The position numbers and the translations under genes were made by a program. From NCBI RefSeq assembly GCF_003841485.1, contig NZ_REFY01000007.1:124001-188000 (forward strand): a stretch of DNA of 64,000 nucleotides. Direction: 5' to 3'. The first letter of the stretch is position 1, and each line of letters starts with the position of its first letter. This document shows, piece by piece, positions 1 through 64,000 of the stretch. The notes under the pieces are model-generated. The model was not told the origin of the DNA and did no database searches. It saw only the letters and a list, made by a program, of their open reading frames with translations. Origin of the DNA: Natrarchaeobius halalkaliphilus. GTDB taxonomy: Archaea > Halobacteriota > Halobacteria > Halobacteriales > Natrialbaceae.

Positions 1-573
1 CAATGTTATGTTAGCCATAGACTCGTTGGGTTTTCCGACGACTATATCCGGATCGCGGCCCGATGCTGCGACAATCGCTGCAATAATAGCACCAGTTCCA
101 GGGGCGATACCAGAGTCGGTTGGGCTAGAACGGTCCGGATTTGTAACGATGAACGGGATACCCGTGTCAAGAATGTTTAAGGTCATTTGTAATGTGTTGA
201 AATCAAATGAACGATCTTTTCCAACGACGAGAGTTTCAGCATCACAAGGATCTGAGCTTATCGCTACGCCACGTTCGGACAATTCATCGCGCAGAGGGTC
301 CTCTCCAATGACAAACGCAACCGCATCTGAGTACGCCTCAGAAACATATGATGCAGTTACTGATGCGCTGGTAAGGATTTCGTTTCGATTGGTCGACACA
401 CCCATACTTTCTAGCTTTTCTACACACGTGCGTATTGATTTTGTAGAAGAGTTTGTGGCAAAGACGATATCGAGGTCAAATGATCGCATTCGGTTGATTG
501 CCTTCACAGCACCAGGAATCGGTTCATTGGAACGATACACTGTCCCATCTAAATCTATAATAGCTCCGTCCAT
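1..573 (-). CDS. HAD-IIA family sugar/aryl phosphatase (3' end outside window)
   Basis: The reading frame is open to the left edge, so only the first 191 residues are seen. It starts MDGAIIDLDGTVYRSN, which holds HAD motif I with the nucleophilic Asp. FATNSST is motif II. A C2-type cap follows and VVGKPN near residue 182 is the motif III lysine region. This is the pattern of NagD/AraL/4-nitrophenylphosphatase proteins, which remove phosphate from small sugar or aryl phosphates in the cytoplasm. Motif IV lies outside the window. It belongs to the AT-rich island with the phosphonate-type importer, so a role in releasing phosphate from imported esters is inferred. The substrate cannot be read from the sequence. 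Confidence 0.85.
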   Translation of the reverse strand, partial: MDGAIIDLDGTVYRSNEPIPGAVKAINRMRSFDLDIVFATNSSTKSIRTCVEKLESMGVSTNRNEILTSASVTASYVSEAYSDAVAFVIGEDPLRDELSERGVAISSDPCDAETLVVGKDRSFDFNTLQMTLNILDTGIPFIVTNPDRSSPTDSGIAPGTGAIIAAIVAASGRDPDIVVGKPNESMANITL

Positions 574-843
574 GTGATGTGTGCAATTCTTTTACCGGGA
601 CTTAATGATTTGGATGGGTATGCAGCAGCAATATGTAAAGAAGGGTGAGAGTATATATTACTGTTAAGATGGTCTTTAGATGAACAGTAGAAAGGAAGTT
701 TGCTACCTCGCAAACACATCGTACGGTACAGTAGTCTCTGCGAGTCGGTATACACCAGATCGCACGACAGCTGTGCACCAGCATTCGAATCGTTACAGTA
801 ATCAGCATAACCGTGCTATCCAGAATAGCACGAAATCCCAGTA

Positions 844-1497
844 CTACAACGTACTGATTAAACTCGGTAACTCTTCAGCAATTTGATTCTGTTCAACGTG
901 ACCGGCGGCTCTTGAGTGTGGATCGGGGCCACCGTCATAGAGCACCTGAATCGCGCGAAGACCAGCATTGGTTGCCCCATTTATATCGGATTCAATACTA
1001 TCACCAACGTAGACCGCCTCCTCCGGACTTACAGCTAATTCATTTAGAATGGTTTTGAAAGAAAGGGAGTCAGGTTTACCGCTTTGAATCTCGCCTGTTG
1101 CCAAAGCTTCGTCAAAGAGATTATCCCAACCCAGGGTCGCAAGCTTTTCACGCTGAGCGCGTTCTGGACCATTTGTCAATAGGCCAATAGAATACTCATG
1201 AGAGAGTTCTTCTAACATAGCCACCACGCCATCAAGGGGCAGTATGGCTTCAGCCGTCACATCACGGTATGCTGCTGCTGCTGCTGCTGGATCGATGTCA
1301 TCCTGATCCGCAAGTAGTTCCGCAAAAATTGGCTCGCGTGTTTCATTTGTTAAATATTTCTTATGGACACTCAAATATTCCTCATTTGTTAGAGGGGGTG
1401 CACCAACCTCATCTGTAGTCGCAGCTAAGCGAGCGTTCCTATCGCGATCAAACACGACAAGCGTGTTATCTAGGTCAAATATAACAGTCTCAACCAT
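844..1497 (-). CDS. HAD superfamily hydrolase (phosphatase)
   Basis: A 217-residue protein starting MVETVIFDLDNTLVVFD (motif I). LLTNG is motif II, GKPDSLSF carries the motif III Lys, and VYVGDSIESDINGA is motif IV. It has the helical C1 cap of phosphoglycolate phosphatase or YjjG-like nucleotidases. The open frame extends upstream to 1638, but that stretch has no family similarity and the motif I strand begins right at the chosen Met. It shares strand and AT-rich composition with the importer operon but is separated from it by a hairpin terminator, so it is probably transcribed on its own. The substrate is unknown. Confidence 0.85.
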   Translation of the reverse strand: MVETVIFDLDNTLVVFDRDRNARLAATTDEVGAPPLTNEEYLSVHKKYLTNETREPIFAELLADQDDIDPAAAAAAYRDVTAEAILPLDGVVAMLEELSHEYSIGLLTNGPERAQREKLATLGWDNLFDEALATGEIQSGKPDSLSFKTILNELAVSPEEAVYVGDSIESDINGATNAGLRAIQVLYDGGPDPHSRAAGHVEQNQIAEELPSLISTL

Positions 1498-1824
1498 AGC
1501 AATTTCAACGAGTTCACCAGTGATGAATGTTTCTATAGAAACCACCAGAATGAACTCGAGAGAAAAATCACAATCAGTGTACATCTGTACGTCAACCAAC
1601 CGAAACAACGTTTCCCGAACTTTAAGCCGACCGATCAATCAGGTGAAAACCGGAGGCGTAGCTACTAAATTCACTGAGGCCAGTGTGTTCAACGATCAGT
1701 GGCAGTCCATGATTGCTTATACCCCTATTTTAACAAAAAAGTCGGTTCATATTATCGTCTGTGAACCGATATGGTCGTGATGTTTTTTATATATTATAGG
1801 ATAGAAACATGTGGCATGCGTGAG
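1498..1824. other. Intergenic gap with terminator and promoter-like AT tract
   Basis: This 327-base gap lies between two minus-strand genes. It holds the hairpin described at 1729-1768 and an AT-rich tract near 1783-1800. No coding frame here shows protein-like character; the open frames are antisense to or upstream extensions of the neighbours. Confidence 0.6.
1729..1768 (-). terminator. Hairpin plus T-run terminator of the phn/phosphoesterase operon
   Basis: Read on the minus strand, a perfect 7-bp stem (CGGTTCA at 1743-1749 pairing with TGAACCG at 1762-1768, 12-base loop) is followed within two bases by a run of six T. It sits about 57 bases past the stop of the metallophosphoesterase gene, the last gene of the importer operon. 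Confidence 0.55.
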
Positions 1825-2772
1825 TTACTCTTCGACAAGAAGGGGCAAACGCCCAAGACGATTAGAAGCCATCTCCAAACTACCTTGAGAAGTAACGCTA
1901 CCGTTCTTGGCAAACCAATACGACTCAGTGATCTCATCACGATCCGATAATGGAACGAGAAAGACTGTTGTACCCCTTGAGGAGATCTCTGCCAGTAAGT
2001 AAGACTGTGGGAACGAACAGACTGCAGGTGCGATTAGTTCCAGGTAATTTTCCGTATTGGTAACCGCTGGAAGATGATGATGGCCCGAAACCACTAAAGG
2101 TGATGAATTAGCTGGCAACGAATCAACAAGAGAGGTTCTATTTTCTATCTGGAACTGATTCCAGGGGTAGTCAACGGTATGTTCAGGAAGTAGAGAAAGG
2201 TTGTGATGCAGTGTAACGATAGTGCGAGAAACGTCCAAATCGAGGCCACTGATGTAATCTAGCTGCTGCTGTGAGATTTTTCCCGACGCCGTATTTCTGA
2301 GACAGCCATCTGGGGTACACGAACTGTTCAAAGAAATCACACTGGTCTCGTTGAATTCAGTCACGAACGGATATCCATCACCGCGAGGAGTATATCGCCG
2401 CTTGAATTCAGTATATAAAAGCGACCTGTGCTCGTCGTGTTCTTTGGGGACGTCGTGATTTCCAGGGAGTGAAATCCAAGGAAACTGAAGTTGTTCGACC
2501 ATCGTGTCAAACAAATCAAATTCTTTAGGACGCCCATCGTGGGTCTGATCACCAAGAAATACGACGCCGGAAACATCCCTTGCATTGATGTCCGAAATCA
2601 GTGTTTCGAATAGCTCTTCAGTTCTATGGTACACTTTGCTAGTTCCGAATCCATCTGTTGATAAATGGATATCAGCGACGAAAGCAAGGCGTGTCAACTG
2701 TTGAGATCGTGGCTTTCGTAACTTTGCAAGTACTGGGCCAGGTTGTTCGTCCGGAAAATCGTGAACAGTCAT
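1825..2772 (-). CDS. Calcineurin-like metallophosphoesterase
   Basis: A 315-residue cytosolic enzyme with the full dimetal set: VADIHLS (DxH), FLGDQTHDG (GD), LPGNHDVP (GNHD), TLHHNLSL and SGHHHLPA (GHxH). These motifs are typical of phosphodiesterases of the Icc/GlpQ-like 3',5'-cAMP phosphodiesterase group. The start at 2772 was chosen because it lies 4 bases after the upstream permease stop; the longer frame to 2829 would overlap the permease. Its place as the last gene of a phosphonate-type importer operon suggests it hydrolyses imported phosphodiesters or related organophosphates. That substrate assignment is inference. Confidence 0.88.
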   Translation of the reverse strand: MTVHDFPDEQPGPVLAKLRKPRSQQLTRLAFVADIHLSTDGFGTSKVYHRTEELFETLISDINARDVSGVVFLGDQTHDGRPKEFDLFDTMVEQLQFPWISLPGNHDVPKEHDEHRSLLYTEFKRRYTPRGDGYPFVTEFNETSVISLNSSCTPDGCLRNTASGKISQQQLDYISGLDLDVSRTIVTLHHNLSLLPEHTVDYPWNQFQIENRTSLVDSLPANSSPLVVSGHHHLPAVTNTENYLELIAPAVCSFPQSYLLAEISSRGTTVFLVPLSDRDEITESYWFAKNGSVTSQGSLEMASNRLGRLPLLVEE

Positions 2773-2776
2773 AGAG

Positions 2777-3613
2777 TTATGTAGTCTTCGACCGGAAATA
2801 TGCAGAGACAACTTCACTGATCGCGACAATAACTAGAATTGCAATCAAGATCGTAAGCACCGCATCCCAATTGAAATAATTTACGCTCGTGTTTAGCTGG
2901 ACTCCAATTCCTCCAGCACCGACTAATCCAAGGATGGTTGCAGCCCTTACATTTATGTCCCACCGGTACGTCGCGACGCCGATGAACGCTGGTTTAATTT
3001 GGGGAACGATTCCATAAACCAAGATATCAAAGCTAGATCCACCAGTTGCAGCAATCGCTTCTACTTGATTCGGATCTATCTCTTCGATTGCTTCAGCTAA
3101 TAACTTAGATACGAATCCGATTGATCGCATAGCAAGCGCAAGAACCCCTGAGAGAGCACCAGGACCAAACACCACCACGAATATCAATGCCCATATTATG
3201 ACATTAACAGATCTAGTGAACGAGATTATGAATTTTCCCAAACCATACGTGATTTTGTTGGGTGTTGTGTTTCTCGCTGCGAGAAAAGCAACAGGTAACG
3301 CAAGCAAAATCGCCAGTATCGTGCCCACAATAGCCATATTGATAGTTTCAATCAGTGGGCCCATGATCTCGTGGGTGTATCCAATATCTGGTGGGAACAT
3401 TCGTCCGAGCAGATCCTGAATCGTCGCAGACGCAGTCCACATATAATAGAAGTTCATGTCCAAAAATCGCCATGACACGATCACAACAATCAAAGAGACC
3501 GCAAGGCTCAGAAAACGCGTCAGACGTTGTCTGAGTGAAAAGCGGTTCCACTCTCGATGCTTCCGTGAATCGTCCTGTTGGCCGGCGTTGTGGGGTGTGC
3601 TACTTTCAGACAT
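2777..3613 (-). CDS. phnE: Phosphonate-type ABC transporter permease PhnE (copy 1)
   Basis: A 278-residue inner membrane permease with about six hydrophobic helices. The segment around EIDPNQVEAIAATGGSSFDI is the EAA-type coupling loop that contacts the ATPase. WDINVRAATILGLVGAGGIG is the strongly conserved PhnE block near the C-terminus. It overlaps the upstream permease by one base, so the two permeases are co-translated and likely form a heterodimer in the membrane with PhnC and PhnD. The family takes up phosphonates, phosphite or organophosphates; the ligand cannot be told from sequence. Confidence 0.93.
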   Translation of the reverse strand: MSESSTPHNAGQQDDSRKHREWNRFSLRQRLTRFLSLAVSLIVVIVSWRFLDMNFYYMWTASATIQDLLGRMFPPDIGYTHEIMGPLIETINMAIVGTILAILLALPVAFLAARNTTPNKITYGLGKFIISFTRSVNVIIWALIFVVVFGPGALSGVLALAMRSIGFVSKLLAEAIEEIDPNQVEAIAATGGSSFDILVYGIVPQIKPAFIGVATYRWDINVRAATILGLVGAGGIGVQLNTSVNYFNWDAVLTILIAILVIVAISEVVSAYFRSKTT

Positions 3614-4428
3614 TATTGTACCTTGTTACGAATCCATGCGCTGAACATTTCACCGAGTAATACGATTGCAACGATGACCAGCAAAATTGCAAGGGTGAAA
3701 TCATACTGATACGTATCGAACGAGAGCATCAGTGTCATTCCAATACCACCAGCACCGACGATGCCGACAATGGTGCTGGCACGAATATTGATATCCATTC
3801 GATAGACGGTGAGACCGATAATACGTGGCATCACTTGCGGAAGAATGCCATAGGTTGCTACCTGAGACCGCGACGCACCGACTGCTCGAATAGCATTTAT
3901 CTGGCCCTCATCAATGTCTTCAAGATCCTCCGAGAGAAGTTTTGCGAAGAATCCAGGTGTCGCAATCGTGAGTGCAAGTATACCGGCTAACGGTCCAAAC
4001 CCAACCGCAGTAACAATAACAATCGCGAGCACAAGCTCGTGCAATGCTCGCGAAATCATTACTATTGACCTGCCAAATAGATAGACCGGTTTCGGTACCA
4101 GATTCCCAGCCGCGATAAACGCGATTGGAATACTGATCCCAACCCCAATCACCGTCGCAATAACGGCCATGGCAAGCGTCTCGAGGATTCCACTCCAGAT
4201 TCGCGGACGAGTGCTGTCACCATAATCAGGAGGGAACATCTCAGTAATCAGCATCTGGCTGCTTTCGATTCCAGCTATAAACCTCTCGAAACTGATCCTG
4301 AGCTCCCACACACTCCAGATTAAAAATAGGAGAATCGAGAGATAGACAACGTACTTTACAAACTTATTATAAAATAACGAAGGGCGTTCCCAGCTCTTAT
4401 TTTGCGAGAGTTCATTATCAGTAGACAT
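3613..4428 (-). CDS. phnE: Phosphonate-type ABC transporter permease PhnE (copy 2)
   Basis: A 271-residue permease paralogous to the next gene. It has the EAA-like coupling loop (EDIDEGQINAIRAVGASRSQ) and the C-terminal block MDINIRASTIVGIVGAGGIG. An N-terminal helix (about residues 28-45) precedes a periplasm-side segment and then the core helices. It starts one base after the phnC stop, which fits a tightly coupled operon. Two different PhnE subunits per transporter is a known arrangement for this family. Confidence 0.93.
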   Translation of the reverse strand: MSTDNELSQNKSWERPSLFYNKFVKYVVYLSILLFLIWSVWELRISFERFIAGIESSQMLITEMFPPDYGDSTRPRIWSGILETLAMAVIATVIGVGISIPIAFIAAGNLVPKPVYLFGRSIVMISRALHELVLAIVIVTAVGFGPLAGILALTIATPGFFAKLLSEDLEDIDEGQINAIRAVGASRSQVATYGILPQVMPRIIGLTVYRMDINIRASTIVGIVGAGGIGMTLMLSFDTYQYDFTLAILLVIVAIVLLGEMFSAWIRNKVQ

Positions 4429-4429
4429 A

Positions 4430-5227
4430 TTACGTACTCTCGTGGGGCGTTACCTCGGTTGGTTGGTCCGTTTCCGGTGACGTTCGGGATTTGCCGTCAC
4501 GGTATATCGTGTCTCTAGCCTCTTCGTCGAGTTCTGCTGGAGTGCCTTCGAATGAGAGGGATCCGTTCGTCAATCCAATAATGTGATCAGTGTACTCGAG
4601 GGCTAGATCGACCTCATGAATATTAATTAAGACAGGAATATCACGTTCATCCGCAATATCGGTTAGGAGTTCCATCACTTCGTGAGAAGTCTCAGGATCA
4701 AGGCTACTCGTTGGTTCGTCCGCCAGCATTATTTTAGGTCGCTGTACAACCGCTCGGGCGATTCCGACCCGTTGGCGTTGTCCACCGGAGAGTGCGTCAG
4801 CACGGTTATTCTCCAGCCCACCAAGACCAACTCTGTCGAGTATCTGGTACGCCTCAGTGATATCTTTTTGTGGGAACGACCGACGAATCGAACTGAGGTT
4901 TCCAACGTATCCGAGACGGCCAGATAATACGTTCTCCATTACAGTTAATCGTTCGACGAGATTGTACTCCTGAAATATCATACCCATATCACGCCTGGTA
5001 TTACGAAGTTCGTTTTTAGAGAGGGAAGTGATTTCAGTTCCGTCCAGATACACTTCTCCCGATGTTGGCTCCGTGAGACGGTTTATACAGCGAATAAACG
5101 TACTTTTGCCTGCGCCGCTGGGACCGATGATCGATACAATCTCGTTACCAGAGACCTCTACCGATACATCATCTAGGGCCCGATCTCCTGTGTCATAAAC
5201 TTTCTCTAAATTGTTTACTGTTAACAT
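4430..5227 (-). CDS. phnC: Phosphonate-type ABC transporter ATPase PhnC
   Basis: A 265-residue ABC ATPase with Walker [10 protein letters not shown] (about residues 34-42), Q-loop [13 protein letters not shown], signature [14 protein letters not shown], Walker [13 protein letters not shown] and the switch His in NIHEVDLAL. The [18 protein letters not shown] segment is typical of PhnC rather than other importer ATPases. The C-terminal 20 residues are a polar tail. It energises the two PhnE permeases encoded directly downstream. The 116 bases before it, after phnD, hold an AT-rich stretch that could be an internal promoter. Confidence 0.94.
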
Positions 5228-5343
5228 TTTTTATTACCTCATCTATGGGTGCTTATCGATAATGATACTTAAAGGTATTCACACCGCGCGATTCACGTGC
5301 CGCTACTACCTAGTCAGTGCATGGGATAGTCTGAGTCCCGAGA

Positions 5344-6474
5344 TCATATTTGGTCCTCTACGTATTCGACTTCATTGTATTCCTGTATAGACAGGACGGC
5401 GTCCCAGTGGCTTGCATAATCGATTTCGACCCATCGGCCTCGTCCATCGTAGTATTCAGCCAGCTCAGTGTCCATGTAATCGTACTCTAAGTACGCATTT
5501 CGAATTCCTTCACGGATATCTGGATGAAGGTTGTACTTGTACGTGAATCCAGTTGTAACGAAGGGGACACTGTTATAAACGACTTTTAGCTCATCAGCAT
5601 CGGCTGCCCCCTCGCGCGAGGCTCGCTCTACAACAGTACTGGCAACTGGTGCGGCTTCATAGTCGCCGTGTTGAACTCCGAGAATGCTGTTTTCGTGGCT
5701 TCCGGAGTATTCAACGTCGTAGTCCTCATCGGGTTCCACCCCTTCATCAGTAAACCACGCACGCGGCGCCAAATTACCGGAATTGGACGCAGGGTCGGTG
5801 TGGGCAACGCTCTTGCCTTCTAAATCATCCAGTGAATTGATTTCATCATTATTTGCCTGGGTCACTACCCACAGTTTGTATCCGAACGTATCTTCAGCGA
5901 CCTGAATTGCAAACGGAACTGCACCCGCCATATTCACTGCAAACGGAACCGCGCCCGTTCCGAATCCACACGTGTGAAGCCGATCTGCACGCATTGCTTC
6001 GACCTGTGCAGCATAGGAGGTCAGCCCGTGAAATTCAGTATCTTTGCCGGTTTCAGCCTCAACGTTTTCTCGGATTGGATCCATCAGGTCTTCGTATACA
6101 CCAGGATCTTCGCTGGGTACGAGCGACATGACAATCGTGTCTGGATCAATCCACTCATCGGAACTCTCCGGTGGTTCTGGGTGTGGATTTCCATACCGCG
6201 GCTCATCACGCTCTTCAAAATTATCCAGTTCGTTTATGTTGGCAACTTCGAAGCCTTCATCAAGCAGCGTCGGGGCCATCTGCGGGAACACTGGATTATC
6301 AGGATCAAAGTCTTCGAACTCTGTGCCACCCCCGTTTCCAGTACCGTTCCCTGTCGAGTCACCGTTACCACCGCTTCCGGAATCGTCATCCCCACCAACA
6401 CATCCTGCAAGTCCACTCATAAACGCTGCGCCGGTACCCATCAATAGGTTCCTTCGTCTGTTGTTAACTGGCAT
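5344..6474 (-). CDS. phnD: Phosphonate-type substrate-binding lipoprotein PhnD
   Basis: A 376-residue secreted binding protein. The N-terminus has a twin-arginine-like signal (RRRNLLMGTGAAFMSGLAGC) ending in a lipobox Cys, followed by a Gly/Asp/Ser-rich linker usual for haloarchaeal lipoproteins. The mature part holds PhnD-type blocks such as MSLVPSEDPG and HTDPASNSGNLAPRAWF, seen in ligand-contacting loops of the family. The start at 6474 was preferred over an upstream Met at 6489 because it lies about 30 bases from a TATA box. It delivers ligand to PhnC/PhnE. Whether the ligand is a phosphonate, phosphite or a phosphate ester is open. Confidence 0.9.
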   Translation of the reverse strand: MPVNNRRRNLLMGTGAAFMSGLAGCVGGDDDSGSGGNGDSTGNGTGNGGGTEFEDFDPDNPVFPQMAPTLLDEGFEVANINELDNFEERDEPRYGNPHPEPPESSDEWIDPDTIVMSLVPSEDPGVYEDLMDPIRENVEAETGKDTEFHGLTSYAAQVEAMRADRLHTCGFGTGAVPFAVNMAGAVPFAIQVAEDTFGYKLWVVTQANNDEINSLDDLEGKSVAHTDPASNSGNLAPRAWFTDEGVEPDEDYDVEYSGSHENSILGVQHGDYEAAPVASTVVERASREGAADADELKVVYNSVPFVTTGFTYKYNLHPDIREGIRNAYLEYDYMDTELAEYYDGRGRWVEIDYASHWDAVLSIQEYNEVEYVEDQI

Positions 6475-6499
6475 CCATCTATACCACATGAATTATAGG

Positions 6500-6509
6500 T
6501 ATATAACTA
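6500..6509 (-). promoter_or_regulatory. TATA box of the phn operon
   Basis: On the minus strand the sequence AGTTATAT lies about 30 bases upstream of the chosen phnD start, the usual spacing for a nearly leaderless haloarchaeal transcript. The rest of the 301-base gap up to lpdA (6475-6775) shows no gene. Confidence 0.55.
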
Positions 6510-6775
6510 TATCCCATTTTTCCATCTCCCTTCTTTGACCATAATATCTAAAATGTTTTTCGTATAACTGGTCTGGATACATCCGGCACTATGTTCCGTA
6601 GATTCAATAGGCAGAGACATTCCCGTATAGATGCCACGGTAAATTGGTGCACATCAAAACTCACAATCTGTATGAATTCAGTTAGAAATTAGTACCATTA
6701 TTGTCGTACCCAGCCAAATGAGGACAAGATCAACTCAGTAATTTTAAGCCGTCCCCGCGAATACTCGAGTACAGT

Positions 6776-8191
6776 ATGACCTCTGAAAGCGGTTCTAGTG
6801 ACACAGATGTCGTCGTGATCGGTGCTGGCCCCGGAGGGTACGTCGCTGCGATCAGGGCGGCACAGCACGGGCGCGACGTTACACTGGTCGAGAAGAACGC
6901 CTACGGCGGGACGTGTCTCAACGTCGGCTGCATTCCGTCGAAAGCGCTCATCACGGCAACGGATATCGCATACGACGCGGGGCAGGCCGAAGAGATGGGA
7001 GTCTACGCAGAAGCGGCGGTTGATCTCAAAGAGATGGTCGAATGGAAAGACGGTATCGTAGATCGATTGACCAACGGCGTCGAAAAACTCTCGAGCGCAC
7101 GCGGCGTCACGTTGGTCGAGGGTACCGCATCGTTCGTCAACGAACGAACACTCGAGATCGAGACGGGTGGTGAGCGCGATCGGCTCTCGTTCGACCACGC
7201 GATCATCGCGACTGGATCACGGCCTATCGAGCTCCCAGGTATGGCTTTCGACGGCGAGACAGTGCTGTCCTCGACGCACGCGCTCGCACTCGAGCGGGTG
7301 CCACAACGGCTCGTCGTCGTCGGTGCGGGGTACATCGGCATGGAACTTTCGACGGTATTCGCAAAGCTGGGGACGGACGTCACGGTCGTCGAAATGCTCG
7401 GGGGCGTTCTCCCAGGGTACGACGACGAGATCTCGAATACCATCCGTTCGCGGGCCGAGAAGCTCGGGATAACGTTCCGGTTTGGAGAAGGTGCAAGCGA
7501 CGCGACACAGACCCCGAACGGCGTTCGAGTCACGACCGAAAACGAGGGTGAAGAGTCGTTCGAATACGACGCCGACCACGTCGTCGTCGCCGTCGGCCGA
7601 GAGCCCGTTACCGACACGCTCGCGCTCGAAAAGATCGGAATCGAGCCGGACGATCGCGGGTTTATTCGGACCGACGAGCAGGGACGGACCGAGTGCGATC
7701 ACGCGTTCGCGATCGGAGACGTCACCGGAGAGCCGATGCTCGCCCACGCGGCGAGCAAAGCGGGTCACGTCGTTGCGGACGTAGTCGCCGGAGAAACGAC
7801 GACGCTGGATGAGTTCGTCGTGCCGGCGGCCGTGTTTACCGATCCCGAAATTGGATCAGTGGGGATGACCGCGGATGAGGCGACCGAACGCGGATACGAA
7901 CCGGTCGTCGGTCGAATGCCGCTCAACGCGTCGGGTCGTGCCCTCACGCTCGACGAACCAGACGGGTTCGTCCGAATAGTCGCTGATGGAGACACCGAAA
8001 CGATCCTCGGTGCACAGATCGTCGGTCCCGAAGCATCGGAACTGATCGCTGAACTCGCACTCGCGATCGACCTCGAGGCGACGCTGGCGGATCTCGCAAC
8101 GACCGTTCACACGCATCCAACGCTGAGCGAAGCCGTGATGGAGGCCGCGGCAAACGCTCGCGGCGAGGCAATCCATACGCTCAACAGATAG
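6776..8191 (+). CDS. lpdA: Dihydrolipoyl dehydrogenase (E3)
   Basis: A 471-residue flavoprotein that reoxidises dihydrolipoyl groups on E2 and passes electrons to NAD+. The FAD site is VIGAGPGGYVAAIRA, the redox-active pair is GGTCLNVGCIPSKAL, the NAD site is VVGAGYIGMELS, and the C-terminal interface has the catalytic His motif HTHPTLSEAVMEAA. Length and motifs are standard. A TATA-like ATTTTAAG at 6741-6748 lies about 31 bases before the ATG. The gene converges on the E1/E2 genes of an oxoacid dehydrogenase and is the likely E3 of that complex. Confidence 0.95.
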   Translation: MTSESGSSDTDVVVIGAGPGGYVAAIRAAQHGRDVTLVEKNAYGGTCLNVGCIPSKALITATDIAYDAGQAEEMGVYAEAAVDLKEMVEWKDGIVDRLTNGVEKLSSARGVTLVEGTASFVNERTLEIETGGERDRLSFDHAIIATGSRPIELPGMAFDGETVLSSTHALALERVPQRLVVVGAGYIGMELSTVFAKLGTDVTVVEMLGGVLPGYDDEISNTIRSRAEKLGITFRFGEGASDATQTPNGVRVTTENEGEESFEYDADHVVVAVGREPVTDTLALEKIGIEPDDRGFIRTDEQGRTECDHAFAIGDVTGEPMLAHAASKAGHVVADVVAGETTTLDEFVVPAAVFTDPEIGSVGMTADEATERGYEPVVGRMPLNASGRALTLDEPDGFVRIVADGDTETILGAQIVGPEASELIAELALAIDLEATLADLATTVHTHPTLSEAVMEAAANARGEAIHTLNR

Positions 8192-8417
8192 CTCAGCATC
8201 GATGGGCCACGAGTGAAAAACCGCACCGTGAATAGTATCGAATCGTTTTGTCGGTCGTAATCGTGTGAGACGATCCGGCGTAAGTCAGCACCGTGCTACC
8301 GCGATCCGTACGAGAGACGGCGACGGACAGCAGTCACGCACTCGGGAGTGAGAGGAAACCGGCGACAAAGACGCGAAAGAGGACAGATACGTGACGAACG
8401 TCGAGCGCGAGCGATCG

Positions 8418-9410
8418 TCAGGCGAGGTCGAGAATCTCGTCGACGATCTCGTCGGTTCCCGGGATGATCTCGTCTTCGAGCGTCGGACTAAACGGAATCG
8501 GAACGTTGTCGACACCGAGTCGCTTGACGGGAAGGTCGAGATCCCAGAACGCACCCTCGGAGATCACTGCCGACAGTTGTGACTGGGTCCCGTAACTCAG
8601 CGGCGTGTCGTCGACGACGACACAGCGACCGGTCTTGCGGGCGCTTTCGACGATCGTTTCGGTGTCGAGCGGTGAAATCGTCCGGGGGTTAACGACTTCC
8701 ACGCTGATCCCGTCCGACGCCAGCCGTTCGGCGGCCTCGAGTGCGTTCCAGAGTTGGTTCTGGGTCGCGACTACGGTGACGTCCTCGCCGCGGCGCTCGA
8801 TCGCTGCCTTCCCGATTTCGTACTGGTAGTCCTCAGTCGGTACTGGGGCTTTCCGGTTGTAGACCCCACCGTGTTCGAACACCATCACCGGGTCGTCGCT
8901 TCTGACGGCGGCTTTCAACAGTCCTTTGGTGTCTGCAGGCGTCGACGTACAAACGACCTTCAGCCCCGGAATCGCTGCCAACCAGTGGTGCAGCGCCTGA
9001 GAGTGTTGGGCGGCCGCGTTTGCACCCATCACGTTTTTGGTTCGGATTACCATCGGCAAGTCGAGTTCCCCGCCGAACATGTAGCGCATCTTGGCGACCT
9101 GGTTGAGCAACTGATCGCCAGCCACGCCCAGGAACCCACAGTACATGACCTCGACGACGGGACGCATGCCGGTCGCGGCCGCGCCAAGTGCGCTTCCGAC
9201 CATCGAAACCTCGCTGATCGGAGTGTTTCGCACGCGATCGGTACCAAAGCGGTCGTCCAGACCTTTGAGGATATTCGAGGTTCCGCCACGTCCGGAGACG
9301 TCTATCCCCTGAATGTAGACCCGGTCGTCGCGTTCCATCTCCTCACCGAGCGTCCGGTTGATCACGTCACGAACCGCGAACTCTTCGCTCTCGCCTGCAG
9401 TTGCGCTCAT
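8418..9410 (-). CDS. 2-oxoacid/acetoin dehydrogenase E1 component, beta subunit
   Basis: A 330-residue transketolase-fold beta subunit. It pairs with the alpha subunit to form the thiamine diphosphate enzyme that decarboxylates the 2-oxo substrate and acylates lipoyl-E2. Family blocks include RVYIQGIDVSGRGGTSNILK, RNTPISEVSMVGSALGAA, and the C-terminal domain segment VVDDTPLSYGTQSQLSAVI. Its ATG overlaps the alpha-subunit stop by four bases (ATGA), so the two are translationally coupled. The overall pattern is closest to acetoin- or branched-chain-type E1 rather than the E. coli-type single-chain E1; the substrate is not certain. Confidence 0.92.
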   Translation of the reverse strand: MSATAGESEEFAVRDVINRTLGEEMERDDRVYIQGIDVSGRGGTSNILKGLDDRFGTDRVRNTPISEVSMVGSALGAAATGMRPVVEVMYCGFLGVAGDQLLNQVAKMRYMFGGELDLPMVIRTKNVMGANAAAQHSQALHHWLAAIPGLKVVCTSTPADTKGLLKAAVRSDDPVMVFEHGGVYNRKAPVPTEDYQYEIGKAAIERRGEDVTVVATQNQLWNALEAAERLASDGISVEVVNPRTISPLDTETIVESARKTGRCVVVDDTPLSYGTQSQLSAVISEGAFWDLDLPVKRLGVDNVPIPFSPTLEDEIIPGTDEIVDEILDLA

Positions 9411-10417
9411 GCCTGCTCACCTCCATCACTGAAGACGCCCTCATAGGCTTGCTGTGGATCAGGATAGTCGCTGTTTCGGGCGAACTCGATCGCGTCCTCG
9501 ATCTCGGCTTCGATCTCGGCTTCGATCTCCGCGTAGCCATCTTCGGTCAGTACTCCCTCGCCGATGAGTTTCTCCGGATAGGTTGAAAGCGGATCGCGCT
9601 GTTTCCACTCCTCGAGTTCACCGTCGGGACGGTAGAATTGACTGTCACCCTCGTGGTGGCCCTCGAAGCGGTAGCCGACGCACTCGATCAGCGACGGACC
9701 ACCGCCGTTTCGTGCCTGATCGACGGCGTCGAGGGTTGCCTCGTACACTGCCTCGACGTCCATTCCGTCGACCTGGATTCGAGTAACGCCGTAGGGCTCA
9801 CCGTATATCGTGAGATCGTCCAACGCAGACGGTGGATGGTGTTCCTCGAGACCGGTCATTTCGCCGTACTGGTTGTTTTCGATGATTCCGAGAAGCGGAA
9901 GCTCCCAGATACCAGCCTGGTTGAACGACTCGTGAAACGCACCTTCGGAGAGTGCACCATCACCGAAAAACGAGACCGCGACTTCGTCGGTGTCTCGCAT
10001 CTTTGCCGACAGGGCAGCACCGGTTGCGATCGGGATGCCGCCGGCGACGATCCCGTTTGCGCCGAGCATTCCGGCGTTGACGTCTGCGATGTGCATCGAA
10101 CCGCCCTTGCCGTTACAGTAGCCGGTCTCCTTTCCGTACAGTTCGGCGGCCATCTTGTCGGTGTCGAGTCCTCTGGCGATGCAGTGACCGTGCCCACGGT
10201 GAGTACTCGTCAGGTAGTCACGTTCAGTAAGTGCCTGACAGACACCCGTTGCAATAGCTTCCTGACCGATGTACAGATGAAGGAAGCCAGGAATTTCAGC
10301 GTCGGCAAACTTGTTCTGGACAACGGATTCGAACTCACGGATTCGAACCATCGTTCGGAGCATGTCGATTCGCTCCTGATCTGCGATCTCTTCGGATCGC
10401 TCTCCTTGCGAACTCAT
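9407..10417 (-). CDS. 2-oxoacid/acetoin dehydrogenase E1 component, alpha subunit
   Basis: A 336-residue thiamine diphosphate subunit. GFLHLYIGQEAIATGVC and GKGGSMHIAD are typical of acetoin dehydrogenase alpha subunits. The cofactor motif runs from GDGALSEGAFHESFNQAG to GIIENN. The start at 10417 lies about 28 bases from a TATA box at 10441-10448, the leaderless distance; a Met two codons earlier (10423) is possible, and the open frame to 10528 is not protein-like. A 12-base in-frame repeat near 9500 encodes a Glu-Ile-Glu-Ala run in the C-terminal helix. The separate promoter suggests E1 can be transcribed apart from E2. Confidence 0.92.
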   Translation of the reverse strand: MSSQGERSEEIADQERIDMLRTMVRIREFESVVQNKFADAEIPGFLHLYIGQEAIATGVCQALTERDYLTSTHRGHGHCIARGLDTDKMAAELYGKETGYCNGKGGSMHIADVNAGMLGANGIVAGGIPIATGAALSAKMRDTDEVAVSFFGDGALSEGAFHESFNQAGIWELPLLGIIENNQYGEMTGLEEHHPPSALDDLTIYGEPYGVTRIQVDGMDVEAVYEATLDAVDQARNGGGPSLIECVGYRFEGHHEGDSQFYRPDGELEEWKQRDPLSTYPEKLIGEGVLTEDGYAEIEAEIEAEIEDAIEFARNSDYPDPQQAYEGVFSDGGEQA

Positions 10418-10487
10418 ACCCATCAGAATCCGCCCCACGCATATAAACTTTGATGAACGAACGATGAAAGAGCGAACCGAACGTCGT

Positions 10488-12320
10488 CTACGAGGACAGT
10501 TCCGCAACGTCCAGACGAATCGGGACATCGTCGCTGACGATTCGGGCGACGTAACAGGCCCGTTCGGCCTTCGTGGCGAGTTCGGTCACCGTCTCGAGAT
10601 TTGCGTCTGTTTCGACTCGAAGCGTAATATCGATCTCCTCGAGTGAACCCTGGTCGGGGCTACCGACGACGTCGGACGTAACCGAACGAACGGTGACGTC
10701 GTTCTGTGCAGCCAGCTGGCGGACCATCAGTGAGAAACAGGAACCGAGCGAGCCGAGGAAGTGATCGACGGGCGAGGGCGCAGATCCGGATCCGCCGATG
10801 GCTTCTGGTTCGTCGAACTCGACCGAACCGTACGCGGTCCGAAAGCGTCCTGCGAGATCGCCATCCGTTTCGATTCGGATCTCGCGATCGTCGAGGTCGG
10901 GCTCAGCCGTCGTGAGCGGAACGTCAGCGTCGAAGAACTCGACCAGGGCGTCCGAATCGGTGAGAGTACCAACGAGTCCATCGAGGAACCGGGCGGCGTC
11001 GGCACCGTTGACGACGCGGTGATCGAACGACAGGCTCAGCGTCATCGTCCCATCGTCTCGAATCCTGCCGACACCGAGGATCGCGATCTCCGGGGGGTTG
11101 ATAATCGGATCGAAGTCGTCGACGCCGAACATACCGAGATTCGAGATGGTGAAGGTTCCTCCCGAGAGATCGTCCATCGTCGACTCGCCCTCTAGAGCTC
11201 GCCGCGTCAACGTCCGCCGAGCGTCTGCGACCGCTTCGACGCTTTTGTTCGACACCGTAGGGACGACAGGCGTGAGCAGCCCGCTCTCGACGTCGACAGC
11301 AACGCCGACGTTGACCTCCTCGATGAGGTTGTGCTGGCCGTCCTCGAAGAGTGCGTTGAACTCCGGCTGTGTCTCGAGTTGAGCGCCGACACTTCGGAGC
11401 AACAGGTCAGTAAGCGAGACGTCGGTATCCTGTTGCTCGGCGGCCGTTTTGACCGCACGGAGCGTTTCGGCTGAAAACGAGCGGTTCAGTGTGACGTGAA
11501 CCGCCTGGCGATCGCTCTCGCTCAGACGATCGCTGATCGTCTGTTGGACGGTCGAGAGTTCGCGCGTTTCGCGGACCGTTCGCGTGACGTCGGCGGCGGT
11601 TCCGGAGTCACGTTCGAGGTGAGCCTCGACGTCCCCTTCGGTGATCGCACCACCGGGGCCGGTTCCATCGACAGCAGCCAGAGAAATTCCCTTTTCGGTC
11701 GCGAGCTGGCGCGCACCGGGCGATGCACGGACCGGCTCATCCGAGGCAGAGCCCCCGGATCGGGACTCGGATTGGGTCTCGCTTGCGTTCTCGAGATGAG
11801 TCTCGACGTCTCCTTCGGTGATTGCCCCGCCAGGACCGGAGCCCTCGACGGTCGTCAGATCGACATCGTTCTCCCCCGCTACCTGTCTCGCTCCGGGTGA
11901 CGCACGAACGTCGGCGCTTTTCGGCCTCGACTGCGAACGGGTAGTCGAGGCGGGAGAACTCGAAGCCGAGTTACCTCCGTCCTCGACACCGCTTGCGTTA
12001 CCGCCGGTGTCGGCCCCGCCACCATCGGAACCGTCCACGAGCGACGCATCGATGTGATCCTCGAACTGAGAGAGGTCCTCGTCGGGAGCGGCGAGAATTC
12101 CGATCGGAGTTCCCGGCTCGACTTTCTCCGTCTCCTCGACGATGATTCGACGAATCGTGCCGTTCTCACGTGCGTTCACGTCGTTCGTCGCCTTTTCAGA
12201 CTCGACGACGACGATAACCTCGTCAGCTTCGACCGTCTCGCCCTCGTCGTACTCCCACGAGACGACCTCTCCTCGATCCATCTCCATGCCCATTTGTGGC
12301 ATTCGAACGATATAACCCAT
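10488..12320 (-). CDS. Dihydrolipoamide acyltransferase (E2) with two E3-binding domains and a C-terminal OsmC-like domain
   Basis: A 610-residue single frame. Domain order: lipoyl domain (residues 1-80, lipoyl Lys43 in VESEKATNDV); acidic Gly/Ser linker; two similar peripheral subunit-binding domains (about 138-176 and 197-236, each beginning VRASPGARQ); catalytic acyltransferase core (about 250-460) with SFDHRVVNGADAARF, where the usual HxxxD Asp is Asn438; then an OsmC/Ohr-like domain (about 479-610) with Cys528 in LGSLGSCFSLMV and Cys589 in ERACYVARIV. OsmC/Ohr proteins are thiol peroxidases with two such Cys, and Ohr is known to take electrons from lipoylated enzymes. The fusion therefore suggests hydroperoxide reduction at the E2 itself. 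The start is placed 28 bases from a TATA box. Confidence 0.92.
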   Translation of the reverse strand: MGYIVRMPQMGMEMDRGEVVSWEYDEGETVEADEVIVVVESEKATNDVNARENGTIRRIIVEETEKVEPGTPIGILAAPDEDLSQFEDHIDASLVDGSDGGGADTGGNASGVEDGGNSASSSPASTTRSQSRPKSADVRASPGARQVAGENDVDLTTVEGSGPGGAITEGDVETHLENASETQSESRSGGSASDEPVRASPGARQLATEKGISLAAVDGTGPGGAITEGDVEAHLERDSGTAADVTRTVRETRELSTVQQTISDRLSESDRQAVHVTLNRSFSAETLRAVKTAAEQQDTDVSLTDLLLRSVGAQLETQPEFNALFEDGQHNLIEEVNVGVAVDVESGLLTPVVPTVSNKSVEAVADARRTLTRRALEGESTMDDLSGGTFTISNLGMFGVDDFDPIINPPEIAILGVGRIRDDGTMTLSLSFDHRVVNGADAARFLDGLVGTLTDSDALVEFFDADVPLTTAEPDLDDREIRIETDGDLAGRFRTAYGSVEFDEPEAIGGSGSAPSPVDHFLGSLGSCFSLMVRQLAAQNDVTVRSVTSDVVGSPDQGSLEEIDITLRVETDANLETVTELATKAERACYVARIVSDDVPIRLDVAELSS

Positions 12321-12457
12321 ACTATAGTCGAAATATTCGAGCAAGTTATAAAAGTGTATGGTTCCTCGTCGAGTATCGGACCGATCGGAGACCGAATCGA
12401 AGTGATCGAAATACACTGGTACGGAACGATTTTATTCTTCCTGTCCGTTCACCGCGC
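12321..12457. promoter_or_regulatory. Divergent promoter between E2-OsmC and FGGY kinase genes
   Basis: Two TATA boxes point away from each other. The minus-strand box (TTTTATAAC, 12345-12353) is about 28 bases from the E2 ATG, and the plus-strand box (TTTTATT, 12430-12436) is about 25 bases from the kinase ATG; both transcripts look leaderless. A short dyad (TCGAA and TTCGA arms, 12328-12340) sits between the minus-strand TATA box and start and could be an operator. Confidence 0.6.
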
Positions 12458-13918
12458 ATGGACGAATCCCGTCTCGTTGGCGTACATCTCGGCACCTCGA
12501 GTGTACGGGTTGCAACGTACGATCCCGATGGAACGCTGATCGCTGACGGTGAAGCGCCGATCGAAGAGCAGACAACCATCGCGTGGGAACGTGCACTCCG
12601 GAGTGCAGCGCCGGCGCTCCCATCGTCGGGGACCTGTTCGGTCGCCAGTACGTCCGGTACCGTACTGTTGGTCGACGAGTACGGCGAACCGGTCTTTCCG
12701 CCGCAGATGTACTACGAATCAGCGCCGGAGCAAGCCAAACGTCTCCGTCAACTGGACGTCGGAAACGATCTGACGAACTGGGACGTGGTGTCGTCGTCGG
12801 CCGGGCCACTCGCGAAGGTTCTTCAGCTGCGAGAGGACCATCCCGACCGATTCGAGGACGTCGAGTGGGTTCTCAGCCCGACGACGTGGCTCCTATATCG
12901 GCTCCGGTACGGACGCTCGTCGGTCTGGAAGACCGTCGAGACCGACTGGACGAACGCGATGAAGTTCGGGGCGGATATCACGGTTTCCATGCCCGAGTGG
13001 AACAGCTCGCTGTTCGAAGCGTGTGATCTCTCTTCAACACTGTTTCCCGCGATTCGTCCGCCAGGTTCTTACATCGGATCGGCAGAAAGCGAAGTCGCAG
13101 AACGAACCGGATTCGGTGGCTGTAAGCTGTACCAGGGAATGACGGACGGAAGCGCATCAGTGCTCGCAAACGGCTGTCTCGAGCCCGGAGACTTCAGCGT
13201 CACGTTCGGGGCGACGAGCGTGATCAAATACGTGTTGGACGAGATTACACCTCACGAGGCACTGTACTATCACCGCCATCCGCTCGATGGCTACATTCTG
13301 GGTGCGTCCTTCGACAGCGGGTCCGTTCTCCGGTGGTACTTCAATCACGTACTCGACGTCGCCCCCGAGCACGGATTCGAACTCGCGAAGTCGATCGCTC
13401 CCGGTCAAGAGTACGAGGTCTTCCTTCAGGGTCACCGCAGTCCATTGTACGATCCGTCTGTGGGGACATCACTTCTCGGGGTCGAGTGTGACACGTCACT
13501 CTCGACGGAAGCAGTTCGCGGGCGGATCGCACGGGGCCTGATGACCGGAATCGTTCTTGCAGAGTGGACGTACATCTACCGTATTCAGGAACACTTCGAC
13601 ACGACCATCGACAGAATCCAGCTCATGAACGACGGAGCCCCGAGCTTGCACGACGACTACAACTGGTGGAACGAACTCCGAGGACAGATCTGGAACCGAT
13701 CGATCACCGAGATGGAACCCAGAATGACGGCCGGACTTCTCATCCCTGCGGCACTCATTACGTCGGAGTACGCAGACAGCAACGAAGCCGTCAACTGTCT
13801 CCTGCGACAGCGTTCGGAGATCGAGCCGGCCAGCGATCAGATCGGAGACTACGACGACCGCCGAGACAGGTATCTCGACCGATGGTACCAGGTCGCTGAC
13901 CTGTACGATCGGCACTAG
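12458..13918 (+). CDS. FGGY family carbohydrate kinase
   Basis: A 486-residue sugar kinase of the xylulokinase/gluconokinase/glycerokinase family, which phosphorylates sugars or polyols with ATP. The first phosphate loop is GVHLGTSSVRV; family members usually have Asp where this protein has the first His. GMTDGSASVLANG carries the likely catalytic Asp, and VTFGATSVIKYV is the second ATP-binding domain block. The start was set at 12458 from the TATA spacing; the open frame upstream overlaps the divergent gene. It lies with an aldolase, a HAD phosphatase and an IclR regulator, which suggests kinase then aldolase steps of a sugar pathway. The sugar is unknown. Confidence 0.88.
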   Translation: MDESRLVGVHLGTSSVRVATYDPDGTLIADGEAPIEEQTTIAWERALRSAAPALPSSGTCSVASTSGTVLLVDEYGEPVFPPQMYYESAPEQAKRLRQLDVGNDLTNWDVVSSSAGPLAKVLQLREDHPDRFEDVEWVLSPTTWLLYRLRYGRSSVWKTVETDWTNAMKFGADITVSMPEWNSSLFEACDLSSTLFPAIRPPGSYIGSAESEVAERTGFGGCKLYQGMTDGSASVLANGCLEPGDFSVTFGATSVIKYVLDEITPHEALYYHRHPLDGYILGASFDSGSVLRWYFNHVLDVAPEHGFELAKSIAPGQEYEVFLQGHRSPLYDPSVGTSLLGVECDTSLSTEAVRGRIARGLMTGIVLAEWTYIYRIQEHFDTTIDRIQLMNDGAPSLHDDYNWWNELRGQIWNRSITEMEPRMTAGLLIPAALITSEYADSNEAVNCLLRQRSEIEPASDQIGDYDDRRDRYLDRWYQVADLYDRH

Positions 13919-13926
13919 TGGTCCCA

Positions 13927-14007
13927 ATACGAATCGCCGTACAGGTTTACCGACGCAAGCGCGACTGTCCTGCGGTTGCAACGGTAACGACTTTCAGCAG
14001 TTCGTAT
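13927..14007. repeat. Palindromic interspersed element, copy 1
   Basis: An imperfect double stem-loop lies directly after the kinase stop in the gap before the convergent HAD gene. Outer arms are ATACGAA and TTCGTAT; inner arms start TTACCG and end CGGTAA; the loop region holds GTCCTGCGGT. The same layout and conserved segments recur at 23721-23805 with different arm sequences that still pair. Confidence 0.6.
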
Positions 14008-14089
14008 CCTCGTCGTCTCGGAAATGAACGAGTCGACGAGGGTACACCGGAGGGGTTGGTGAACCACCGCGATCGACGGAGCAACGAGG

Positions 14090-14740
14090 TCAGTCGTCCG
14101 CACTCAACTCGAATAACAGGGTGCGAAGCTGGGGCAGATCGTCTGCAACGTACTCCGCCTCGGGAATCGGTTCCGGGTCGCCTCCGTACTCGTACCGAAC
14201 GACGGTCGTACCGGCCCGGCTGGCCGCGCGTGCGCCGTGTATCGAGTCCTCGACGACGAGCGCATCGAACGGATCGACGTCGAGCCGCTCGAGCGCGTGT
14301 TCGTAGATCGCAGGATCCGGCTTACCAGGTGCCTCGATGTCCTCGGCGCTGACGATCACGTCTGGCGCGCTCAGGTCGGAACGATCGACGACGAGCGTGA
14401 TCCACCGACGCGGTGACGAGGAGACGATACCGAAACTGGATACTCGATCCTGAAGCGACGAAACGAGCGCCGGCATCCCCTCGGTGACGGTCGCTCGCTC
14501 TCGGTACATCCTTTCGGCAAAGGCTTCGACCTCAGCTTCGAAACGGTCGGGGCCACCGGGGAGACCGTACGTCTCATCGAGCGCAACGAGACTTTCTCGA
14601 AAGTTCCGTCCGGTGACGTCCTCGAGTGTTGGCTCGCCGTCTACCGCTTCGGGAAACACTTCCGTCTGCCAGTATCGTTTCCAATGTGGCTCCGAATCGA
14701 CCAGTACACCGTCCATATCGAAGAGAACTGCTCGTGTCAT
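14090..14740 (-). CDS. HAD superfamily phosphatase (beta-phosphoglucomutase-like)
   Basis: A 216-residue subfamily IA HAD enzyme. Motif I is FDMDGVLVDSE, motif II is IVSSSPRRW, motif III is GKPDPAIY and motif IV is VVEDSIHGARAA. A four-helix cap follows motif I. The GVLVDSE signature is shared by beta-phosphoglucomutases and 2-deoxyglucose-6-phosphate-type sugar phosphatases. It sits between the FGGY kinase and the IclR regulator, so it may dephosphorylate or isomerise a sugar phosphate of the same pathway. Specificity cannot be read from the motifs. Confidence 0.88.
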   Translation of the reverse strand: MTRAVLFDMDGVLVDSEPHWKRYWQTEVFPEAVDGEPTLEDVTGRNFRESLVALDETYGLPGGPDRFEAEVEAFAERMYRERATVTEGMPALVSSLQDRVSSFGIVSSSPRRWITLVVDRSDLSAPDVIVSAEDIEAPGKPDPAIYEHALERLDVDPFDALVVEDSIHGARAASRAGTTVVRYEYGGDPEPIPEAEYVADDLPQLRTLLFELSADD

Positions 14741-14822
14741 CGTCGACGAGCGGTACGATCTGCGTGAATAAAAAGCTGGCTAGGGAAAAGAGCGCTCGAG
14801 CAGATCATTACCGTGAGTGAGA

Positions 14823-14875
14823 TAGTGGTTCTATTATTCAGAAGGTTTATTTAGATATGGATAAATAGACCACTA
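14823..14875 (+). promoter_or_regulatory. IclR gene promoter flanked by an inverted repeat (likely autoregulatory operator)
   Basis: The TATA box TTTATTTAG (14846-14854) is about 25 bases before the ATG at 14875. It is bracketed by inverted arms: TAGTGGTTCTATT at 14823-14835 and AATAGACCACTA at 14864-14875, complementary apart from one extra base. The right arm covers the predicted start site of a leaderless transcript, so a bound regulator would block transcription. Confidence 0.6.
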
Positions 14876-15645
14876 TGAGCGAAAACGCAAACCATCCCGT
14901 GACGACGAGCCAGAAAACGATCCGGATTCTGGAGACGATTTTCCAGGAAAACGGCGGAACACTCACCGAGTTAGCGTCGGAACTCGGAATGAACAAAAGT
15001 ACGACCCACAACCATCTGACCACACTCGTCGACGAAGAACTCGTCGTCCGAGACGGGGCGGAGTACCGACTCGGACTTCGGCTTCTCGAGTTCGGGGGGT
15101 ATGCACGGAATCAACACGCGTTGTACCAGCGGGCGCTCCCGGAAATCGAACGGCTGGCCGAACAGACGGGAGAGATCGCAAATCTGGTCATCGAAGAGCA
15201 CGGTCATGCGGTATACCTGGCCTGTGAAACCGGCGAGCAAGCCGTCAACATCGACGTCTATCCCGGCCTTCGGCGGCCGCTTCAGGTAACCGCCTCGGGA
15301 AAGGCGATTCTCGCAAGTTTATCACCGGACCGCGTCGACGAAATCGTCGACCGACACGGACTCCCGGCTAAAACGCCGAACAGCATCACCACGCAGGACG
15401 AATTAGAAGCGAGTCTCGCAGCGGTCCGAGATCGGGGAATCGCGTTCGACGACGAGGAACACATCAAGGGGTTGCGGTGCGTTGGTGCGCCAATCCACGA
15501 TTCGAACGGAGAGGTACTCGGTGCAGTAAGCGTCTCTGGACCCGCGAGTCGCATGACCGACGGTCGGTTTTACGACGAGTTCCCATCGATCGTCAACAGC
15601 ACGCTCAACGTCATCGAACTGAACATCAACCAGAAAGCTCCGTAA
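14875..15645 (+). CDS. IclR family transcriptional regulator
   Basis: A 256-residue regulator. The N-terminal winged helix (about 10-75) contains GGTLTELASELGMNKSTTHN, the IclR helix-turn-helix. The C-terminal effector domain (about 85-250) has the conserved blocks LRRPLQVTASGKAILA and LGAVSVSGPASRM. IclR proteins bind small acids or sugar-derived metabolites and control neighbouring catabolic operons. Its own promoter carries a strong inverted repeat. It is the only evident transcription factor of the 6.8-17 kb catabolic locus, so it probably controls the kinase, aldolase and dehydrogenase genes; that target list is inference. Confidence 0.93.
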   Translation: MSENANHPVTTSQKTIRILETIFQENGGTLTELASELGMNKSTTHNHLTTLVDEELVVRDGAEYRLGLRLLEFGGYARNQHALYQRALPEIERLAEQTGEIANLVIEEHGHAVYLACETGEQAVNIDVYPGLRRPLQVTASGKAILASLSPDRVDEIVDRHGLPAKTPNSITTQDELEASLAAVRDRGIAFDDEEHIKGLRCVGAPIHDSNGEVLGAVSVSGPASRMTDGRFYDEFPSIVNSTLNVIELNINQKAP

Positions 15646-16072
15646 CGCGTACTACCGACCGGATCTCGGAGAACCGGTTCGATAATGTCAGTCGGGTTCG
15701 TTCCGATCACGTCGGGATAATTTACAAAAGTACATATGTATAGTAACGGGTATCGCCGGAGACTGACAGGAACACTCGCGAACGAAGCGCATCACCACGC
15801 AAATATTCAGTATATGAGAAGGGAAGTTCTGACAAGTGAAACACGGATGGGGAACCGGGATGGTGCAGCAGACCCTCGTTCGGAATGAGGTGGGGATACA
15901 GTACAGCACAGTAAGCAGAGAGGAACGGCTCGTGAGCGTGTGTCGAAAGCGTGGACGAGGGGTCGTGCGATCAGGTTATCAATATGGACCGCGAGAAACG
16001 CGAGTTCCAAACCGTGAGTGTCGAATCTTCGAATGGACTATACACGCAGAGGCCGACGACTGAACCGAGCTC
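15646..16072. other. Intergenic gap upstream of the aldolase gene
   Basis: The gap is 427 bases. A perfect 10-base palindrome, TACATATGTA, lies at 15731-15740, and an ATG-proximal CTATACAC near 16038-16045 could be the aldolase TATA box. No convincing gene is present; the short open frames are not protein-like. Confidence 0.5.
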
Positions 16073-17074
16073 ATGACATTCTATCGTGGCAGTGAACTCG
16101 AGTCAGTGTACCAAAATGCACTCTCGGACGGATTCGGACTCGTCGCATCGAACATCGCCGAGCCGAACGTTCTGATTGGCCTCATGGAAGGTGCATCACG
16201 TGCAGAATCCGATCTGCTTCTCCAGGCCTCGGCCGGTGCCTGTCGGTTCGCGGGTAACGGCGACGCGGAGGCGGGGCTGAACGCTCTCGGCGCGTATATC
16301 GACGCGCTTGCCGAGGGATTCGATATCGGCGTGTTTCTCAACATGGATCACCAAACGGACACGGAGTTCATCGAATTCCAGATGGACGAGGAGATCCCGT
16401 CGTCGGTCATGATCGACGCCTCAAGCGAATCGTTCGAAGAAAACGTCAAAATCAGTCGAGAAGTCGTTCGTATGGCCACCGAGAAAGACGCTGACGTCCT
16501 TATCGAGGCTGAACTCGGGCAGATCAAGGGTGCAGAGGACGATCTCGAGGTAGACAACGCGTTCTATACGGATCCGGAACAGGCGGTCGAGTTCGTCGAT
16601 CGAACAGGATGTGATCTGCTCGCGATATCCGTCGGCACACAACACGGCGTCGCCAAGGGAAAAGACCTGGAACTCCGCCCGGATCTGGCTGGGGAGATTC
16701 GCCAGACGTTGCGAGACCACGGACTGGATACACCGCTGGTTCTCCACGGGTCCTCCGGCGTCCAACCGGACCAACTCCGGACGATGCTCAGACACGGGAT
16801 CTGTAAAGTGAACAAAGACACACGATACCAGTACGAATACACGCGAACGGCCATGGAGTACTACGAGCGACACCGAAATTCGATCGTCCCACCGGACGCT
16901 GATCGGGATGGTCGAGACACCTTCTTCAACGAGACCGCGTGGACACCGAACAAGGATCATTTCGATCCACGGGTCGGCGGTCGCCAAATACGCGAACGTA
17001 TCGCGGAGGTACACGCGCAGCTGGCCGCCGTCTCGGGGAGCGCGGGACGAAGTCGGTACCTCGAGACGCAGTGA
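16073..17074 (+). CDS. Class II (zinc) fructose-bisphosphate-type aldolase
   Basis: A 333-residue metal-dependent aldolase. Family blocks are [15 protein letters not shown] at the N-terminal strand, FLNMDHQTD (zinc and catalytic His/Asp region), [22 protein letters not shown] (second zinc His), LHGSSGV (third zinc His) and [15 protein letters not shown] (phosphate-binding region). Class II enzymes cleave ketose 1-phosphates or 1,6-bisphosphates to dihydroxyacetone phosphate and an aldehyde. With the FGGY kinase encoded nearby, a ketose or ketose-1-phosphate pathway is plausible. The exact substrate (fructose bisphosphate, tagatose bisphosphate or a deoxy-sugar phosphate) is uncertain. Confidence 0.9.
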
Positions 17075-18201
17075 ATCGGCCGGAATGACGACCGGCGGAG
17101 AGACGCCGCGGCTATTATCGAGCGAAACCGGAGAGTTCGCCCTCATCTCGACGTCCCGCTTCGCAACTACGACGATATTTATTGTGAGATCTGCAGGTGT
17201 CGACACCCGGTCCCGGAGAACAGGTGACGACGACCGTTCGGTTCGGGGTTTATACGATCTGGTGTACGTCAGTAGTGCGACCGCGACCCGTCTTCAGTTC
17301 CACCGGTAACCCGGTACAGCAATCCGGATCACTCGAGAAACGAACCGACCGATCAAAGTTTGGCCGGAGGAGAGAAAGCCCAATATACAATATTTAAATA
17401 TATTCTGTATAAATTATAAGTTTGGAAGGTGGGTAGGCGTGGATGACGAGCGGTCAGGACGGACGAGGACTGAGTTCCTAACGACAGCCCGATAAATGTG
17501 TGAGATAGCAGCCTCTGATGGATCTGAGTACAGTTTCGAACAACAAAACACAGATTATCGATTATACGTCCGTCTTTTCGACTGATTAGTCCAGTAATAA
17601 GAATAAATGAGAACTCCCGAGCGGATACCCGGTCCGATAGTCTCAGTTCGGGCGCCCCTGTGTGTACGCGACAAACGGTCACATGATCGAAGAAGAGTGA
17701 AGAAATCGGTCGGTTCAACCGGTAGATGGCTAATGTGTGGTGGGAGAGCGACTCGAGAAGTGAACTACCCCCACCTACCGAGCTCGGGGTTGCTCACCCC
17801 TCGCTCGTTGAGGAAGGGGGCTTACCCGCCTGCGGTTCAGGTAAACGCAGTCGTTCGAACTCGTCGGAACTCCCTATCGACTACCCAGTCGGTACTTGGC
17901 CGCGTGCCAACAAACACAGAATATTATATAATATATAGTACACTATAGTACTTATTCTTTTTATCAGATAGTTCTTCGAGTGATGAGATAGACGAATGGA
18001 GTCGAAAGACTGGTCGCACGGAGTCAGTCGGGGATGGGGACTAACAACGATTCCAGCGAAACGAATCTATCGCGCAGATAGGCAATCGTTCGGCGGATCG
18101 ATCACCGCCGCGGATCGACGAGATCCACAGCCCGTCAACCGGTCGTGGCAGGCAGTCGGTTCGTTCGGTTGGAAAATGAGGTCGTAGACGGCGAGCGAGG
18201 G
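17075..18201. other. Gene-poor gap between the aldolase gene and the archaellum cluster
   Basis: This 1127-base stretch has no frame with convincing protein character. It contains AT-rich patches near 17385-17425 and 17920-17965 and the possible IS end described at 17759-17845. It separates two converging transcription units. Confidence 0.6.
17759..17845 (+). mobile_element. Possible relic of an IS200/IS605-type right end
   Basis: A GC-rich stretch beginning AGTGAACTACCCCCACCTAC with a small hairpin (GGGGT and ACCCC arms, 17786-17800) and a second possible stem resembles the structured 3' ends of haloarchaeal TnpB-type elements. It stands alone between AT-rich sequences with no transposase frame. 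This is pattern recall rather than alignment, so the call is tentative. Confidence 0.35.
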
Positions 18202-19875
18202 CTAATCAGGACGAGTCGCGTGGAACGGCAACCCTTCGACGCCGTCACGCTGGAACGAATCGATCGTCGCGTTCACCTCGTGGTACTCGAGGATGTTCTC
18301 CTGAATCATCCGTTCGATGATGTCCGAACGGAACTGCAGATCGTCGTAGATGTCGCGCGTATCGGCGTAGCCGAGCAACGTGGCGATCTGTTCTTCGAGA
18401 ACGTAGGAGTTGTTCATGCCCTGGAAGACGATTTCGTCTTCGACCGGATCCCAGTAGAACACCTGCCGGGTGACGACGCCGTCCATCTGTTCGGAGTAGC
18501 CCTCGATCTCCTGTACGCTCGTGACGCGCCGGAGGACGTCGTCGCCTTGCTTGACGCGGTTCTGGAACAGCGCGACGTCCGCGTTGTCCATGAACGTCTC
18601 GGGGACGTTGATCGGGTCACCCGTAAACCGCTGGATCATCGAGACGATATCGCTCGCGTGGAACGTCAGCATCACCGGGTGGCCGGTCTGTGCGGCCTGG
18701 AACGCCATTCGTCCTTCCTCCCCACGAACCTCACCCACGACGATGTACTCGGGACGTGACCGGAGTGCGGCCTCGACCAGGTTGAACATGTCGACGTCCG
18801 CGCTGTCCTCGCTGCGGCTCTCTCGGGTCAGTAACTGCTGCCACGTATCGTGTGGTGGGAGAACTTCCGCCGTGTCCTCGGCCGTGTAAATCTTCGAGTC
18901 GCGGGGAATGAACGTCATGATACTGTTCAACGTCGTCGTCTTTCCCGACGCCGTTTCCCCGACGACGAACACGGTTCGCTCGTTCTCGAGGCACAGCCAG
19001 AGGTACGCCGCGAGCTCCGGAGAAAGCGTCCCCCAGTTCGTAATCTGGGTGACCGACAACGGGACCTCATCGCCCTGACGGATGGTGAGGCTCGGCCCTT
19101 TCACGCTCACGTCGTCGCTGTAGATCACGTTCAGACGCGAGCCGTCGGGCAGCGTGGAGTCGATGATGGGTTCGGCGTCCGTCATCGGGTTCCCGATCCG
19201 TTCGCCCATGTTGCTGAGCCAGCTGTCGAACTCCTCTTTGGTGCCGAAATCGACGGTGGTCTCGACTAACCCGTACACGCCGTGGTCGACGTAGCACTCG
19301 CTGGGGCCGATGACGTGAATGTCCTCGTTGGCCGGGTCACGCATGACCGGCTCGAGCGGACCGAGGCCGACGATGTCTCGGTTGAGTCGATACCGGATGT
19401 TTTCGAACGTCTCCTGAGGAATCTCCTGGATACCGGGGTGAAACTTGATTTTTAGCCGCTCGAGGAGGTTGTCGGGTTCGGTGCCGCGAATGTGTGTCGA
19501 CTCGGCAAGCAACTCCTCGATACGATCCCCGTACTCGGCTTCCTTCTCCGGCGCTTGCTTGCTTGCACTACGACGGAGGAGCGAGTCTTTGACCGCCGAG
19601 AAAACGATCTGCTCTTCTTCCGAGAGCGTCGGCTCGACCGCGAAGTACTGCATTTTGGTTCCGACGTCACCGTAGATATGACTGTAAATGGGACCACCGA
19701 CCGGATACAATACGTTCGGGTGATTCGATTCGTACTCCCCGGTCGGCTCGTCGATGAGGACCGGAAACTCTCCAGTTATCTGTCTGAACTTCTTTAGGTG
19801 TTCGCGAAGATGAGGGCGGCGAGCCGCAAGCTCCTGAAGCTCGTCTGACGGTTTTGGCGTCCCCATTTCAGTCAT
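18202..19875 (-). CDS. arlI: Archaellum motor ATPase ArlI (FlaI)
   Basis: A 557-residue type II/IV secretion superfamily ATPase that powers archaellum assembly and rotation at the cytoplasmic face. Walker A is GETASGKTT, the Asp box region holds YTAEDTAEVLPP, Walker B with its Glu is EYIVVGEVRGEEG, and the His box is TGHPVMLTFHASD. The long N-terminal domain (1-230) is typical of ArlI. It is the last gene of the minus-strand arlCE-arlH-arlI group, 15 bases after arlH. In many haloarchaea arlJ follows directly; here arlJ lies about 4 kb upstream instead. Confidence 0.95.
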   Translation of the reverse strand: MTEMGTPKPSDELQELAARRPHLREHLKKFRQITGEFPVLIDEPTGEYESNHPNVLYPVGGPIYSHIYGDVGTKMQYFAVEPTLSEEEQIVFSAVKDSLLRRSASKQAPEKEAEYGDRIEELLAESTHIRGTEPDNLLERLKIKFHPGIQEIPQETFENIRYRLNRDIVGLGPLEPVMRDPANEDIHVIGPSECYVDHGVYGLVETTVDFGTKEEFDSWLSNMGERIGNPMTDAEPIIDSTLPDGSRLNVIYSDDVSVKGPSLTIRQGDEVPLSVTQITNWGTLSPELAAYLWLCLENERTVFVVGETASGKTTTLNSIMTFIPRDSKIYTAEDTAEVLPPHDTWQQLLTRESRSEDSADVDMFNLVEAALRSRPEYIVVGEVRGEEGRMAFQAAQTGHPVMLTFHASDIVSMIQRFTGDPINVPETFMDNADVALFQNRVKQGDDVLRRVTSVQEIEGYSEQMDGVVTRQVFYWDPVEDEIVFQGMNNSYVLEEQIATLLGYADTRDIYDDLQFRSDIIERMIQENILEYHEVNATIDSFQRDGVEGLPFHATRPD

Positions 19876-19890
19876 ATAACGGACACCGAA

Positions 19891-20649
19891 TTAGGCGACA
19901 CTACGGTTTTCGATCACGATACCCGTGCCGGACCGAACGGAGTATCCGACTCTGTCACCGACCTGTTCACCCATTCCGGCGAAGCGCTTGATGAAGAGCT
20001 GTCGGCGGATGTCGTTGCCGACTTCGATCATCTCGAGTTCGATGAAGACGTCCGCGATCGATCTGAACGGACCGATCGCTTCTTCACCGACCGTCGACGG
20101 ATCGACCGTCAGAACGACGACTTTGCCCTGTGAGATGACGTTCCGGAGGAACGAGATTATCTCGAGTGCCGCCTGTCGTTCGTCGTTCTGTCTGACGAGG
20201 GCTTCGAACTTCGGATCGTTTCGGAGAATCGCATCGAACGTGTCGATGACGATGATATCCGCCGACCAGATCGTATCCTCGTCCATCAAGTCCGTCAGGA
20301 GGTCCTGACGGGTGTCCTCTTCGCCGGACGACGAGAGAACCCCACCGCTGTCCAGATCACCGTGGAGAAACAACAGGTTCTCGAACAACAGGTGCTCTTC
20401 GACGTTGTAATCCAGCGAGTCCATCTGCTCGACGAACCCCTTGACCTCGAGTTCGGTCGAGAGGAAGGTAACCGACTTGCCGGTTTCACACAGCCCGTAC
20501 GTAAACCGCTGTGAAATCGCGCTCTTTCCGGCACCGTAGTCGCCTTCCATCAGAACGATACTCCCCGTTGGAATACCACCACCGAGTTCTTTGTTCAGCC
20601 GATCGCGGTCGTCCAGACCGATCGAGAAGATGTTATTGAGTTGGCTCAT
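19891..20649 (-). CDS. arlH: Archaellum KaiC-like regulatory ATPase ArlH (FlaH)
   Basis: A 252-residue RecA/KaiC-fold protein that forms a ring at the base of the motor and binds ArlI. Walker A is EGDYGAGKSAISQRF (about residues 33-47), Walker B is DIIVIDTFDAIL, and the opening FSIGLDDRDRLNKELGGGIP is the KaiC-family N-terminal signature. It starts 6 bases after arlCE and 15 bases before arlI, so all three are co-transcribed. Length is normal for the family. Confidence 0.95.
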   Translation of the reverse strand: MSQLNNIFSIGLDDRDRLNKELGGGIPTGSIVLMEGDYGAGKSAISQRFTYGLCETGKSVTFLSTELEVKGFVEQMDSLDYNVEEHLLFENLLFLHGDLDSGGVLSSSGEEDTRQDLLTDLMDEDTIWSADIIVIDTFDAILRNDPKFEALVRQNDERQAALEIISFLRNVISQGKVVVLTVDPSTVGEEAIGPFRSIADVFIELEMIEVGNDIRRQLFIKRFAGMGEQVGDRVGYSVRSGTGIVIENRSVA

Positions 20650-20655
20650 GTGTCG

Positions 20656-22731
20656 TTAAACCGTTCGCGATTCGTCTTCCGACGTCAACAGCGATCGGAT
20701 GAGTTCGATCTGCCACCGTTCCAGATCGCTTTCTTCCTCCGATGCAACGAGGGGTTTCGTCGACGGTTCCCGCGGTTGGCTCGATCCCGAGCCACGGCCG
20801 GTCTCGGGCGTCGGTTGTGCGTACTCGACCTCGGTTCCGTTCCGGTGTACATCGGGTATTCCGGCGATTTCGAGGCCCGGCTCCGAGAGGATTACGTCCG
20901 AGTCCACCCAGATCATCCGTTCGTCATCGCGTTTTTCGTTTCGATCAGAGAGCGGGGGGCCGTCTGCGGGTTCGTCATCCGTCGGTACGGCTTCGATGGT
21001 GTCCTCCTCGATGTGAATCGTCCGGACACCTCGGTCGGGCTCCTCGAAATCGGTCTCGATAGCGTCCTCGGCCCACGTTCGGCCCTGTTCATCGTCATCG
21101 AGGTTCTCCTCGTCGAACTCGTGGATAACCGACTCGTCGTCGCGCGTCGCCTCCGACGACGTCTCGACCGTGAGATCGGAGTCACTCGAGGCAGTGTCCG
21201 GATCGTACTCCTCGAAATCGATCCGCTCTGTTCCAGCGGTGTCGTTTGCTCCGTCGGCATCGAGCGTGACAGGGGAAGACTGAGACGCAAGCGACGGGCG
21301 TTCGGCGTCGAGCCACTCATCGAACGAGCACCGTTTCTTCGACGGCGTACCGATCTGTTGGATCCACCAGAGACTCCGCGCGTGATCGACGCCGAGAGAA
21401 GAAAGTGGCTCGGGATCGTCGATCTCGGGACCACCGTCGAACCCGTTCAGAATCGTCCGAAGATACTCCTCGACACCGTCGCTTATCCAGTGGATCGATC
21501 CGTAAAATCGAATCGTACGGGATGCTCCGTCGAGTCCGACCTCCGCGACAAGGTGATCGAGCCAGTCCATCACGACGAACTCCGTATCGTACTCGGAGGG
21601 AACGGACTCGAGATACGGCCGGTTACCGTCATCCCACGGGATCTCGGGTCCGTCGAGTGGGGACTGGTCGGTCCGATCGAGCGCATCATCAGAATCGAGC
21701 GCCGTGTCCGCATCCCCGAGTCGAGACCCGGAATCTCCGCCGTCGAGTTCGTCGTCGATGGGGGCAGTCGCTTCGTCGTCGAGTTCCTGCAGCGGGTCGT
21801 CGGAGTCGTCCCCAAACGCATCGTCGTCACCAGACGCATCGTCAGATCCGTTCTCGAGGTCACCGTCAGACGTATCCGATTCGTCTCCGTCCCAGTCGGC
21901 ATCGCCGGAGTCGTACTCGGATTTTAGTTCGTCGAACGACAGATCGCCGTCGTCACCGTCGGTCGCACCGGCGTCGTCAAATTCGTCATCGCCGTCATCG
22001 AACTCACCACCGGCGTCGTCGAGCTCGTCGTCGTCATCATCGAATCCAAACTCATCGTCGTCGTCGTCGATTACACTCTCGTCGAGGAAGTCCTCAGCTT
22101 CGGCGGCTGCGATATCGTCGTCGACCGCGTTGTCGTCTTCGTCATCCCCATCAGCATCGAAGAGACTGCCACCGCCGAAGTTTCCAGTTCCCTGTGCTCC
22201 CCCGCCAGGGCCGCCGAACGTGTCGTTCAGGGAGTCGTCCTCGACGAACGGATTGACTCCCTGCGTTACCATCTCGTAGACCTCGAGGAGTTTCCTGATG
22301 TTCTCTTCGATTTCGTCGAGAGACCCGCTGATGTTCTCGTTCTCGCTCTGGACAGTGTTGACGGTCGACGCGAGCGAACCGACCTCGTTTTCCATGTCCT
22401 CGACGCGAGACTCGATTTCGCTCGAGACGCGGTCGTCGTCGTCCATCTCCCCCATACCGTCGATGGACATTCCGCCGTCGTCGGCCATCTCACCGTCGTC
22501 ACCGAGAAGGTCGTCGGTGCCGCCGTCGTCACCGAACAGGTCCGCATCCCCCATTTCCGAGCCGGATCCGTCGCTACTCAGTCCGTCGCCGGTGCTCACA
22601 CCGGGCATCAACTCTTCTTGACTCATACTGCCCGCGAGTTCACCGGTGTCGAGCGAACCGTCGCCGTTTCCGGCGTTCGAGTCGCTTTCGCCGTCGTTCC
22701 CGAGTATATTTCCGATTATGGACAGTAACAT
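20656..22731 (-). CDS. arlCE: Archaellum cytosolic ring protein ArlCE (FlaCE) with acidic extensions
   Basis: A 691-residue very acidic fusion. The N-terminus (about 1-90) is a hydrophobic start then a Gly/Asp/Ser linker; residues about 95-145 form a predicted coiled coil of the ArlC part, ending with MVTQGVNPFV; a long Asp-rich low-complexity tract follows; the ArlD/E domain lies at about 372-435 (YLESVPSEYDTEFV, WLDHLVAEVGLDGASRTIRF). A further 250-residue polar tail is longer than usual. ArlC/D/E proteins form the peripheral ring that receives the chemotaxis signal through CheF. It leads the operon arlCE-arlH-arlI. Confidence 0.9.
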   Translation of the reverse strand: MLLSIIGNILGNDGESDSNAGNGDGSLDTGELAGSMSQEELMPGVSTGDGLSSDGSGSEMGDADLFGDDGGTDDLLGDDGEMADDGGMSIDGMGEMDDDDRVSSEIESRVEDMENEVGSLASTVNTVQSENENISGSLDEIEENIRKLLEVYEMVTQGVNPFVEDDSLNDTFGGPGGGAQGTGNFGGGSLFDADGDDEDDNAVDDDIAAAEAEDFLDESVIDDDDDEFGFDDDDDELDDAGGEFDDGDDEFDDAGATDGDDGDLSFDELKSEYDSGDADWDGDESDTSDGDLENGSDDASGDDDAFGDDSDDPLQELDDEATAPIDDELDGGDSGSRLGDADTALDSDDALDRTDQSPLDGPEIPWDDGNRPYLESVPSEYDTEFVVMDWLDHLVAEVGLDGASRTIRFYGSIHWISDGVEEYLRTILNGFDGGPEIDDPEPLSSLGVDHARSLWWIQQIGTPSKKRCSFDEWLDAERPSLASQSSPVTLDADGANDTAGTERIDFEEYDPDTASSDSDLTVETSSEATRDDESVIHEFDEENLDDDEQGRTWAEDAIETDFEEPDRGVRTIHIEEDTIEAVPTDDEPADGPPLSDRNEKRDDERMIWVDSDVILSEPGLEIAGIPDVHRNGTEVEYAQPTPETGRGSGSSQPREPSTKPLVASEEESDLERWQIELIRSLLTSEDESRTV

Positions 22732-23039
22732 GGTGAGCTCGTTGCAGGAGTTCGATCGAAAGCACGCTCGTCTCGATCGGTTACGAGAACGAAGAGACTA
22801 ACAATCGAACCAACCCGGTGTTGGTTAGGGGGGGAGCGAGTCGTCATCTGTCGGTACTATGTAAATCAACATATTAAGTGGTTCCGGCCGTGTGTCCTCT
22901 ACGTCAGACGATATATCAAGGTAGCTGAGAGAAGATTTTTCTATCATATTCGAAATAGTATATGAGCTGGTATCGAGAATATCGGGCACGAACCAAGGTT
23001 TCTTCTTGGTGCGCGTATAATCACTTCTACGGGACAGGC
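22732..23039. promoter_or_regulatory. Divergent promoter region of arlCE and the flagella-cluster gene
   Basis: The plus-strand box CGTATAATC (23014-23022) is about 23 bases before the ATG at 23040. A 6-bp hairpin (ACCAAG 22992-22997 and CTTGGT 23005-23010) abuts it and could be an operator. No clear TATA box for arlCE was found. Confidence 0.4.
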
Positions 23040-23696
23040 ATGCCGGACAGTAACAAGGAAAAAAACCCAAAAGAGAAAGCCGACGTTCCGCCTGTACTCC
23101 CAGGCGAACAGCCAAAGCCCTCCGGAAGTGGCGGTGCTCTCTCCCCAGAGGAGCTCGATTTTACCGACAGTCCGTACGTCTCGAAAGTGTCCGAAGGGAG
23201 GTACGTCGTTTCTTCGGAGAAGCGTCCGAGCGGCGTCCCGGACACCACCACGGGTTCGAATCGAACCCCACCGCAACCACAGAATCAGCCACATCGCCAG
23301 CACGACTCAGCGACGAATCGAGCGAACGTCTCGGAGCGTCCGGCCGGCGATGGACATCAGCCCATCCAGAGCCCGGAAGTGGCACGATCGGTTCTTGCGG
23401 ACGAGCTCGATCGGACGGATGCACGGTTCGCACTCGACATCATCGCACAGTTCGACCGGACGGCTGTCCGTCATCGAACGAGTTCCGACGACGTCGTCGG
23501 GACGTTCAATAATCTTGTTCTCTGGTACGCCCAGCACGTCGCGACGGAGACGCCAACCCAGCGAACGGCCTCGCTGCTCATCGAGCGCTCCGAGTTCGCA
23601 CCACCACTGTCACCGATGCAACTTCGACAGGCGGCAAGAAAGCACGGTCTCGATAAGTCGAGTAGTCTGGGAGAACTGCTCGAGGCGATCGAATAA
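23040..23696 (+). CDS. Haloarchaeal archaellum-cluster accessory protein, function unknown
   Basis: A 218-residue soluble protein. The first 110 residues are Pro/Gly/Ser/Gln-rich and probably disordered, starting MPDSNKEKNPKEKADVPP. The C-terminal half (about 110-218) is compact and helical (SVLADELDRTDARFALDIIA, FNNLVLWYAQHVATETPTQR, and MQLRQAARKHGLDKSSSLGE). I do not recognise a named domain, though proteins of this kind are annotated as flagella cluster proteins in haloarchaea. It is the only plus-strand gene inside the archaellum block, which argues for its own regulation. The start was set by a TATA box 23 bases upstream. Confidence 0.75.
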   Translation: MPDSNKEKNPKEKADVPPVLPGEQPKPSGSGGALSPEELDFTDSPYVSKVSEGRYVVSSEKRPSGVPDTTTGSNRTPPQPQNQPHRQHDSATNRANVSERPAGDGHQPIQSPEVARSVLADELDRTDARFALDIIAQFDRTAVRHRTSSDDVVGTFNNLVLWYAQHVATETPTQRTASLLIERSEFAPPLSPMQLRQAARKHGLDKSSSLGELLEAIE

Positions 23697-23720
23697 CGGG
23701 AAGCGAACTCGCGTCGGCTC

Positions 23721-23805
23721 ATACGGTTTGCTGTGACTTTTTACCGGAGCGACCGCGAACCGTCCTGCGGTCGCTCCGGTGACGACTTACAGTAGACCGT
23801 ATCAT
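23721..23805. repeat. Palindromic interspersed element, copy 2
   Basis: A nested hairpin lies in the gap between convergent genes. The inner stem is perfect over 14 bp (ACCGGAGCGACCGC 23743-23756 with GCGGTCGCTCCGGT 23767-23780, 10-base loop). The outer stem pairs ATACGGTTTGCTGT with ACAGTAGACCGTAT using two G-U pairs. Layout and conserved blocks match the copy at 13927-14007. Confidence 0.7.
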
Positions 23806-23883
23806 AGGGACCGTTGTAAATCGTTTCCGGTACAACCACGACTGGCCTGCTGTTATACCGATAAACCGTCACAACAGTCCTTA

Positions 23884-24018
23884 TCAGGCACCGTTGACGA
23901 GGATAACGGCACCCATAAAGATCGACAACAGGATCGCGATACCGAACAGTAATACACCACTCTGGGCCGATTCGACGGCTCGAGTCGACAGATCGAATCC
24001 GGAACGCTTGCGAGTCAT
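23884..24018 (-). CDS. Small single-span membrane protein downstream of arlJ
   Basis: A 44-residue frame starting MTRKRSGFDLSTRAVESAQS, followed by one hydrophobic helix (residues about 21-42) and two stop codons. A basic N-terminus then one helix suggests an N-in membrane peptide. It lies 86 bases after the arlJ stop on the same strand and so may be the last gene of that operon. I recognise no family. The support is the coherent topology, the position, and the lack of any other gene in the gap. Confidence 0.55.
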   Translation of the reverse strand: MTRKRSGFDLSTRAVESAQSGVLLFGIAILLSIFMGAVILVNGA

Positions 24019-24104
24019 CTCGATATACGCCCTCTATGGAGGGACGGGTGTTCTATCTTGTGGCCCGAGTTGGCCTAGCCTCGGCCCGCTCGGCTCAGGG
24101 GGTG

Positions 24105-25832
24105 CTATATATCCACCGTGATTATCAGGTCGACCAGCCGTTCCGTAATCGTCCCCGTGACCGCGCCGATCCAGAGCAACGCCGTGAAGTGAACGTACGA
24201 ATTGCCGAAGTGACCGCCGTCAGCGACCCGAAGCACGAGCGACGAGATGAAAGCGTTGAAGATCAACACCAGAACGATCAGAAATCGAAGGATCGGAACG
24301 TTGTACTGTTCGGTATGAATCAGCGTTCCACCGATGACTTCGCCGTCCGTGTTGATATCGAAACTCGAGAGCATCACCGCGAGCTCGAGGCCGATAAAGA
24401 ACGCAAACGCGGACGCGGCCGTGATGCCGTAGACGACACCGACCAACGTCGTCGTTTCCTGGCGTCGTTCTTCGCGCAAATTGACGATTTCGTTCATGTT
24501 CTGGCTGATGAGTTCCCCGAGTCGTTTCGGGCCGCCACCCATGTCTCTGCCGACCAGATACATCTCGCTGAACTTCTGGATCAGAAACGAGTGCGTATCG
24601 CCCGTGAAATACCGCCACGACTTTTCAGTGCTCAGGCGCATGTTCAGCCGTCGGTAGAGATCGTCTACGTTGTCCGAAAGCGGGCCGAAGTCTTTCGTCC
24701 GAAGCGTCGAGAGAACCTCGGTAGTCGTGCTTTGCTTTGCACTTTCGCTGGTCCCGAGCGCGCGGATGAAGTTGGGGAACATCCGATCGCGGTCGACGAC
24801 GCGTCGCTCCTCGTACCAGAACACCGATCCCGGAATCAAAAGCGGCAGCGTCGCGATCGGCATGTAGAGCAAGAGCGGAAGGGTATTGCTCGATATCGGG
24901 GTTGGACTCGGAGCCAGATCGTAGAACGCCAGGATAAGCCAGGTGATAACGAGTGCGGTGAGGCCGACCCCGGCGACGGTAGATCCGAGTAATCGTTTTT
25001 TGGTCGTGGTTCGATAACCGTCCTCGAGATACCAGACCGGATCGTCGGGAACGACCGCTTTGATGATGAAGAAAAACCCGATCTGAACGAAGATGAACAT
25101 CACGATGACGATACTCGCCGTGATCGTCGGATCGTTCCCCGTCAGCAACGGCAAGACGATTGCGAACACGAGCGCGAACGTCATCGAAATGATCAACGAG
25201 AGATACAGGTCTTTCAGGACGTCCAGGTTTCCGAGTGACTGTCGATAGACCGTGGAGTACTTTTCGATCAACACGTCCTGTTCCTGAAAGAGGAACTCGT
25301 CGAGGCTCTGGCCGGCACCGAGCGTGTAGGCCATCCGTTCCAGGAGGTCTTCGACCGATTCGCTCGGAACGTCCGTGGCTCGTCGACGACAGGCGTCACC
25401 CAGACTCAGGTGCCAGACGTCGACCAGATCGACGACGCGTTGAATCTCGGCAGCCAGATCGCCGTACTCCTCTTCGGCCGCAAGTCGTCGCAACACCTCC
25501 ATCCGATCGATGTTCGTCGTCGACAGGATCGTCATGTGAATAACGAAGAGGTGGAATCGGTTCTCCATCTCGATACGGCGCTGATCGACGGCTAATCGCG
25601 GATATCCGATCGCAGCGACGAAGATCAACAGACCGAGCGCCGGCAACAGGAGACGGACGAGAACGAATCCGTCGAACAGCACGCCACCGGCGATCGTCCC
25701 AATGAAGACGAGAAGCGACGGGAAAACGATTCCCAGAATGTAGATCCTCGCCGGGAGATCCATCTCGTCGTACGCCCGAAGAATCGACGTACCGAGTTCG
25801 TTCGCCGTCGCCGCGTTTCCAGCGATGCCCAT
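24105..25832 (-). CDS. arlJ: Archaellum membrane platform protein ArlJ (FlaJ)
   Basis: A 575-residue polytopic protein of the TadC/PilC type that anchors the ArlI motor in the membrane. Hydrophobic segments cluster at about 30-85, 210-260, 285-340 and 475-575, separated by two cytoplasmic helical domains with the family patterns HMTILSTTNIDRMEVLRRLA and FIRALGTSESAKQSTTTEVL. The gene follows arlD after 267 bases and is not next to arlI, its direct partner, which is unusual compared with the common arlH-arlI-arlJ order. Confidence 0.94.
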   Translation of the reverse strand: MGIAGNAATANELGTSILRAYDEMDLPARIYILGIVFPSLLVFIGTIAGGVLFDGFVLVRLLLPALGLLIFVAAIGYPRLAVDQRRIEMENRFHLFVIHMTILSTTNIDRMEVLRRLAAEEEYGDLAAEIQRVVDLVDVWHLSLGDACRRRATDVPSESVEDLLERMAYTLGAGQSLDEFLFQEQDVLIEKYSTVYRQSLGNLDVLKDLYLSLIISMTFALVFAIVLPLLTGNDPTITASIVIVMFIFVQIGFFFIIKAVVPDDPVWYLEDGYRTTTKKRLLGSTVAGVGLTALVITWLILAFYDLAPSPTPISSNTLPLLLYMPIATLPLLIPGSVFWYEERRVVDRDRMFPNFIRALGTSESAKQSTTTEVLSTLRTKDFGPLSDNVDDLYRRLNMRLSTEKSWRYFTGDTHSFLIQKFSEMYLVGRDMGGGPKRLGELISQNMNEIVNLREERRQETTTLVGVVYGITAASAFAFFIGLELAVMLSSFDINTDGEVIGGTLIHTEQYNVPILRFLIVLVLIFNAFISSLVLRVADGGHFGNSYVHFTALLWIGAVTGTITERLVDLIITVDI

Positions 25833-26099
25833 GATTTCCGCGATACGCTATCTGTTACCGACACTCGCCACAGACTAACGGACGTGGCCGGCGAGCGGAC
25901 TCGATCGAACGGGTTCGTCGAACCGCCTGACCGGTGTTCGTTCAGTTACGCCAGTCCCGAGACAGTGGCCCGTCGGATGAATGAGGTCTCGAGGCACACC
26001 ATACAAACCTTCCGGCTATTCACTCCGTAGCGGTCGTCGCGTCCAGGTATCGGCCCTCTGGTCCGGAGACCCTCACCAAATTCTCCGGTCCGGAAGCCC
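25833..26099. other. Gap between arlD and arlJ
   Basis: A 267-base same-strand gap. It holds a short imperfect direct repeat (TCCGGAGACCCTCACC near 26062 and TCCGGAAGCCCTCACT near 26090). No gene is supported. Confidence 0.4.
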
Positions 26100-27374
26100 T
26101 CACTCAACTCGTCCGTTATCAACACCGTCTTCGAATCCGCCAGCCAACCTATCGTCACGATCAGCTATCGGTTCACCAGCCGATTCGGTATCAGGTTCAG
26201 CCGAGGGGTCATCGACTGATCCGGTGGTGTGTTCGGCCTCGTGTTCGGTATTCGACGCATCCTCGAGTGAGTCGGGATTCCGTTCCGGCGTCGCGATCGC
26301 CGCGATGTATCTCAGGCTTCGCCTGTGAGCGTTCGTCCCGAGTGGCGAGTGCGTATCGAGGTCGTCGGCGGGCGAAACCGACTCGTCACCGAACCCGTTC
26401 AACAGCGACTGGAGGTACGTCTCGACGGGAGGTGAAATCCACCCGACCGTCTCGTAGTAGGCGATCGTCCGAGACGCACCGTCGATACCGGCCGACTCCA
26501 CCAGGAACTCGATCCACTGCAGCGTCGTTATCTCCGCTCCGTTCTGGGCGGGGTGGCGGACCAGATACGGCGGCTCACCGATCTCGCCGTTGACCGCGTC
26601 CTCGAGATCGTCCGCAACGGCGGCAGCCGTCTCATCGGTCGTGAGGCCATCCGCCCCGTCACCGAGTGGATCGTCGTCTTCGATCCCGGTCGAGGGATCG
26701 AGCGGATCGTCATCGTCACCGAGCGGATCGTCATCCGCCTCGAGGGCGTCGTCATCGTCGGGATCATCGTCGTCCGGTGCCAGGAAGTCGTCGAGTTCGT
26801 CTTCGGCTGTCTTGTCGTCCATAGCTTCGTCGTCGGGTTCTGAATCGAGTTCATCCTCGCCGTCGAGTTCGGAGAACGGGTCCTCATCGAGATCGTCGAT
26901 ATCGTCGTCCGACTCGATGTCATCGGCGAGGAAATCCGTCGCCTCGGCGTCCGCGATTTCGGGATCGATTTCGTCCGCCGGATCATCGCTCGCGCCGAAG
27001 CCACCCTGTTCGGTCGCAGTTTCGAACGCGTTGCCGATCTCCTGGTCGCCCACGAACGGGTTGATGCCGTGGGTGACGATTTCGTAGAGATCGACGAGCT
27101 TGTCGACGTTTCGTTCCACCGTCGAGATCGAGTCGCTGATCTTCTCGTTCTCGCCGCGAACGGTTTCGACTTTGTTTCCGAGCGAATCGATCTCCTTTTC
27201 GACCTCGTCGAGTCGGTAATTGAGCTCGTCGTCGTCCGATCCGCCGTCGTCGTCGCCAAATCCGAGATCGTCGCCCAACAGGCCGTCATCACCACCACCG
27301 AGGAGATCGTCGCCCCCGTCATCGGCGTCGTCTTCGTCGTCGGCCCCGAGTCCGCTGAATAGTAGGAATGTCAT
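26100..27374 (-). CDS. arlD: Archaellum cytosolic ring protein ArlD (FlaD/E type)
   Basis: A 424-residue acidic protein. The start MTFLLFSGLGADDEDD lies 13 bases after arlG; the longer frame to 27446 would overlap arlG. Residues about 45-100 form a coiled coil ending with IVTHGINPFV, a block also present in ArlCE. An Asp/Glu-rich tract follows, then an ArlD/E domain at about 268-330 (WIEFLVESAGIDGASRTIAY). The shared blocks show that this gene and arlCE are paralogues. Together they should build the signal-receiving ring of the motor. The symbol D rather than E is by analogy with other haloarchaea. Confidence 0.85.
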   Translation of the reverse strand: MTFLLFSGLGADDEDDADDGGDDLLGGGDDGLLGDDLGFGDDDGGSDDDELNYRLDEVEKEIDSLGNKVETVRGENEKISDSISTVERNVDKLVDLYEIVTHGINPFVGDQEIGNAFETATEQGGFGASDDPADEIDPEIADAEATDFLADDIESDDDIDDLDEDPFSELDGEDELDSEPDDEAMDDKTAEDELDDFLAPDDDDPDDDDALEADDDPLGDDDDPLDPSTGIEDDDPLGDGADGLTTDETAAAVADDLEDAVNGEIGEPPYLVRHPAQNGAEITTLQWIEFLVESAGIDGASRTIAYYETVGWISPPVETYLQSLLNGFGDESVSPADDLDTHSPLGTNAHRRSLRYIAAIATPERNPDSLEDASNTEHEAEHTTGSVDDPSAEPDTESAGEPIADRDDRLAGGFEDGVDNGRVE

Positions 27375-27387
27375 GGTCAGTGTCGTC

Positions 27388-27876
27388 TCAATCGTCTGCC
27401 CCGTCTTCGGCGTCCCAGTAAAACCGAATCGTGTCCTCGTTTCCACTGGCGATGACCGTCACAGCAGTATCGCCGTCGACGTTCTGGTCCGCGATTTCGA
27501 TCGCGACAACGCCGCCCGGTTCCCAGACAGTACTGTCGACGTCGACGCGTTCGACGGTTACGTCGGCGGACGAGACGTACGAACTGTCGACCAGAATATC
27601 GACGGTACTCGAGTCAGCCTCGAGTTCCGCGTTTCCGATGTTTTTGACCAGTACGGTGAGGGTTTGGACGTCGTCGTCGTCGACGATGGCATCGGATCGA
27701 GAGGCGTCGCTGATGATCGCGATTTCGGTTTCGATCTCGTCTGCGACCGACGTCCCGCGGGTCTCGATCGAGTCGCTTACCTGTCCGACCTCCATGATCA
27801 CCGTCCCGGCGACGGCAGATGCGAGCACCAGACTTCCGATGAACATGATCATGTGAGCGGCCGAAACGCTCGCCAT
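27388..27876 (-). CDS. arlG: Archaellum pseudoperiplasmic protein ArlG (FlaG)
   Basis: A 162-residue protein with an N-terminal membrane helix (MIMFIGSLVLASAVAGTVIM) and a beta-rich outer domain (TLTVLVKNIGNAELE, VDSTVWEPGGVVAIEI). ArlG and ArlF interact with the S-layer and form part of the stator. It begins directly before the arlF stop codon, with no gap, so the two are translationally coupled. Confidence 0.9.
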   Translation of the reverse strand: MASVSAAHMIMFIGSLVLASAVAGTVIMEVGQVSDSIETRGTSVADEIETEIAIISDASRSDAIVDDDDVQTLTVLVKNIGNAELEADSSTVDILVDSSYVSSADVTVERVDVDSTVWEPGGVVAIEIADQNVDGDTAVTVIASGNEDTIRFYWDAEDGADD

Positions 27877-28374
27877 CTACGCTCCCGCCTCCGTGATCGT
27901 CGCCGCGTCAGCGATCCCGTGCTCGGTCGTGATCCGGACGCGGTCGCCGTCGCCCGTGATCACCGTGTCGAGGTCGTCGTCGTGAATCTCGACTTCGAGG
28001 TGAGAGCCGGACGACCAGATATCGCTGCTCGGGCGATCGGTCTCGCCGTCGACAATCGTCGTCTCGGCGTCGCTCCCGTGGACCGGGTAGTACTCTCCGT
28101 TGACGACCACGTCGGTTTTGCCGACGGACAGCGACGATGCGCCCGCGTTCGTGACGTTGACGGTTGCGTTCGCCTCCGCGTCCGTGTCGGTGACGTTCTC
28201 GAACGACTCGATCGTGATCGCCGTGTTCTGTTGATCCCTGAGCTGTTCGCTCTGGGTGGAAAACGCCTCGCCGGTCGCGGCACCGACGTTGAATACCGTG
28301 GGGACGATGACGCTCATGGCCACGAGAACGCCGATGAGTATGACCAGAACAGCGCCGCTCGTACTGAACCCCAT
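27877..28374 (-). CDS. arlF: Archaellum stator protein ArlF (FlaF)
   Basis: A 165-residue protein starting MGFSTSGAVLVILIGVLVAM, a signal-anchor helix, then a beta-sandwich domain (TVNVTNAGASSLSVGKTDVV, VVNGEYYPV) that binds the S-layer in this family. The open frame continues upstream to 28431, but the added residues are polar and lack similarity; the anchor helix begins at the chosen Met. It is paired with arlG and lies 173 bases after the second archaellin gene. Confidence 0.9.
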   Translation of the reverse strand: MGFSTSGAVLVILIGVLVAMSVIVPTVFNVGAATGEAFSTQSEQLRDQQNTAITIESFENVTDTDAEANATVNVTNAGASSLSVGKTDVVVNGEYYPVHGSDAETTIVDGETDRPSSDIWSSGSHLEVEIHDDDLDTVITGDGDRVRITTEHGIADAATITEAGA

Positions 28375-28520
28375 TCTCGAGTCGAGATGAGGGATGGGAC
28401 GCTCAAAAGCGTGCCGGCCACGAGAGTCCACGCATGACAGGTAGTATCACAGTCGAGGGGGTTCGAGTAAACCGATACAGCGAACTCCGAAGAACGATCT
28501 CTCTCAGGGGCTCACCGTTG

Positions 28521-28534
28521 AAATAATATAAAGG
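28521..28534 (-). promoter_or_regulatory. Possible internal promoter ahead of arlF-arlG-arlD
   Basis: On the minus strand CTTTATATTATTT lies between the second archaellin stop and arlF. A TATA box here would give a leader of over 100 bases. It could instead mark the archaellin transcript end, so the call is weak. Confidence 0.35.
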
Positions 28535-28547
28535 GTCGTCGTCGGGG

Positions 28548-29195
28548 TTACAGTCGAACCGCTTCACCTTCGTCGGTGAAGAGGTCCGGTGCGCGCAGTT
28601 CGACTTCAGTGGTTGCACCGGAGGGTGAAACGATAGCCAGCGACGACTCGTCACCCTGTCCGAAGGTCACAGCAGGATCATCTGAATCACCAAACGGCGT
28701 TGCTTCTGGGTTCAGGATGATCGTGAACTCGTTGTTTTCGTCGCCGAGAACTGCACTGTCAGAGTCGACGTACTGGTTCGACTCATTTATGACGGCGAAG
28801 GTTTCATTGAGTTCGGTTGCATTAGCTGGATCACCATCGTCAACGGACTCGTTCAGCACCAGATTTGCCTGCCCGTTGGGACCGACAGCCTGGATGATGG
28901 TCTGATTGAGATCAATATCTGATGCCCCCGCTGCTCCAGTTACAGTGAGGTTAATCGAACTGAGGTTCGACGGGTCCTCACTATCTTCAACGATACCGAC
29001 CTCACTCACGACGTCGATCCGCTCGGACACCAGATCCGTGCTCTCTTCACCGGTCGCTTCTGCTTGCGTTTGCAAGAAGCCAGCCGTGTTGATGAGAACT
29101 CCAGCCGCGATCGCAGCGACCAGCACCATCGCGATGAACACGATGAGCGTACCGATTCCCACCTGACCGCGGTCAGTGGATTCATCTACGAACAT
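28548..29195 (-). CDS. arlA: Archaellin (major filament subunit), second gene
   Basis: A 215-residue archaellin. The class III signal [10 protein letters not shown] is cut before [10 protein letters not shown] by the prepilin-type peptidase, exposing the hydrophobic helix that builds the filament core. The rest is a beta-rich outer domain with N-x-S/T sequons (for example in the [12 protein letters not shown] block) that could be N-glycosylated. The first 50 residues are nearly identical to the neighbouring archaellin, and two bases separate the genes, so they arose by duplication and are co-transcribed. Confidence 0.95.
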
Positions 29196-29197
29196 TG

Positions 29198-29764
29198 TTA
29201 TAGCCTCACCGAATCGTCATCAGATGTAATCGTAGTCGGAACTCGGAGCTCCGTCTGCGTCGTCGCGCCTGCGGCCGTCGTGAAGCTCACTGTTAACCGA
29301 TCACCCTCATCCAACTCTTCGTATACTTCATTGAGCTGGAAGGTAACTTCGGCGCGATCGCTATTACTCGTCAGAACGGGGTTTTCCTCATCCGCTATGC
29401 CCTGAATGTTACTGATCGAGATGTTGTCGTGCTGAAGCGACATCGTCTCTTCGCCAGCACTACCGATGAGTTGCGCTGTCGTCTGATTGAGAGCGATCGG
29501 ATCCGAGCCAGGCGCCATCGCCATCGTGAACGTCACGTTATCGATGGTCTGTGTCTCAGTGACGTTCCCCGACGAACTCACGATGTCGAGTCGATCACTC
29601 ACTTGCTGCGTCGATTCCTCACCGGTGGCTTCTGCCTGCGTCTGCAGCACGCCAGCGGTGTTGATTAGTACACCTGCGGCGATCGCGGCGACCAGCACCA
29701 TCGCGATGAACACGATGAGCGTGCCGATCCCCACCTGACCGCGGTTTTCATTATCTTCGAACAT
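29198..29764 (-). CDS. arlA: Archaellin (major filament subunit), first gene
   Basis: A 188-residue archaellin with the class III signal MFEDNENRG cut before [10 protein letters not shown]. It is the first gene of the archaellum operon. The outer domain is shorter than in its paralogue and also carries sequons ([17 protein letters not shown]). The ATG lies about 50 bases after a TATA-like TTTAATAAC (near 29817-29826, minus strand), giving a short leader. Confidence 0.95.
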
Positions 29765-29816
29765 GTGTTAGGGGTTACACCCGCGTTGCGGGCTCGTCCT
29801 ATACTCTAAATTACCC

Positions 29817-29826
29817 GTTATTAAAC
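29817..29826 (-). promoter_or_regulatory. Candidate TATA box of the archaellin operon
   Basis: GTTTAATAAC on the minus strand lies about 55 bases upstream of the first archaellin ATG. No stronger box is seen nearer the start. The 329-base gap 29765-30093 has no gene. Confidence 0.45.
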
Positions 29827-30012
29827 CTGAGCCAGTATTTTCAAGTATGGGAACGGAGTTTCGGACGGTCTACTCGTCTCGAGGGGGCGCCTAATCTGAA
29901 CGCCTCGCGTGCGTATGCGGGTGACTACCGGACCACCCCCCAATCGATCCACGATCAGATTCTGTCGATACATCATTCGGCCAGAATATATATTACCGAT
30001 GAACCCTCGAGT

Positions 30013-30032
30013 CGTTTTCACGAGTGAAAACG
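30013..30032. promoter_or_regulatory. 20-base palindrome between archaellin operon and HTH gene
   Basis: Arms CGTTTTCAC and GTGAAAACG pair perfectly over 9 bp with a two-base centre. It lies 62 bases before the ATG of a winged-helix regulator and about 190 bases upstream of the archaellin promoter. The size and symmetry suit a dimeric HTH repressor site. Confidence 0.5.
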
Positions 30033-30093
30033 GGCCGAATCAGCGGAGTAGGCGGTCAGTACGGTTTAGTGCCTCCGGGTTCTCTACGCGGAC

Positions 30094-30453
30094 ATGGATC
30101 CGACCGAGGTACTGGGAAGCCTGGGTAAAAAATACAGCCCCGACATTCTGCGTTCGGCCGACGAACCAAAGTCGGCCCAGGAACTGAGCGACGAACTCGA
30201 GATACCCGTGACGACGAGTTATCGGCGCGTCGAGACGCTCAACGAACTCGGCCTCCTCGAGGACGACGAAGACGTGAGCGGGTTCGGAGAGACTGGCCAG
30301 AGCCAGACGCTCTATCACCGCAACGTCGAGGAGATCGTGATACGCTTCGAGGACGATTCCATAGAGATCGAATCGAAAGAGCGCGAGCGGACCGACCAGC
30401 CCCTCAGTAGCGTCTGGGAGGACCTCAGTCGAAGCGTCGGCGGGGATGATTGA
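30094..30453 (+). CDS. Winged helix-turn-helix (ArsR-like) regulator
   Basis: A 119-residue DNA-binding protein. MDPTEVLGSLGKKYSPDILR leads into a winged helix (SAQELSDELEIPVTTSYRRV is the recognition region), followed by a wing and an acidic helical tail. Its position, divergent from the archaellin operon with a palindrome in between, suggests local control of motility genes or of itself. It overlaps or abuts the next gene, which encodes a small membrane protein; haloarchaea often pair such an HTH gene with a membrane partner. Confidence 0.85.
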   Translation: MDPTEVLGSLGKKYSPDILRSADEPKSAQELSDELEIPVTTSYRRVETLNELGLLEDDEDVSGFGETGQSQTLYHRNVEEIVIRFEDDSIEIESKERERTDQPLSSVWEDLSRSVGGDD

Positions 30454-30733
30454 GATGGAACCCGTGGAAATACTGTACGCCGTCTTCAGCGTCACGTTGA
30501 TCACGTCGGGTCTCGTGATGGCCGGAATGGCCGTCCAGGCGTACGCAGAGACGCAGCGAACGTCGATGATCTACCTCTCGATCGGGTTTACGCTGATCGT
30601 CGCCGCCGCCTCCGCGACCACTATCAGCGCCTTCGTGAGCGGATTCCAGCACCCGCGGACGCTGCTGACGGTCAACTACTTCGTCACGACGCTCGGTTTC
30701 GTCGCGGTGATTTTGAGCCTGTACGCCGAGTGA
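30446..30733 (+). CDS. Three-helix membrane protein paired with the HTH regulator
   Basis: A 95-residue protein with three hydrophobic helices (about 8-28, 38-60 and 72-92) and almost no loops. A Met at codon 4 (30455) is an equally good start and would sit two bases after the regulator stop; the earlier ATG overlaps it by 8 bases. It resembles the haloarchaeal DUF7521 type from memory. Pairing with a winged-helix protein suggests a membrane-linked sensor or anti-regulator, which is inference. Confidence 0.75.
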   Translation: MIEMEPVEILYAVFSVTLITSGLVMAGMAVQAYAETQRTSMIYLSIGFTLIVAAASATTISAFVSGFQHPRTLLTVNYFVTTLGFVAVILSLYAE

Positions 30734-30837
30734 CATCCGCCTCGCCGTTCACAGTCGACGTCGAAACCGAACCGCAGTCGGTCGGTCCCGAATCGATGGC
30801 CGGGAAGCTTATTTTACGCTCACCCCGATATGCCGAT

Positions 30838-31032
30838 ATGGACATCATCGACGGGACCAAAATCGAGTGTGCACGCTGTGACGAAGTGACCTCACTGGAC
30901 GACGTCAACGTTCTGGGCAAGGAGAACAATCGGTCGTACGCCAAGCCGCTGTGTGACGACTGTCTCAAGAAGGTCGGCGTACCGAAGGGGTACGAACTCG
31001 AGCGCGACGTGAGCTACCTGAAAAGCGAGTAG
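30838..31032 (+). CDS. Small zinc-ribbon protein
   Basis: A 64-residue protein starting MDIIDGTKIECARCDE. Two CxxC pairs (CARC near residues 11-14 and CDDC near 39-42) form a treble-clef or ribbon zinc site. The ATG was chosen because a TATA box (CTTATTTTAC, 30808-30817) lies 25 bases upstream; the open frame to 30730 is out of keeping with the motif. No enzymatic residues are visible. It may bind nucleic acid or a protein partner. Confidence 0.8.
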   Translation: MDIIDGTKIECARCDEVTSLDDVNVLGKENNRSYAKPLCDDCLKKVGVPKGYELERDVSYLKSE

Positions 31033-31080
31033 AGCGCCGTCGGTGCGTATTTTCGTCCGAGAGCTGTCAGAGATCGACGA

Positions 31081-31944
31081 TCACTTGTTGTTCATTGCTT
31101 CGCTCGCGATGTTCCGTCCGCGGGGCTTCAGTGCGACCTCACGGCGGACGCGGATCTCCTCTAGGACGTCGAGTTCAATCAGTCGCTCGTAAATCTCCTC
31201 GACGTCGTCCGTATCGATGTCGAGGAACTCGGGGACCTCGAAGGGGGACACGCCCGAGTAGATCGCCATCAACACCTCCTCTTCTTTCCCGGAGAGGTCG
31301 ATCTGGGAGGCGTTCTTCTCGGCCCCGCGATCGAGGACGGATTTCAAGACCGCACAGTTCTGGGGGGATCCGGAGAGGTAGGTCTGGACGCTCGAGCCGT
31401 TCTCCGTGTGTTCGGCCTCGACCACCGGCCGCTCCGAGGATCGTATCGTTCGTTCGTCGCTCTCGACCGTTCCGACGTCGTCGACCTCGATCTGAACGAG
31501 CTTGCCGTTTTCGACGGCGAAGTTCGCAACGCCGTCGTTGATCTTGACTCTGGCTTTGGTCCAGGAGGCATCCTGAACGACACCGCCTTTGACCGCAGGG
31601 TGTTTGATCAGAACGATCTCACCGTCGAGGATCGCCTTCTGTAACTCGAGTTCGAACGAGCTGACCTCCTCCATCGAGATGAGATAGACGTTTTGGCCGT
31701 AGTTGATGCTGATGTAGTTCGAAACCTTCGCGATCGTCTGATTGACGTCGTACCGGCCACGAATCGACTGGACCTTTGACAACGGAATCGTCGTCTTCCC
31801 ATCGCCACTGACGATTACCATTCGCTTGTTCGAAAGCACGATGCGACCGTTCGACCAGTTCGTATCCGACAGCTTTCGTCCCTCACGAACGACCTGGGTG
31901 AACTTACCGGTCACGTCCGCGAGTTTTTGCTCTGACTTGCTCAT
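31081..31944 (-). CDS. cheF: Archaeal chemotaxis adaptor CheF (copy 1)
   Basis: A 287-residue protein of the DUF439/CheF family. It links phosphorylated CheY to the ArlCDE ring of the archaellum. Blocks include GKFTQVVREGRKLSDTNWSN, RMVIVSGDGKTTIPLSKVQS and a C-terminal winged-helix-like part (LSGKEEEVLMAIYSGVSPFE). Its ATG overlaps the HEAT-repeat gene stop by four bases. A second copy lies at 48729-49604. Confidence 0.9.
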   Translation of the reverse strand: MSKSEQKLADVTGKFTQVVREGRKLSDTNWSNGRIVLSNKRMVIVSGDGKTTIPLSKVQSIRGRYDVNQTIAKVSNYISINYGQNVYLISMEEVSSFELELQKAILDGEIVLIKHPAVKGGVVQDASWTKARVKINDGVANFAVENGKLVQIEVDDVGTVESDERTIRSSERPVVEAEHTENGSSVQTYLSGSPQNCAVLKSVLDRGAEKNASQIDLSGKEEEVLMAIYSGVSPFEVPEFLDIDTDDVEEIYERLIELDVLEEIRVRREVALKPRGRNIASEAMNNK

Positions 31945-33203
31945 GCGAGATCACCGCTCGGCATCTCCATCCCCCCCAGTTTCGAGAGCGCGGAGAACCC
32001 GCGCTTTCTGAGACGATCGCTCTCGGTTCGCTCGACGAACTTCGAGAGTCGTTTCCGCGACCGATCTCCGCCGATCTTGCCGAGGACGAACAGCGCCTTG
32101 ACGCGCATCTCTTCGTCTTTGGTATCCGTTTCGACGAGTTTGATCAGCCGTTGTTCGAGACCGTCGCCGTCGAGCAACGCCAGACTCGTCGCCGCGAACT
32201 TCGACGTCATCTCGTCGTCGTCGGCAAGCGTCTCGATCAACGCGTCCTGGGCTTCGGTTCGGAACGCGTCATCGGCGATGCGTCCGAGCAACCAGGCAGC
32301 GTTTCGTCGCTGTGCCGTCTCCGTGCTTCGACCCAGAATCTCGATCAGCGGCTGGACGGAATCGCGTTCGTTCGCCTCCTCGAGTTCGTCGACGATCTTT
32401 TCACGGACCTGGTGGCTCGCGTTCGGTGGCGCTTCCGAAAGCAGTTGAACGAGCGAGAACATCGCGGTCCGACGGACCATCTCCGTCTCGTCACTCAGTG
32501 CGCCCGCGAGTATCTCGACGGCCTCGACGCTGCCGAGTCGTCCCAGCGCGTCGACGGCGATTCGGCGCAACACTTCGTCATCGTCGTCTGCAATCTCGAC
32601 CAGTTCGGCCAGCGCGTTTTGCGTTCCGATATCCGCGAGCGCGTAGGCGACTTCGACGCGAACGTCGTACTGATCCTCGTGGAGGTTTCGCGAGAGTGCC
32701 GGAACACACTCCGGTGATTCTACGCGCGCGAGCGCGCGTGCAACTCGTTTCCTAACCCGTGAATCGGGATCTTCGAGCCGAGCGACCAGTTGATTCAACA
32801 CGTTATCCTCACCGATCCTCCCCAGACCGGTGGCGGCTGCCATCCGGAGTTCCGCCTGCTCTGCGTTCAACCCACGTGCGAGTATCTGTGCTTTCTTCCA
32901 CTCGGCGACGTCGTCGATATCCTGTTCGGAGAGTTCACCGATAAACTGCTCTAGGGCATCCTGGCCGTACTGGTCCAGCGCATCGATGGCCGCCGCCCGG
33001 ACTCGCCCGTCGTCGTCGGCTTTCGATGCCTCGACGAGGGCGTCGACGACCTCGTCGTGAGAGAGATTGGTCCCACCGGTCTCCGACTCGAGACTGCCGA
33101 GAATCTCGGCCGAGCGCTTTCGAATATCGGGGTTCGAACTCTCTTCGAGATGCGTGATGAGCTTCTCGAATTCCGCATTTCGTTCGAGTTTAAATAGCGT
33201 CAT
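31941..33203 (-). CDS. HEAT-repeat protein of the archaeal chemotaxis-archaellum interface
   Basis: A 420-residue alpha-solenoid built from about 12 HEAT/PBS-type repeats of roughly 31 residues (for example RVRAAAIDALDQYGQDALEQ, LRMAAATGLGRIGEDNVLNQ and VRVEVAYALADIGTQNALAE). In Halobacterium a HEAT-repeat protein works with two CheF proteins and CheY in switching the archaellum motor; the ATGA overlap with cheF here supports the same role. Shortly upstream, a minus-strand TATA-like AGTTATATATTCC (near 33266-33278) gives a leader of about 60 bases. Confidence 0.88.
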   Translation of the reverse strand: MTLFKLERNAEFEKLITHLEESSNPDIRKRSAEILGSLESETGGTNLSHDEVVDALVEASKADDDGRVRAAAIDALDQYGQDALEQFIGELSEQDIDDVAEWKKAQILARGLNAEQAELRMAAATGLGRIGEDNVLNQLVARLEDPDSRVRKRVARALARVESPECVPALSRNLHEDQYDVRVEVAYALADIGTQNALAELVEIADDDDEVLRRIAVDALGRLGSVEAVEILAGALSDETEMVRRTAMFSLVQLLSEAPPNASHQVREKIVDELEEANERDSVQPLIEILGRSTETAQRRNAAWLLGRIADDAFRTEAQDALIETLADDDEMTSKFAATSLALLDGDGLEQRLIKLVETDTKDEEMRVKALFVLGKIGGDRSRKRLSKFVERTESDRLRKRGFSALSKLGGMEMPSGDLA

Positions 33204-33353
33204 TCGTGCGAGATCACCTGACTACCGTCCTCTCCCCCCGCGTTCGATTCGGACATAGCGTGAAAGGAATATATAACTGTCCCGTCCGACAGTCGCCGCG
33301 GTTGCGTTCGGTGTACGGATCGGGGCTCATCACTCGGGAGTAGCCAGGTCATC

Positions 33354-33938
33354 TCACTGATCAGTACTGTCCTCGGGAAGGTCGTATCGATCGGAGTCGC
33401 CCTCGTACACCATCGTATCCACGATGGCGTTCCACACGTCGATCGGCCCCGCATCACCGGCGAGGTCGTCCTCGGCCCACTCCGAATTGACGCCCCACCC
33501 ATCGACCTGTTCGTCGAATCCGTCGGTCACTTCCGTGTACATGTGACTGACGTCCGAGCCGCGGGCAACGAGTTCGTCCCGAAAGAGGACGTAGATCTGG
33601 GCGATCTCGTCGTCGGACTCGTCTCGCGTCTCCGCATCCGATTCGTAGAACAGGATCAGATCGTCGTCGTCGGTGTCGTGGTAGAGTTCGTCGACGGTGA
33701 TCCCAGCGTCCTCGAGATGGTAGTAAAATTCGCCGTAGGTGGGCACGTGGTTGCCATCGTCCTCGGAGTCAGTGCCGTCGTCCGGCTCGGTGGGTTCGAT
33801 TTCGGTTCGACTCCCACCGATGCTCTGGATCGAATCGAGACAGCCTGCCGTCGTCCCGAGCGAGACAGTGCCCGCGACCGCGAGTGCCCGCCTCCGAGTT
33901 AGTTGCGCCCCTCGCTTCGTGTTCCCGGGTTCTGCCAT
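33354..33938 (-). CDS. Predicted Tat-exported lipoprotein, function unknown
   Basis: A 194-residue protein. The signal is RRRALAVAGTVSLGTTAGC, a twin-arginine motif with a lipobox Cys near residue 33. The mature part is acidic: a Glu/Asp/Thr linker then a domain with YGEFYYHLEDAGITVDELYH and MYTEVTDGFDEQVDGWGVNS. I do not recognise the domain. The start was moved to 33938 because the frame upstream (to 34106) lacks the signal context. It lies divergent from the surface protein gene. Confidence 0.75.
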   Translation of the reverse strand: MAEPGNTKRGAQLTRRRALAVAGTVSLGTTAGCLDSIQSIGGSRTEIEPTEPDDGTDSEDDGNHVPTYGEFYYHLEDAGITVDELYHDTDDDDLILFYESDAETRDESDDEIAQIYVLFRDELVARGSDVSHMYTEVTDGFDEQVDGWGVNSEWAEDDLAGDAGPIDVWNAIVDTMVYEGDSDRYDLPEDSTDQ

Positions 33939-34253
33939 CCTACCGGATCCGTCGCACCAGTAGGTGAAAAACGCGTCGGCCGCACCAACCACTCGAGGGA
34001 CGACGAACGAATCGAAGTAAATCAGGGAGAGAAATCGAACAGAATGTCGTCGACGAACTGAAGCGGACATGATAGACGGACCGAAGCGGAGACGGTGGGA
34101 CTCCATCGCTGTTAAAAGGTGGTGATCGACGGGCCGGCAATATCATATAACAGGATTCCTTACTGGACAACATCTGGTCACGATCGAAACCAACGACGAG
34201 ACAATGAAGGAGCAACTACGGCAACGCGGTTCGGCGTCAGGGGATCGAATGGT
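33939..34253. other. Divergent gap between lipoprotein and surface protein genes
   Basis: A 315-base gap. Plus-strand AATATCATATAACA at 34140-34153 is a TATA-like candidate for the surface protein gene, which would give a leader of about 80 bases. No gene is supported. Confidence 0.4.
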
Positions 34254-36980
34254 ATGCTGAGCGTGGCGTCGATCACCGGCGCGGTCGAAGGTCCGGCGAA
34301 GAGCGGTTCGACTCGAGGTGAACGTAAAAATCGGGGCGGAGCGATAGGTGGATCGAGTCACGAGCTGGACCGGCGGAGAGTCGCCGTACTCGTCGCCACG
34401 GTGTTGCTGATCGGAGCGGGGCTATTCGTCGCGGCACCGGACATCGCGGCTGCGGACGACGACCACGAGGACGAATACGTCGTCGTCCGGTTCGCGGACG
34501 ATCACATCGTTACCGAAAGCGTGGCCGACGAGATCCCGCCGGAACCGTACGTGAGCGTCGATGGAAGCGATGGAGACGATCGGCTCATCGTCGACGACGG
34601 GATGGTGGTCGACGCCAACAGCGGTGAGCAGATCGTCGCCGGAAGCGAGGACAACAGGGTGCAGACGATCTCTGGCGATCCAAATCTGGTCGTCAGCACC
34701 GACGGCTACGTCAACGATACGCTCGTCGTGAACGACGACGGACTCATCGAGACCAGCGAGGAAGGAATAACGGCGACCGTCGGAGACGAAGATGGAGACG
34801 AGATCATCTTCGAGGAGGCCAACGAGGCGTATTTTAACGTCTCGATACTCGATGACGAGATCGACGATGTCGGGGCGGGAGAGACGCTTACGATACCGGT
34901 AGAGATCACGAACGACGGCTACGGAACCGACGAGGAGGACGTACTCCTCGAGATCCTAGACGGGAGCGGGAACGTACTCGGTTCGGTCGACGAGGAACTG
35001 TCCCTCGACAGGGGAGAGACGACGACGCTCGAGTTCGAGTACGAGACCGAACAGGACGATCGAGAAGCCGAGATGGCCGAGGTGACCGCCGACACCAAAT
35101 TCAGCGCTACCAGCAGCGGGATCGATTCCGCCGATATCACCATTCACAGTGCGGAGACGTTGGTCACGATCACCGACGCCGACGATATCGCACCCGCGGC
35201 GGGAGACGAACTCGAGATCACAGCTGAGGTCGAACGATTCGGGAACGATCCGGAGGGAGAACAGGACGTTCTCGTGGAGTTCCGTGTCGACGGCACGCAC
35301 GTCTCGACGGAGGCGGTAACGCTCGGTCCGGGCGACAGCTCGACGGAAACGTTCACCTATCAGACGAGCGAGGACGATGCACCGGGAGTGACGGCCACGC
35401 TTACGAGCCAGGACGGCGGCGATACGGCGACCGCCGACGTCGACGTGATCGGCCAGGCTTCGTACAACGAAAGCGTCTCGGCCGAGATCATCGACAGGAA
35501 CTACCCCGACGAAGGCGACGATCTCGTTATCACCGGTGAGGTCGGATACACCGGCGTCGTTCCGGACAGCCCGCAAGAACACCGCATTCAGCTCTTCGTC
35601 GACGGCGAGGTCGCGGACGAACGGACGATCGAACTAGACGGCGACGAGTGGGTCGAATCGGAGTTTACGTACGAAACCCAACAGGGTGATGCGCCTCGGG
35701 TCGACGTCGAGTTACGAAGTCCCGGAACGGGAGACACCGCTCGTCCGCTCGTCGCTGGCAGCGGGTTCGCCGTCGATATTCAGGGGATCGTCGAACCAGT
35801 CAACGTGACCGACGATCTGATAACCACCGCCGCGATCGAGAACACGGGGGACATCGACGGCGAGCAGGACGTCCGGGTACGGATCGACCGCGGCGTGGAC
35901 GATCCGGGGACGACGGACCATCACGTCCGAGACAACAGGACGATTTCGCTCGAGGCCGGAGAGCGAACGATCGAGCGATTTTCGTTTCGCACGCGTGATG
36001 CTGACGTACCGAAAATCGAGGTCGCCGTGATCAGCGACGACGACGAAGACGTGACCAACGCGACGGTTCGTTCCCGGAACGCGAGGTTCGACGTTCCGGA
36101 GTTATCAGCCGACCGTGACGGCGCTTCGGACTCCGAGATCGAACTGTCCGCCGCGATCAACAACACCGGACTCGAGCCCGACGAGCAGTACGTCGAGTTC
36201 GTGCTGGACGACGACGTCGTCCACATCGACCGCGTCCATCTCGAGCCGTGGGAAGAACGAGTCATCACGACCACGGTGGAGGCGCCGGAGGACGACTCGA
36301 GCTTTTCGGTCGTCACGGATAACGTAAGCGAGACGGTGACAGCGGCTGGGGTCGACGATCCCGACGACGGGGACGAACCGAGCGACGAGCCCAGTACGGA
36401 CGATTCCGACACGAACGGCGAGTCGGCCGACGGGGAGCCGACCGACGATGACGTCGGCGACGAGGACGAGGGCGGCGTTCCGTGGTATCTGTTCGTTCTC
36501 GGCGTCCTCGGCGTCGTGAGCTCCGTACTCGCGCTCATCGCGTACCGGAACGATCCGGACGCCTTTCCGCCGGACGCAGCCTCGGTCAAAGAGCGTGCAT
36601 CCGCCACGGTTGCGGATATCCGTCGCGAACTCATCGCGATCGGGATCGCCGCACGAAACGGAGATACAGCCGCGGTCATGGCCGCGTTGAAGGGACTCGT
36701 CGGGCTCGGACCCGGGACGTTGATCGTACAGAACGAACTGCCGAGGCGGACAACGGTGCGCGTCCGCTGTCAAACGGCCCACGATACGGTGTTGCTACAG
36801 GACCTCGAGTTGGATCCCGACGAACGGCGAGCGCTCGGATCGTTGCCCAACGTCAGTCAGTTCAAAGTCGGAGCAGGGGTCGAAGACATTACCGCCCACG
36901 AGGAGGTCTTTCAGGAGATCTCCGGCGATATCGGCGTCGTCCTTCGAGCCGACGGGATCCTGATCGCGAATCTGGGTTGA
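34254..36980 (+). CDS. Large cell-surface protein with tandem beta-sandwich (CARDB-like) repeats and one C-terminal membrane helix
   Basis: A 908-residue acidic protein. A signal sequence lies near residues 40-67 (RRRVAVLVATVLLIG, ending AAPDIAAADD). The outer part holds about five repeated beta-sandwich modules of roughly 100 residues; each carries a motif like AGETLTIPVEITNDG or GDELEITAEVERFG and ends in a segment such as RGETTTLEFEYET. A Ser/Asp/Gly stalk precedes one membrane helix (about 743-763, VPWYLFVLGVLGVVSSVLAL), then a cytoplasmic domain of about 145 residues that I do not recognise. The start is uncertain; a longer frame begins at 34119. It sits in the chemotaxis cluster ahead of a KaiC-like gene, so a role in surface sensing or adhesion is possible. 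Confidence 0.75.
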   Translation: MLSVASITGAVEGPAKSGSTRGERKNRGGAIGGSSHELDRRRVAVLVATVLLIGAGLFVAAPDIAAADDDHEDEYVVVRFADDHIVTESVADEIPPEPYVSVDGSDGDDRLIVDDGMVVDANSGEQIVAGSEDNRVQTISGDPNLVVSTDGYVNDTLVVNDDGLIETSEEGITATVGDEDGDEIIFEEANEAYFNVSILDDEIDDVGAGETLTIPVEITNDGYGTDEEDVLLEILDGSGNVLGSVDEELSLDRGETTTLEFEYETEQDDREAEMAEVTADTKFSATSSGIDSADITIHSAETLVTITDADDIAPAAGDELEITAEVERFGNDPEGEQDVLVEFRVDGTHVSTEAVTLGPGDSSTETFTYQTSEDDAPGVTATLTSQDGGDTATADVDVIGQASYNESVSAEIIDRNYPDEGDDLVITGEVGYTGVVPDSPQEHRIQLFVDGEVADERTIELDGDEWVESEFTYETQQGDAPRVDVELRSPGTGDTARPLVAGSGFAVDIQGIVEPVNVTDDLITTAAIENTGDIDGEQDVRVRIDRGVDDPGTTDHHVRDNRTISLEAGERTIERFSFRTRDADVPKIEVAVISDDDEDVTNATVRSRNARFDVPELSADRDGASDSEIELSAAINNTGLEPDEQYVEFVLDDDVVHIDRVHLEPWEERVITTTVEAPEDDSSFSVVTDNVSETVTAAGVDDPDDGDEPSDEPSTDDSDTNGESADGEPTDDDVGDEDEGGVPWYLFVLGVLGVVSSVLALIAYRNDPDAFPPDAASVKERASATVADIRRELIAIGIAARNGDTAAVMAALKGLVGLGPGTLIVQNELPRRTTVRVRCQTAHDTVLLQDLELDPDERRALGSLPNVSQFKVGAGVEDITAHEEVFQEISGDIGVVLRADGILIANLG

Positions 36981-37096
36981 TTCGGTCGAAAGTCGAGATG
37001 AGTCGGGGGCGCCGGTCGCGATCGATATTTTTCGCGGATAGATTAGATGATTGAAATGCAGAATTTATTTATCCGAGACAGCCCTGATACTCCACA

Positions 37097-37807
37097 ATGC
37101 GAATTACCACGGGCGTCTCGGGGTTCGACACGCTAGTCGGAGGCGGGATCCTGAAGGATCGGTTGTACGTGATCAGCGGACCGCCGGGAAGCGGCAAGAC
37201 GACGTTTTGTTCACAGTTCGTCACGAAAGGCGCGATCGACGGGGAGACGACGCTGTTTCTGACGTTACACGAGACCGAAGAGGAACTCGTCTCCGACATG
37301 GGTAACTACGAGTTCGGCTTCGATCAGGCCGTCAACTCGGGTCACGTCAAGGTGTTGAACGCGTTCGAAAACGAGGCCCAACGGCTTCTTGCGCCCGCAT
37401 CACGAAACAGCGGAGAGTTTCCCACGAGCGTCGAAAACCTCGCCAATCAGCTGGTCGCGTTCATCGAATCCAAAGGCGTCGATCGGCTCGTCATCGACTC
37501 GACGATGCTTCTGGAGTACTACTTTTCGGACGAACTCGACACGCTCATCAAGTTCCTGACGAAGCTCAAACGTGCAGATGCAACGGTACTTTTGATCTCG
37601 GAGATGACCGACCCCACGTCGTACTCCGACGGCCACTACCTGGCTCACGGCGTGATCTTCATGCACAACTACCTCGAGGCCGGTGGCATGACTCGCGGCG
37701 TACAGATCATCAAGATGCGCGGGACGCAGATCGACTGTGACATCCGCAAAGTCGAGTTCACCGACCGTGGACTGCAGGTCGATCCGAACGAGAAGGTCCA
37801 GAGCTGA
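37097..37807 (+). CDS. KaiC-like (RecA-superfamily) ATPase in the chemotaxis cluster
   Basis: A 236-residue single-domain KaiC-fold protein. The opening MRITTGVSGFDTLVGGGILK is the family signature, Walker A is SGPPGSGKTTFCSQF, and a Walker B-like strand is VDRLVIDSTMLLEYY. It resembles ArlH and other haloarchaeal RAD55/KaiC-like proteins linked to signalling. A TATA-like ATTTATTTA (37063-37071) lies about 30 bases upstream. It is followed two bases later by an acidic protein of unknown function, so the two form an operon. Its role in chemotaxis is inferred from place only. Confidence 0.85.
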   Translation: MRITTGVSGFDTLVGGGILKDRLYVISGPPGSGKTTFCSQFVTKGAIDGETTLFLTLHETEEELVSDMGNYEFGFDQAVNSGHVKVLNAFENEAQRLLAPASRNSGEFPTSVENLANQLVAFIESKGVDRLVIDSTMLLEYYFSDELDTLIKFLTKLKRADATVLLISEMTDPTSYSDGHYLAHGVIFMHNYLEAGGMTRGVQIIKMRGTQIDCDIRKVEFTDRGLQVDPNEKVQS

Positions 37808-37808
37808 T

Positions 37809-38438
37809 ATGTACGACACCCACTTCGGCACCGACTGGGAGACCATCGACAGCCACGAGGAAGTCGTCCGTCGAGCGTTCGCACTCGGCGTCGCAACGCG
37901 ACTGGGCGAGAACTACCCGGACGAACTCGATCGACTGGGAGCCGTAATCGAGACGAGCTACGATCAGAGCTTCGTCGAACTCGCCTACCACAAGGGACGA
38001 ACGGAAGCGGGTGCGACGAAACGGACGAGCGACGCCGACGACGAAGAAGTGTGGGACACGCTGGTCGAAGAGAAGATCGTCATCGAGGCACCCGACGAAG
38101 AGTCGACCGGGGCCTTCGACGGCGAGGAATTGTACGAACGGACCAGCCTTCCCGGAGCGCTCCAGTTGGTCGGAATCGATACGCTTCCGGACGACAGTAC
38201 CGACCGAGTGAGCCGACCGTCATTTCTCGATCAGATGAACAGCGGGTCAGGTCCAAAATCCGGCGAGGATCGCACCGTCTTCGGTCGTGAGATCGAGAGA
38301 GTCGAAACTGACGATACTCACCGGCAGGACGACGACACGTCGTCGGGCGGAGTCAGTGGCGACGACCGAACGGGGGGCGAGGGGACCGGCCAAAACGACA
38401 GCGACGGTAGCCAGAACGACGACGATCAAAGAGCCTAG
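37809..38438 (+). CDS. Acidic protein of unknown function, operon partner of the KaiC-like ATPase
   Basis: A 209-residue soluble protein. An N-terminal helical half (about 1-75, MYDTHFGTDWETIDSHEEVV, RAFALGVATRLGENYPDELD) is followed by an acidic segment (DDEEVWDTLVEEKIVIEAPD) and a C-terminal Gly/Asp/Ser-rich tail that is likely disordered. The ATG is two bases after the KaiC-like stop, so the pair is translationally linked. No family is recognised. Confidence 0.8.
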   Translation: MYDTHFGTDWETIDSHEEVVRRAFALGVATRLGENYPDELDRLGAVIETSYDQSFVELAYHKGRTEAGATKRTSDADDEEVWDTLVEEKIVIEAPDEESTGAFDGEELYERTSLPGALQLVGIDTLPDDSTDRVSRPSFLDQMNSGSGPKSGEDRTVFGREIERVETDDTHRQDDDTSSGGVSGDDRTGGEGTGQNDSDGSQNDDDQRA

Positions 38439-38535
38439 TCGACGGAAACGATCAGTAACGGTCGAGCCGATGATCAAAAATCGTCGATAACGATTAAAAT
38501 CGTCGGTTTCGATCAAATAACGACGATCAAACGCG

Positions 38536-39168
38536 CTACAAGGTTCGTTCGGTCCCGTCAGCGCCCGTGATCGTGAGCGTTCCCCTCCCCGGGACGAACT
38601 CGAGCGAGCGCCCGTGATTCCCACCGAAGTCTGTCCCGACGATCGATACATCGTGCGTCTCGAGTTCCCGACGGAGCGCATCGGCGTTTCGCTCACCGAT
38701 AGAGGGTTTCGTTTTCTCGAAGACGATCATCGTCGCGCCACCGGCACCCTTCGCCCAGGAACGGGTGGGATCACCGCCGAGGTCCCGAAACTCGGAGAGC
38801 ATAGCTTCGATCCCCGTATCGGCAAACTTCGCTTCGGGGTGGGGGCCGCTGTGAGCCTGCGACGCCTTCGGGAGCATGAAGTGTAACAACCCGCTGACGA
38901 AGGCCTCCTCGTCGTGGATAGCGACGCCGATACACGAGCCGAGTCCGCTCGTTTTCAGCGGGACGTCGGCGTCGGTAACCGCGTAATCCGCGATCGTGAC
39001 CGGTATCGCGTTCGTGGAGACGCGTCTGGCCGATGACGACAGTCCAGTCTTTTGCTCGGAAGTCGTCGATCGGGAATCGCTATCCGTGTCATCGTGGATC
39101 GGAAGATCGGAGGGGTCGAACGAGGTCGAGCGATCGGATCCGTCGCGTCGATCCTCCGAACCCGTCAT
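38536..39168 (-). CDS. cheD: Chemoreceptor glutamine deamidase CheD
   Basis: A 210-residue protein. CheD converts receptor glutamines to glutamates during adaptation and binds CheC. The catalytic Cys is in SGLGSCIGVAIHD (about residue 79), with the His in SGLLHFMLPKAS and the C-terminal DFGGNHGRSLEF block. About 50 residues of Ser/Asp-rich, probably disordered sequence precede the domain, which is longer than in bacterial CheD. It follows cheA by one base in the same operon. Confidence 0.93.
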   Translation of the reverse strand: MTGSEDRRDGSDRSTSFDPSDLPIHDDTDSDSRSTTSEQKTGLSSSARRVSTNAIPVTIADYAVTDADVPLKTSGLGSCIGVAIHDEEAFVSGLLHFMLPKASQAHSGPHPEAKFADTGIEAMLSEFRDLGGDPTRSWAKGAGGATMIVFEKTKPSIGERNADALRRELETHDVSIVGTDFGGNHGRSLEFVPGRGTLTITGADGTERTL

Positions 39169-39169
39169 C

Positions 39170-41191
39170 TTAGAGCGTATCCACGTCGAGGATCATCACG
39201 ACCTCCCCTTCGCCAAGCACCGACGCTCCACTGATACCTGGGGCACCGCTCAGGACACCCTCGAAGGGTTTGATCACGACTTCCTCCTGACCAACGACGT
39301 CCGAACATCGCAGGCAGACCTGTCGGACGGAGTTTTTGATTCGGACGATCATATCGTCCTCGGACGGCGAAACGCCCGGAACGTCGAGTCGCTCACTCAG
39401 CGGTAACAGTGGGTACACGCGCTCGTCGTGAGTGACGGTCGACCGGCCCTCGACCGACTCGAGGGTAACGTCTTCGAGTTCGGAAATCTCGTCGATGTTC
39501 TTGATCGGGACGCCGTACGTTTCATCGCCAACCGTGACGAACAGGACGCGAACGATGGCGACGCTGACCGGCAGCATCAACGTGACGCTGGTTCCGGCAC
39601 CGGGTTCGCTCTCGACGTTGATCGAGCCGTCGACTCCGCGGACGACCTGGTTGACGACGTCCATTCCGACCCCGCGACCGCTGACTTCCGTCACCTCGTC
39701 CGTCGTCGAAAAGCCCGGGTGGAAGATGAGGTCATACACCTCCGAATCCTCGAGGACGCGGCCTTCTTCTTCGGTGATGACCCCCTGATCGATCGCTTTC
39801 TCGCGGATCTCTTCGACGTCGAGTCCGCGACCGTCGTCCTGAACCGTAACGGACACACGGTCGCGGTCGCGCTCACCGATCAGTTTGATCGAGCCCTGAC
39901 GTGGTTTGCCCTTCTGTTCACGCTCGTCGGGAGACCCGATTCCGTGATCAACCGCGTTTCGAATGAGATGCATCAGCGGATCACCGAGTTCGTTCAGGAT
40001 CGAACGGTCCATCTCGATGTCGACGCCGGTCATCTCGAAGTCGATCTCCTTTTCTTGCTTTCGAGAGAGGTCGCGGACGACCCGTGGGAAGTTCCCGACG
40101 ATCTTCTTCAGCGGGACGAGCCGGATCTCGAGCACGGTGTCCTGTAAGCTCGCCGTGATTTTCCCGTGTTCCTCGAGTTCGTCTTCGGCCTCGACCAGAT
40201 CGTTTTCCTCGATGATCTTCCGGAGTTTGATCCGGCTCGTCACCATCTCTTCGACCTGGTTGTAGAGCTGGTCGACCTGTTCGACGTCGACCCTGATGGA
40301 CTCCACCTCTTGGCTGTCGTGAGAAAAGCCCGAATCGGATCCGCCAGCGTCCGATTCGGAGCCGGCAGCCGATTCGTCCGCATCGTCAGACGATCCGGCC
40401 AGACTGGCGGCGACCGCATCGGTAACGGCACTGACCGAACTGTCGACGACGTACCGGTTGCCGTCGTAAAATTCCGAGACGTCCTCGCTCGAGACGTCCG
40501 AATCCGTCAGGACGTACGCGTCGAACTCGGCGTCGAACTCGCCCGATTCGATCGTTTCGTTGTCGGGTTCGAGGCGGATCAGCTCGTATTCGTCACCGAT
40601 CGCGTCGATGGCGAACATGGCATCGACGTGTTCGGATCCCGTCGCTTCGAGTTCGACGGTGGTTCGATAGAGTTCTCCGTCGTCGTCGAAGCCGGCATCG
40701 AGATCGGCGGCGAGTGCGTCGATCGGAACGTCCCCACCGGTACTCGGAGGCGACGAACCGGCGCTCGAGCCATCGGTGTCGACACCGTCACCATCCGCAT
40801 CTCCGTTGCGTTCGCCCTCGATCGAAGCCCGAATTTCCTCGATCGTCTCCTCGGGATCCGTTTCCGTGTCGCCGTTCTCGGAGATTTCCCGGACCATCTG
40901 ATCGAGGAGGTCGACTCCGCTAAAGATCAGGTCCATTCGATCGCCGGTCACCGAGAGTTCGCCGCTCCGAATGCAATCGAGGAGATCCTCGACGGCGTGA
41001 GCGATATTACTCGCGTCGGTGTAACCCATCACGCCGAAGTTCCCTTTGAGGTTGTGCGCGACCCGGAACACCGTCTCGATGGCGTCCGAGTTCTCGGGAT
41101 CGGCTGCGTTCTCGAGATCCAACAGCGCGTTGTTTAACTTCTGGATGTCTTCCTGGCTCTCCTGGACGAACGTGCTCGTCACGTCGCTCAC
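39170..41191 (-). CDS. cheA: Chemotaxis histidine kinase CheA
   Basis: A 673-residue sensor kinase without membrane helices. The P1 phosphotransfer His is in FRVAHNLKGNFGVMGY (about residue 46). A Ser/Asp-rich linker carries a P2-like CheY-binding part. P3 dimerisation follows (RVDVEQVDQLYNQVEEMVTS), then the P4 ATPase with HLIRNAVDHGIG, DDGRGLDV and GRGVGMDVVNQVV, and the P5 CheW-like domain. A GTG at 41191 was chosen because it overlaps the cheB stop as GTGA; an earlier GTG at 41200 is possible. It autophosphorylates under receptor control and feeds CheY and CheB. Confidence 0.94.
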   Translation of the reverse strand: MSDVTSTFVQESQEDIQKLNNALLDLENAADPENSDAIETVFRVAHNLKGNFGVMGYTDASNIAHAVEDLLDCIRSGELSVTGDRMDLIFSGVDLLDQMVREISENGDTETDPEETIEEIRASIEGERNGDADGDGVDTDGSSAGSSPPSTGGDVPIDALAADLDAGFDDDGELYRTTVELEATGSEHVDAMFAIDAIGDEYELIRLEPDNETIESGEFDAEFDAYVLTDSDVSSEDVSEFYDGNRYVVDSSVSAVTDAVAASLAGSSDDADESAAGSESDAGGSDSGFSHDSQEVESIRVDVEQVDQLYNQVEEMVTSRIKLRKIIEENDLVEAEDELEEHGKITASLQDTVLEIRLVPLKKIVGNFPRVVRDLSRKQEKEIDFEMTGVDIEMDRSILNELGDPLMHLIRNAVDHGIGSPDEREQKGKPRQGSIKLIGERDRDRVSVTVQDDGRGLDVEEIREKAIDQGVITEEEGRVLEDSEVYDLIFHPGFSTTDEVTEVSGRGVGMDVVNQVVRGVDGSINVESEPGAGTSVTLMLPVSVAIVRVLFVTVGDETYGVPIKNIDEISELEDVTLESVEGRSTVTHDERVYPLLPLSERLDVPGVSPSEDDMIVRIKNSVRQVCLRCSDVVGQEEVVIKPFEGVLSGAPGISGASVLGEGEVVMILDVDTL

Positions 41192-42243
41192 GCCGACCAC
41201 CCCTTGAAGGCGTTAGTTATCCCCTCAGCGATCCGCTCTCCCGGAAGAACCATGTCGACGTCGACGCGGTTTGCAGCGACTTTCGGCATCCCGTAGACCC
41301 GCGACGTCGCTTCGTCCTGAACGATGGCCTTCCCACCTGCCTCCTTGATCGACTCGAGTCCGGCCGCGCCGTCGGCCCCCATCCCGGTCAGAATGACGCC
41401 GACGAGGTTGCCGGAGACTCGCCGCGCTGTGGCTTCCATCGTGACGTCGATTGCAGGTCGAACGTTGTGTCGTTTGGGGCCGTCGTCGTTAGCAACGGTG
41501 ATCCGACCACCCGACGCACGTGTCACGTCGAGATGGTATCCGCCCTTCGCCAGGACACCTTCGCCGGGACCGATCGTATCGCCGTCGGTGGCTTCCCGGA
41601 TCTCGTATGCAGTTCGTTCGTCGAGGCGCTTTGCAAACCGTTTCGTGTAGTGATCAGCCATGTGTTGTACCACCAGAATTCGAAATTCTGCTCGTTCGGG
41701 GAGGTCCGATAACACTCGCTCGACGACCCGTGGGCCGCCAGTCGACGCGCCGATGACGAGCGTCGGATCGTTCGGAAACTCGTCTTCAGCGTCGACAGTC
41801 GGCTGCGTGTGACGCTCCGAGCGCCCTGGATCGGCGTCGATCCCCGAGACGTCGGCGTCGGCAACCGCACGCACGCGATCGACGATCTGATCCTGTTGAC
41901 TCCAGATGTCGACCGAGTTGTCACCCGAGGGTTTCGCGATAAAGTCGACCGCCCCCGCCTCGAGCGCTTCGAACGTCGCATCGGCGTTTCTGGTCGTCTG
42001 GGAGCTGATGACCAGCATCGGCGTCGGATTCTCGGCCATCACGCGGTCGATTACCTCGTGGCCGGTGAGCCCCGGCATCTGGATGTCGATCGTCGCAACG
42101 TCCGGTTCCATCTGCGCGATCATCTCGATCGCTTCGACCCCGTTTTTCGCTCGGCCGACGACATCGATACCACCGTCCTCGAGGATCTTTCCCAGGGTTT
42201 CACGCATGACGGCAGAGTCATCCGCGATTACGGCCCGAACCAT
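41188..42243 (-). CDS. cheB: Chemotaxis methylesterase CheB
   Basis: A 351-residue two-domain protein. The receiver (1-125) has an intact acidic pocket (VIADDSAVM) and phosphoacceptor Asp in TIDIQMPGLTG. The C-terminal methylesterase has the catalytic Ser in IGASTGGPRVVERVL, a His in VVQHMADHYTKRF and a C-terminal Asp in VILTGMGADGA. It removes receptor methyl groups when phosphorylated by CheA. The gene starts one base inside the cheY stop. Confidence 0.95.
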   Translation of the reverse strand: MVRAVIADDSAVMRETLGKILEDGGIDVVGRAKNGVEAIEMIAQMEPDVATIDIQMPGLTGHEVIDRVMAENPTPMLVISSQTTRNADATFEALEAGAVDFIAKPSGDNSVDIWSQQDQIVDRVRAVADADVSGIDADPGRSERHTQPTVDAEDEFPNDPTLVIGASTGGPRVVERVLSDLPERAEFRILVVQHMADHYTKRFAKRLDERTAYEIREATDGDTIGPGEGVLAKGGYHLDVTRASGGRITVANDDGPKRHNVRPAIDVTMEATARRVSGNLVGVILTGMGADGAAGLESIKEAGGKAIVQDEATSRVYGMPKVAANRVDVDMVLPGERIAEGITNAFKGWSA

Positions 42244-42602
42244 CAGGGGAGGACGTCTTCGACCGCGTCCTGAATGGTGCTATGCTCGAAGGGCTTCGTA
42301 ATGTAGCCGTCGCCGCCGGCTTCGATTGCGGATTTCATCGTTTCCTGTTGTGTCGAACTCGTACAGAAGATTACGCTCACGTCCGGATGGAGCGCTTTGA
42401 TCTTGGCAGTGGCTTCGATACCGTCGACCCCCGGCATCACGATATCCATGATAACGACGTCGAGGTCGGTTGTTTCGGCTATCTCGATAGCCTCGACGCC
42501 GTCTTCGGCCTCGGCAACGACGTGAAACTCGGCGGAGATCGCCTCCCGAAGAACGTCACGGACGGCTTCGGAGGTATCGACGATCAAGACGTTCACTGCC
42601 AT
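42243..42602 (-). CDS. cheY: Response regulator CheY (copy 1), acidic pocket altered
   Basis: A 119-residue single receiver domain. The phosphoacceptor is the Asp of DVVIMDIVMPGVDG, the switch Ser/Thr region is IFCTSST, and Lys is in YITKPFE. The N-terminal pocket reads LIVDTSE instead of LIVDDS: the second Asp, which coordinates Mg2+ in CheY, is Thr. The other CheY (49697-50053) keeps both Asp. It is first in the cheY-cheB-cheA-cheD operon. A TATA box (TTCTTTATGC, 42626-42635, minus strand) lies 28 bases upstream, so the transcript is leaderless. Confidence 0.93.
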   Translation of the reverse strand: MAVNVLIVDTSEAVRDVLREAISAEFHVVAEAEDGVEAIEIAETTDLDVVIMDIVMPGVDGIEATAKIKALHPDVSVIFCTSSTQQETMKSAIEAGGDGYITKPFEHSTIQDAVEDVLP

Positions 42603-42724
42603 AGGTCACGATTGTGATGTACGGCGCATAAAGAATTCGGCCATTGTGAACCGTCGAAAGCGATTCTCGAGCGGCAGTTTTGGCCGTGCGAGTTATGTAG
42701 GCAGAGTCGGAACGACCCAGACGA
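42603..42724. promoter_or_regulatory. Divergent che promoter (cheY operon and parA operon)
   Basis: Minus strand: TTCTTTATGC at 42626-42635 about 28 bases before the cheY ATG. Plus strand: AGTTATGTAG near 42690-42700 about 30 bases before the parA ATG. Both predict leaderless mRNAs, and the shared 122-base gap allows joint control of the two chemotaxis operons. Confidence 0.55.
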
Positions 42725-43513
42725 ATGGCGGGACCCGCTCGGCTGTGTGTGACAAATCAGAAAGGAGGCGTCGGTAAGACGACCGTGGCGATCAACGTCG
42801 CCGGCGCGCTGAACGAGCTCGGTCGGAACGTCCTGTTCGTCGATCTCGACCCGCAGGGAAACGCGACGGAAGGACTCGGGCTGCTCGAGGCCTACGACGA
42901 CGAACCGCCGACGCTCCTCGACGCACTCATCGATCCCGAGGCAGTTTCACCGGACGATATCGTCCACTCACACTCCGAGATGGACGTCGTCACGAGCAAT
43001 ATCGATATGAACGCCGCCGCATCAGCGCTGGCCCGACAATCGAACGCCGAAACGCTTCTCGAGGACCTTCTAGACGGGATCGAGGAGGGATACGAGTACG
43101 TCATCGTCGACTGTCCGCCTCACCTCGGCGTTCTCACCGACAACGCACTCTGTGCGACCGAAAACCTCGTGATTCCGGCGCTGACCGAACCGACGAGTAA
43201 ACGATCGCTCGAACTGTTGTTCGACTACGTCGGATCGCTCGAGATGGATCACGACGTCGAAATCGAACCGGTCGCGCTCGTAGCGAACCGTATCGAGACC
43301 ACGCGCGAGGACGAGGAAATGCTCGCGTGGTTCGAAGACGCACTACCCGACGTTCCCCTGTACCGGGTTCGAAAGCGGGTCGCCCTTCAGCGAGCGTTTA
43401 CTGACGGTAAATCCGTATTCGAAGCCGACGAAGAAACCGACATGGAAACCGTGTTCACCGCCCTCGCAGAAACCCTCGAGGATCGATTCTCCACGCGGGA
43501 GGTGACGGCATGA
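42725..43513 (+). CDS. ParA/MinD-type ATPase of the chemotaxis cluster
   Basis: A 262-residue deviant Walker A ATPase. The signature is TNQKGGVGKTTVAINVAG (both Lys present), Walker A' region is VLFVDLDPQGNATEGLG, and Walker B is YVIVDCPPHLG. There is no C-terminal amphipathic membrane helix of the MinD kind, so it is closer to ParA and Soj. Its stop overlaps the next gene, a CheW-domain protein, by four bases (ATGA). In bacteria the ParC ATPase with its CheW-domain partner ParP places chemotaxis arrays at cell poles, and a MinD paralogue does this in Haloferax. A similar job here is inferred. Confidence 0.88.
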   Translation: MAGPARLCVTNQKGGVGKTTVAINVAGALNELGRNVLFVDLDPQGNATEGLGLLEAYDDEPPTLLDALIDPEAVSPDDIVHSHSEMDVVTSNIDMNAAASALARQSNAETLLEDLLDGIEEGYEYVIVDCPPHLGVLTDNALCATENLVIPALTEPTSKRSLELLFDYVGSLEMDHDVEIEPVALVANRIETTREDEEMLAWFEDALPDVPLYRVRKRVALQRAFTDGKSVFEADEETDMETVFTALAETLEDRFSTREVTA

Positions 43514-44562
43514 CCGACGACAGGGCGCGACGGCTTCGAGATCTGCGAAAGCGTACGGCGAGCGATGAGGACGAAGGAACTAAAGACGACGAATCAGCCG
43601 ATGATTCGACGGCGCCGACGGACGGCGAGACGAGTGATGAGACCACAGGCGAGGACAGCGATTCCGACGAGTCGTCACAAGAGAGCGCTAACGGCGACGA
43701 ACGTGGAGGTGCTGAACTCACCGACGGCGAAGACGAAAGTGGCGGCGAAGACGATAGGGTCGATTTCGTCGACGAAACGGCTGCTACGGACGACGATAGG
43801 GAGGAACTGTCATACGACGAAACGGACGGGACAGCGCAGGAACGGCCACAAACCGGAGACACACCGAGACAAGGCGCTGAAGAACCAGCACCGGCGGACG
43901 AAAACGAGGGGATCGATCCCGCACTGCAGGGAGCGATCGCTGACACCTCCTCGATGGTCGCAACGACGGAGACGATCGGCGGTGAGCCGACGGTCGACGC
44001 CTCGGTCCTCAGCCAGGAGACGGATGACGTCGGGAGAGCATCGACGGGGCGAGGGAGCGCAATGCTCGATCAGGGCGATTCCCTGCTCCACTCGACGCAC
44101 GATCGGGAGGACACGATCCAGATGCTCGAGTTGTTCCTCAACGAGAGCCGGTACGCGATCGAGATCGAACGGATCAGCGCGATCGTCGAGATGAAGGACA
44201 TCACCCGGTTCCCACGCGGACCGGACGCGATCGACGGCGTCACCGATCTCCGCGGAGAGATCACGGGCGTACTGGATCCAACGACGATGCTCGACGTCGA
44301 GCAAAGCGAGCTGTCCGACGACCAGTATATCGTCGTCCTCAAACGATCCGATGACAAGCAGAAACTCGGTGTGCGAGTCACGGACGTCTCTCAGGCGGTT
44401 ACCTACCCGAAATCCCAGATCGACGAAACCGGCGCCGTAATGGATCTGGACTCAGAAAACCAACACGAGTTCATCAAGGGCATTATCAAGAAAAACGTCG
44501 ACGAAGAGACGAGCCTCATAACGTGGTTAGACGTCGACGCGATCATCGAAAACACGGAGTGA
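43510..44562 (+). CDS. CheW-domain protein with long acidic N-terminal region, partner of ParA
   Basis: A 350-residue protein. Residues 1-190 are highly acidic and Ser/Thr/Glu-rich, starting MTDDRARRLRDLRKRTASDE, and look disordered. Residues about 195-350 are a CheW-like SH3-type domain (LELFLNESRYAIEIERISAI, DLRGEITGVLDPTTMLD, VIVLKRSDD-like block YIVVLKRSDD). The gene is translationally coupled to parA. An N-terminal tail on a CheW domain is the layout of ParP in Vibrio. The acidic region could bind the ATPase and the CheW part could dock to the CheA/receptor array. A separate standard CheW gene lies at 46413-46847. Confidence 0.88.
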   Translation: MTDDRARRLRDLRKRTASDEDEGTKDDESADDSTAPTDGETSDETTGEDSDSDESSQESANGDERGGAELTDGEDESGGEDDRVDFVDETAATDDDREELSYDETDGTAQERPQTGDTPRQGAEEPAPADENEGIDPALQGAIADTSSMVATTETIGGEPTVDASVLSQETDDVGRASTGRGSAMLDQGDSLLHSTHDREDTIQMLELFLNESRYAIEIERISAIVEMKDITRFPRGPDAIDGVTDLRGEITGVLDPTTMLDVEQSELSDDQYIVVLKRSDDKQKLGVRVTDVSQAVTYPKSQIDETGAVMDLDSENQHEFIKGIIKKNVDEETSLITWLDVDAIIENTE

Positions 44563-44733
44563 GCCACCCGTTGATCGATCGACGAAACGCGTCCCAACCG
44601 AAGGCGGTATCTCGAGGCACAGTCACGATGGACAACGATCCCGACACGGTGGTGACAACGCGAGAACGGAACGGAGGTGCCGAACGGGTAATCTGCAAAA
44701 ACACTTATTTAGCGTTCGATCAGTTTCATGACT

Positions 44734-46359
44734 ATGTCCAGAGCAGATGGTACGGCGGCCACCCCCGACGTCGACCGCGATCGGACCATCCCGTCGTTCG
44801 ACGTCGGAACCGCCGACGTATCGCGAGCGAAAGCGTTGGTTTCGCTGCATGACGAGGACGAAGCGACGCTCGAGTCGATAGCTCACGTCTTCGAGGACGT
44901 CAGCGACGATCTCGCCGGCACGTACATCGACCGGCTACGTTCGGAGTTCGATACCTCGACGGTCGAGACCCGGAGGGATACCGACCGAGCCGCGCTCGTG
45001 GACGATCAACGGCAGTACCTACGATCGATGTCGTCCGGGACGTACGACGCCGACTTCTTCCAGCAGCGTCTGGAATCGGACGGAACCGAAACGGTTCTGG
45101 CCGGTGATCCTGCGGTCTATCTCGGTTCGGCCAGCGTCTACTACGAAGGAATACTCGAGGAAATCGCCGCGGACGTCAAAGCCGAATACGGTCCTGAAAC
45201 CGATCTCGAACCGGTCGACGATACCGAACACCACGCAGAGGGTCGTCCAGACAGGACCACAGCGGACCGGACGATACACGGGGATGTCTCGAGCGCCGTC
45301 GATGCAGTCGTCGAGCGCTCACTGGCGTTCCTTCGGCTTTCGAAAGTCGACGAACAGCTCGCGATACAGGCCCTCGAAAACGCACAGCGAGACCGAATCG
45401 AGGCCTACGAGTCTCAACTCGAGGAGTACGAACGGCGGATCGAAGCCTACGAGTCCCGACTCGACGACACGGAAGGGGGCCAGGAGGTGGTCGAAGACGT
45501 CCGGACGTCCGTTCGGTCGACGCTCGAAGACGTCTCCGAATCGACCGCGGAGATCGCTACGAGTACCGACGATATGGACGGCGTCGCAAAAGAGCAATCG
45601 GAGTCGATGGAAGAGATCGCCGGTGAAGTGTCCGGGCTGTCAGCGACCGTCGAGGAGATCGCGTCCAACGCCGAAGAGGTCAGCGCCACCAGCGAACGCG
45701 CCGAGAACCTCACCGGCCAGACCACCGACACCGCCGAAGAGGCCATCGACAAAATGCAACGCGTCGAAAACGCCGCCGCCGAGGTCACCGACGACGTCGA
45801 AGACCTCCGCCAAGGCGTCCAGCGCATCGACGAAATTATCGACGTCATCAACGATATCGCAGACCAGACCAACCTCCTCGCGCTCAACGCCTCCATCGAG
45901 GCCGCCACCGCCGGCGAGGCCGGCGACGGCTTCGCAGTCGTCGCAAACGAAGTCAAATCCCTCGCCGAAGAGTCCAAACAGGAGGCCGCCAACATCGAGC
46001 AGATGGTCGAACAGATTCAGGACGACACCCAGGACACCGTCGACAGCCTCGAGGACGCAAACGACGAAATCGCAGACGGCGTCGACCTCGTCGAGGATAC
46101 CGTCGAAAACCTAGAGCGAATCAAGGAGTCGATCACCGAGGCCAGCACCGGCATTCAGGAGGTCGCCATCGCCACCGACGATCAGGCCGCCACGACCGAG
46201 GAAATCGCCAGCATGACCGACACCGCGATGGAACGCTCCCAAAACGTGTCCGCGGAGATTGAAGAGATCGTCGCCATCAACGACCAGCTCGAGGAACTCG
46301 TCGACGAAATCGACGCCGAAGTCGACCGACTCTCGAGTGCAACGGCCAGCTCGAAGTAA
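44734..46359 (+). CDS. Soluble transducer (MCP) with a globin-like sensor lacking the heme histidine
   Basis: A 541-residue cytoplasmic receptor (a Met at 44728 is an alternative start; TATA spacing favours 44734). The N-terminal 160 residues align with the protoglobin sensor of HemAT, sharing the [13 protein letters not shown] segment, but the position of the proximal His (His124 of the paralogue at 46903) is Glu. A coiled linker rich in EAYES repeats follows, then the MCP signalling helices with the hairpin tip block [16 protein letters not shown] (written here as [15 protein letters not shown] in the reading). No membrane helix is present. It should signal to CheA but probably without heme. 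Confidence 0.85.
45616..46323 (+). repeat. Long direct repeat, first copy (MCP signalling domain)
   Basis: This 708-base stretch matches 47791-48498 without any gap at a constant offset of 2175 bases. Most differences are single third-position changes, with one cluster of changes near 46240-46262. The identity is far higher than in the sensor halves of the two genes. Confidence 0.85.
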
Positions 46360-46412
46360 TCAGAGGACCGATCAACACGAGAGAATCAGAGGAAAACCTA
46401 CGAGAAATAATC

Positions 46413-46847
46413 ATGGCAACGACCAACCCGACGGCTGAACGGACCAGTACGCACGTACTCGAGTTCGATCTCGGTGAGAACCGATACTGCGTCGACATCG
46501 GCTACGTGGCAGAGATCGTCAACACTGACGAACTGACCGAGATTCCGAACACACCGGACCATATCGAGGGGGTAATGGATCTGCGCGGAGAGACGGCAAA
46601 GATCGTCAATCTCCGTACTATCTTCGGAGACGAGGCGGGGACGACGCTCGGTGATCGGATCATCGTATTCAAACGCAAGCGAGATTCGAACGAGCGAATC
46701 GGGTGGCTCGCGGACGAAGTCCACCAGGTACAGGAACTCCAAACCGACATCGTCGACACGTCGGTCAACGGAAGCGGAATTGCAGGAATCGTCCGTCGAG
46801 AGGAGGAGTTCGTTCTCTGGATCGATCCCACCGACGTCCGGGTCTGA
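46413..46847 (+). CDS. cheW: Chemotaxis coupling protein CheW
   Basis: A 144-residue standard CheW. Blocks are VLEFDLGENRYCVDIGYVAE, IEGVMDLRGETAKIVNLRTI and RIGWLADEVHQVQEL. CheW bridges receptors and the CheA P5 domain. It lies between the two globin-type transducer genes on the same strand and is probably co-transcribed with them. Confidence 0.94.
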   Translation: MATTNPTAERTSTHVLEFDLGENRYCVDIGYVAEIVNTDELTEIPNTPDHIEGVMDLRGETAKIVNLRTIFGDEAGTTLGDRIIVFKRKRDSNERIGWLADEVHQVQELQTDIVDTSVNGSGIAGIVRREEEFVLWIDPTDVRV

Positions 46848-46902
46848 TGCCGATACCGACCATCGTCGAGAATAGACGAAGAACGAGCGACGAACGTAGA
46901 CA

Positions 46903-48531
46903 ATGCAAGAACACGACCGCGAGTACAAGATAGACGACAGCATCAGAAGAACCGTCAACGGAAGCGAACTCACCGCCGAACTCGGTATCGACCGGACCGA
47001 AATCGAGTGGCGAAAGGCGTTCACCCGCTTCGACGATGACGACGCCGACCGACTCGAGGCGATGAAGCCGCTGTTCGAGGAGATCTCGGACGACCTGGTC
47101 GACGAGTTCTACGATCATCTCGAATCTGATCCGAAAGCGAAAGCGGTCATCGACGACTCGTCAAAGCAGATCGACGCGCTCAAACGAACCCAGCGACAGT
47201 ATCTCATGGAACTCGCAAGCGGCGAGTACGGACAGGAGTACTTCGATCGTCGGGCCCGAATCGGCAAGCTTCACGAATTGCTCGAGATGGAGCCGAAGTT
47301 CTATCTCGGAAGCTCGACGATCTACTACGAAGGGATCCTATCGGCGCTCGGAGACCAGAGCAAAGCACAACTGGAGAGTCAGAGCAAAGCGCAACTGGAG
47401 AGTCAGAGCAAAGCACACCTCGAAAGTCGAAGCAGCGACGATCTCGAGAATCGAGCACCGACCGACGAAAAACGGGATGGTACCGTCGCGACAGCGCTCG
47501 AGGATGAAGCCCAGCCGGTGGTGGCACTCGCAGACGCAAAACAAGCCGTCGACGACGTCGTCGAGCGGGCCCTTTCGATGCTCAAGCTGACGTCGCTCGA
47601 CCAGCAGGTCGTGATGGACACCTACATCCACGCCTATTCGGATCTCGAAGCCGAACTCGAGCGCCGGATAGAAGTCTCCGAAAACGTTCAAGAATCGGTA
47701 CAAGAGCTCAGCGACGGCGCAACAATGGTCTCAGAAGAGACGGACGAGATCAACGACCTGGCGGAACAGCAATCGGAATCGATGGACAGCATCGCCGGTG
47801 AAGTGTCCGGGCTGTCAGCGACCGTCGAGGAGATCGCGTCCAACGCCGAAGAGGTCAGCGCCACCAGCGAACGCGCCGAAACCCTCACCGGCCAGACCAC
47901 CGACACCGCGGAAGAGGCCATCGACAAAATGCAACGCGTCGAAAACGCCGCCGCCGAGGTCACCGACGACGTCGAAGACCTCCGCCAAGGCGTCCAGCGC
48001 ATCGACGAAATTATCGACGTCATCAACGATATCGCGGACCAGACCAACCTCCTCGCGCTCAACGCCTCCATCGAGGCCGCCACCGCCGGCGAGGCCGGCG
48101 ACGGCTTCGCAGTCGTCGCAAACGAAGTCAAATCCCTCGCCGAAGAGTCCAAACAGGAGGCCACCAACATCGAGCAGATGGTCGAACAGATTCAGGACGA
48201 CACCCAGGACACCGTCGACAGCCTCGAGGACGCAAACGACGAAATCGCAGACGGCGTCGACCTCGTCGAGGACACCGTCGAGAACTTGGAGCGAATCAAA
48301 GAGTCGATCACCGAGGCCAGCACCGGCATTCAGGAGGTCGCCATCGCCACCGATGATCAGGCCGCCACGACCGAGGAGATCGCCAGCATGACCGATACCG
48401 CGATGGAACGGTCACAGGAGATCTCCGCTGGAACCGAAGAGATCGTCGCCATCAACGACCAGCTCGAGGAACTCGTCGACGAAATCGACGCCGAAGTCCA
48501 TCGCCTGTCCGCCGGTCAGAACGAAATATGA
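46903..48531 (+). CDS. Globin-coupled aerotaxis transducer (HemAT type)
   Basis: A 542-residue soluble receptor. Residues about 20-175 form a protoglobin sensor with the proximal heme ligand His124 in [20 protein letters not shown], the classical HemAT pattern for O2 binding. Three 8-residue QSKAQLES-type repeats follow (residues about 152-175). The rest is the MCP signalling coiled coil, nearly identical to that of the neighbouring transducer. HemAT proteins drive aerophobic or aerophilic responses in haloarchaea. The gene follows cheW by 55 bases. Confidence 0.92.
47356..47427 (+). repeat. Three tandem 24-base units inside the HemAT gene
   Basis: Three in-frame copies start at 47356, 47380 and 47404 and encode [16 protein letters not shown] and QSKAHLES. 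They lie between the globin domain and the linker, and are absent from the paralogue at 44734. Confidence 0.9.
47791..48498 (+). repeat. Long direct repeat, second copy (MCP signalling domain)
   Basis: Matches 45616-46323 base for base apart from scattered substitutions, with no indels. See the first copy. Confidence 0.85.
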
Positions 48532-48728
48532 GTGAACAGAGAGTCACCACAGGAGGTCGTAATTGCGGAACCGGCTCAAACACTGAACGTTTCGAACGAA
48601 AACCGAACAGCTACAGTGTGAGTTTTAGAACTGTGCGCATGACTATATAACATCCCATGGAATCCAGGAATTAATTGGTGAAGAGTAGTTCCTAAAAGGA
48701 TAAGAGAGTTCGCTCAATAGAGAGATAT

Positions 48729-49604
48729 ATGGACGAAGATATCGTCGCTGATTTCACCGGGCGATTCTTTCTCAAACGGACTGGTGACGACGTCCCCTCC
48801 AGCGGGCGGATAATCATGACGAGAAAACGGTTGGTTCTCGCAACGAACGATAATAGAACGACGATTTCCCTTTCACGTGTCGTCGACGTTAACGTCGGCT
48901 CCGTCCCGAAACACGTCAGACGGTTTTTCGACGATACGGTGACCGTCGGGTACGAGGCGGACGGATCCGTGCGGAGCGCAGTCATCGAAAGTAACAGCGA
49001 CACGGTAACCACGTTCGTCGCAATCCTCTTTCGGTGTCTGCTCAACGATCAGCGCGTCTCCGTCTCACATCCGGCTAAAGTCGGTGGCCGTATCAGAAAC
49101 ACGAACGTCGTCGAAGGAAAGCTTCGGATCAAGAAGCGATCGATAGCCGTCGCAACGAAGACGGGTTCGTTCGAGATCGACGTCGAAACGGTCATGGACA
49201 TCAAACGAACGAACAAGATCGGTGAACGATCCGATCGGGTCACCCTGGCAGTCAAGTACATCGACACGGGTTCCGGGCTGACGAAAACGTCGCTGCTCTC
49301 GCCAGAAAAAGGTAAGAACGTGAACTTGCTCGCGAGATATCTTCGCCTCGAGTTCGACGAACTTCGCGACGAAGTCGATCAACTCGAACTCTCGAATCCC
49401 GAAAAGCGTGTTCTGGTCAGCGTCCACGCTGCAGGCGGCGATATCGATTTCACGAACATGCTCGACGGAGATCCGGCGTACGTCACGAACGTGCTGAACT
49501 CGGTGCAACGAAAAGAGCTGGTCGTCGACGGAGAAAGTGGGATATCATTGACGCCCAAGGGACGGATCGTCGTGAGCCAGCGAATCGAAGACGTCAACGC
49601 CTGA
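48729..49604 (+). CDS. cheF: Archaeal chemotaxis adaptor CheF (copy 2)
   Basis: A 291-residue DUF439/CheF protein. It shares with the copy at 31081 the order of a beta-rich N-terminal half (ADFTGRFFLKRTGDDVPSSG, RLVLATNDNRTTISLSRVVD) and a C-terminal winged-helix-like end (LSNPEKRVLVSVHAAGGDID). Sequence identity to copy 1 is low, so the split is old. It starts a group cheF-cheY-cheC and may serve the second CheY. A TATA-like CTAAAAGG near 48691-48698 lies about 35 bases upstream. Confidence 0.85.
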   Translation: MDEDIVADFTGRFFLKRTGDDVPSSGRIIMTRKRLVLATNDNRTTISLSRVVDVNVGSVPKHVRRFFDDTVTVGYEADGSVRSAVIESNSDTVTTFVAILFRCLLNDQRVSVSHPAKVGGRIRNTNVVEGKLRIKKRSIAVATKTGSFEIDVETVMDIKRTNKIGERSDRVTLAVKYIDTGSGLTKTSLLSPEKGKNVNLLARYLRLEFDELRDEVDQLELSNPEKRVLVSVHAAGGDIDFTNMLDGDPAYVTNVLNSVQRKELVVDGESGISLTPKGRIVVSQRIEDVNA

Positions 49605-49666
49605 TCGAACGCCACCGAAAACCGGTGTCGGCTGGCGAAACGTGTGTCACAATCTTGGTCAACATC

Positions 49667-49676
49667 GTTAAGTTAT
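49667..49676 (+). promoter_or_regulatory. TATA box of cheY copy 2
   Basis: GTTAAGTTAT lies about 26 bases before the ATG at 49697, fixing that Met as the start of a leaderless transcript against the longer open frame from 49625. Confidence 0.55.
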
Positions 49677-49696
49677 CCGGGTGTATTGGAATCGCT

Positions 49697-50053
49697 ATGA
49701 ACGTACTGATCACGGATGATTCCGGATTTATGAGGGATCTCCTCAGGGAAATCTTAGAAGAAGACCACACTATCGTTGGTGAAGCAGAAAACGGTGTCGA
49801 GGCCGTCGAACTCTACCGTGAAGAGCAGCCGGATATCGTCTTTATGGATATCGTGATGCCGATCAAAGACGGCATCGAGGCGACCGGCGAGATCACGGAT
49901 ATGGATTCGAACGCGAAAGTCGTTATGTGTACCAGCGTCGAGCAAGCCGAACAGATGAAAGACTCGATCAAAGCCGGAGCAGAAGGGTATATCACGAAAC
50001 CGTTCCAGAAAGAAAGCGTGCTCGAAGAGCTCAACAGCATCGCCGCCGAGTAA
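49697..50053 (+). CDS. cheY: Response regulator CheY (copy 2), canonical pocket
   Basis: A 118-residue receiver. Acidic pocket LITDDSGFM, phosphoacceptor Asp in DIVFMDIVMPIKDG, Thr in VVMCTSVE and Lys in YITKPFQ are all intact. It is likely the main phosphorylatable output that reaches the archaellum via CheF. It precedes cheC by 8 bases and follows cheF copy 2. Confidence 0.94.
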   Translation: MNVLITDDSGFMRDLLREILEEDHTIVGEAENGVEAVELYREEQPDIVFMDIVMPIKDGIEATGEITDMDSNAKVVMCTSVEQAEQMKDSIKAGAEGYITKPFQKESVLEELNSIAAE

Positions 50054-50061
50054 TTCCCGAC

Positions 50062-51270
50062 ATGGAAATCGACATCCGAGAGCTAGAGACCTATCAGGAA
50101 CTCGCTCACGACGGTGCCCGCTCAGCTGCCGAATCGCTCTCACAACTGACCGGTATCTCCACCCGCGTCCAGGTCACAGACGTCTCCCTCATGTCTTCGT
50201 CGGATCTGGAGTACGAGTTTATCGGGAGCGAGTTCGCGGGCGTCAACATCGATCTGAGCGGTGAGATCGGCGGTGAAGTCCTCCTCGCGTTCGACGAGCA
50301 AGGACGCGCTGCGATTACCGACAGGCTCGTTCCGGCCGACGATCCCGAGAAGAAAAAAAGCAGCATCAAGGAGGTGGGCAACATCATGACCAGCGGGTTC
50401 GTCGACGGCTGGGCGAACTACCTCGAGGCGAAGATCAAGAGCTCTCCGCCGACGTATATTCAGGGTACCGGAACGGACGTCCTCCCGACATCGGCAATCG
50501 AGGAGGATCGTCACCTGTTCGTGTTCCGAAGTCGTGTCGAAGCTTCTCAGGATTCACGGAGCGACCCGATCGATTTCCGCATCCTTCTGGTTCCCGATTC
50601 GAAATCGCTCGAGCGCTCGCTCGAACCACAGACGGACAAGATCGTCTCCCTCGAAAAGCTCGAAGTATTCAACGACATGACCAAAGAGGGAGCGCAAAAG
50701 GCCGCGACGAACATCACGTCGATGACCGGTATCGAAACGACCGTCAACATCAGTCGGTTGAGTCTGATCCCGATCGAAGACATTCCAACGGAAGTCGGAA
50801 GCAAACGTTTCGTCGGGACGGTAATGGAATTCAGAGGGAAGTTTAGCGGCTATCTGATCATCCTCTTCGATCAGCCATCAGGTCGAGCGGTCGTCGATTC
50901 GCTCGTTCCGATGGAGACCGACGAACAGTGGGGCGATATCGAACAGGGTGCTCTGAAAGAACTCGGAAACATCATGACAAGCGGATTCATCGACGGTTGG
51001 GCAAACGTCCTGAACGCCGAGATCAAACACTCTCCACCGAATTTCGTTGCAGACACCGGCTCGGGGATCTTGACTCCGATCACCACACAGATCGCCAAGA
51101 CGGACGATCACGCGTTCTTGCTCGACTCGAGTATTCAGACCAATAGCGATAGAGTGTTCACCTGCCAGATGCTGGCGCTCCCTCGACGCGACGAACTCGA
51201 GCAGGCGCTCGACGATCTTCTCATCGAAAACTCGGGCAATACTCGGATCGATCCCGACGACCTGTTCTAA
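50062..51270 (+). CDS. cheC: Tandem CheC-type phosphatase
   Basis: A 402-residue protein made of two CheC domains (about 1-190 and 205-395). Each holds one intact active helix: EVGNIMTSGFVDGWANYLEA and ELGNIMTSGFIDGWANVLNA, with the E-x-x-N pair that removes phosphate from CheY. The other helix of each half (ELAHDGARSAAESL and DMTKEGAQKAATNI) has lost the Asn. Standard CheC has one domain of about 200 residues with two active helices, so this is a duplicated form. The start at 50062 follows the cheY stop by 8 bases. Confidence 0.9.
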   Translation: MEIDIRELETYQELAHDGARSAAESLSQLTGISTRVQVTDVSLMSSSDLEYEFIGSEFAGVNIDLSGEIGGEVLLAFDEQGRAAITDRLVPADDPEKKKSSIKEVGNIMTSGFVDGWANYLEAKIKSSPPTYIQGTGTDVLPTSAIEEDRHLFVFRSRVEASQDSRSDPIDFRILLVPDSKSLERSLEPQTDKIVSLEKLEVFNDMTKEGAQKAATNITSMTGIETTVNISRLSLIPIEDIPTEVGSKRFVGTVMEFRGKFSGYLIILFDQPSGRAVVDSLVPMETDEQWGDIEQGALKELGNIMTSGFIDGWANVLNAEIKHSPPNFVADTGSGILTPITTQIAKTDDHAFLLDSSIQTNSDRVFTCQMLALPRRDELEQALDDLLIENSGNTRIDPDDLF

Positions 51271-51564
51271 CGCTTCTGAGCGACTACCGAGGGTGATTTT
51301 CTCACGAACCAGTGAAAAAAGCGCGACTTCCATCGGCAGAACGTGAGGAGGTTTGATCGATTTTCCAGTGGTCGCGGTACAGAACCGGTCTTTCGATCGA
51401 CATAAATCGGAGTCGGTTCACATTGAATCGAAGTTATATTACACCCATACTCTCGTAAATATATAAATAATAGAGGTTAACAACTGAAATATTACTGTGA
51501 AAGTAGCATAGGCGATAGGATGGTATCTGTCGGTTAAAAATAAGGAACAGAGAAGCGTGTGAGA

Positions 51565-51795
51565 TTAATGTCGGAAAAGGGCAATATCATCATCTCGGTG
51601 AACGAGACAGAACGGAATTCCGTCATTTTTCGGAAAGCTAATAGTTTCTGTTTTGATTAGGAGCAATCGATCGAACGGATTCGAACAGACAGGGCACTGG
51701 AGTTGCGTTCGATTATCGTAGGCGGCGGTGGCTCCATCATCACGGAGAAGTTTCATCCGATGACGGTGGTCGTGAACGTCGAAATCAGTCTCCAT
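51565..51795 (-). CDS. Small CxxC protein downstream of cheR, function unknown
   Basis: A 76-residue protein. METDFDVHDHRHRMKLLRDD leads into a zinc-binding part (QLQCPVCSNPFDRLL, then FCLVHRDDD) with two Cys, a further Cys and a His as likely ligands. It lies 16 bases after the cheR stop and on the same strand, so it is probably the second gene of that operon. It resembles small haloarchaeal proteins annotated near motility genes; no function is known to me. The 294 bases before it on the left (51271-51564) are AT-rich without a gene. Confidence 0.8.
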   Translation of the reverse strand: METDFDVHDHRHRMKLLRDDGATAAYDNRTQLQCPVCSNPFDRLLLIKTETISFPKNDGIPFCLVHRDDDIALFRH

Positions 51796-51811
51796 TGGGT
51801 GACAAACGTCG

Positions 51812-52621
51812 CTACTGACGTTGATAGATCCGGTGTCTGTTATCGACGGCAGCGAACGTCGATTTGAGTTCAGGGGGAATGGTCTCGCTTTTTCCGATGA
51901 CCAGGTACCGATCCGACCGAAGCGAACGGGCGATCGTCTCGAGCATCGATTGTTTGTATTCCGTGTCGATATATATAAACAAATTTCGACACGTTACCAG
52001 ATCGAATCCGGATTTCGGATCACCGTTGATCAGATCATGTTTTTCGAACGAGATGTTTTTCTGGACCGAATCCGATACGTGATACGTTTCCGCACTTGCA
52101 TCGTAGGAGACGTACTCGTCGTAACCGCGAAGATACGAGAGTTCTTCACCGAGATCAGTGGTTCTAGATTCTTCGTAGACGCCGTTTTTCGCAATTTCGA
52201 GGGCGTCTTCACTGATATCTGTCGCAAGAATTCGAACGGAAGATTCGTCGATCACAGGATCGTCGTGAACGAGCATCGACAGCGAATACGGCTCTCGACC
52301 GTCTGCACAGGCTGCACTCCAGATTTTGAGACGCCGTTCGGTTTTCGAAAGCGTCCGAAGAACGCCTCGAATACCGTCCCAGACGTCCGGGTTCCGGAAA
52401 AACCCCGTGACATTTATACTCAGAGAGTCGAGAAGTTCGGCCTGTTCATCCCGGTCGGACTGAACGAGGTCGTAATAGTCGTCGTATTCATCACAGTCGG
52501 TTCGACGCATCCGTGCCGTTATCCGACGATCGAGGTAGCTATCGTTATAATGACTTGTTGCGAATCCGAGCTGTCTCTCCATATACTCGAGAAGAGCCGC
52601 GAACGAGTCGTCTGTTGTCAC
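51812..52621 (-). CDS. cheR: Chemotaxis methyltransferase CheR
   Basis: A 269-residue enzyme that methylates receptor glutamates with S-adenosylmethionine. It has an N-terminal helical domain (MTTDDSFAALLEYMERQLGF, then YLDRRITARMRR) and the SAM-binding core: FFRNPDVWD, KIWSAACADGREPYSLSMLV (SAM loop), ILATDISEDALEIAKNG, and FDLVTCRNLFIYID. Length is normal. An AT-rich TTAAATCAC stretch directly precedes the ATG. Confidence 0.94.
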   Translation of the reverse strand: MTTDDSFAALLEYMERQLGFATSHYNDSYLDRRITARMRRTDCDEYDDYYDLVQSDRDEQAELLDSLSINVTGFFRNPDVWDGIRGVLRTLSKTERRLKIWSAACADGREPYSLSMLVHDDPVIDESSVRILATDISEDALEIAKNGVYEESRTTDLGEELSYLRGYDEYVSYDASAETYHVSDSVQKNISFEKHDLINGDPKSGFDLVTCRNLFIYIDTEYKQSMLETIARSLRSDRYLVIGKSETIPPELKSTFAAVDNRHRIYQRQ

Positions 52622-52842
52622 TGTGATTTAATTACTGGATAGGGTACGCATAAGGTTGCTGATTACGCTCTGAACGGGATTGGCTAGAAAATGCTATGCA
52701 TCGACAGCGGAGATTATACGAAATACAGGAGAAAACTCACGGTTTTACCCGTGGGATGAATCCGTCGCTGCCGAATCAAACCACGCTACGATGGCAGCCC
52801 AACTCTCAAGCACTTAAGAAATACCAGTATTACATATAACAT

Positions 52843-54015
<1,173 letters not shown>

Positions 54016-54262
54016 TGGATTAGCTAAGTCCTGGGAATAGTTCTACTCCACCTGCCGACAGCTGGTTCCTGTAGTGGTACTATCTCGGACAGCTGTTCCC
54101 AATACTTCTCTCGATCATTAAGGTCCCGCGGACCACGCGAACGGGCGCGCAGCGCCCGTGAGCGGACAGCGGGACGCTGAACGTGAATGGAGGCTATTCT
54201 CCTGCCTCAACTGAGGCTAGAACGGGAGTCCACGCTGAATCCCACCGCTTTAGCGGTGGGTA
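54016..54262 (+). ncRNA. Probable TnpB guide RNA scaffold (omega RNA / sense overlapping transcript)
   Basis: The right end after the tnpB stop can fold into nested stems. An inner hairpin pairs ACGGGCGC (54141-54148) with GCGCCCGT (54152-54159); an outer stem pairs GTCCCGC (54123-54129) with GCGGGAC (54169-54175). A final strong hairpin (54241-54260) precedes GTAGCTCAAC. In Halobacterium, tnpB 3' ends give rise to such RNAs, and the guide is the flanking sequence beyond the element border near 54262. The 5' end probably lies inside tnpB. Confidence 0.65.
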
Positions 54263-54393
54263 GCTCAACGCCGACATAGAACTCGTATGTTTCGTATACT
54301 ATCGTCCAGTGTCAGATTGGACATATTGAGACGATTCGAAAACGAGCGTTCACCGGAAAGGGTGAGAGATTAGCAACGTACCGGCTGAAATTG

Positions 54394-55608
54394 TTAATCG
54401 ACCGTATCGGCCAGAACGTCCTTGACAACTTTCGGATTTTCGAGGAGCGTGTGCTCGGTGTAACTTCCCTCGGCACTGCCGCCGCTGTGTCTGGACTGTT
54501 CTATGACATCGAGAAAGGCGTGTTCTTTCAAGAGATCTCGAACTCGGCGAAGAGAAAGGGCATCGGTGCCTTCCTGGCGACAGATCTGTTCGTAAACATC
54601 GTAGACCCGAGTGGTTCGAAAGCCGTCGTTCTCGTGAGAGAGATCGTCAGCGCAGTGTTCGAGAGAGAGAACGGTCAACGCCTGGAGTGCATAGCGTGAA
54701 TGTGGCGTTGATCCTCGAATGAGTTCACGGAACCGGTCGACTTCTGCACGCTCCCGGGCCTGGACGACGAAATCTTCGCGAACGGTGTCCGCTCCGTTCG
54801 CCTGTGCGATCTCGCCGGCGTATCGAAGAATGTCGATCGCCTTTCGCGCGTCGCCGTGTTCACGCGCTGCTAGAGCAGCTGCACGTGGAATAACGCCGTC
54901 CTCGAGAACGGCTTCCCGGAAAGCGTCGCTACGTGCGGTCATTATCTGATTGAGTTGACTCGCGTTGTACGGCGGGAACACGAACTCCCGTTCACAGAGA
55001 CTGGATTTGACGCGCTCGTCCATCCGGTCTTTGTATTTGATCTTGTTACTGATACCCATAACACCGATCTTGCACTCCGTCACTTTCCCAGCCTCGCCGG
55101 CACGAGAGAGCTGCATCAAAATCGCGTCGTCCTCGAGTTTATCGATTTCATCGAGGATAATCAGCGCTACGTCGTACTCCTTATCGAGGATCCGCCAGAG
55201 GCGTTTGTAGTACGTCGCCGTACTAATTCCCTTGTCGGGAATGTAGATTTCGGTATCGTCCGTGTTGACGGAACTTGCGATCGTCTGTGCGGCCTGGGTT
55301 TCGGTCGTGTCCTGTGCACAATCGACGTACGCGAAGACGGCCTCCACGCCCTCCTCTTCAGCTGTACTTACGAGACGTCTCGAGACGTACTTCGCACAGA
55401 GTGATTTTCCCGTTCCCGTCTTGCCGTAGATCAACACGTTGCTCGGACTCTGTCCGAAGATAGCCGGATTCACCGCGTTGGCTAACTGTCCGATCTCTTC
55501 GTCGCGACCCACGATTCTTCCCTCCTCTGGAAGGTGGCTAATCTCGAGGAGTTCCTTGTTGACGAAAATCGGATCCGTACGAATAAACAGATCATCGGAG
55601 TCGGACAT
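54394..55608 (-). CDS. orc1/cdc6: Orc1/Cdc6 family replication initiator
   Basis: A 404-residue AAA+ origin-binding protein. Walker A is IYGKTGTGKSLCAKYV, Walker B is ALIILDEIDKLEDD, sensor 1 is VMGISNKIKYKDRMDERV, and a C-terminal winged helix (from about residue 300, YALQALTVLSLEH) binds origin DNA. A Met at 55620 in the same frame is possible but overlaps an ORB site. The gene lies at the edge of an origin with nine ORB repeats, its likely binding sites. In haloarchaea each origin usually has its own adjacent orc gene. Confidence 0.94.
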   Translation of the reverse strand: MSDSDDLFIRTDPIFVNKELLEISHLPEEGRIVGRDEEIGQLANAVNPAIFGQSPSNVLIYGKTGTGKSLCAKYVSRRLVSTAEEEGVEAVFAYVDCAQDTTETQAAQTIASSVNTDDTEIYIPDKGISTATYYKRLWRILDKEYDVALIILDEIDKLEDDAILMQLSRAGEAGKVTECKIGVMGISNKIKYKDRMDERVKSSLCEREFVFPPYNASQLNQIMTARSDAFREAVLEDGVIPRAAALAAREHGDARKAIDILRYAGEIAQANGADTVREDFVVQARERAEVDRFRELIRGSTPHSRYALQALTVLSLEHCADDLSHENDGFRTTRVYDVYEQICRQEGTDALSLRRVRDLLKEHAFLDVIEQSRHSGGSAEGSYTEHTLLENPKVVKDVLADTVD

Positions 55609-57013
55609 GTACTTGGACACCGTGTTTCCGGTGAATTATCTTGAGCGTTTCGACGCACACACACACACCGGGTTTCCGGTGAAAGTGGGTGCGAAGGTGG
55701 GAAGGGTGGAGTTGAAACGGGGGTTCCGATCGAGATCAAGATAGGTCACCACGGACAACCCAAAATTCGATAGCGAGTTTCCATCAGGAGTTACTAACCG
55801 TAACCGTAACTACGATCGCCCGTAACCCTACAACAGCAATCGTGCGTTCCTGGAAGAGAGTCGGATCTCTTCAGGACTTCGTGAGAAACACTCGAGAGAA
55901 CACGTGATTCAAAAGGACCCCAGTTCATCTGGAGAACCGATTGAAGGATCGATATTCGATCCCTTTGTCTTTAGTAGAAGTCAATGGACTATTGGTTCTA
56001 CGCTTATATATATTTATGGGCTATGGATGTTATTCAATGAACGTTCACTGAATAATATCATGTGAAGAAACGATTTTCTGTTCGGCAGTTGCTTCCAACC
56101 CGTATTCTCTCTGAAATACGCTGTCTTAGAACACTCTCTCTGTTGACCTTCTCATTTCTTTCGGAGATTATGGTTTCCCTGAAGACCACCAATCTCGTAT
56201 TATGCACACCCAGCTTCTCACCGTTTCACCGGAAATCCGGTGTGTGTGTGCGCTGGTTACTTTTTCTTATCTCTGGAATTGGATTGTTCGGGTTGTGATC
56301 TGGATTCACCGGAAACCCGGTGTGTTCTCGTGCTAGTGCAGCGAGTCTCGTATCCTCGTATCACTCCAGTGGCATGGACGTCCACACTCCTCTCGATATA
56401 GTAGCCATTTCGAGCCAGTGTATATCTGACCGCACGGCGACTGTGCGATCAGTGTGTTTTTAAGCAGCGAGAGAATTCCGCCGGTCACGACGGGCGAGGA
56501 TGTCACCAGCCGAGCAGTGACGTCCTCGTTCACCGGAAATGGGGTGTGTTCGTCGTCCAATCTCATTCGCATGGAGCTGGTTTTCCACCGGAAATAGGGT
56601 GTGTCTTTTCCTTCGAGAACCGAGTGCAGTACCGGTATTCCACCGGAAATTCGGTGTGCTTCCGGTTTCGTATTCGTTGACTCGAGTGGCACGTTCGTCG
56701 TACAATCGCCATACGTATGTCCCAGCATGTGCTTGTGTCGTAGCCGCAATCCAGACCGGAGGCGTGTAGTTGTCATTCGAATTGGCTGCGTGATGTTGTC
56801 GTGCGTTTCAGAGGCCCCCTCTCGTTTTGGATACGAATTGATTATCAACGCGCTCGTCTTCACCGGAAATCAGGTGTGCGTTCGCTTGACGATCGGAGTT
56901 TCTCTCCACTCGAGTGTGATCTCTCCTCTTTTTATTACTCCCCGTCACTGCGTTCGGATGTCTTGACCGACTCCAACGGGATGTCACATCCACTTCACCG
57001 GAAACTCGGTGTG
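55609..57013. other. Replication origin with nine ORB repeats and AT-rich unwinding region
   Basis: The noncoding stretch upstream of orc1/cdc6 holds nine copies of an ORB-like element, consensus TTCACCGGAAANNNGGTGTG. Two are inverted near the gene (55617-55635, 55664-55683). Seven are direct at 56225-56244, 56305-56324, 56529-56548, 56584-56603, 56639-56658, 56859-56878 and 56994-57013. Between the two sets lies an AT-rich tract (about 55975-56175), the likely duplex unwinding element. ORBs of opposite direction around an AT-rich core next to an orc gene are the standard layout of haloarchaeal origins. No true genes lie here. Confidence 0.88.
56030..56055. promoter_or_regulatory. 26-base palindrome in the origin's AT-rich core
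   Basis: Arms TTATTCA and TGAATAA flank TGAACGTTCA, itself a perfect palindrome; only one base pair of the whole 26 is mismatched. It lies centrally in the putative unwinding region and is not an ORB. Confidence 0.6.
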
Positions 57014-57239
57014 TGCGCGAGCCATCCGTTTCGGCGTACCGGAGCTGTCCGAGTGTGACGGCCCTATACCTCATCATCTGATCGCATGATCGCTGTGTGA
57101 CAGTTGCGTCGCTCGTCGTCGATATGTGGACCGTGGTCGGACGATTGCTACCGTGGGACCGTTATCTTCAGATGGCCATAGCTATCTCGAGCGCCGTAAA
57201 AATCAGTGTAGTTGGCACTATCGCTACCCGCTCTCGACA

Positions 57240-58499
57240 CTACGAGGTTTTCGCGACGCCGCCCCGGTCTCCGGTAGCATCGCCGTCGGCCAGGATATCC
57301 GGATTGATATCGATATCGAATATCTCCTCCGGAAGCGAGACCGTTACGCACGTGTTCGGCAGGTCGACGATTCCTGCGATACGACTCTCTACTGGTGCCG
57401 TACTCAGGATCATGTAGGCCTGCTCTTCGCTGTATCCGAAGTTCGTCATGTAGTCGATCGCATCGAGACAGGCCCGACGCATGCCGACGTTGGCGTTCTT
57501 GTAATGTTGCTTTCCGTCCTCGTCTACGGAGTACCCTTCGAAGACGACGTAGTCGGAGAAGTCCGGATCCATATATCCCGGCTTGAACATGGCGTAATCG
57601 GTTCCCATTTTCTCCATTCCGTCTTTGATGACGTCGACCTTCAGGTCGACCCAGCCAGCCATTTCGATCGCACCACAGAACGTGATCTCTCCATCTCCCT
57701 GTGAGAAGTGGAGGTCTCCGGTGATGAAGTTCGCTCCATCGACGAACACGGGGAGGTACACTCGAGAGCCTCGCCCGAGGTTCTTGATGTCACAGTTGCC
57801 CGCGTTCTCTCGAGGTGGGATCGTTCGGGCCGCCTCCTCTGCGGCCTCTTCTGCGTCGTCGTCGTCCATTCCTCCCAGTAGAACGTCGTTGGATTCGGGT
57901 GGCAACGCGAGCGGTGGCTGCTCTTCGCGCGTCTCGTGATTGACGGCCGTTTCCGCGTCGGGTCCGCGTTCGATGAGCGCTCGTTCGCGCTCGTTCCACT
58001 CCTCTAAGAGTTCGTGGGACGGTGCCGTCCCGAGAATACCGGGATGAGCACAGCCAGGGAATCGAACATCGTCGATGTGTCGGCTACTGGCGATTACACC
58101 ATCTAGCTCCCAGATACTTTTGCGAGCCTCGGGGAAGTGATCCGTGAGGAATCCACCACCGTTTTCTTTGTCGAAAATAGCGTTGAATCCCCACTCGTGG
58201 TCGGGGAACGCACCGAGATCGAGTATGTCGACGATGAGGATATCTCCCGGTTCGGCCCCCGTAACCTCGAACGGACCGCTCAAGTGGTGGTTCGGGTCGA
58301 GCGCCATGTCCCGAATATCGTTGGCGCTGTCGTCGTTGTTTACCTGTCCTCCGGTCCAGTCCATGCATTCGATTCGAACCTTTTCTCCTGGATCGATCGA
58401 TGCGACTGGCGGGACGTCGGGATGCCATCGATTGACGATCGGGTCCGGTTGCTCATCCGGCGGTGCCTCTGTGTCTACCTCAAAGACTGTCTCCGGCAT
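57240..58499 (-). CDS. Formamidase/acetamidase
   Basis: A 419-residue FmdA_AmdA family amidohydrolase that splits formamide or acetamide to ammonia and the acid. Blocks include CMDWTGGQVNNDDSANDIRD, LSGPFEVTGAEPGDILIVDI, GCAHPGILGTAPSHELL, GNCDIKNLGRGSRVYLPVFV and GDLHFSQGDGEITFCGAIEM. A TATA box (AATATAAATAG, minus strand, 58527-58537) lies about 33 bases upstream. It is divergent from an AmiS/UreI-type channel gene, which fits amide uptake followed by hydrolysis for nitrogen. Confidence 0.94.
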   Translation of the reverse strand: MPETVFEVDTEAPPDEQPDPIVNRWHPDVPPVASIDPGEKVRIECMDWTGGQVNNDDSANDIRDMALDPNHHLSGPFEVTGAEPGDILIVDILDLGAFPDHEWGFNAIFDKENGGGFLTDHFPEARKSIWELDGVIASSRHIDDVRFPGCAHPGILGTAPSHELLEEWNERERALIERGPDAETAVNHETREEQPPLALPPESNDVLLGGMDDDDAEEAAEEAARTIPPRENAGNCDIKNLGRGSRVYLPVFVDGANFITGDLHFSQGDGEITFCGAIEMAGWVDLKVDVIKDGMEKMGTDYAMFKPGYMDPDFSDYVVFEGYSVDEDGKQHYKNANVGMRRACLDAIDYMTNFGYSEEQAYMILSTAPVESRIAGIVDLPNTCVTVSLPEEIFDIDINPDILADGDATGDRGGVAKTS

Positions 58500-58965
58500 G
58501 GTGCATGTTCACTGTTCACTTCCCCCTATTTATATTTGTATGTTGAGATTTCGTCATAACTCCCCTTGAGCGATCTTTCATCCCTCTTCTTTACATAATA
58601 TGGAATGTTAATTAGTTCGCGGAACACTCGGTTTCCACTCCATGATATGTTAACCAATCAATCGAGCACTCCAGTAGCTAACTATCCGGGTGGCTATTCC
58701 GGTCGATTGCATTCCAGTCGATCGACTATCTCGCTGGGTGCTGCGGGTGGCTGAGCGTTACAGAAGAGAGTTTCAGTTACCAACTCATGATTTGGTAATC
58801 CCCTTCATTGTATACGTCGGCGTTACTCTCTGTGGGTAAATTATAAGTAATGTTGTTCCATGTGTTCAATTGACATGCGGCCAGATTCATCCAGTCGACA
58901 GCGAATCGTGTGGGCGCTCGAACAGACACCGTCGGGAGGATCCGAGGTCGAACGGAGGGAAGATC
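58500..58965. promoter_or_regulatory. Divergent promoter region of formamidase and amide channel genes
   Basis: The 466-base gap holds the formamidase TATA box at 58527-58537 and a plus-strand AAATTATAAG at 58838-58847 about 120 bases before the channel ATG, predicting a leader of about 95 bases. A purine-rich GGAGGGA ribosome site lies just before that ATG, which fits a leadered mRNA. No gene is seen. Confidence 0.5.
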
Positions 58966-59484
58966 ATGGTCTATAGTGTTCTTGGAATGGGGCTCCTGTT
59001 CGTCGGCGGTGTCCTGTTCGTAAACGGGATATGGCTACTCGGCCGTGGCTCCGACGAAGACGTCGCCGTTTTCAACTTCCTTACAGGACTAATAACGTTC
59101 TTGATCGTGCTCTGGTGGGGGTTCGGTGACGGCTCAGCTGGTACTCCGTTCGATGCGGCCGGTACGATGTTATTTTCCTTCACGTATCTGTGGCTCGGCG
59201 CGAACGCCTACCGCGGCGTTGCCGATCAGCGGTCGTTCGGCTGGTACTGTGCGTTCGTTGCGATCGTTGCCATCCCGACGGGCTACCTCGTTCTTTTGGA
59301 CGGCGATCTCGGACTCACCGCCCTGTGGTGGGTCTGGGCTGCACTCTGGGCGTCCTTTTTCCTGCTGTTAGGATTACAACGAGACGAATACACGGCTCCA
59401 GTCGGTTGGTTCACGGCGCTCGTCGGCGTTGTTACGGCCGTCTCGGGATATCTCATGGCTGCCGGATTCTGGCCCTGGGCCTGA
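58966..59484 (+). CDS. AmiS/UreI family amide or urea channel
   Basis: A 172-residue protein with six membrane helices. It starts MVYSVLGMGLLFVGGVLFVN and carries FLTGLITFLIVLWWGF, TMLFSFTYLWLGAN and the loop motif YRGVADQRSFGWYC typical of AmiS/UreI channels. The start was chosen for the GGAGGGA site upstream and the immediate first helix; the longer frame to 58870 is polar. It would let formamide, acetamide or urea enter the cell for the divergent formamidase. Confidence 0.9.
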   Translation: MVYSVLGMGLLFVGGVLFVNGIWLLGRGSDEDVAVFNFLTGLITFLIVLWWGFGDGSAGTPFDAAGTMLFSFTYLWLGANAYRGVADQRSFGWYCAFVAIVAIPTGYLVLLDGDLGLTALWWVWAALWASFFLLLGLQRDEYTAPVGWFTALVGVVTAVSGYLMAAGFWPWA

Positions 59485-59498
59485 GGTATCCAGGCTGG

Positions 59499-61427
59499 TC
59501 AGGCCAGCGATTCCTCGGCGTACACCCGATCGTACGACTCCGGTAATACCGCGGCGTCTTCGTGTAATAACGCGAGTACGAGATACTCAACATGGGATCG
59601 GAAATAGTCGATGAGTTCTGCGATCCGGTCTGCGTCGATCGCTTCGAGGGAATCCAGCAGTATCATCGGAACGACTTCCTGAACATCGTGGGTCAGGTAG
59701 CCGGCCAGCGCCACGACGAGTCCGACGACCTCTCGTTCACTTTCGCTCAGGTGCGTCACCTCGTCTTCGTAGGCGGTTCCGTCGTCGTCCGTTCGAACGA
59801 TGTGCAGCGGAAACGTCGTCTTATCGTCGTGCGTTCGCCGCTCGATCCAGACCCGCTCGATGTTCTCGTACGCGAGACGATCCAGAACCGCTTCACTGTG
59901 CGTGTTGAACGTCTCGATGACGTCTCTTTCAATGGTTTCGGCGCGCGATCGGAGCGAGGTAATGCGCTCCGTGATATCTCCACGACGTGTCTCGAGATCA
60001 GTTGACTTGCTTACCCGGTACTCGATTTCGGTAATTTCGTCTTCGAGCTCACGGAGTTCCTGTTCGGTCTGTCCCCGATTGTACTCCAGTTCGCTCAGTC
60101 GTTCGTAGTCGCTGTGGGTTTCGTCTGCGATGGTGTCTATCGACTCGAGCGTCTCCCGGTGTTCGGAAACCTCCTCACGCAAGCGATCTGCCTTTTTCGC
60201 CAGCGTTTCGATCGACTCGGATCGTCGCTCGAGTTCGCGTTCGAGATCCGCCTTGCGCGATCGGAGCTCCTGGCGTTTTTCCATCCGGCGCTGGATGGAG
60301 TCGTATCGAGAGCGTCGTTCCGCGAGCGTTTCTCGAAGTTCTTCGCGTTCGTTTCGTTTGGATTCGACCAGTCGTTCCAGTTCGTCGAGACGAGCCGTGA
60401 TCGCTTGGCGCTCGATGTCGCTACCACAGGTCCAACACTCGATGGATTGACTCATCGGATCCAGACGATCGATCGTTTCGTCGCTGACGGCGAGTTCGGA
60501 TACGATCTTGCTCTCTCCGTCCAGCACCTGTCTGTTTTGGGACCGAATCGTCGAGAGTTCGGTGATCGTTTTCGAGAGCTCCGATTCGCGTCCCTGGAGT
60601 CGTTCGATCTCTCCCTGGATTTCGCGCTGTTTAGCTTCGCGAACGTCGATCTCGGAAAGTGATTCCTGGACGGTCTCGAGTTCGCCCGCTAACTCGTCGC
60701 GAATCGATCGTTGTGTTTCCAGTTCGGATTTCGTCTCCTCTCGGTGTATCCGGAGCTCTTCGATCCGTTCGAGTACGGATTCTGCGTGCTCGACGTTTTC
60801 GTCGTCGCTCGCTTCTGGCTCGAGTTGGCTTCGGACGGCGTCGAGGTTCGCTGTGATCTCCTCGAGGCGGTTCTCGAGTTCGGTTCGCTTTTGTTCGAGC
60901 GCCGGCAGTCGTTTTCGATCGCGTTCGATTTCGTTCAACTGTTCGTCTAGCTGCGTACGCTCGGACTGGAGTTCGTTGATCTGTCGCGTCAACGTCTCCG
61001 TGTCGATCGGAGCGAGCAGGAGATCAGCGAGCTCGTCGCCCGCCCTGACCGCACGCCTGAGGGCGTTGTCTTCGAGTAGGCACACGAAGAGGTCGATCAG
61101 TTCGTCGGCGTCGCTGTAGGTGTTCCCTTCGGTTCGAACGCCAGTTTGGGTCCGCTCGTATCGTCGTTCGTAGGTCTCCCCACCGATAGTCATCGAAACG
61201 TGGCCGCGATCTGCGTCCCGTTTCAGTACGCCTGCCGTCCCTCCGAGTCCCCCGGCTGCGGCTCGAAGCAACGACGTTCGGTTAGTCGCGTTTTGACCGG
61301 TGAGAATCGTTACACCCGGGGATAGGCGTAGATCAGTCGAATCGATTCCACCGACGTTCGTGACCTCGATAGATACTTCGGAGGATGATGAGGCGAACTG
61401 TTCCTCTCGATCGTTACTGCTCTCCAT
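59499..61427 (-). CDS. Archaea-specific SMC-related coiled-coil ATPase (Sph-like), partner of RdfA
   Basis: A 642-residue Rad50/SMC-like protein. The N-terminal head has an altered Walker A (LTGQNATNRTSLLRA), with Arg where Lys is normal. Two long coiled coils flank a CWTCG zinc-hook-like turn (about residue 330). The C-terminal head has the signature-like HLSESEREVVGLVVALAGY and a Walker B-like MILLDSLEAIDADR. Haloarchaeal relatives share the Lys-less loop from memory. It is divergent from rdfA, with a 129-base shared promoter gap. In Haloferax such a gene lies beside rdfA, which decides rod shape. Confidence 0.88.
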   Translation of the reverse strand: MESSNDREEQFASSSSEVSIEVTNVGGIDSTDLRLSPGVTILTGQNATNRTSLLRAAAGGLGGTAGVLKRDADRGHVSMTIGGETYERRYERTQTGVRTEGNTYSDADELIDLFVCLLEDNALRRAVRAGDELADLLLAPIDTETLTRQINELQSERTQLDEQLNEIERDRKRLPALEQKRTELENRLEEITANLDAVRSQLEPEASDDENVEHAESVLERIEELRIHREETKSELETQRSIRDELAGELETVQESLSEIDVREAKQREIQGEIERLQGRESELSKTITELSTIRSQNRQVLDGESKIVSELAVSDETIDRLDPMSQSIECWTCGSDIERQAITARLDELERLVESKRNEREELRETLAERRSRYDSIQRRMEKRQELRSRKADLERELERRSESIETLAKKADRLREEVSEHRETLESIDTIADETHSDYERLSELEYNRGQTEQELRELEDEITEIEYRVSKSTDLETRRGDITERITSLRSRAETIERDVIETFNTHSEAVLDRLAYENIERVWIERRTHDDKTTFPLHIVRTDDDGTAYEDEVTHLSESEREVVGLVVALAGYLTHDVQEVVPMILLDSLEAIDADRIAELIDYFRSHVEYLVLALLHEDAAVLPESYDRVYAEESLA

Positions 61428-61556
61428 ATAATTACCCGTAGTATAGCGCCCATCTCTTTAAATGATTTGCTTGGTACGGTACGCTGGCAAGCCCGACGAT
61501 GATCTGTTGTCGGCGTAACCGGAACTGGTTTTTCATCCGCGTTCGAACACGACTGT

Positions 61557-62219
61557 ATGGATCAGGGTACGAACCTCCCTCACGAGGGCGACGCGGATCC
61601 GACGGAGCCTACTGATTGCTGTAAGGTGGGACGAGTCGCTCTGGCGTTCGACGTTACCGAGGCCGTCACTCAGCTCGCACGCGATCGACGTAGCGGCGAT
61701 AGTTATCGAACGCTCGCAGAACAGTTCAACAAAGATTTGATCGAGAGCGCGCTGGAACGTGCCGATATCGAGAGCGACCGATCAATTCACGCGGCGTTGG
61801 TCGGGGACGATATCGCGACCGAAGTGTATCGCCTCTTTCGAACTGATAGTGACTCCGACGTCCGTCGAGCGGAGGTCCGTGCCCGGCTTTCCGATGCGGG
61901 AGTCGACGTCGATCGTCTCGAGTCCGCGCTCGTGTCTCACGTGACGATCCGGTCGCACCTCACGGAGTGTGTGACCGTCGAGGTCGACGAGTCACCACCT
62001 TCGTTCGAACGAACCGTCAACACCACGCAGTGGGCTCATACGCGCGCATCGAACGTCATCCAGAGCACGCTCGATCGGGCAGTCGATCACGGTCACCTTC
62101 GGACCGGCCCACTCGAAGCCGAGCTATCGGTACGGGTAACGTGTACGGTGTGTGGCGATTCGTTCTATCTCACGGACCTGCTCGACCAGCGACGCTGCTC
62201 GTGTCATCACGATCGATGA
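61557..62219 (+). CDS. rdfA: Rod-determining factor RdfA-like protein
   Basis: A 220-residue soluble protein. CCKVGRVALAFDVTEAVTQL opens the domain, followed by YRTLAEQFNKDLIESALERA, a helical middle and a C-terminal zinc-like site (VTCTVCGDSFYLTDLLDQRR, then CSC). This matches my memory of RdfA, a haloarchaeal cell-shape factor needed for rods in Haloferax, and the neighbour is the expected SMC-like protein. Several haloarchaea carry multiple copies. A plus-strand GTTTTTCAT near 61528 lies about 28 bases before the ATG. Confidence 0.78.
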   Translation: MDQGTNLPHEGDADPTEPTDCCKVGRVALAFDVTEAVTQLARDRRSGDSYRTLAEQFNKDLIESALERADIESDRSIHAALVGDDIATEVYRLFRTDSDSDVRRAEVRARLSDAGVDVDRLESALVSHVTIRSHLTECVTVEVDESPPSFERTVNTTQWAHTRASNVIQSTLDRAVDHGHLRTGPLEAELSVRVTCTVCGDSFYLTDLLDQRRCSCHHDR

Positions 62220-62271
62220 CCGCCGCCAAAATACTATATACTCATAGAGAATACGATTCACCGTCCTTGCG

Positions 62272-64000
62272 ATGGTCACGGAACACGGTACCGATCAGCG
62301 CCACAGAATCCCGCCACCGGAGGAGTTCGTCGATCAGGCGAACGTTTCCGATCCGTCGATATACGACGCATTCGACGAGCGCTGGCCCGACTGCTGGGAG
62401 CGGGCGACGTCGCTTCTCTCGTGGGATCGACCGTACACCGAGATCCTAGAACGGATAGAGCAGCCGCCGTACCGGCGGTGGTTCTCCGATGGCACGCTGA
62501 ACGCCTGCTACAACTGCGTCGATCGACACGTCGAAGCGGGCAGAGGTGACGAGCCTGCACTGCGATGGGTTCGCGAAACAGGTGACCGTCGAACGTACAC
62601 GTATGCGGACCTCGAGCGGGAGGTAAACGCCGTCGCGGCCGTGCTACGGGATCTCGGCGTGTCCGCCGGTGATCCCGTCGGGGTCTACATGCCGCGTCTT
62701 CCGGAGCTACCCATAACGATGCTCGCAGCAGCTCGACTCGGCGCGCCTCACATGGTGGTTTTCGCGGAGTATTCCCCGTCCATGGTCGCTTCGTTCATCC
62801 GTGAAACCGGTGTCGAGACACTCGTCACTGCGGACGGGTACTCTCGGAACGGGGAGTTCCGTGACCTGGCCTCGAGCGCGGAAAACGCTATCGAGAGCGT
62901 CGATCACGACGTGACCGTCGTTTCGACGACCCGAACGGATGAACCCGATACCGACACTGTCGGACTGGACTTCGACGCGCTTCGGGCTGCGTCTCGCGGA
63001 CGGACGGTAGAGCCAGTGACGAGAACGAGCACTGATCGGCTGTTCGTCACCTACGCATCCGGACCGACGGGTACCCCGACCGGCATGACGCATCTGATCG
63101 GATCGTACCTGTCGTACGTCGCCTGGACCACGTACGCGGTTCTCGACGTGAAACCGAAGGACACGCTGTGGTGTCCCGCGGGTATCGAGTGGATCACCGG
63201 TCACTCCTACGTCGTATACGGACCGCTCGTACTCGGTGCGACGACGATTCTGTACGAGGGGGCGTCCGACTATCCCGACCCTCACCGACCCTGGGAGATC
63301 ATCGAGAACAACGACGTCAACCAGTTCTATACGACCCCGACGGCGATTCGGACGTTTATGGATTGGGGTGGAGAGTATCCGACAGCGCACGACCGCTCGT
63401 CGCTTCGCCTGCTCGGCACGGTCGGCCAGCGAATCGAACCCGAGACCTGGCGGTGGTTTTACGAACACGTCGGGAACGAACGCTGTCCGATCGTCGACAC
63501 GTGGTATCAGGCCGAGACGGGCGGAATCACCCTTTCGACGCTGCCGGGTATCTGTGCGATGAAGCCGGGATCAGTCGGACCACCGCTTCCGGGGATCGAT
63601 GTCGCTGTCGTCGATGCGATCGGAGACCCTGTCGAATCCGGCGATGCGGGCTATCTCACGTTCGAACGACCGTGGCCGGGGTTCTTCCGACCAGTCGGCT
63701 CCACCGATCAGGCAGAACGCTACTGGACCGAGTTCGGTCATCCGGACGATCGGTGGATATACTTCGCCAAAGACGGTGCCCTCCGTGACGAGGAGTACAT
63801 CACCGTTCTCGGTCGGTTAGACGATATCATCAACATCGGCTATCACAGCAAGAACCGCGTTCACACCAGCGAGATCGAACGGACGATTCTCGATCTCGAG
63901 GCGGTCGAAGACGTCGCGGTCGTCTGTGGCACACACGAGATCAAAGGCGAAGCACCGTACGCCTTCGTCGTCCCTGTGGATCGATCCTCGAGTGATATCC
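62272..64000 (+). CDS. Acetyl-CoA synthetase-like acyl-CoA ligase (3' end outside window)
   Basis: A frame of at least 576 residues. It has the ACS layout: an N-terminal ACAS region (FVDQANVSDPSIYDAFDERW), CYNCVDRHVEAGRGDEPAL, adenylation motif YASGPTGTPTGMTHLIGSYL, VDTWYQAETGG and GRLDDIINIGYHSKNRVHTS. Two motifs differ from working ACS enzymes: the phosphate loop lacks its Lys (usually GxPKG), and the hinge segment after DDIIN differs from the usual SGHR. The catalytic Lys of the C-terminal domain lies outside. A TATA-like ACTATATAC near 62232-62240 lies about 35 bases upstream. Substrate and activity are uncertain. Confidence 0.85.
   Translation, partial: MVTEHGTDQRHRIPPPEEFVDQANVSDPSIYDAFDERWPDCWERATSLLSWDRPYTEILERIEQPPYRRWFSDGTLNACYNCVDRHVEAGRGDEPALRWVRETGDRRTYTYADLEREVNAVAAVLRDLGVSAGDPVGVYMPRLPELPITMLAAARLGAPHMVVFAEYSPSMVASFIRETGVETLVTADGYSRNGEFRDLASSAENAIESVDHDVTVVSTTRTDEPDTDTVGLDFDALRAASRGRTVEPVTRTSTDRLFVTYASGPTGTPTGMTHLIGSYLSYVAWTTYAVLDVKPKDTLWCPAGIEWITGHSYVVYGPLVLGATTILYEGASDYPDPHRPWEIIENNDVNQFYTTPTAIRTFMDWGGEYPTAHDRSSLRLLGTVGQRIEPETWRWFYEHVGNERCPIVDTWYQAETGGITLSTLPGICAMKPGSVGPPLPGIDVAVVDAIGDPVESGDAGYLTFERPWPGFFRPVGSTDQAERYWTEFGHPDDRWIYFAKDGALRDEEYITVLGRLDDIINIGYHSKNRVHTSEIERTILDLEAVEDVAVVCGTHEIKGEAPYAFVVPVDRSSSDI

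Follow-up and report, generated by a model that had tools for sequence, protein, structure and literature searches.

Two short palindromic stretches in a 64,000-nt segment of Natrarchaeobius halalkaliphilus DNA (the whole stretch analysed here, referred to as the window) raise the question of what kind of repeat they represent and why they lie where genes end. A preliminary description had read them as a pair of copies of an interspersed REP/MITE-like or structured-RNA family, possibly acting as a bidirectional terminator between convergent genes. Sequence comparison confirmed that both stretches carry the same conserved blocks in the same order, and both indeed lie in gaps between convergent genes (Table 1). 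The pair was not the whole set, however, as four copies of a hairpin element of ca. 80 bp were found in the window with a covariance model (R1) and nhmmer. Since copies 1 and 2 are part of the alignment behind R1, their matches to this model hold by construction, whereas copies 3 and 4 were outside the training alignment and yet match it. A right-arm pattern drawn from copies 1 and 2 gave six matches in the window against a mean of 1.07 (with none of 100 shuffles reaching six), while the core GTCCTGCGGTYGC alone showed no excess over chance there (7 vs. 4.99).

Table 1. The four element copies in the window, parts of copies 1 and 2, and neighbouring called genes (positions are those of the window).
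Feature	Position	Strand	Basis or remark
Element copy 1	13925..14009	+	R1 57.5 bits, by construction; nhmmer 3.2e-15
Copy 1 palindrome TACG..CGTA	about 13928-14006	+	Sequence
Element copy 2	23719..23804	+	R1 95.2 bits, by construction; BLAST seed of the family
Copy 2 parts	TCA 23719-23721, palindrome 23722-23801, TCA 23802-23804	+	Sequence
Copy 2 internal loop, left side (unpaired, asymmetric)	23737..23740	+	Model columns 19-22
Copy 2 hairpin loop GAACCGTCCT	23757..23766	+	Family has the loop in both orientations
Copy 2 internal loop, right side	23783..23786	+	Model columns 65-68
Element copy 3, diverged	17250..17331	-	R1 35 bits, E 7.5e-6; nhmmer 1e-11
Element copy 4, other subfamily	23802..23886	-	R1 62.3 bits, filters off; nhmmer 1.7e-10
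Called gene upstream of copy 1	12458..13918	+	Stop TAG, 6 bp before the element; crude gene call, ORF list
Convergent gene downstream of copy 1	14090..14740	-	Gene call, ORF list
Genes flanking copy 3, convergent gap	16073-17074 / 18202-19710	+ / -	Gene context
Called gene upstream of copy 2	23040..23696	+	Stop TAA; ORF list has a longer ORF from 22962
Convergent gene downstream of copies 2 and 4	24105..25832	-	Gene call, ORF list

Copies 2 and 4 adjoin each other and have one TCA triplet in common, which together with the outer TCA at 23884-23886 yields the arrangement TCA-element-TCA-element-TCA. From this arrangement, elements appear to use the triplet of other elements as an insertion site. 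Two adjoining copies with one common triplet were likewise seen in another locus (L079:7293-7459). Copy 1 is old, since its flanking triplets have decayed (CAA and TCC) and its RNA folding is barely better than that of shuffled sequences (z of -2.05 and -1.09 for the two strands); copy 2 folds strongly (z of -8.61 and -5.17).

The preliminary description named two outcomes that would speak against it (a lack of further copies in the genome and a lack of covariation in a larger alignment), and neither was observed. A BLAST search with copy 2 against its own 3.51-Mb genome yielded 40 places, itself included (40 of 110 candidates being scored, and copy 1 not among these 40), and a pattern for the outer arms gave 223 matches vs. 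a single one for the reversed control. In total, at least 110 distinct copies were recovered from this genome, 106 of them full; the true number may be higher, as 150 of 2593 candidates were scored in the model search. The flanks of the dispersed copies are unlike each other. By BLAST, 37 of 100 genomes contained a match (the own genome included), all within the own family, and with the covariance model the element was found in 117 of 293 sampled genomes of the order, covering several families. A draw from the whole phylum gave 22 of 294 genomes, all 22 belonging to the order, although the share of the 294 taken from outside the order is not given; both covariance-model runs used stricter filters, at which weak matches are lost. 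The at least 80 named matches are mainly from Natrialbaceae (i.e., Natrialba, Natrinema, Natronococcus, Natrarchaeobius, Salinadaptatus and others), with Halorhabdus and Halorientalis also among the matches listed. One viral contig matched the exact arm pattern, although the matching site does not form a full element. In all, 318 places were reduced to 295 by discarding duplicates and copies no more than 30 bp away from the end of a locus, the 295 comprising 277 full copies (106 from the own genome and 171 from others) and 18 partial ones that were kept outside the 277.

Two related forms were encountered along the way. Variants of ca. 137 bp, which have ends of this kind but ca. 57 bp more inner sequence, are present at L079:6115-6251 and L102:5428-5564. 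Another palindrome-like family, comparable in plan (TAGTGCCCACTGCAAGTCATTG... and TAGTAGCCACTGCAAGTCATTG...), is present in two Natrialbaceae genomes (L097:5567 and L080:2925), where TTA and CTA take the place of the flanking TSA.

The element itself is a non-coding, imperfect palindrome of 79-80 bp with the ends TACGG...CCGTA. In an alignment of 73 diverse copies (from 84 representatives), its plan reads TSA-TACGG-outer arm-internal loop-inner stem-10-nt loop-inner stem-internal loop-outer arm-CCGTA-TSA, and including the flanking triplets it measures 85-86 positions in 248/277 full copies. In this alignment, the outer stem pairs in 96.8% of cells and the inner stem in 91.5%, with changes on both sides in 7/14 and 9/15 pairs, respectively, and the internal loop (columns 19-22 with 65-68) is paired in only 14.9% of cells. 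That the arms differ and still pair, as the preliminary description had claimed, was borne out by a covariation test on the same 73 copies, in which 159 double-changed cells were counted vs. 51.4 in shuffles, and 20 covarying pairs vs. 12.0 (none of 500 shuffles reaching either value). When the pairing partners were slid, at most 35 double-changed cells remained and pairing fell from 81.8% to at most 44.2%, although both controls flatter the result, since shuffles ignore relatedness and the structure was drawn from the same sequences. The proposed structured family is thus supported as regards structure. Covariation is no proof of RNA, because a DNA hairpin or a palindrome-correcting mutation would leave the same mark, and Rfam gave no hit for four loci (L001, L004, L038 and L041) even with E values of up to 1 allowed.

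The hairpin loop bears on such correction. Loop orientation was compared among full copies that span exactly 86 positions (181 in number). Of these, 12 copy pairs (which are not independent) are identical outside the loop while the loop is exactly inverted, and four clusters hold both loop orientations; arm-to-arm exchange therefore happens. Small loop inversions in the hairpins of plastid spacers offer a parallel. It is conceivable, though less likely than not, that the covariation reflects no selection but template switching during replication, which would correct the palindrome and also invert the loop, and that mobility is that of an ordinary MITE. The inverted pairs are what this explanation would lead one to expect, but correction should also erase the mismatch in the internal loop, which nevertheless stays unpaired, and the length of the element is nearly fixed. 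Near-fixed length, conserved unpaired loop and covariation, when considered jointly, suggest that the hairpin is what is recognised.

The flanks pointed to insertion. An exact direct repeat of TSA borders 221/277 full copies (TGA/TGA in 118 and TCA/TCA in 103), while mixed triplets are rare (TCA/TGA in 3 and TGA/TCA in 1) and the remaining 52 carry at least one non-TSA triplet, so that the exact pair is absent in 56/277 overall. Mutual information between both flanks amounts to 0.84 bit at the middle base and to at most 0.09 elsewhere. Together, the flanks yield a palindromic target consensus, CGAC-TSA-GTCG, which is also present, more weakly, at sites that were not called as stop codons. Copy number, palindrome, 3-bp direct repeats and target consensus can all be read from the sequence itself, and the direct repeat presumably stems from staggered cutting.

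In 130/277 full copies, the direct repeat is exactly the stop codon of the adjacent called gene, and in 147/277 it is not. Non-coding TSA sites would coincide with stops in 6.4% of cases if weighted uniformly and in 19% if weighted by the motif, these expectations being derived from 119 named loci and the window, whereas the observed stop counts also take in loci of the own genome; all gene calls come from a crude codon-usage caller. Across the 119 genome-collection loci and the window, the occupied stop is TGA in 74/75 cases. Stops are occupied by 59/89 copies in convergent gaps, 69/136 in tandem gaps and 0/33 in divergent gaps. For convergent gaps, the uniform expectation from the 119 loci and the window is 16%, rising to 37% under a PWM built on non-stop sites and to 52% under one built on all sites. 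The observed share is only moderately above the latter two values, indicating that the motif explains most of the stop preference, with a residue remaining. With respect to the gene whose stop is occupied, 78 copies lie in the same orientation and 52 in the opposite one, from which we draw no conclusion. Among 13 copies on NCBI-annotated plasmids (from 26 match rows, some of which repeat a place and four of which lack annotation), the annotated stop falls exactly on the triplet in five, is off by one in placement in two more (both behind glyA), and does not coincide in six; in one match listing all gene-overlapping plasmid matches were taken, which can raise the stop-codon share.

For 12 of the 110 own copies, all chosen at called stops, the corresponding gene ends were compared in three congeners (G001-G003), using best BLAST matches as presumed orthologues and no trees. 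Nine loci gave such orthologues and three (L026, L014 and L177) gave none. The stop lies at the same position in 18/22 cases (11 TGA and 7 TAA or TAG), and the element is absent near 16 of these 18 gene ends, the two others being the orthologous gene ends of L009 in G001 and of L015 in G003. In the remaining 4/22 cases, concerning two of the nine loci (L211 and L222), the orthologues end elsewhere. This shows that the triplet is the native stop at most tested loci and that occupancy is variable. None of these comparisons yielded an empty site that could be aligned cleanly on either side of the element, as the gene side aligns and the far side has diverged. Around position 1634 of L243 (from congener G003), a short-repeat run, TGAGACG..., follows the orthologous TGA stop and possibly represents element remnants. 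Both the stop-codon coincidence and the element-free gene ends of congeners are apparent from these alignments and gene calls, and gene ends of the form ...GAC TGA are probably common enough to make the target a stop-codon motif.

The preference for stops could also result from selection after insertion instead of targeting, and several features of gene context fit this. None of the 295 copies extends more than 40 bp into a called gene, although coding TSA sites outnumber those outside (15529 vs. 5680), and divergent gaps hold the fewest copies. Yet in convergent gaps, whose positions are all 3' flanks, 59/89 copies are at stops vs. 16% of TSA sites, and the target motif also holds at non-stop sites. 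We therefore regard selection as an unlikely source of the preference.

Still more doubtful is the terminator function. Excluding the 20/295 copies at locus edges, and leaving two loci out of the gene context (L112, from Lachnospiraceae and taken as a chance match, and L171), 93/275 copies lie in convergent, 148/275 in tandem and 34/275 in divergent gaps. Per kb, copies are enriched in convergent gaps (1.65, vs. 0.97 in tandem and 0.51 in divergent ones, with the background taken from the 119 named loci and the window). A selected bidirectional terminator or 3'-end RNA structure, with dispersal being only secondary, would account for this enrichment at gene ends and in convergent gaps, as well as for the base-pair covariation and the stable RNA folding of copy 2. 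A bidirectional archaeal intrinsic terminator is expected to have a T tract on both strands, however, and a T5 run was found in 33/277 copies on one strand and in 0/277 on the other. Moreover, most orthologous gene ends with the stop at the same position do without the element, copies occur in divergent gaps, Rfam gave no match for the four loci, and position follows an 11-bp DNA motif. The enrichment at gene ends in fact follows largely from this target motif, so that position is largely explained by the target. The bidirectional terminator of the preliminary description thus found no backing, and a selected terminator or RNA structure appears very unlikely, although the element may have a side effect on transcript ends.

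No parent element emerged. In 303 records (1.56 Mb, a set that counts overlapping loci more than once), a search for pairs of ends that carry identical TSA triplets and are separated by 400-3500 bp revealed nothing like a longer element, and each of the 24 pairs in which at least 10/14 end bases match includes a known 80-bp copy on one side or on both. None of six own PF01609 loci has element-like ends, DDE_Tnp_4 (PF13359) matched in 0/61 genomes (own included), and PF00665 and PF12762 gave no match in the own genome, in a mobiliser search that covered these families, Y1_Tnp and part of the sequence.

Y1_Tnp (PF01797), on the other hand, is present in the own genome and in 41/61 sampled genomes, and the palindrome with its conserved mismatches, high copy number, extragenic location, near-fixed length, covariation and inverted tips would fit recognition of a folded strand, as in a REP/REPIN-like element that moves as a single-stranded hairpin by means of a Y1 (RAYT/IS200-type) transposase. 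The Y1 genes nevertheless show neither linkage nor consistent co-occurrence with the element: 30 Y1 loci (96.6 kb) contain none, and the genomes G001 and G025 carry elements without any Y1_Tnp match. In addition, 3-bp direct repeats lie on both sides of the element, whereas IS605-type elements are described as inserting without target duplications (PMC3119063). A Y1 transposase is therefore disfavoured as mobiliser, and such a REP/REPIN-like origin seems quite improbable. As a separate observation, equally scoring Y1 transposase genes are located near both ends of own contig C2 (C2:78-434 and C2:665088-665444), a placement that would fit an assembly break in a repeated IS200-type element.

Taken together, we consider the repeat most likely a non-autonomous, MITE-like element that is mobilised in trans into a palindromic TSA target, with TGA stop codons as frequent landing sites. 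The MITE-like half of the original assignment is upheld by the many copies, inverted ends, 3-bp repeat and presence/absence at orthologous gene ends, while REP proper is not supported, in view of that same repeat and of the element-free Y1 loci. A trans-acting enzyme would cut the CGAC-TSA-GTCG target with a 3-bp stagger, and the palindrome would be inserted with duplication of the TSA (i.e., TGA, or TCA on the other strand). At a gene end, this duplication would restore the stop codon and leave the host gene undamaged. TGA stops would be frequent landing sites because the target is matched more closely by stops than by the remaining non-coding TSA sites. Given a short duplication of fixed length, we infer a DDE-type transposase as mobiliser, and the hairpin form likely matters for mobility. 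A bolder and tentative version, which we hold to be rather unlikely, is that of a new kind of archaeal mobile element, a folded hairpin moved by an undescribed enzyme that recognises its shape, with the haloarchaeal TGA stop being in effect the integration site and spread being nearly costless. Were this so, the shape cues would be the paired arms, the fixed internal loop, the invertible tip and the fixed length of 80 nt, and the enzyme would be encoded by either the host or the element.

The coincidence of a direct repeat with the stop codon of the adjacent called gene appears to be new here. It would provide a sequence-level example of a mobile element that spares its host by using a duplicated stop codon as frequent landing site, and a target compatible with stop codons is unusual for a MITE-like element. 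Given its high number (at least 110 copies in 3.5 Mb) and its wide occurrence across one archaeal order, an element with no mobiliser known points to a transposition system still to be identified. Moreover, a hairpin of 80 nt comes to lie immediately after the stop codon in many genes, where it may affect mRNA 3' ends and translation of the gene end.

Among known systems, the IS1031 subgroup of IS5 and PIF/Harbinger elements make a 3-bp, TNA-type duplication in a palindromic target. The present element resembles them in its 3-bp duplication and palindromic target, but none of the 61 genomes has a DDE_Tnp_4 match and the own PF01609 loci are without such ends. REP/REPIN sequences with their RAYT are palindromic, extragenic and of high copy number, with a mismatched stem, and insert without target duplication. 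Membership of this group was rejected in view of the 3-bp direct repeat and the lack of a linked Y1 gene in the 30 loci, and here it is the stop codon itself that is duplicated. REPs can lie near stops in Escherichia coli as well, with 446/4072 located within 15 nt (PMC12306157). PATEs are likewise haloarchaeal, non-coding and palindromic, but as IS605-type elements they have no terminal inverted repeats and no duplication (PMC3119063). Assignment to PATEs or IS200-IS605 was rejected because the present element has paired inverted ends and direct repeats.

A literature search covering open-licence papers (with ISfinder outside its scope) gave no description of the present repeat, nor of any element duplicating a stop codon. 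Haloarchaeal MITEs are too short to code, bordered by terminal inverted repeats, often flanked by a target duplication and mobilised in trans (PMC3119063, PMC10264941). The present element is like them (i.e., the Haloquadratum MITEs, MITEHsal2 and ISH2) in being short and non-coding with inverted ends and a target duplication. MITEHsal2 measures 411-413 bp and has 6-8 bp duplications, and ISH2, ca. 520 bp long in Haloquadratum, has ends like those of ISH8 and duplicates 10 bp (PMC3119063, PMC10264941), whereas the present element is 80 bp long and palindromic throughout, with a 3-bp TSA and no parent found; in Halobacterium, the commonest target duplications are 5, 8 and 10 bp (PMC3119063). 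The SMR-A repeats of Haloquadratum are described as ca. 110 bp long and present in many copies, with prominent inverted ends unrelated to known transposons, a strong target preference and an enigmatic mobilisation (PMC3119063). SMR-A makes no duplication and targets PATE/IS605 palindromes, whereas the present element duplicates TSA in CGAC-TSA-GTCG sites and stop codons; the 221/277 exact TSA repeats and this target led us to reject membership of SMR-A. The closest relatives in kind of the present element are the haloarchaeal MITEs, together with the enigmatic SMRs of Haloquadratum.

Follow-up and report, generated by a model that had tools for sequence, protein, structure and literature searches.

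A ParA and CheW-domain gene pair in Natrialbaceae: a plasmid-type cassette apparently retargeted to chemosensory arrays

Why would an archaeal chemotaxis cluster carry a gene for a ParA-type ATPase, and why would that gene overlap one for a CheW-domain protein? Such a pair is present in a 64,000-nucleotide stretch of the Natrarchaeobius halalkaliphilus genome, referred to here as the window. ParP and TlpT are precedents for ParA-partnered array positioning (PMC5706961), and the arrays of Haloferax depend on MinD2 and MinD4 (PMC11588486). A literature search covering papers outside subscription journals found no link of archaea to ParC/ParP-type positioning. In the parts of the Natrialba magadii genome paper that describe the che/fla locus, two CheW proteins are given and no ParA is listed (PMC3403918). 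An earlier note on this DNA had proposed an array-positioning system of ParC/ParP design, possibly evolved on its own, in which the acidic tail of the CheW protein would bind ParA. We compared the pair with its orthologues, with plasmid partition cassettes and with the bacterial systems, and the origin of the pair, its probable mechanism and the competing explanations are presented below.

The gene pair, its neighborhood and its distribution

The parA gene (42725..43513, plus strand) encodes a protein of 262 amino acids that matches the Pfam family AAA_31 (3.9e-42) and also CbiA. The protein contains the deviant Walker A motif KGGVGKT, with the signature Lys13, as well as the motifs DxDPQGN and VDCPP; KGGVGKT is invariant, and DxDPQGN and VDC are conserved, across 12 orthologues. 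With its signature lysine, Walker A' and B motifs and AAA_31 match, the protein is a ParA ATPase of the deviant Walker A type. A basic RVRKR segment near residues 214–218 aligns with IPRNVR of bacterial Soj-type ParAs, and sequence matches to solved ParAs stop short of the C-terminal segment, the putative DNA-binding part. The stop codon of parA overlaps by ATGA the start of a second gene (43510..44562, plus strand), which encodes a 350-residue protein, here called the adaptor, composed of a putative ParA tag, an acidic linker and a CheW domain (44122..44553, plus strand; Pfam CheW 1.3e-22, residues 205–348).

On the minus strand, cheY (42243..42602; Pfam Response_reg) is the divergent neighbor of parA and is followed by cheB (41188..42243; Pfam), cheA (39170..41200; CheA_Halo equivalog NF041336, 1025 bits) and cheD (Pfam). 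The open reading frames and Pfam matches thus agree with the arrangement described in the earlier note, a parA overlapping by ATGA an acidic-tail CheW gene and divergent from a cheY operon. The adaptor gene is followed on the plus strand by a soluble protoglobin (HemAT-like) transducer (44728..46359; Pfam Protoglobin and MCPsignal), in which a transmembrane segment was not found (maximum KD19 0.91), an ordinary, tag-free CheW of the CheW2 clade (46413..46847; Pfam and tree) and a second soluble protoglobin transducer (46903..48531; Pfam, maximum KD19 0.79). Both transducers are candidate cargo receptors. Along with these two transducers and the normal cheW, the rest of the cluster comprises cheF, cheY, cheC and cheR; cheF is the sign of a taxis cluster linked to the archaellum (PMC2666748). 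A conserved region directly upstream of parA (42693..42724, plus strand), recognized by cross-locus comparison, has a TATA-like TTATGTA about 26–32 nt before the ATG. The 45 nt before the ATG (42680–42724; TTGGCCGTGTGAGTTATGTAGGCAGAGTTGAAACGACC-like) are highly similar in 14 of 15 compared loci, and the fifteenth (L069) has only the TATA-like part in common. This region is probably a divergent promoter, and its transcripts would be leaderless. Elsewhere in the window, an IS605-type TnpB lies beside a Cdc6/Orc gene (52843–55620), and the Cdc6/Orc is about 80% identical to the Cdc6 adjoining several plasmid parA genes (L072–L075 and L077); this region near the che cluster is possibly a plasmid remnant.

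The pairing is not a chance neighborhood, as an orthologous parA lies immediately 5' of an orthologous tail-CheW gene in 27 further genomes. All 26 further junctions that were read have a 4-nt overlap (25 ATGA and one GTGA). This pair, designated array-1, was found in 28/28 genomes of the family with a CheA_Halo-type kinase above the cut-off. In the distribution count, with the cut-off set at >860 bits with CheA_Halo, 33 of 116 Natrialbaceae genomes have a high-scoring CheA_Halo-like kinase; array-1 is present in 28, a different pair, designated array-2, in four, and neither in one. Most other genomes of the family encode only the long CheA (>1000-aa open frame) of a second che cluster. In the genome of the window, such a second cluster (L222; G000:C3:578000-597000) contains two more CheW-like matches besides its CheA, which lies in an open frame of 1,176 aa.

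The adaptor tag and the plasmid relatives of array-1

The conservation of the adaptor is concentrated at its two ends. Across 27 adaptors, mean column conservation is 0.86 for the first 15 residues, 0.32–0.49 for residues 16–136 and 0.84 for the CheW domain, making the first 15 residues the most conserved part outside CheW. These residues form a basic tag, MTDDRARRLRDLRKR (43510..43554, plus strand), delimited by column conservation and by pattern, with the consensus M[TS]D[DE]RAxR[IL][RK]xxR[NK]R; it is predicted to bind ParA and to stimulate its ATPase activity. The net charge of the window adaptor is +6 over residues 5–16 and -49 over residues 17–190. The acidic disordered linker (43555..44109, plus strand) varies in length and sequence among the orthologues, whose total lengths span 337–415 aa. 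A short conserved motif within the linker, ALQGAIADTSS (LxGAIADTS; 43918..43950, plus strand), emerged from the orthologue alignment, with GAI[AP] in 22 of 27 orthologues and a conservation of 0.67.

In bacterial partners of ParA and MinD proteins, a charged, disordered N-terminus contacts and stimulates the ATPase and the remainder of the protein serves the cargo (PMC10241942). By analogy with these N-termini, and because the tag is conserved and the tail is free to diverge, the N-terminal tag rather than the acidic tail is likely the contact with ParA. The acidic region described in the earlier note is present (about residues 17–200), but the conserved basic N-terminus ahead of it had gone unmentioned. 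A role for the acidic tail in binding ParA is unlikely, as the tail diverges in both length and sequence and is the least conserved part of the adaptor, whereas the 15 basic residues are kept and are common to the nearest plasmid partners; that proposal was dropped as the leading idea.

The closest ParAs outside the array group, with 52–63% identity, are haloarchaeal plasmid ParAs. These type-1 relatives are mostly encoded on small contigs, several of them adjoining a Cdc6/Orc gene, and are also found on complete circular plasmid records such as pHS4 of Halobacterium salinarum and a Halomicrococcus plasmid. Nearly all have a partner gene that overlaps by 4 nt and encodes a protein starting MSDDRASRLRSRR..., MSDESRADRLRRRR... 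or similar, followed by an acidic linker. The plasmid cassettes therefore resemble array-1 in their ParA, gene overlap, N-terminal tag and linker, and differ in being plasmid-borne and in that the partner ends in a ...MYLPEDLRxELD...EKNRxFYP... domain instead of CheW. This C-terminal domain is present in 33/33 plasmid partners, none of which has CheW, and in 0/31 array adaptors, CheW being found in 27/27 array-1 and 4/4 array-2 adaptors. The domain, which recurs in partners from several clades of haloarchaeal plasmid-type ParAs (L072–L101 and L198–L216), has no match in Pfam or the PDB; from its sequence pattern, we would guess at a ribbon-helix-helix fold. Location and gene order suggest a plasmid role for the ancestral cassette. 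Haloviruses were also considered as a source and rejected, as the only match in IMG/VR was a weak, partial one to ParA, with none to the partner.

The tags themselves were compared in two ways. The pattern ^M.{1,9}R[AS].R[LI][RKS] occurs in 27/27 array-1 adaptors and in 21/21 type-1 plasmid partners, against 8 of 9,287 background N-termini. Scored with a profile built from the type-1 plasmid partners, the array tags have a median of 8.6 bits versus 8.3 bits for the best unrelated background sequence, a match that rests on about 12 residues. The type-1 plasmid and array tags thus match strongly as a pattern and weakly as a profile. Array-1 has a ParA of the plasmid clade and a partner with the cognate tag, but not the plasmid-type C-terminal domain, and it looks like a plasmid partition cassette in which the cargo domain has been exchanged for the host's own CheW1.

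Origins and comparison with known systems

A second pair was found in a single genus (g8; genomes G010, G133, G159 and G305), where another ParA and tail-CheW partner have their genes next to cheB; in three of the four genomes the pair is divergent from cheA. The array-2 ParA is 54–70% identical to ParAs of other genera and families, and the partners of these relatives are without CheW where read (6/8). Type-2 plasmid-type partners begin EDDFExQxxDVxxRAxKLGVSG or similar, and array-2 partners begin DDEFEDQLSDVGSR...KKAEKLGVS. A profile built from the type-2 plasmid partners gives the array-2 tags 14.7–16.1 bits and the array-1 tags a median of -2.8 bits, and the type-1 profile gives the array-2 tags about -1. 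Each adaptor has thus retained the tag that goes with its own clade of ParA. The type-2 cassettes outside the array group are presumably plasmid-borne, judging from their contigs and the common partner domain rather than from complete plasmid records.

A ParA tree of 86 rows was built, for which a contig scan with a generic P-loop pattern supplied bacterial ParAs that served as the outgroup and as the route to ParC. The array-1 ParAs form a 100/99 clade nested within a 100/98 clade with plasmid ParAs, the array-2 ParAs group elsewhere, in a clade (100/100) of their own with type-2 plasmid-type ParAs, and the ParCs of Pseudomonas, Aeromonas and Oleiphilus (three gammaproteobacterial sequences) lie on the bacterial side. 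AU tests, whose groups were named after inspection of the tree, reject the grouping of array-1 with array-2 (p=0.0012), of array-1 with ParC (p=4.2e-43) and of all three together (1.5e-4). In a tree of CheW domains, whose bootstrap has not completely settled, the two adaptors belong to the clade (94/94) of CheW1, the cheY-adjacent CheW of other haloarchaeal families, and the adaptor domain is apart from three bacterial ParP domains. This placement, together with the adjoining cheY-cheB-cheA, identifies the CheW domain of the window adaptor as a CheW1 orthologue. The array-2 CheW is sister (100/100) to the untagged CheW1 of genome G023, in which no ParA was found on the 30-kb contig examined. 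This CheW1 (L056) has a short, untagged acidic N-terminus and likely resembles the state of type 2 before fusion. At 20 other CheW1-like loci, the N-termini are short and untagged and there is no ParA within about 3 kb; no third case was found. Since both adaptors are in the CheW1 clade, the array-2 domain has an untagged sister and the 20 other loci are untagged and without ParA, CheW1 appears to have been tagged at least twice.

A single origin of the two array cassettes is rejected by the ParA tree (p=0.0012), by the differing tags and because the sister of the array-2 CheW is an untagged CheW1, and a common origin with bacterial ParC/ParP by the ParA tree, the AU tests and the CheW tree. 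The suggestion that the archaeal system evolved on its own is thus well supported. As in the bacterial loci, a parA-like gene adjoins a gene for a CheW-like domain within a che cluster, and the adaptor has the ParP-like layout of conserved N-terminus, linker and CheW-like domain, with predicted ATPase binding. Unlike in the ParC/ParP systems of Vibrio, Pseudomonas and Aeromonas, the ParA is outside the ParC clade and the adaptor domain derives from CheW1, not from the AIF domain of the ParP clade. The ParC/ParP design put forward in the earlier note therefore holds for gene layout, with an independent origin, but the trees speak against membership: the design is ParC/ParP-like, yet the pair is not a member of that family. 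PpfA/TlpT of Rhodobacter sphaeroides resembles the proposed system in that a ParA-like protein segregates cytoplasmic arrays via the N-terminus of its partner; TlpT is a receptor and not a CheW adaptor. MinD4 and MinD2 of Haloferax volcanii are likewise haloarchaeal proteins of the ParA/MinD superfamily that affect the localization of CheW or arrays; they are of MinD type, and no CheW-domain partner for them is described in the literature found.

Proposed function and alternative explanations

We estimate at roughly three in four the probability that the pair positions arrays through the tag, as a plasmid-type cassette now directed at the chemosensory array. In this model, the ATP-bound ParA dimer would be bound by the first ~15 basic residues of the adaptor, which would also stimulate its hydrolysis of ATP, with the acidic disordered linker serving as a spacer and the C-terminal CheW1 domain docking in the receptor/CheA baseplate. 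ParA would coat the nucleoid and be cleared where arrays sit, so that arrays become spaced and segregated; the cargo may be mainly arrays of the soluble protoglobin receptors whose genes adjoin the pair. We are less sure of the nucleoid versus the pole as the site of ParA. The nucleoid is favored because of the plasmid ancestry, the conserved basic RVRKR segment and the adjoining soluble receptors.

A polar variant of the positioning claim, whose likelihood overlaps with that of the claim itself, is possible although rather unlikely: ParA would be bound to a landmark at the pole, and the adaptor would tether and stabilize arrays there, as in ParC/ParP, instead of their being spaced along the nucleoid. 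The bacterial ParP has a similar plan, with an N-terminal ParC-binding region, a long linker and a CheW-like AIF domain (PMC5706961), and Haloferax arrays are polar (PMC6509185; PMC11588486); however, binding to a pole landmark is not expected to have been inherited by a ParA that groups with plasmid ParAs and not with ParC (AU p=4e-43), and the neighboring genes code for soluble receptors. It is more doubtful still that ParA sets array size, assembly or signaling, with adaptor and CheW2 competing in the baseplate and position being secondary. This reading draws on the adaptor being a CheW1 orthologue beside a retained, ordinary CheW2 and on the promotion of array formation by ParP (PMC5706961), but a pure baseplate function would need neither a ParA-specific tag nor inheritance as a cassette. 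Finally, the plasmid ancestry and the Cdc6 gene about 10 kb off, ~80% identical to plasmid Cdc6, would suit a plasmid remnant that still partitions DNA, the CheW fusion being incidental. We regard this as very improbable, given that 31/31 array adaptors examined lack the C-terminal domain of the plasmid partner, that the orthologues seen keep the pair next to che genes and that CheW1 was chosen in both independent cases.

Array positioning by a retargeted cassette thus remains the preferred reading. Whereas positioning is a proposal, the sequences themselves show the architecture, conservation, phylogeny, common tag and domain exchange. As to origin, the partner in a haloarchaeal plasmid pair shed its own C-terminal domain and acquired CheW1 from the host, at least two times, from two ParA clades and in one family. 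Such recruitment from plasmid partition apparently took place twice, which is not visible from the window alone. It is quite probable that these events were two domestications within one archaeal family into array-segregation machines, in which the cargo domain was swapped and each N-terminal tag kept, and that the cargo choice of ParA is modular.

In archaea, the pair would be the first of its ParA/adaptor kind to serve chemosensory arrays, where "first" is provisional and refers to the literature outside subscription papers. A DNA-segregation device of plasmids would have become a cell-organizing system through one domain exchange, and its source would still be visible in present-day plasmid cassettes with ParAs 52–70% identical. 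Because the exchange seems to have occurred twice with different tags, swapping the first ~15–40 residues is predicted to switch which ParA the adaptor obeys. The pair also offers a test of array placement in haloarchaea other than Haloferax and, if the proposal is true, would constitute a natural, repeated demonstration of modular cargo choice by ParA.
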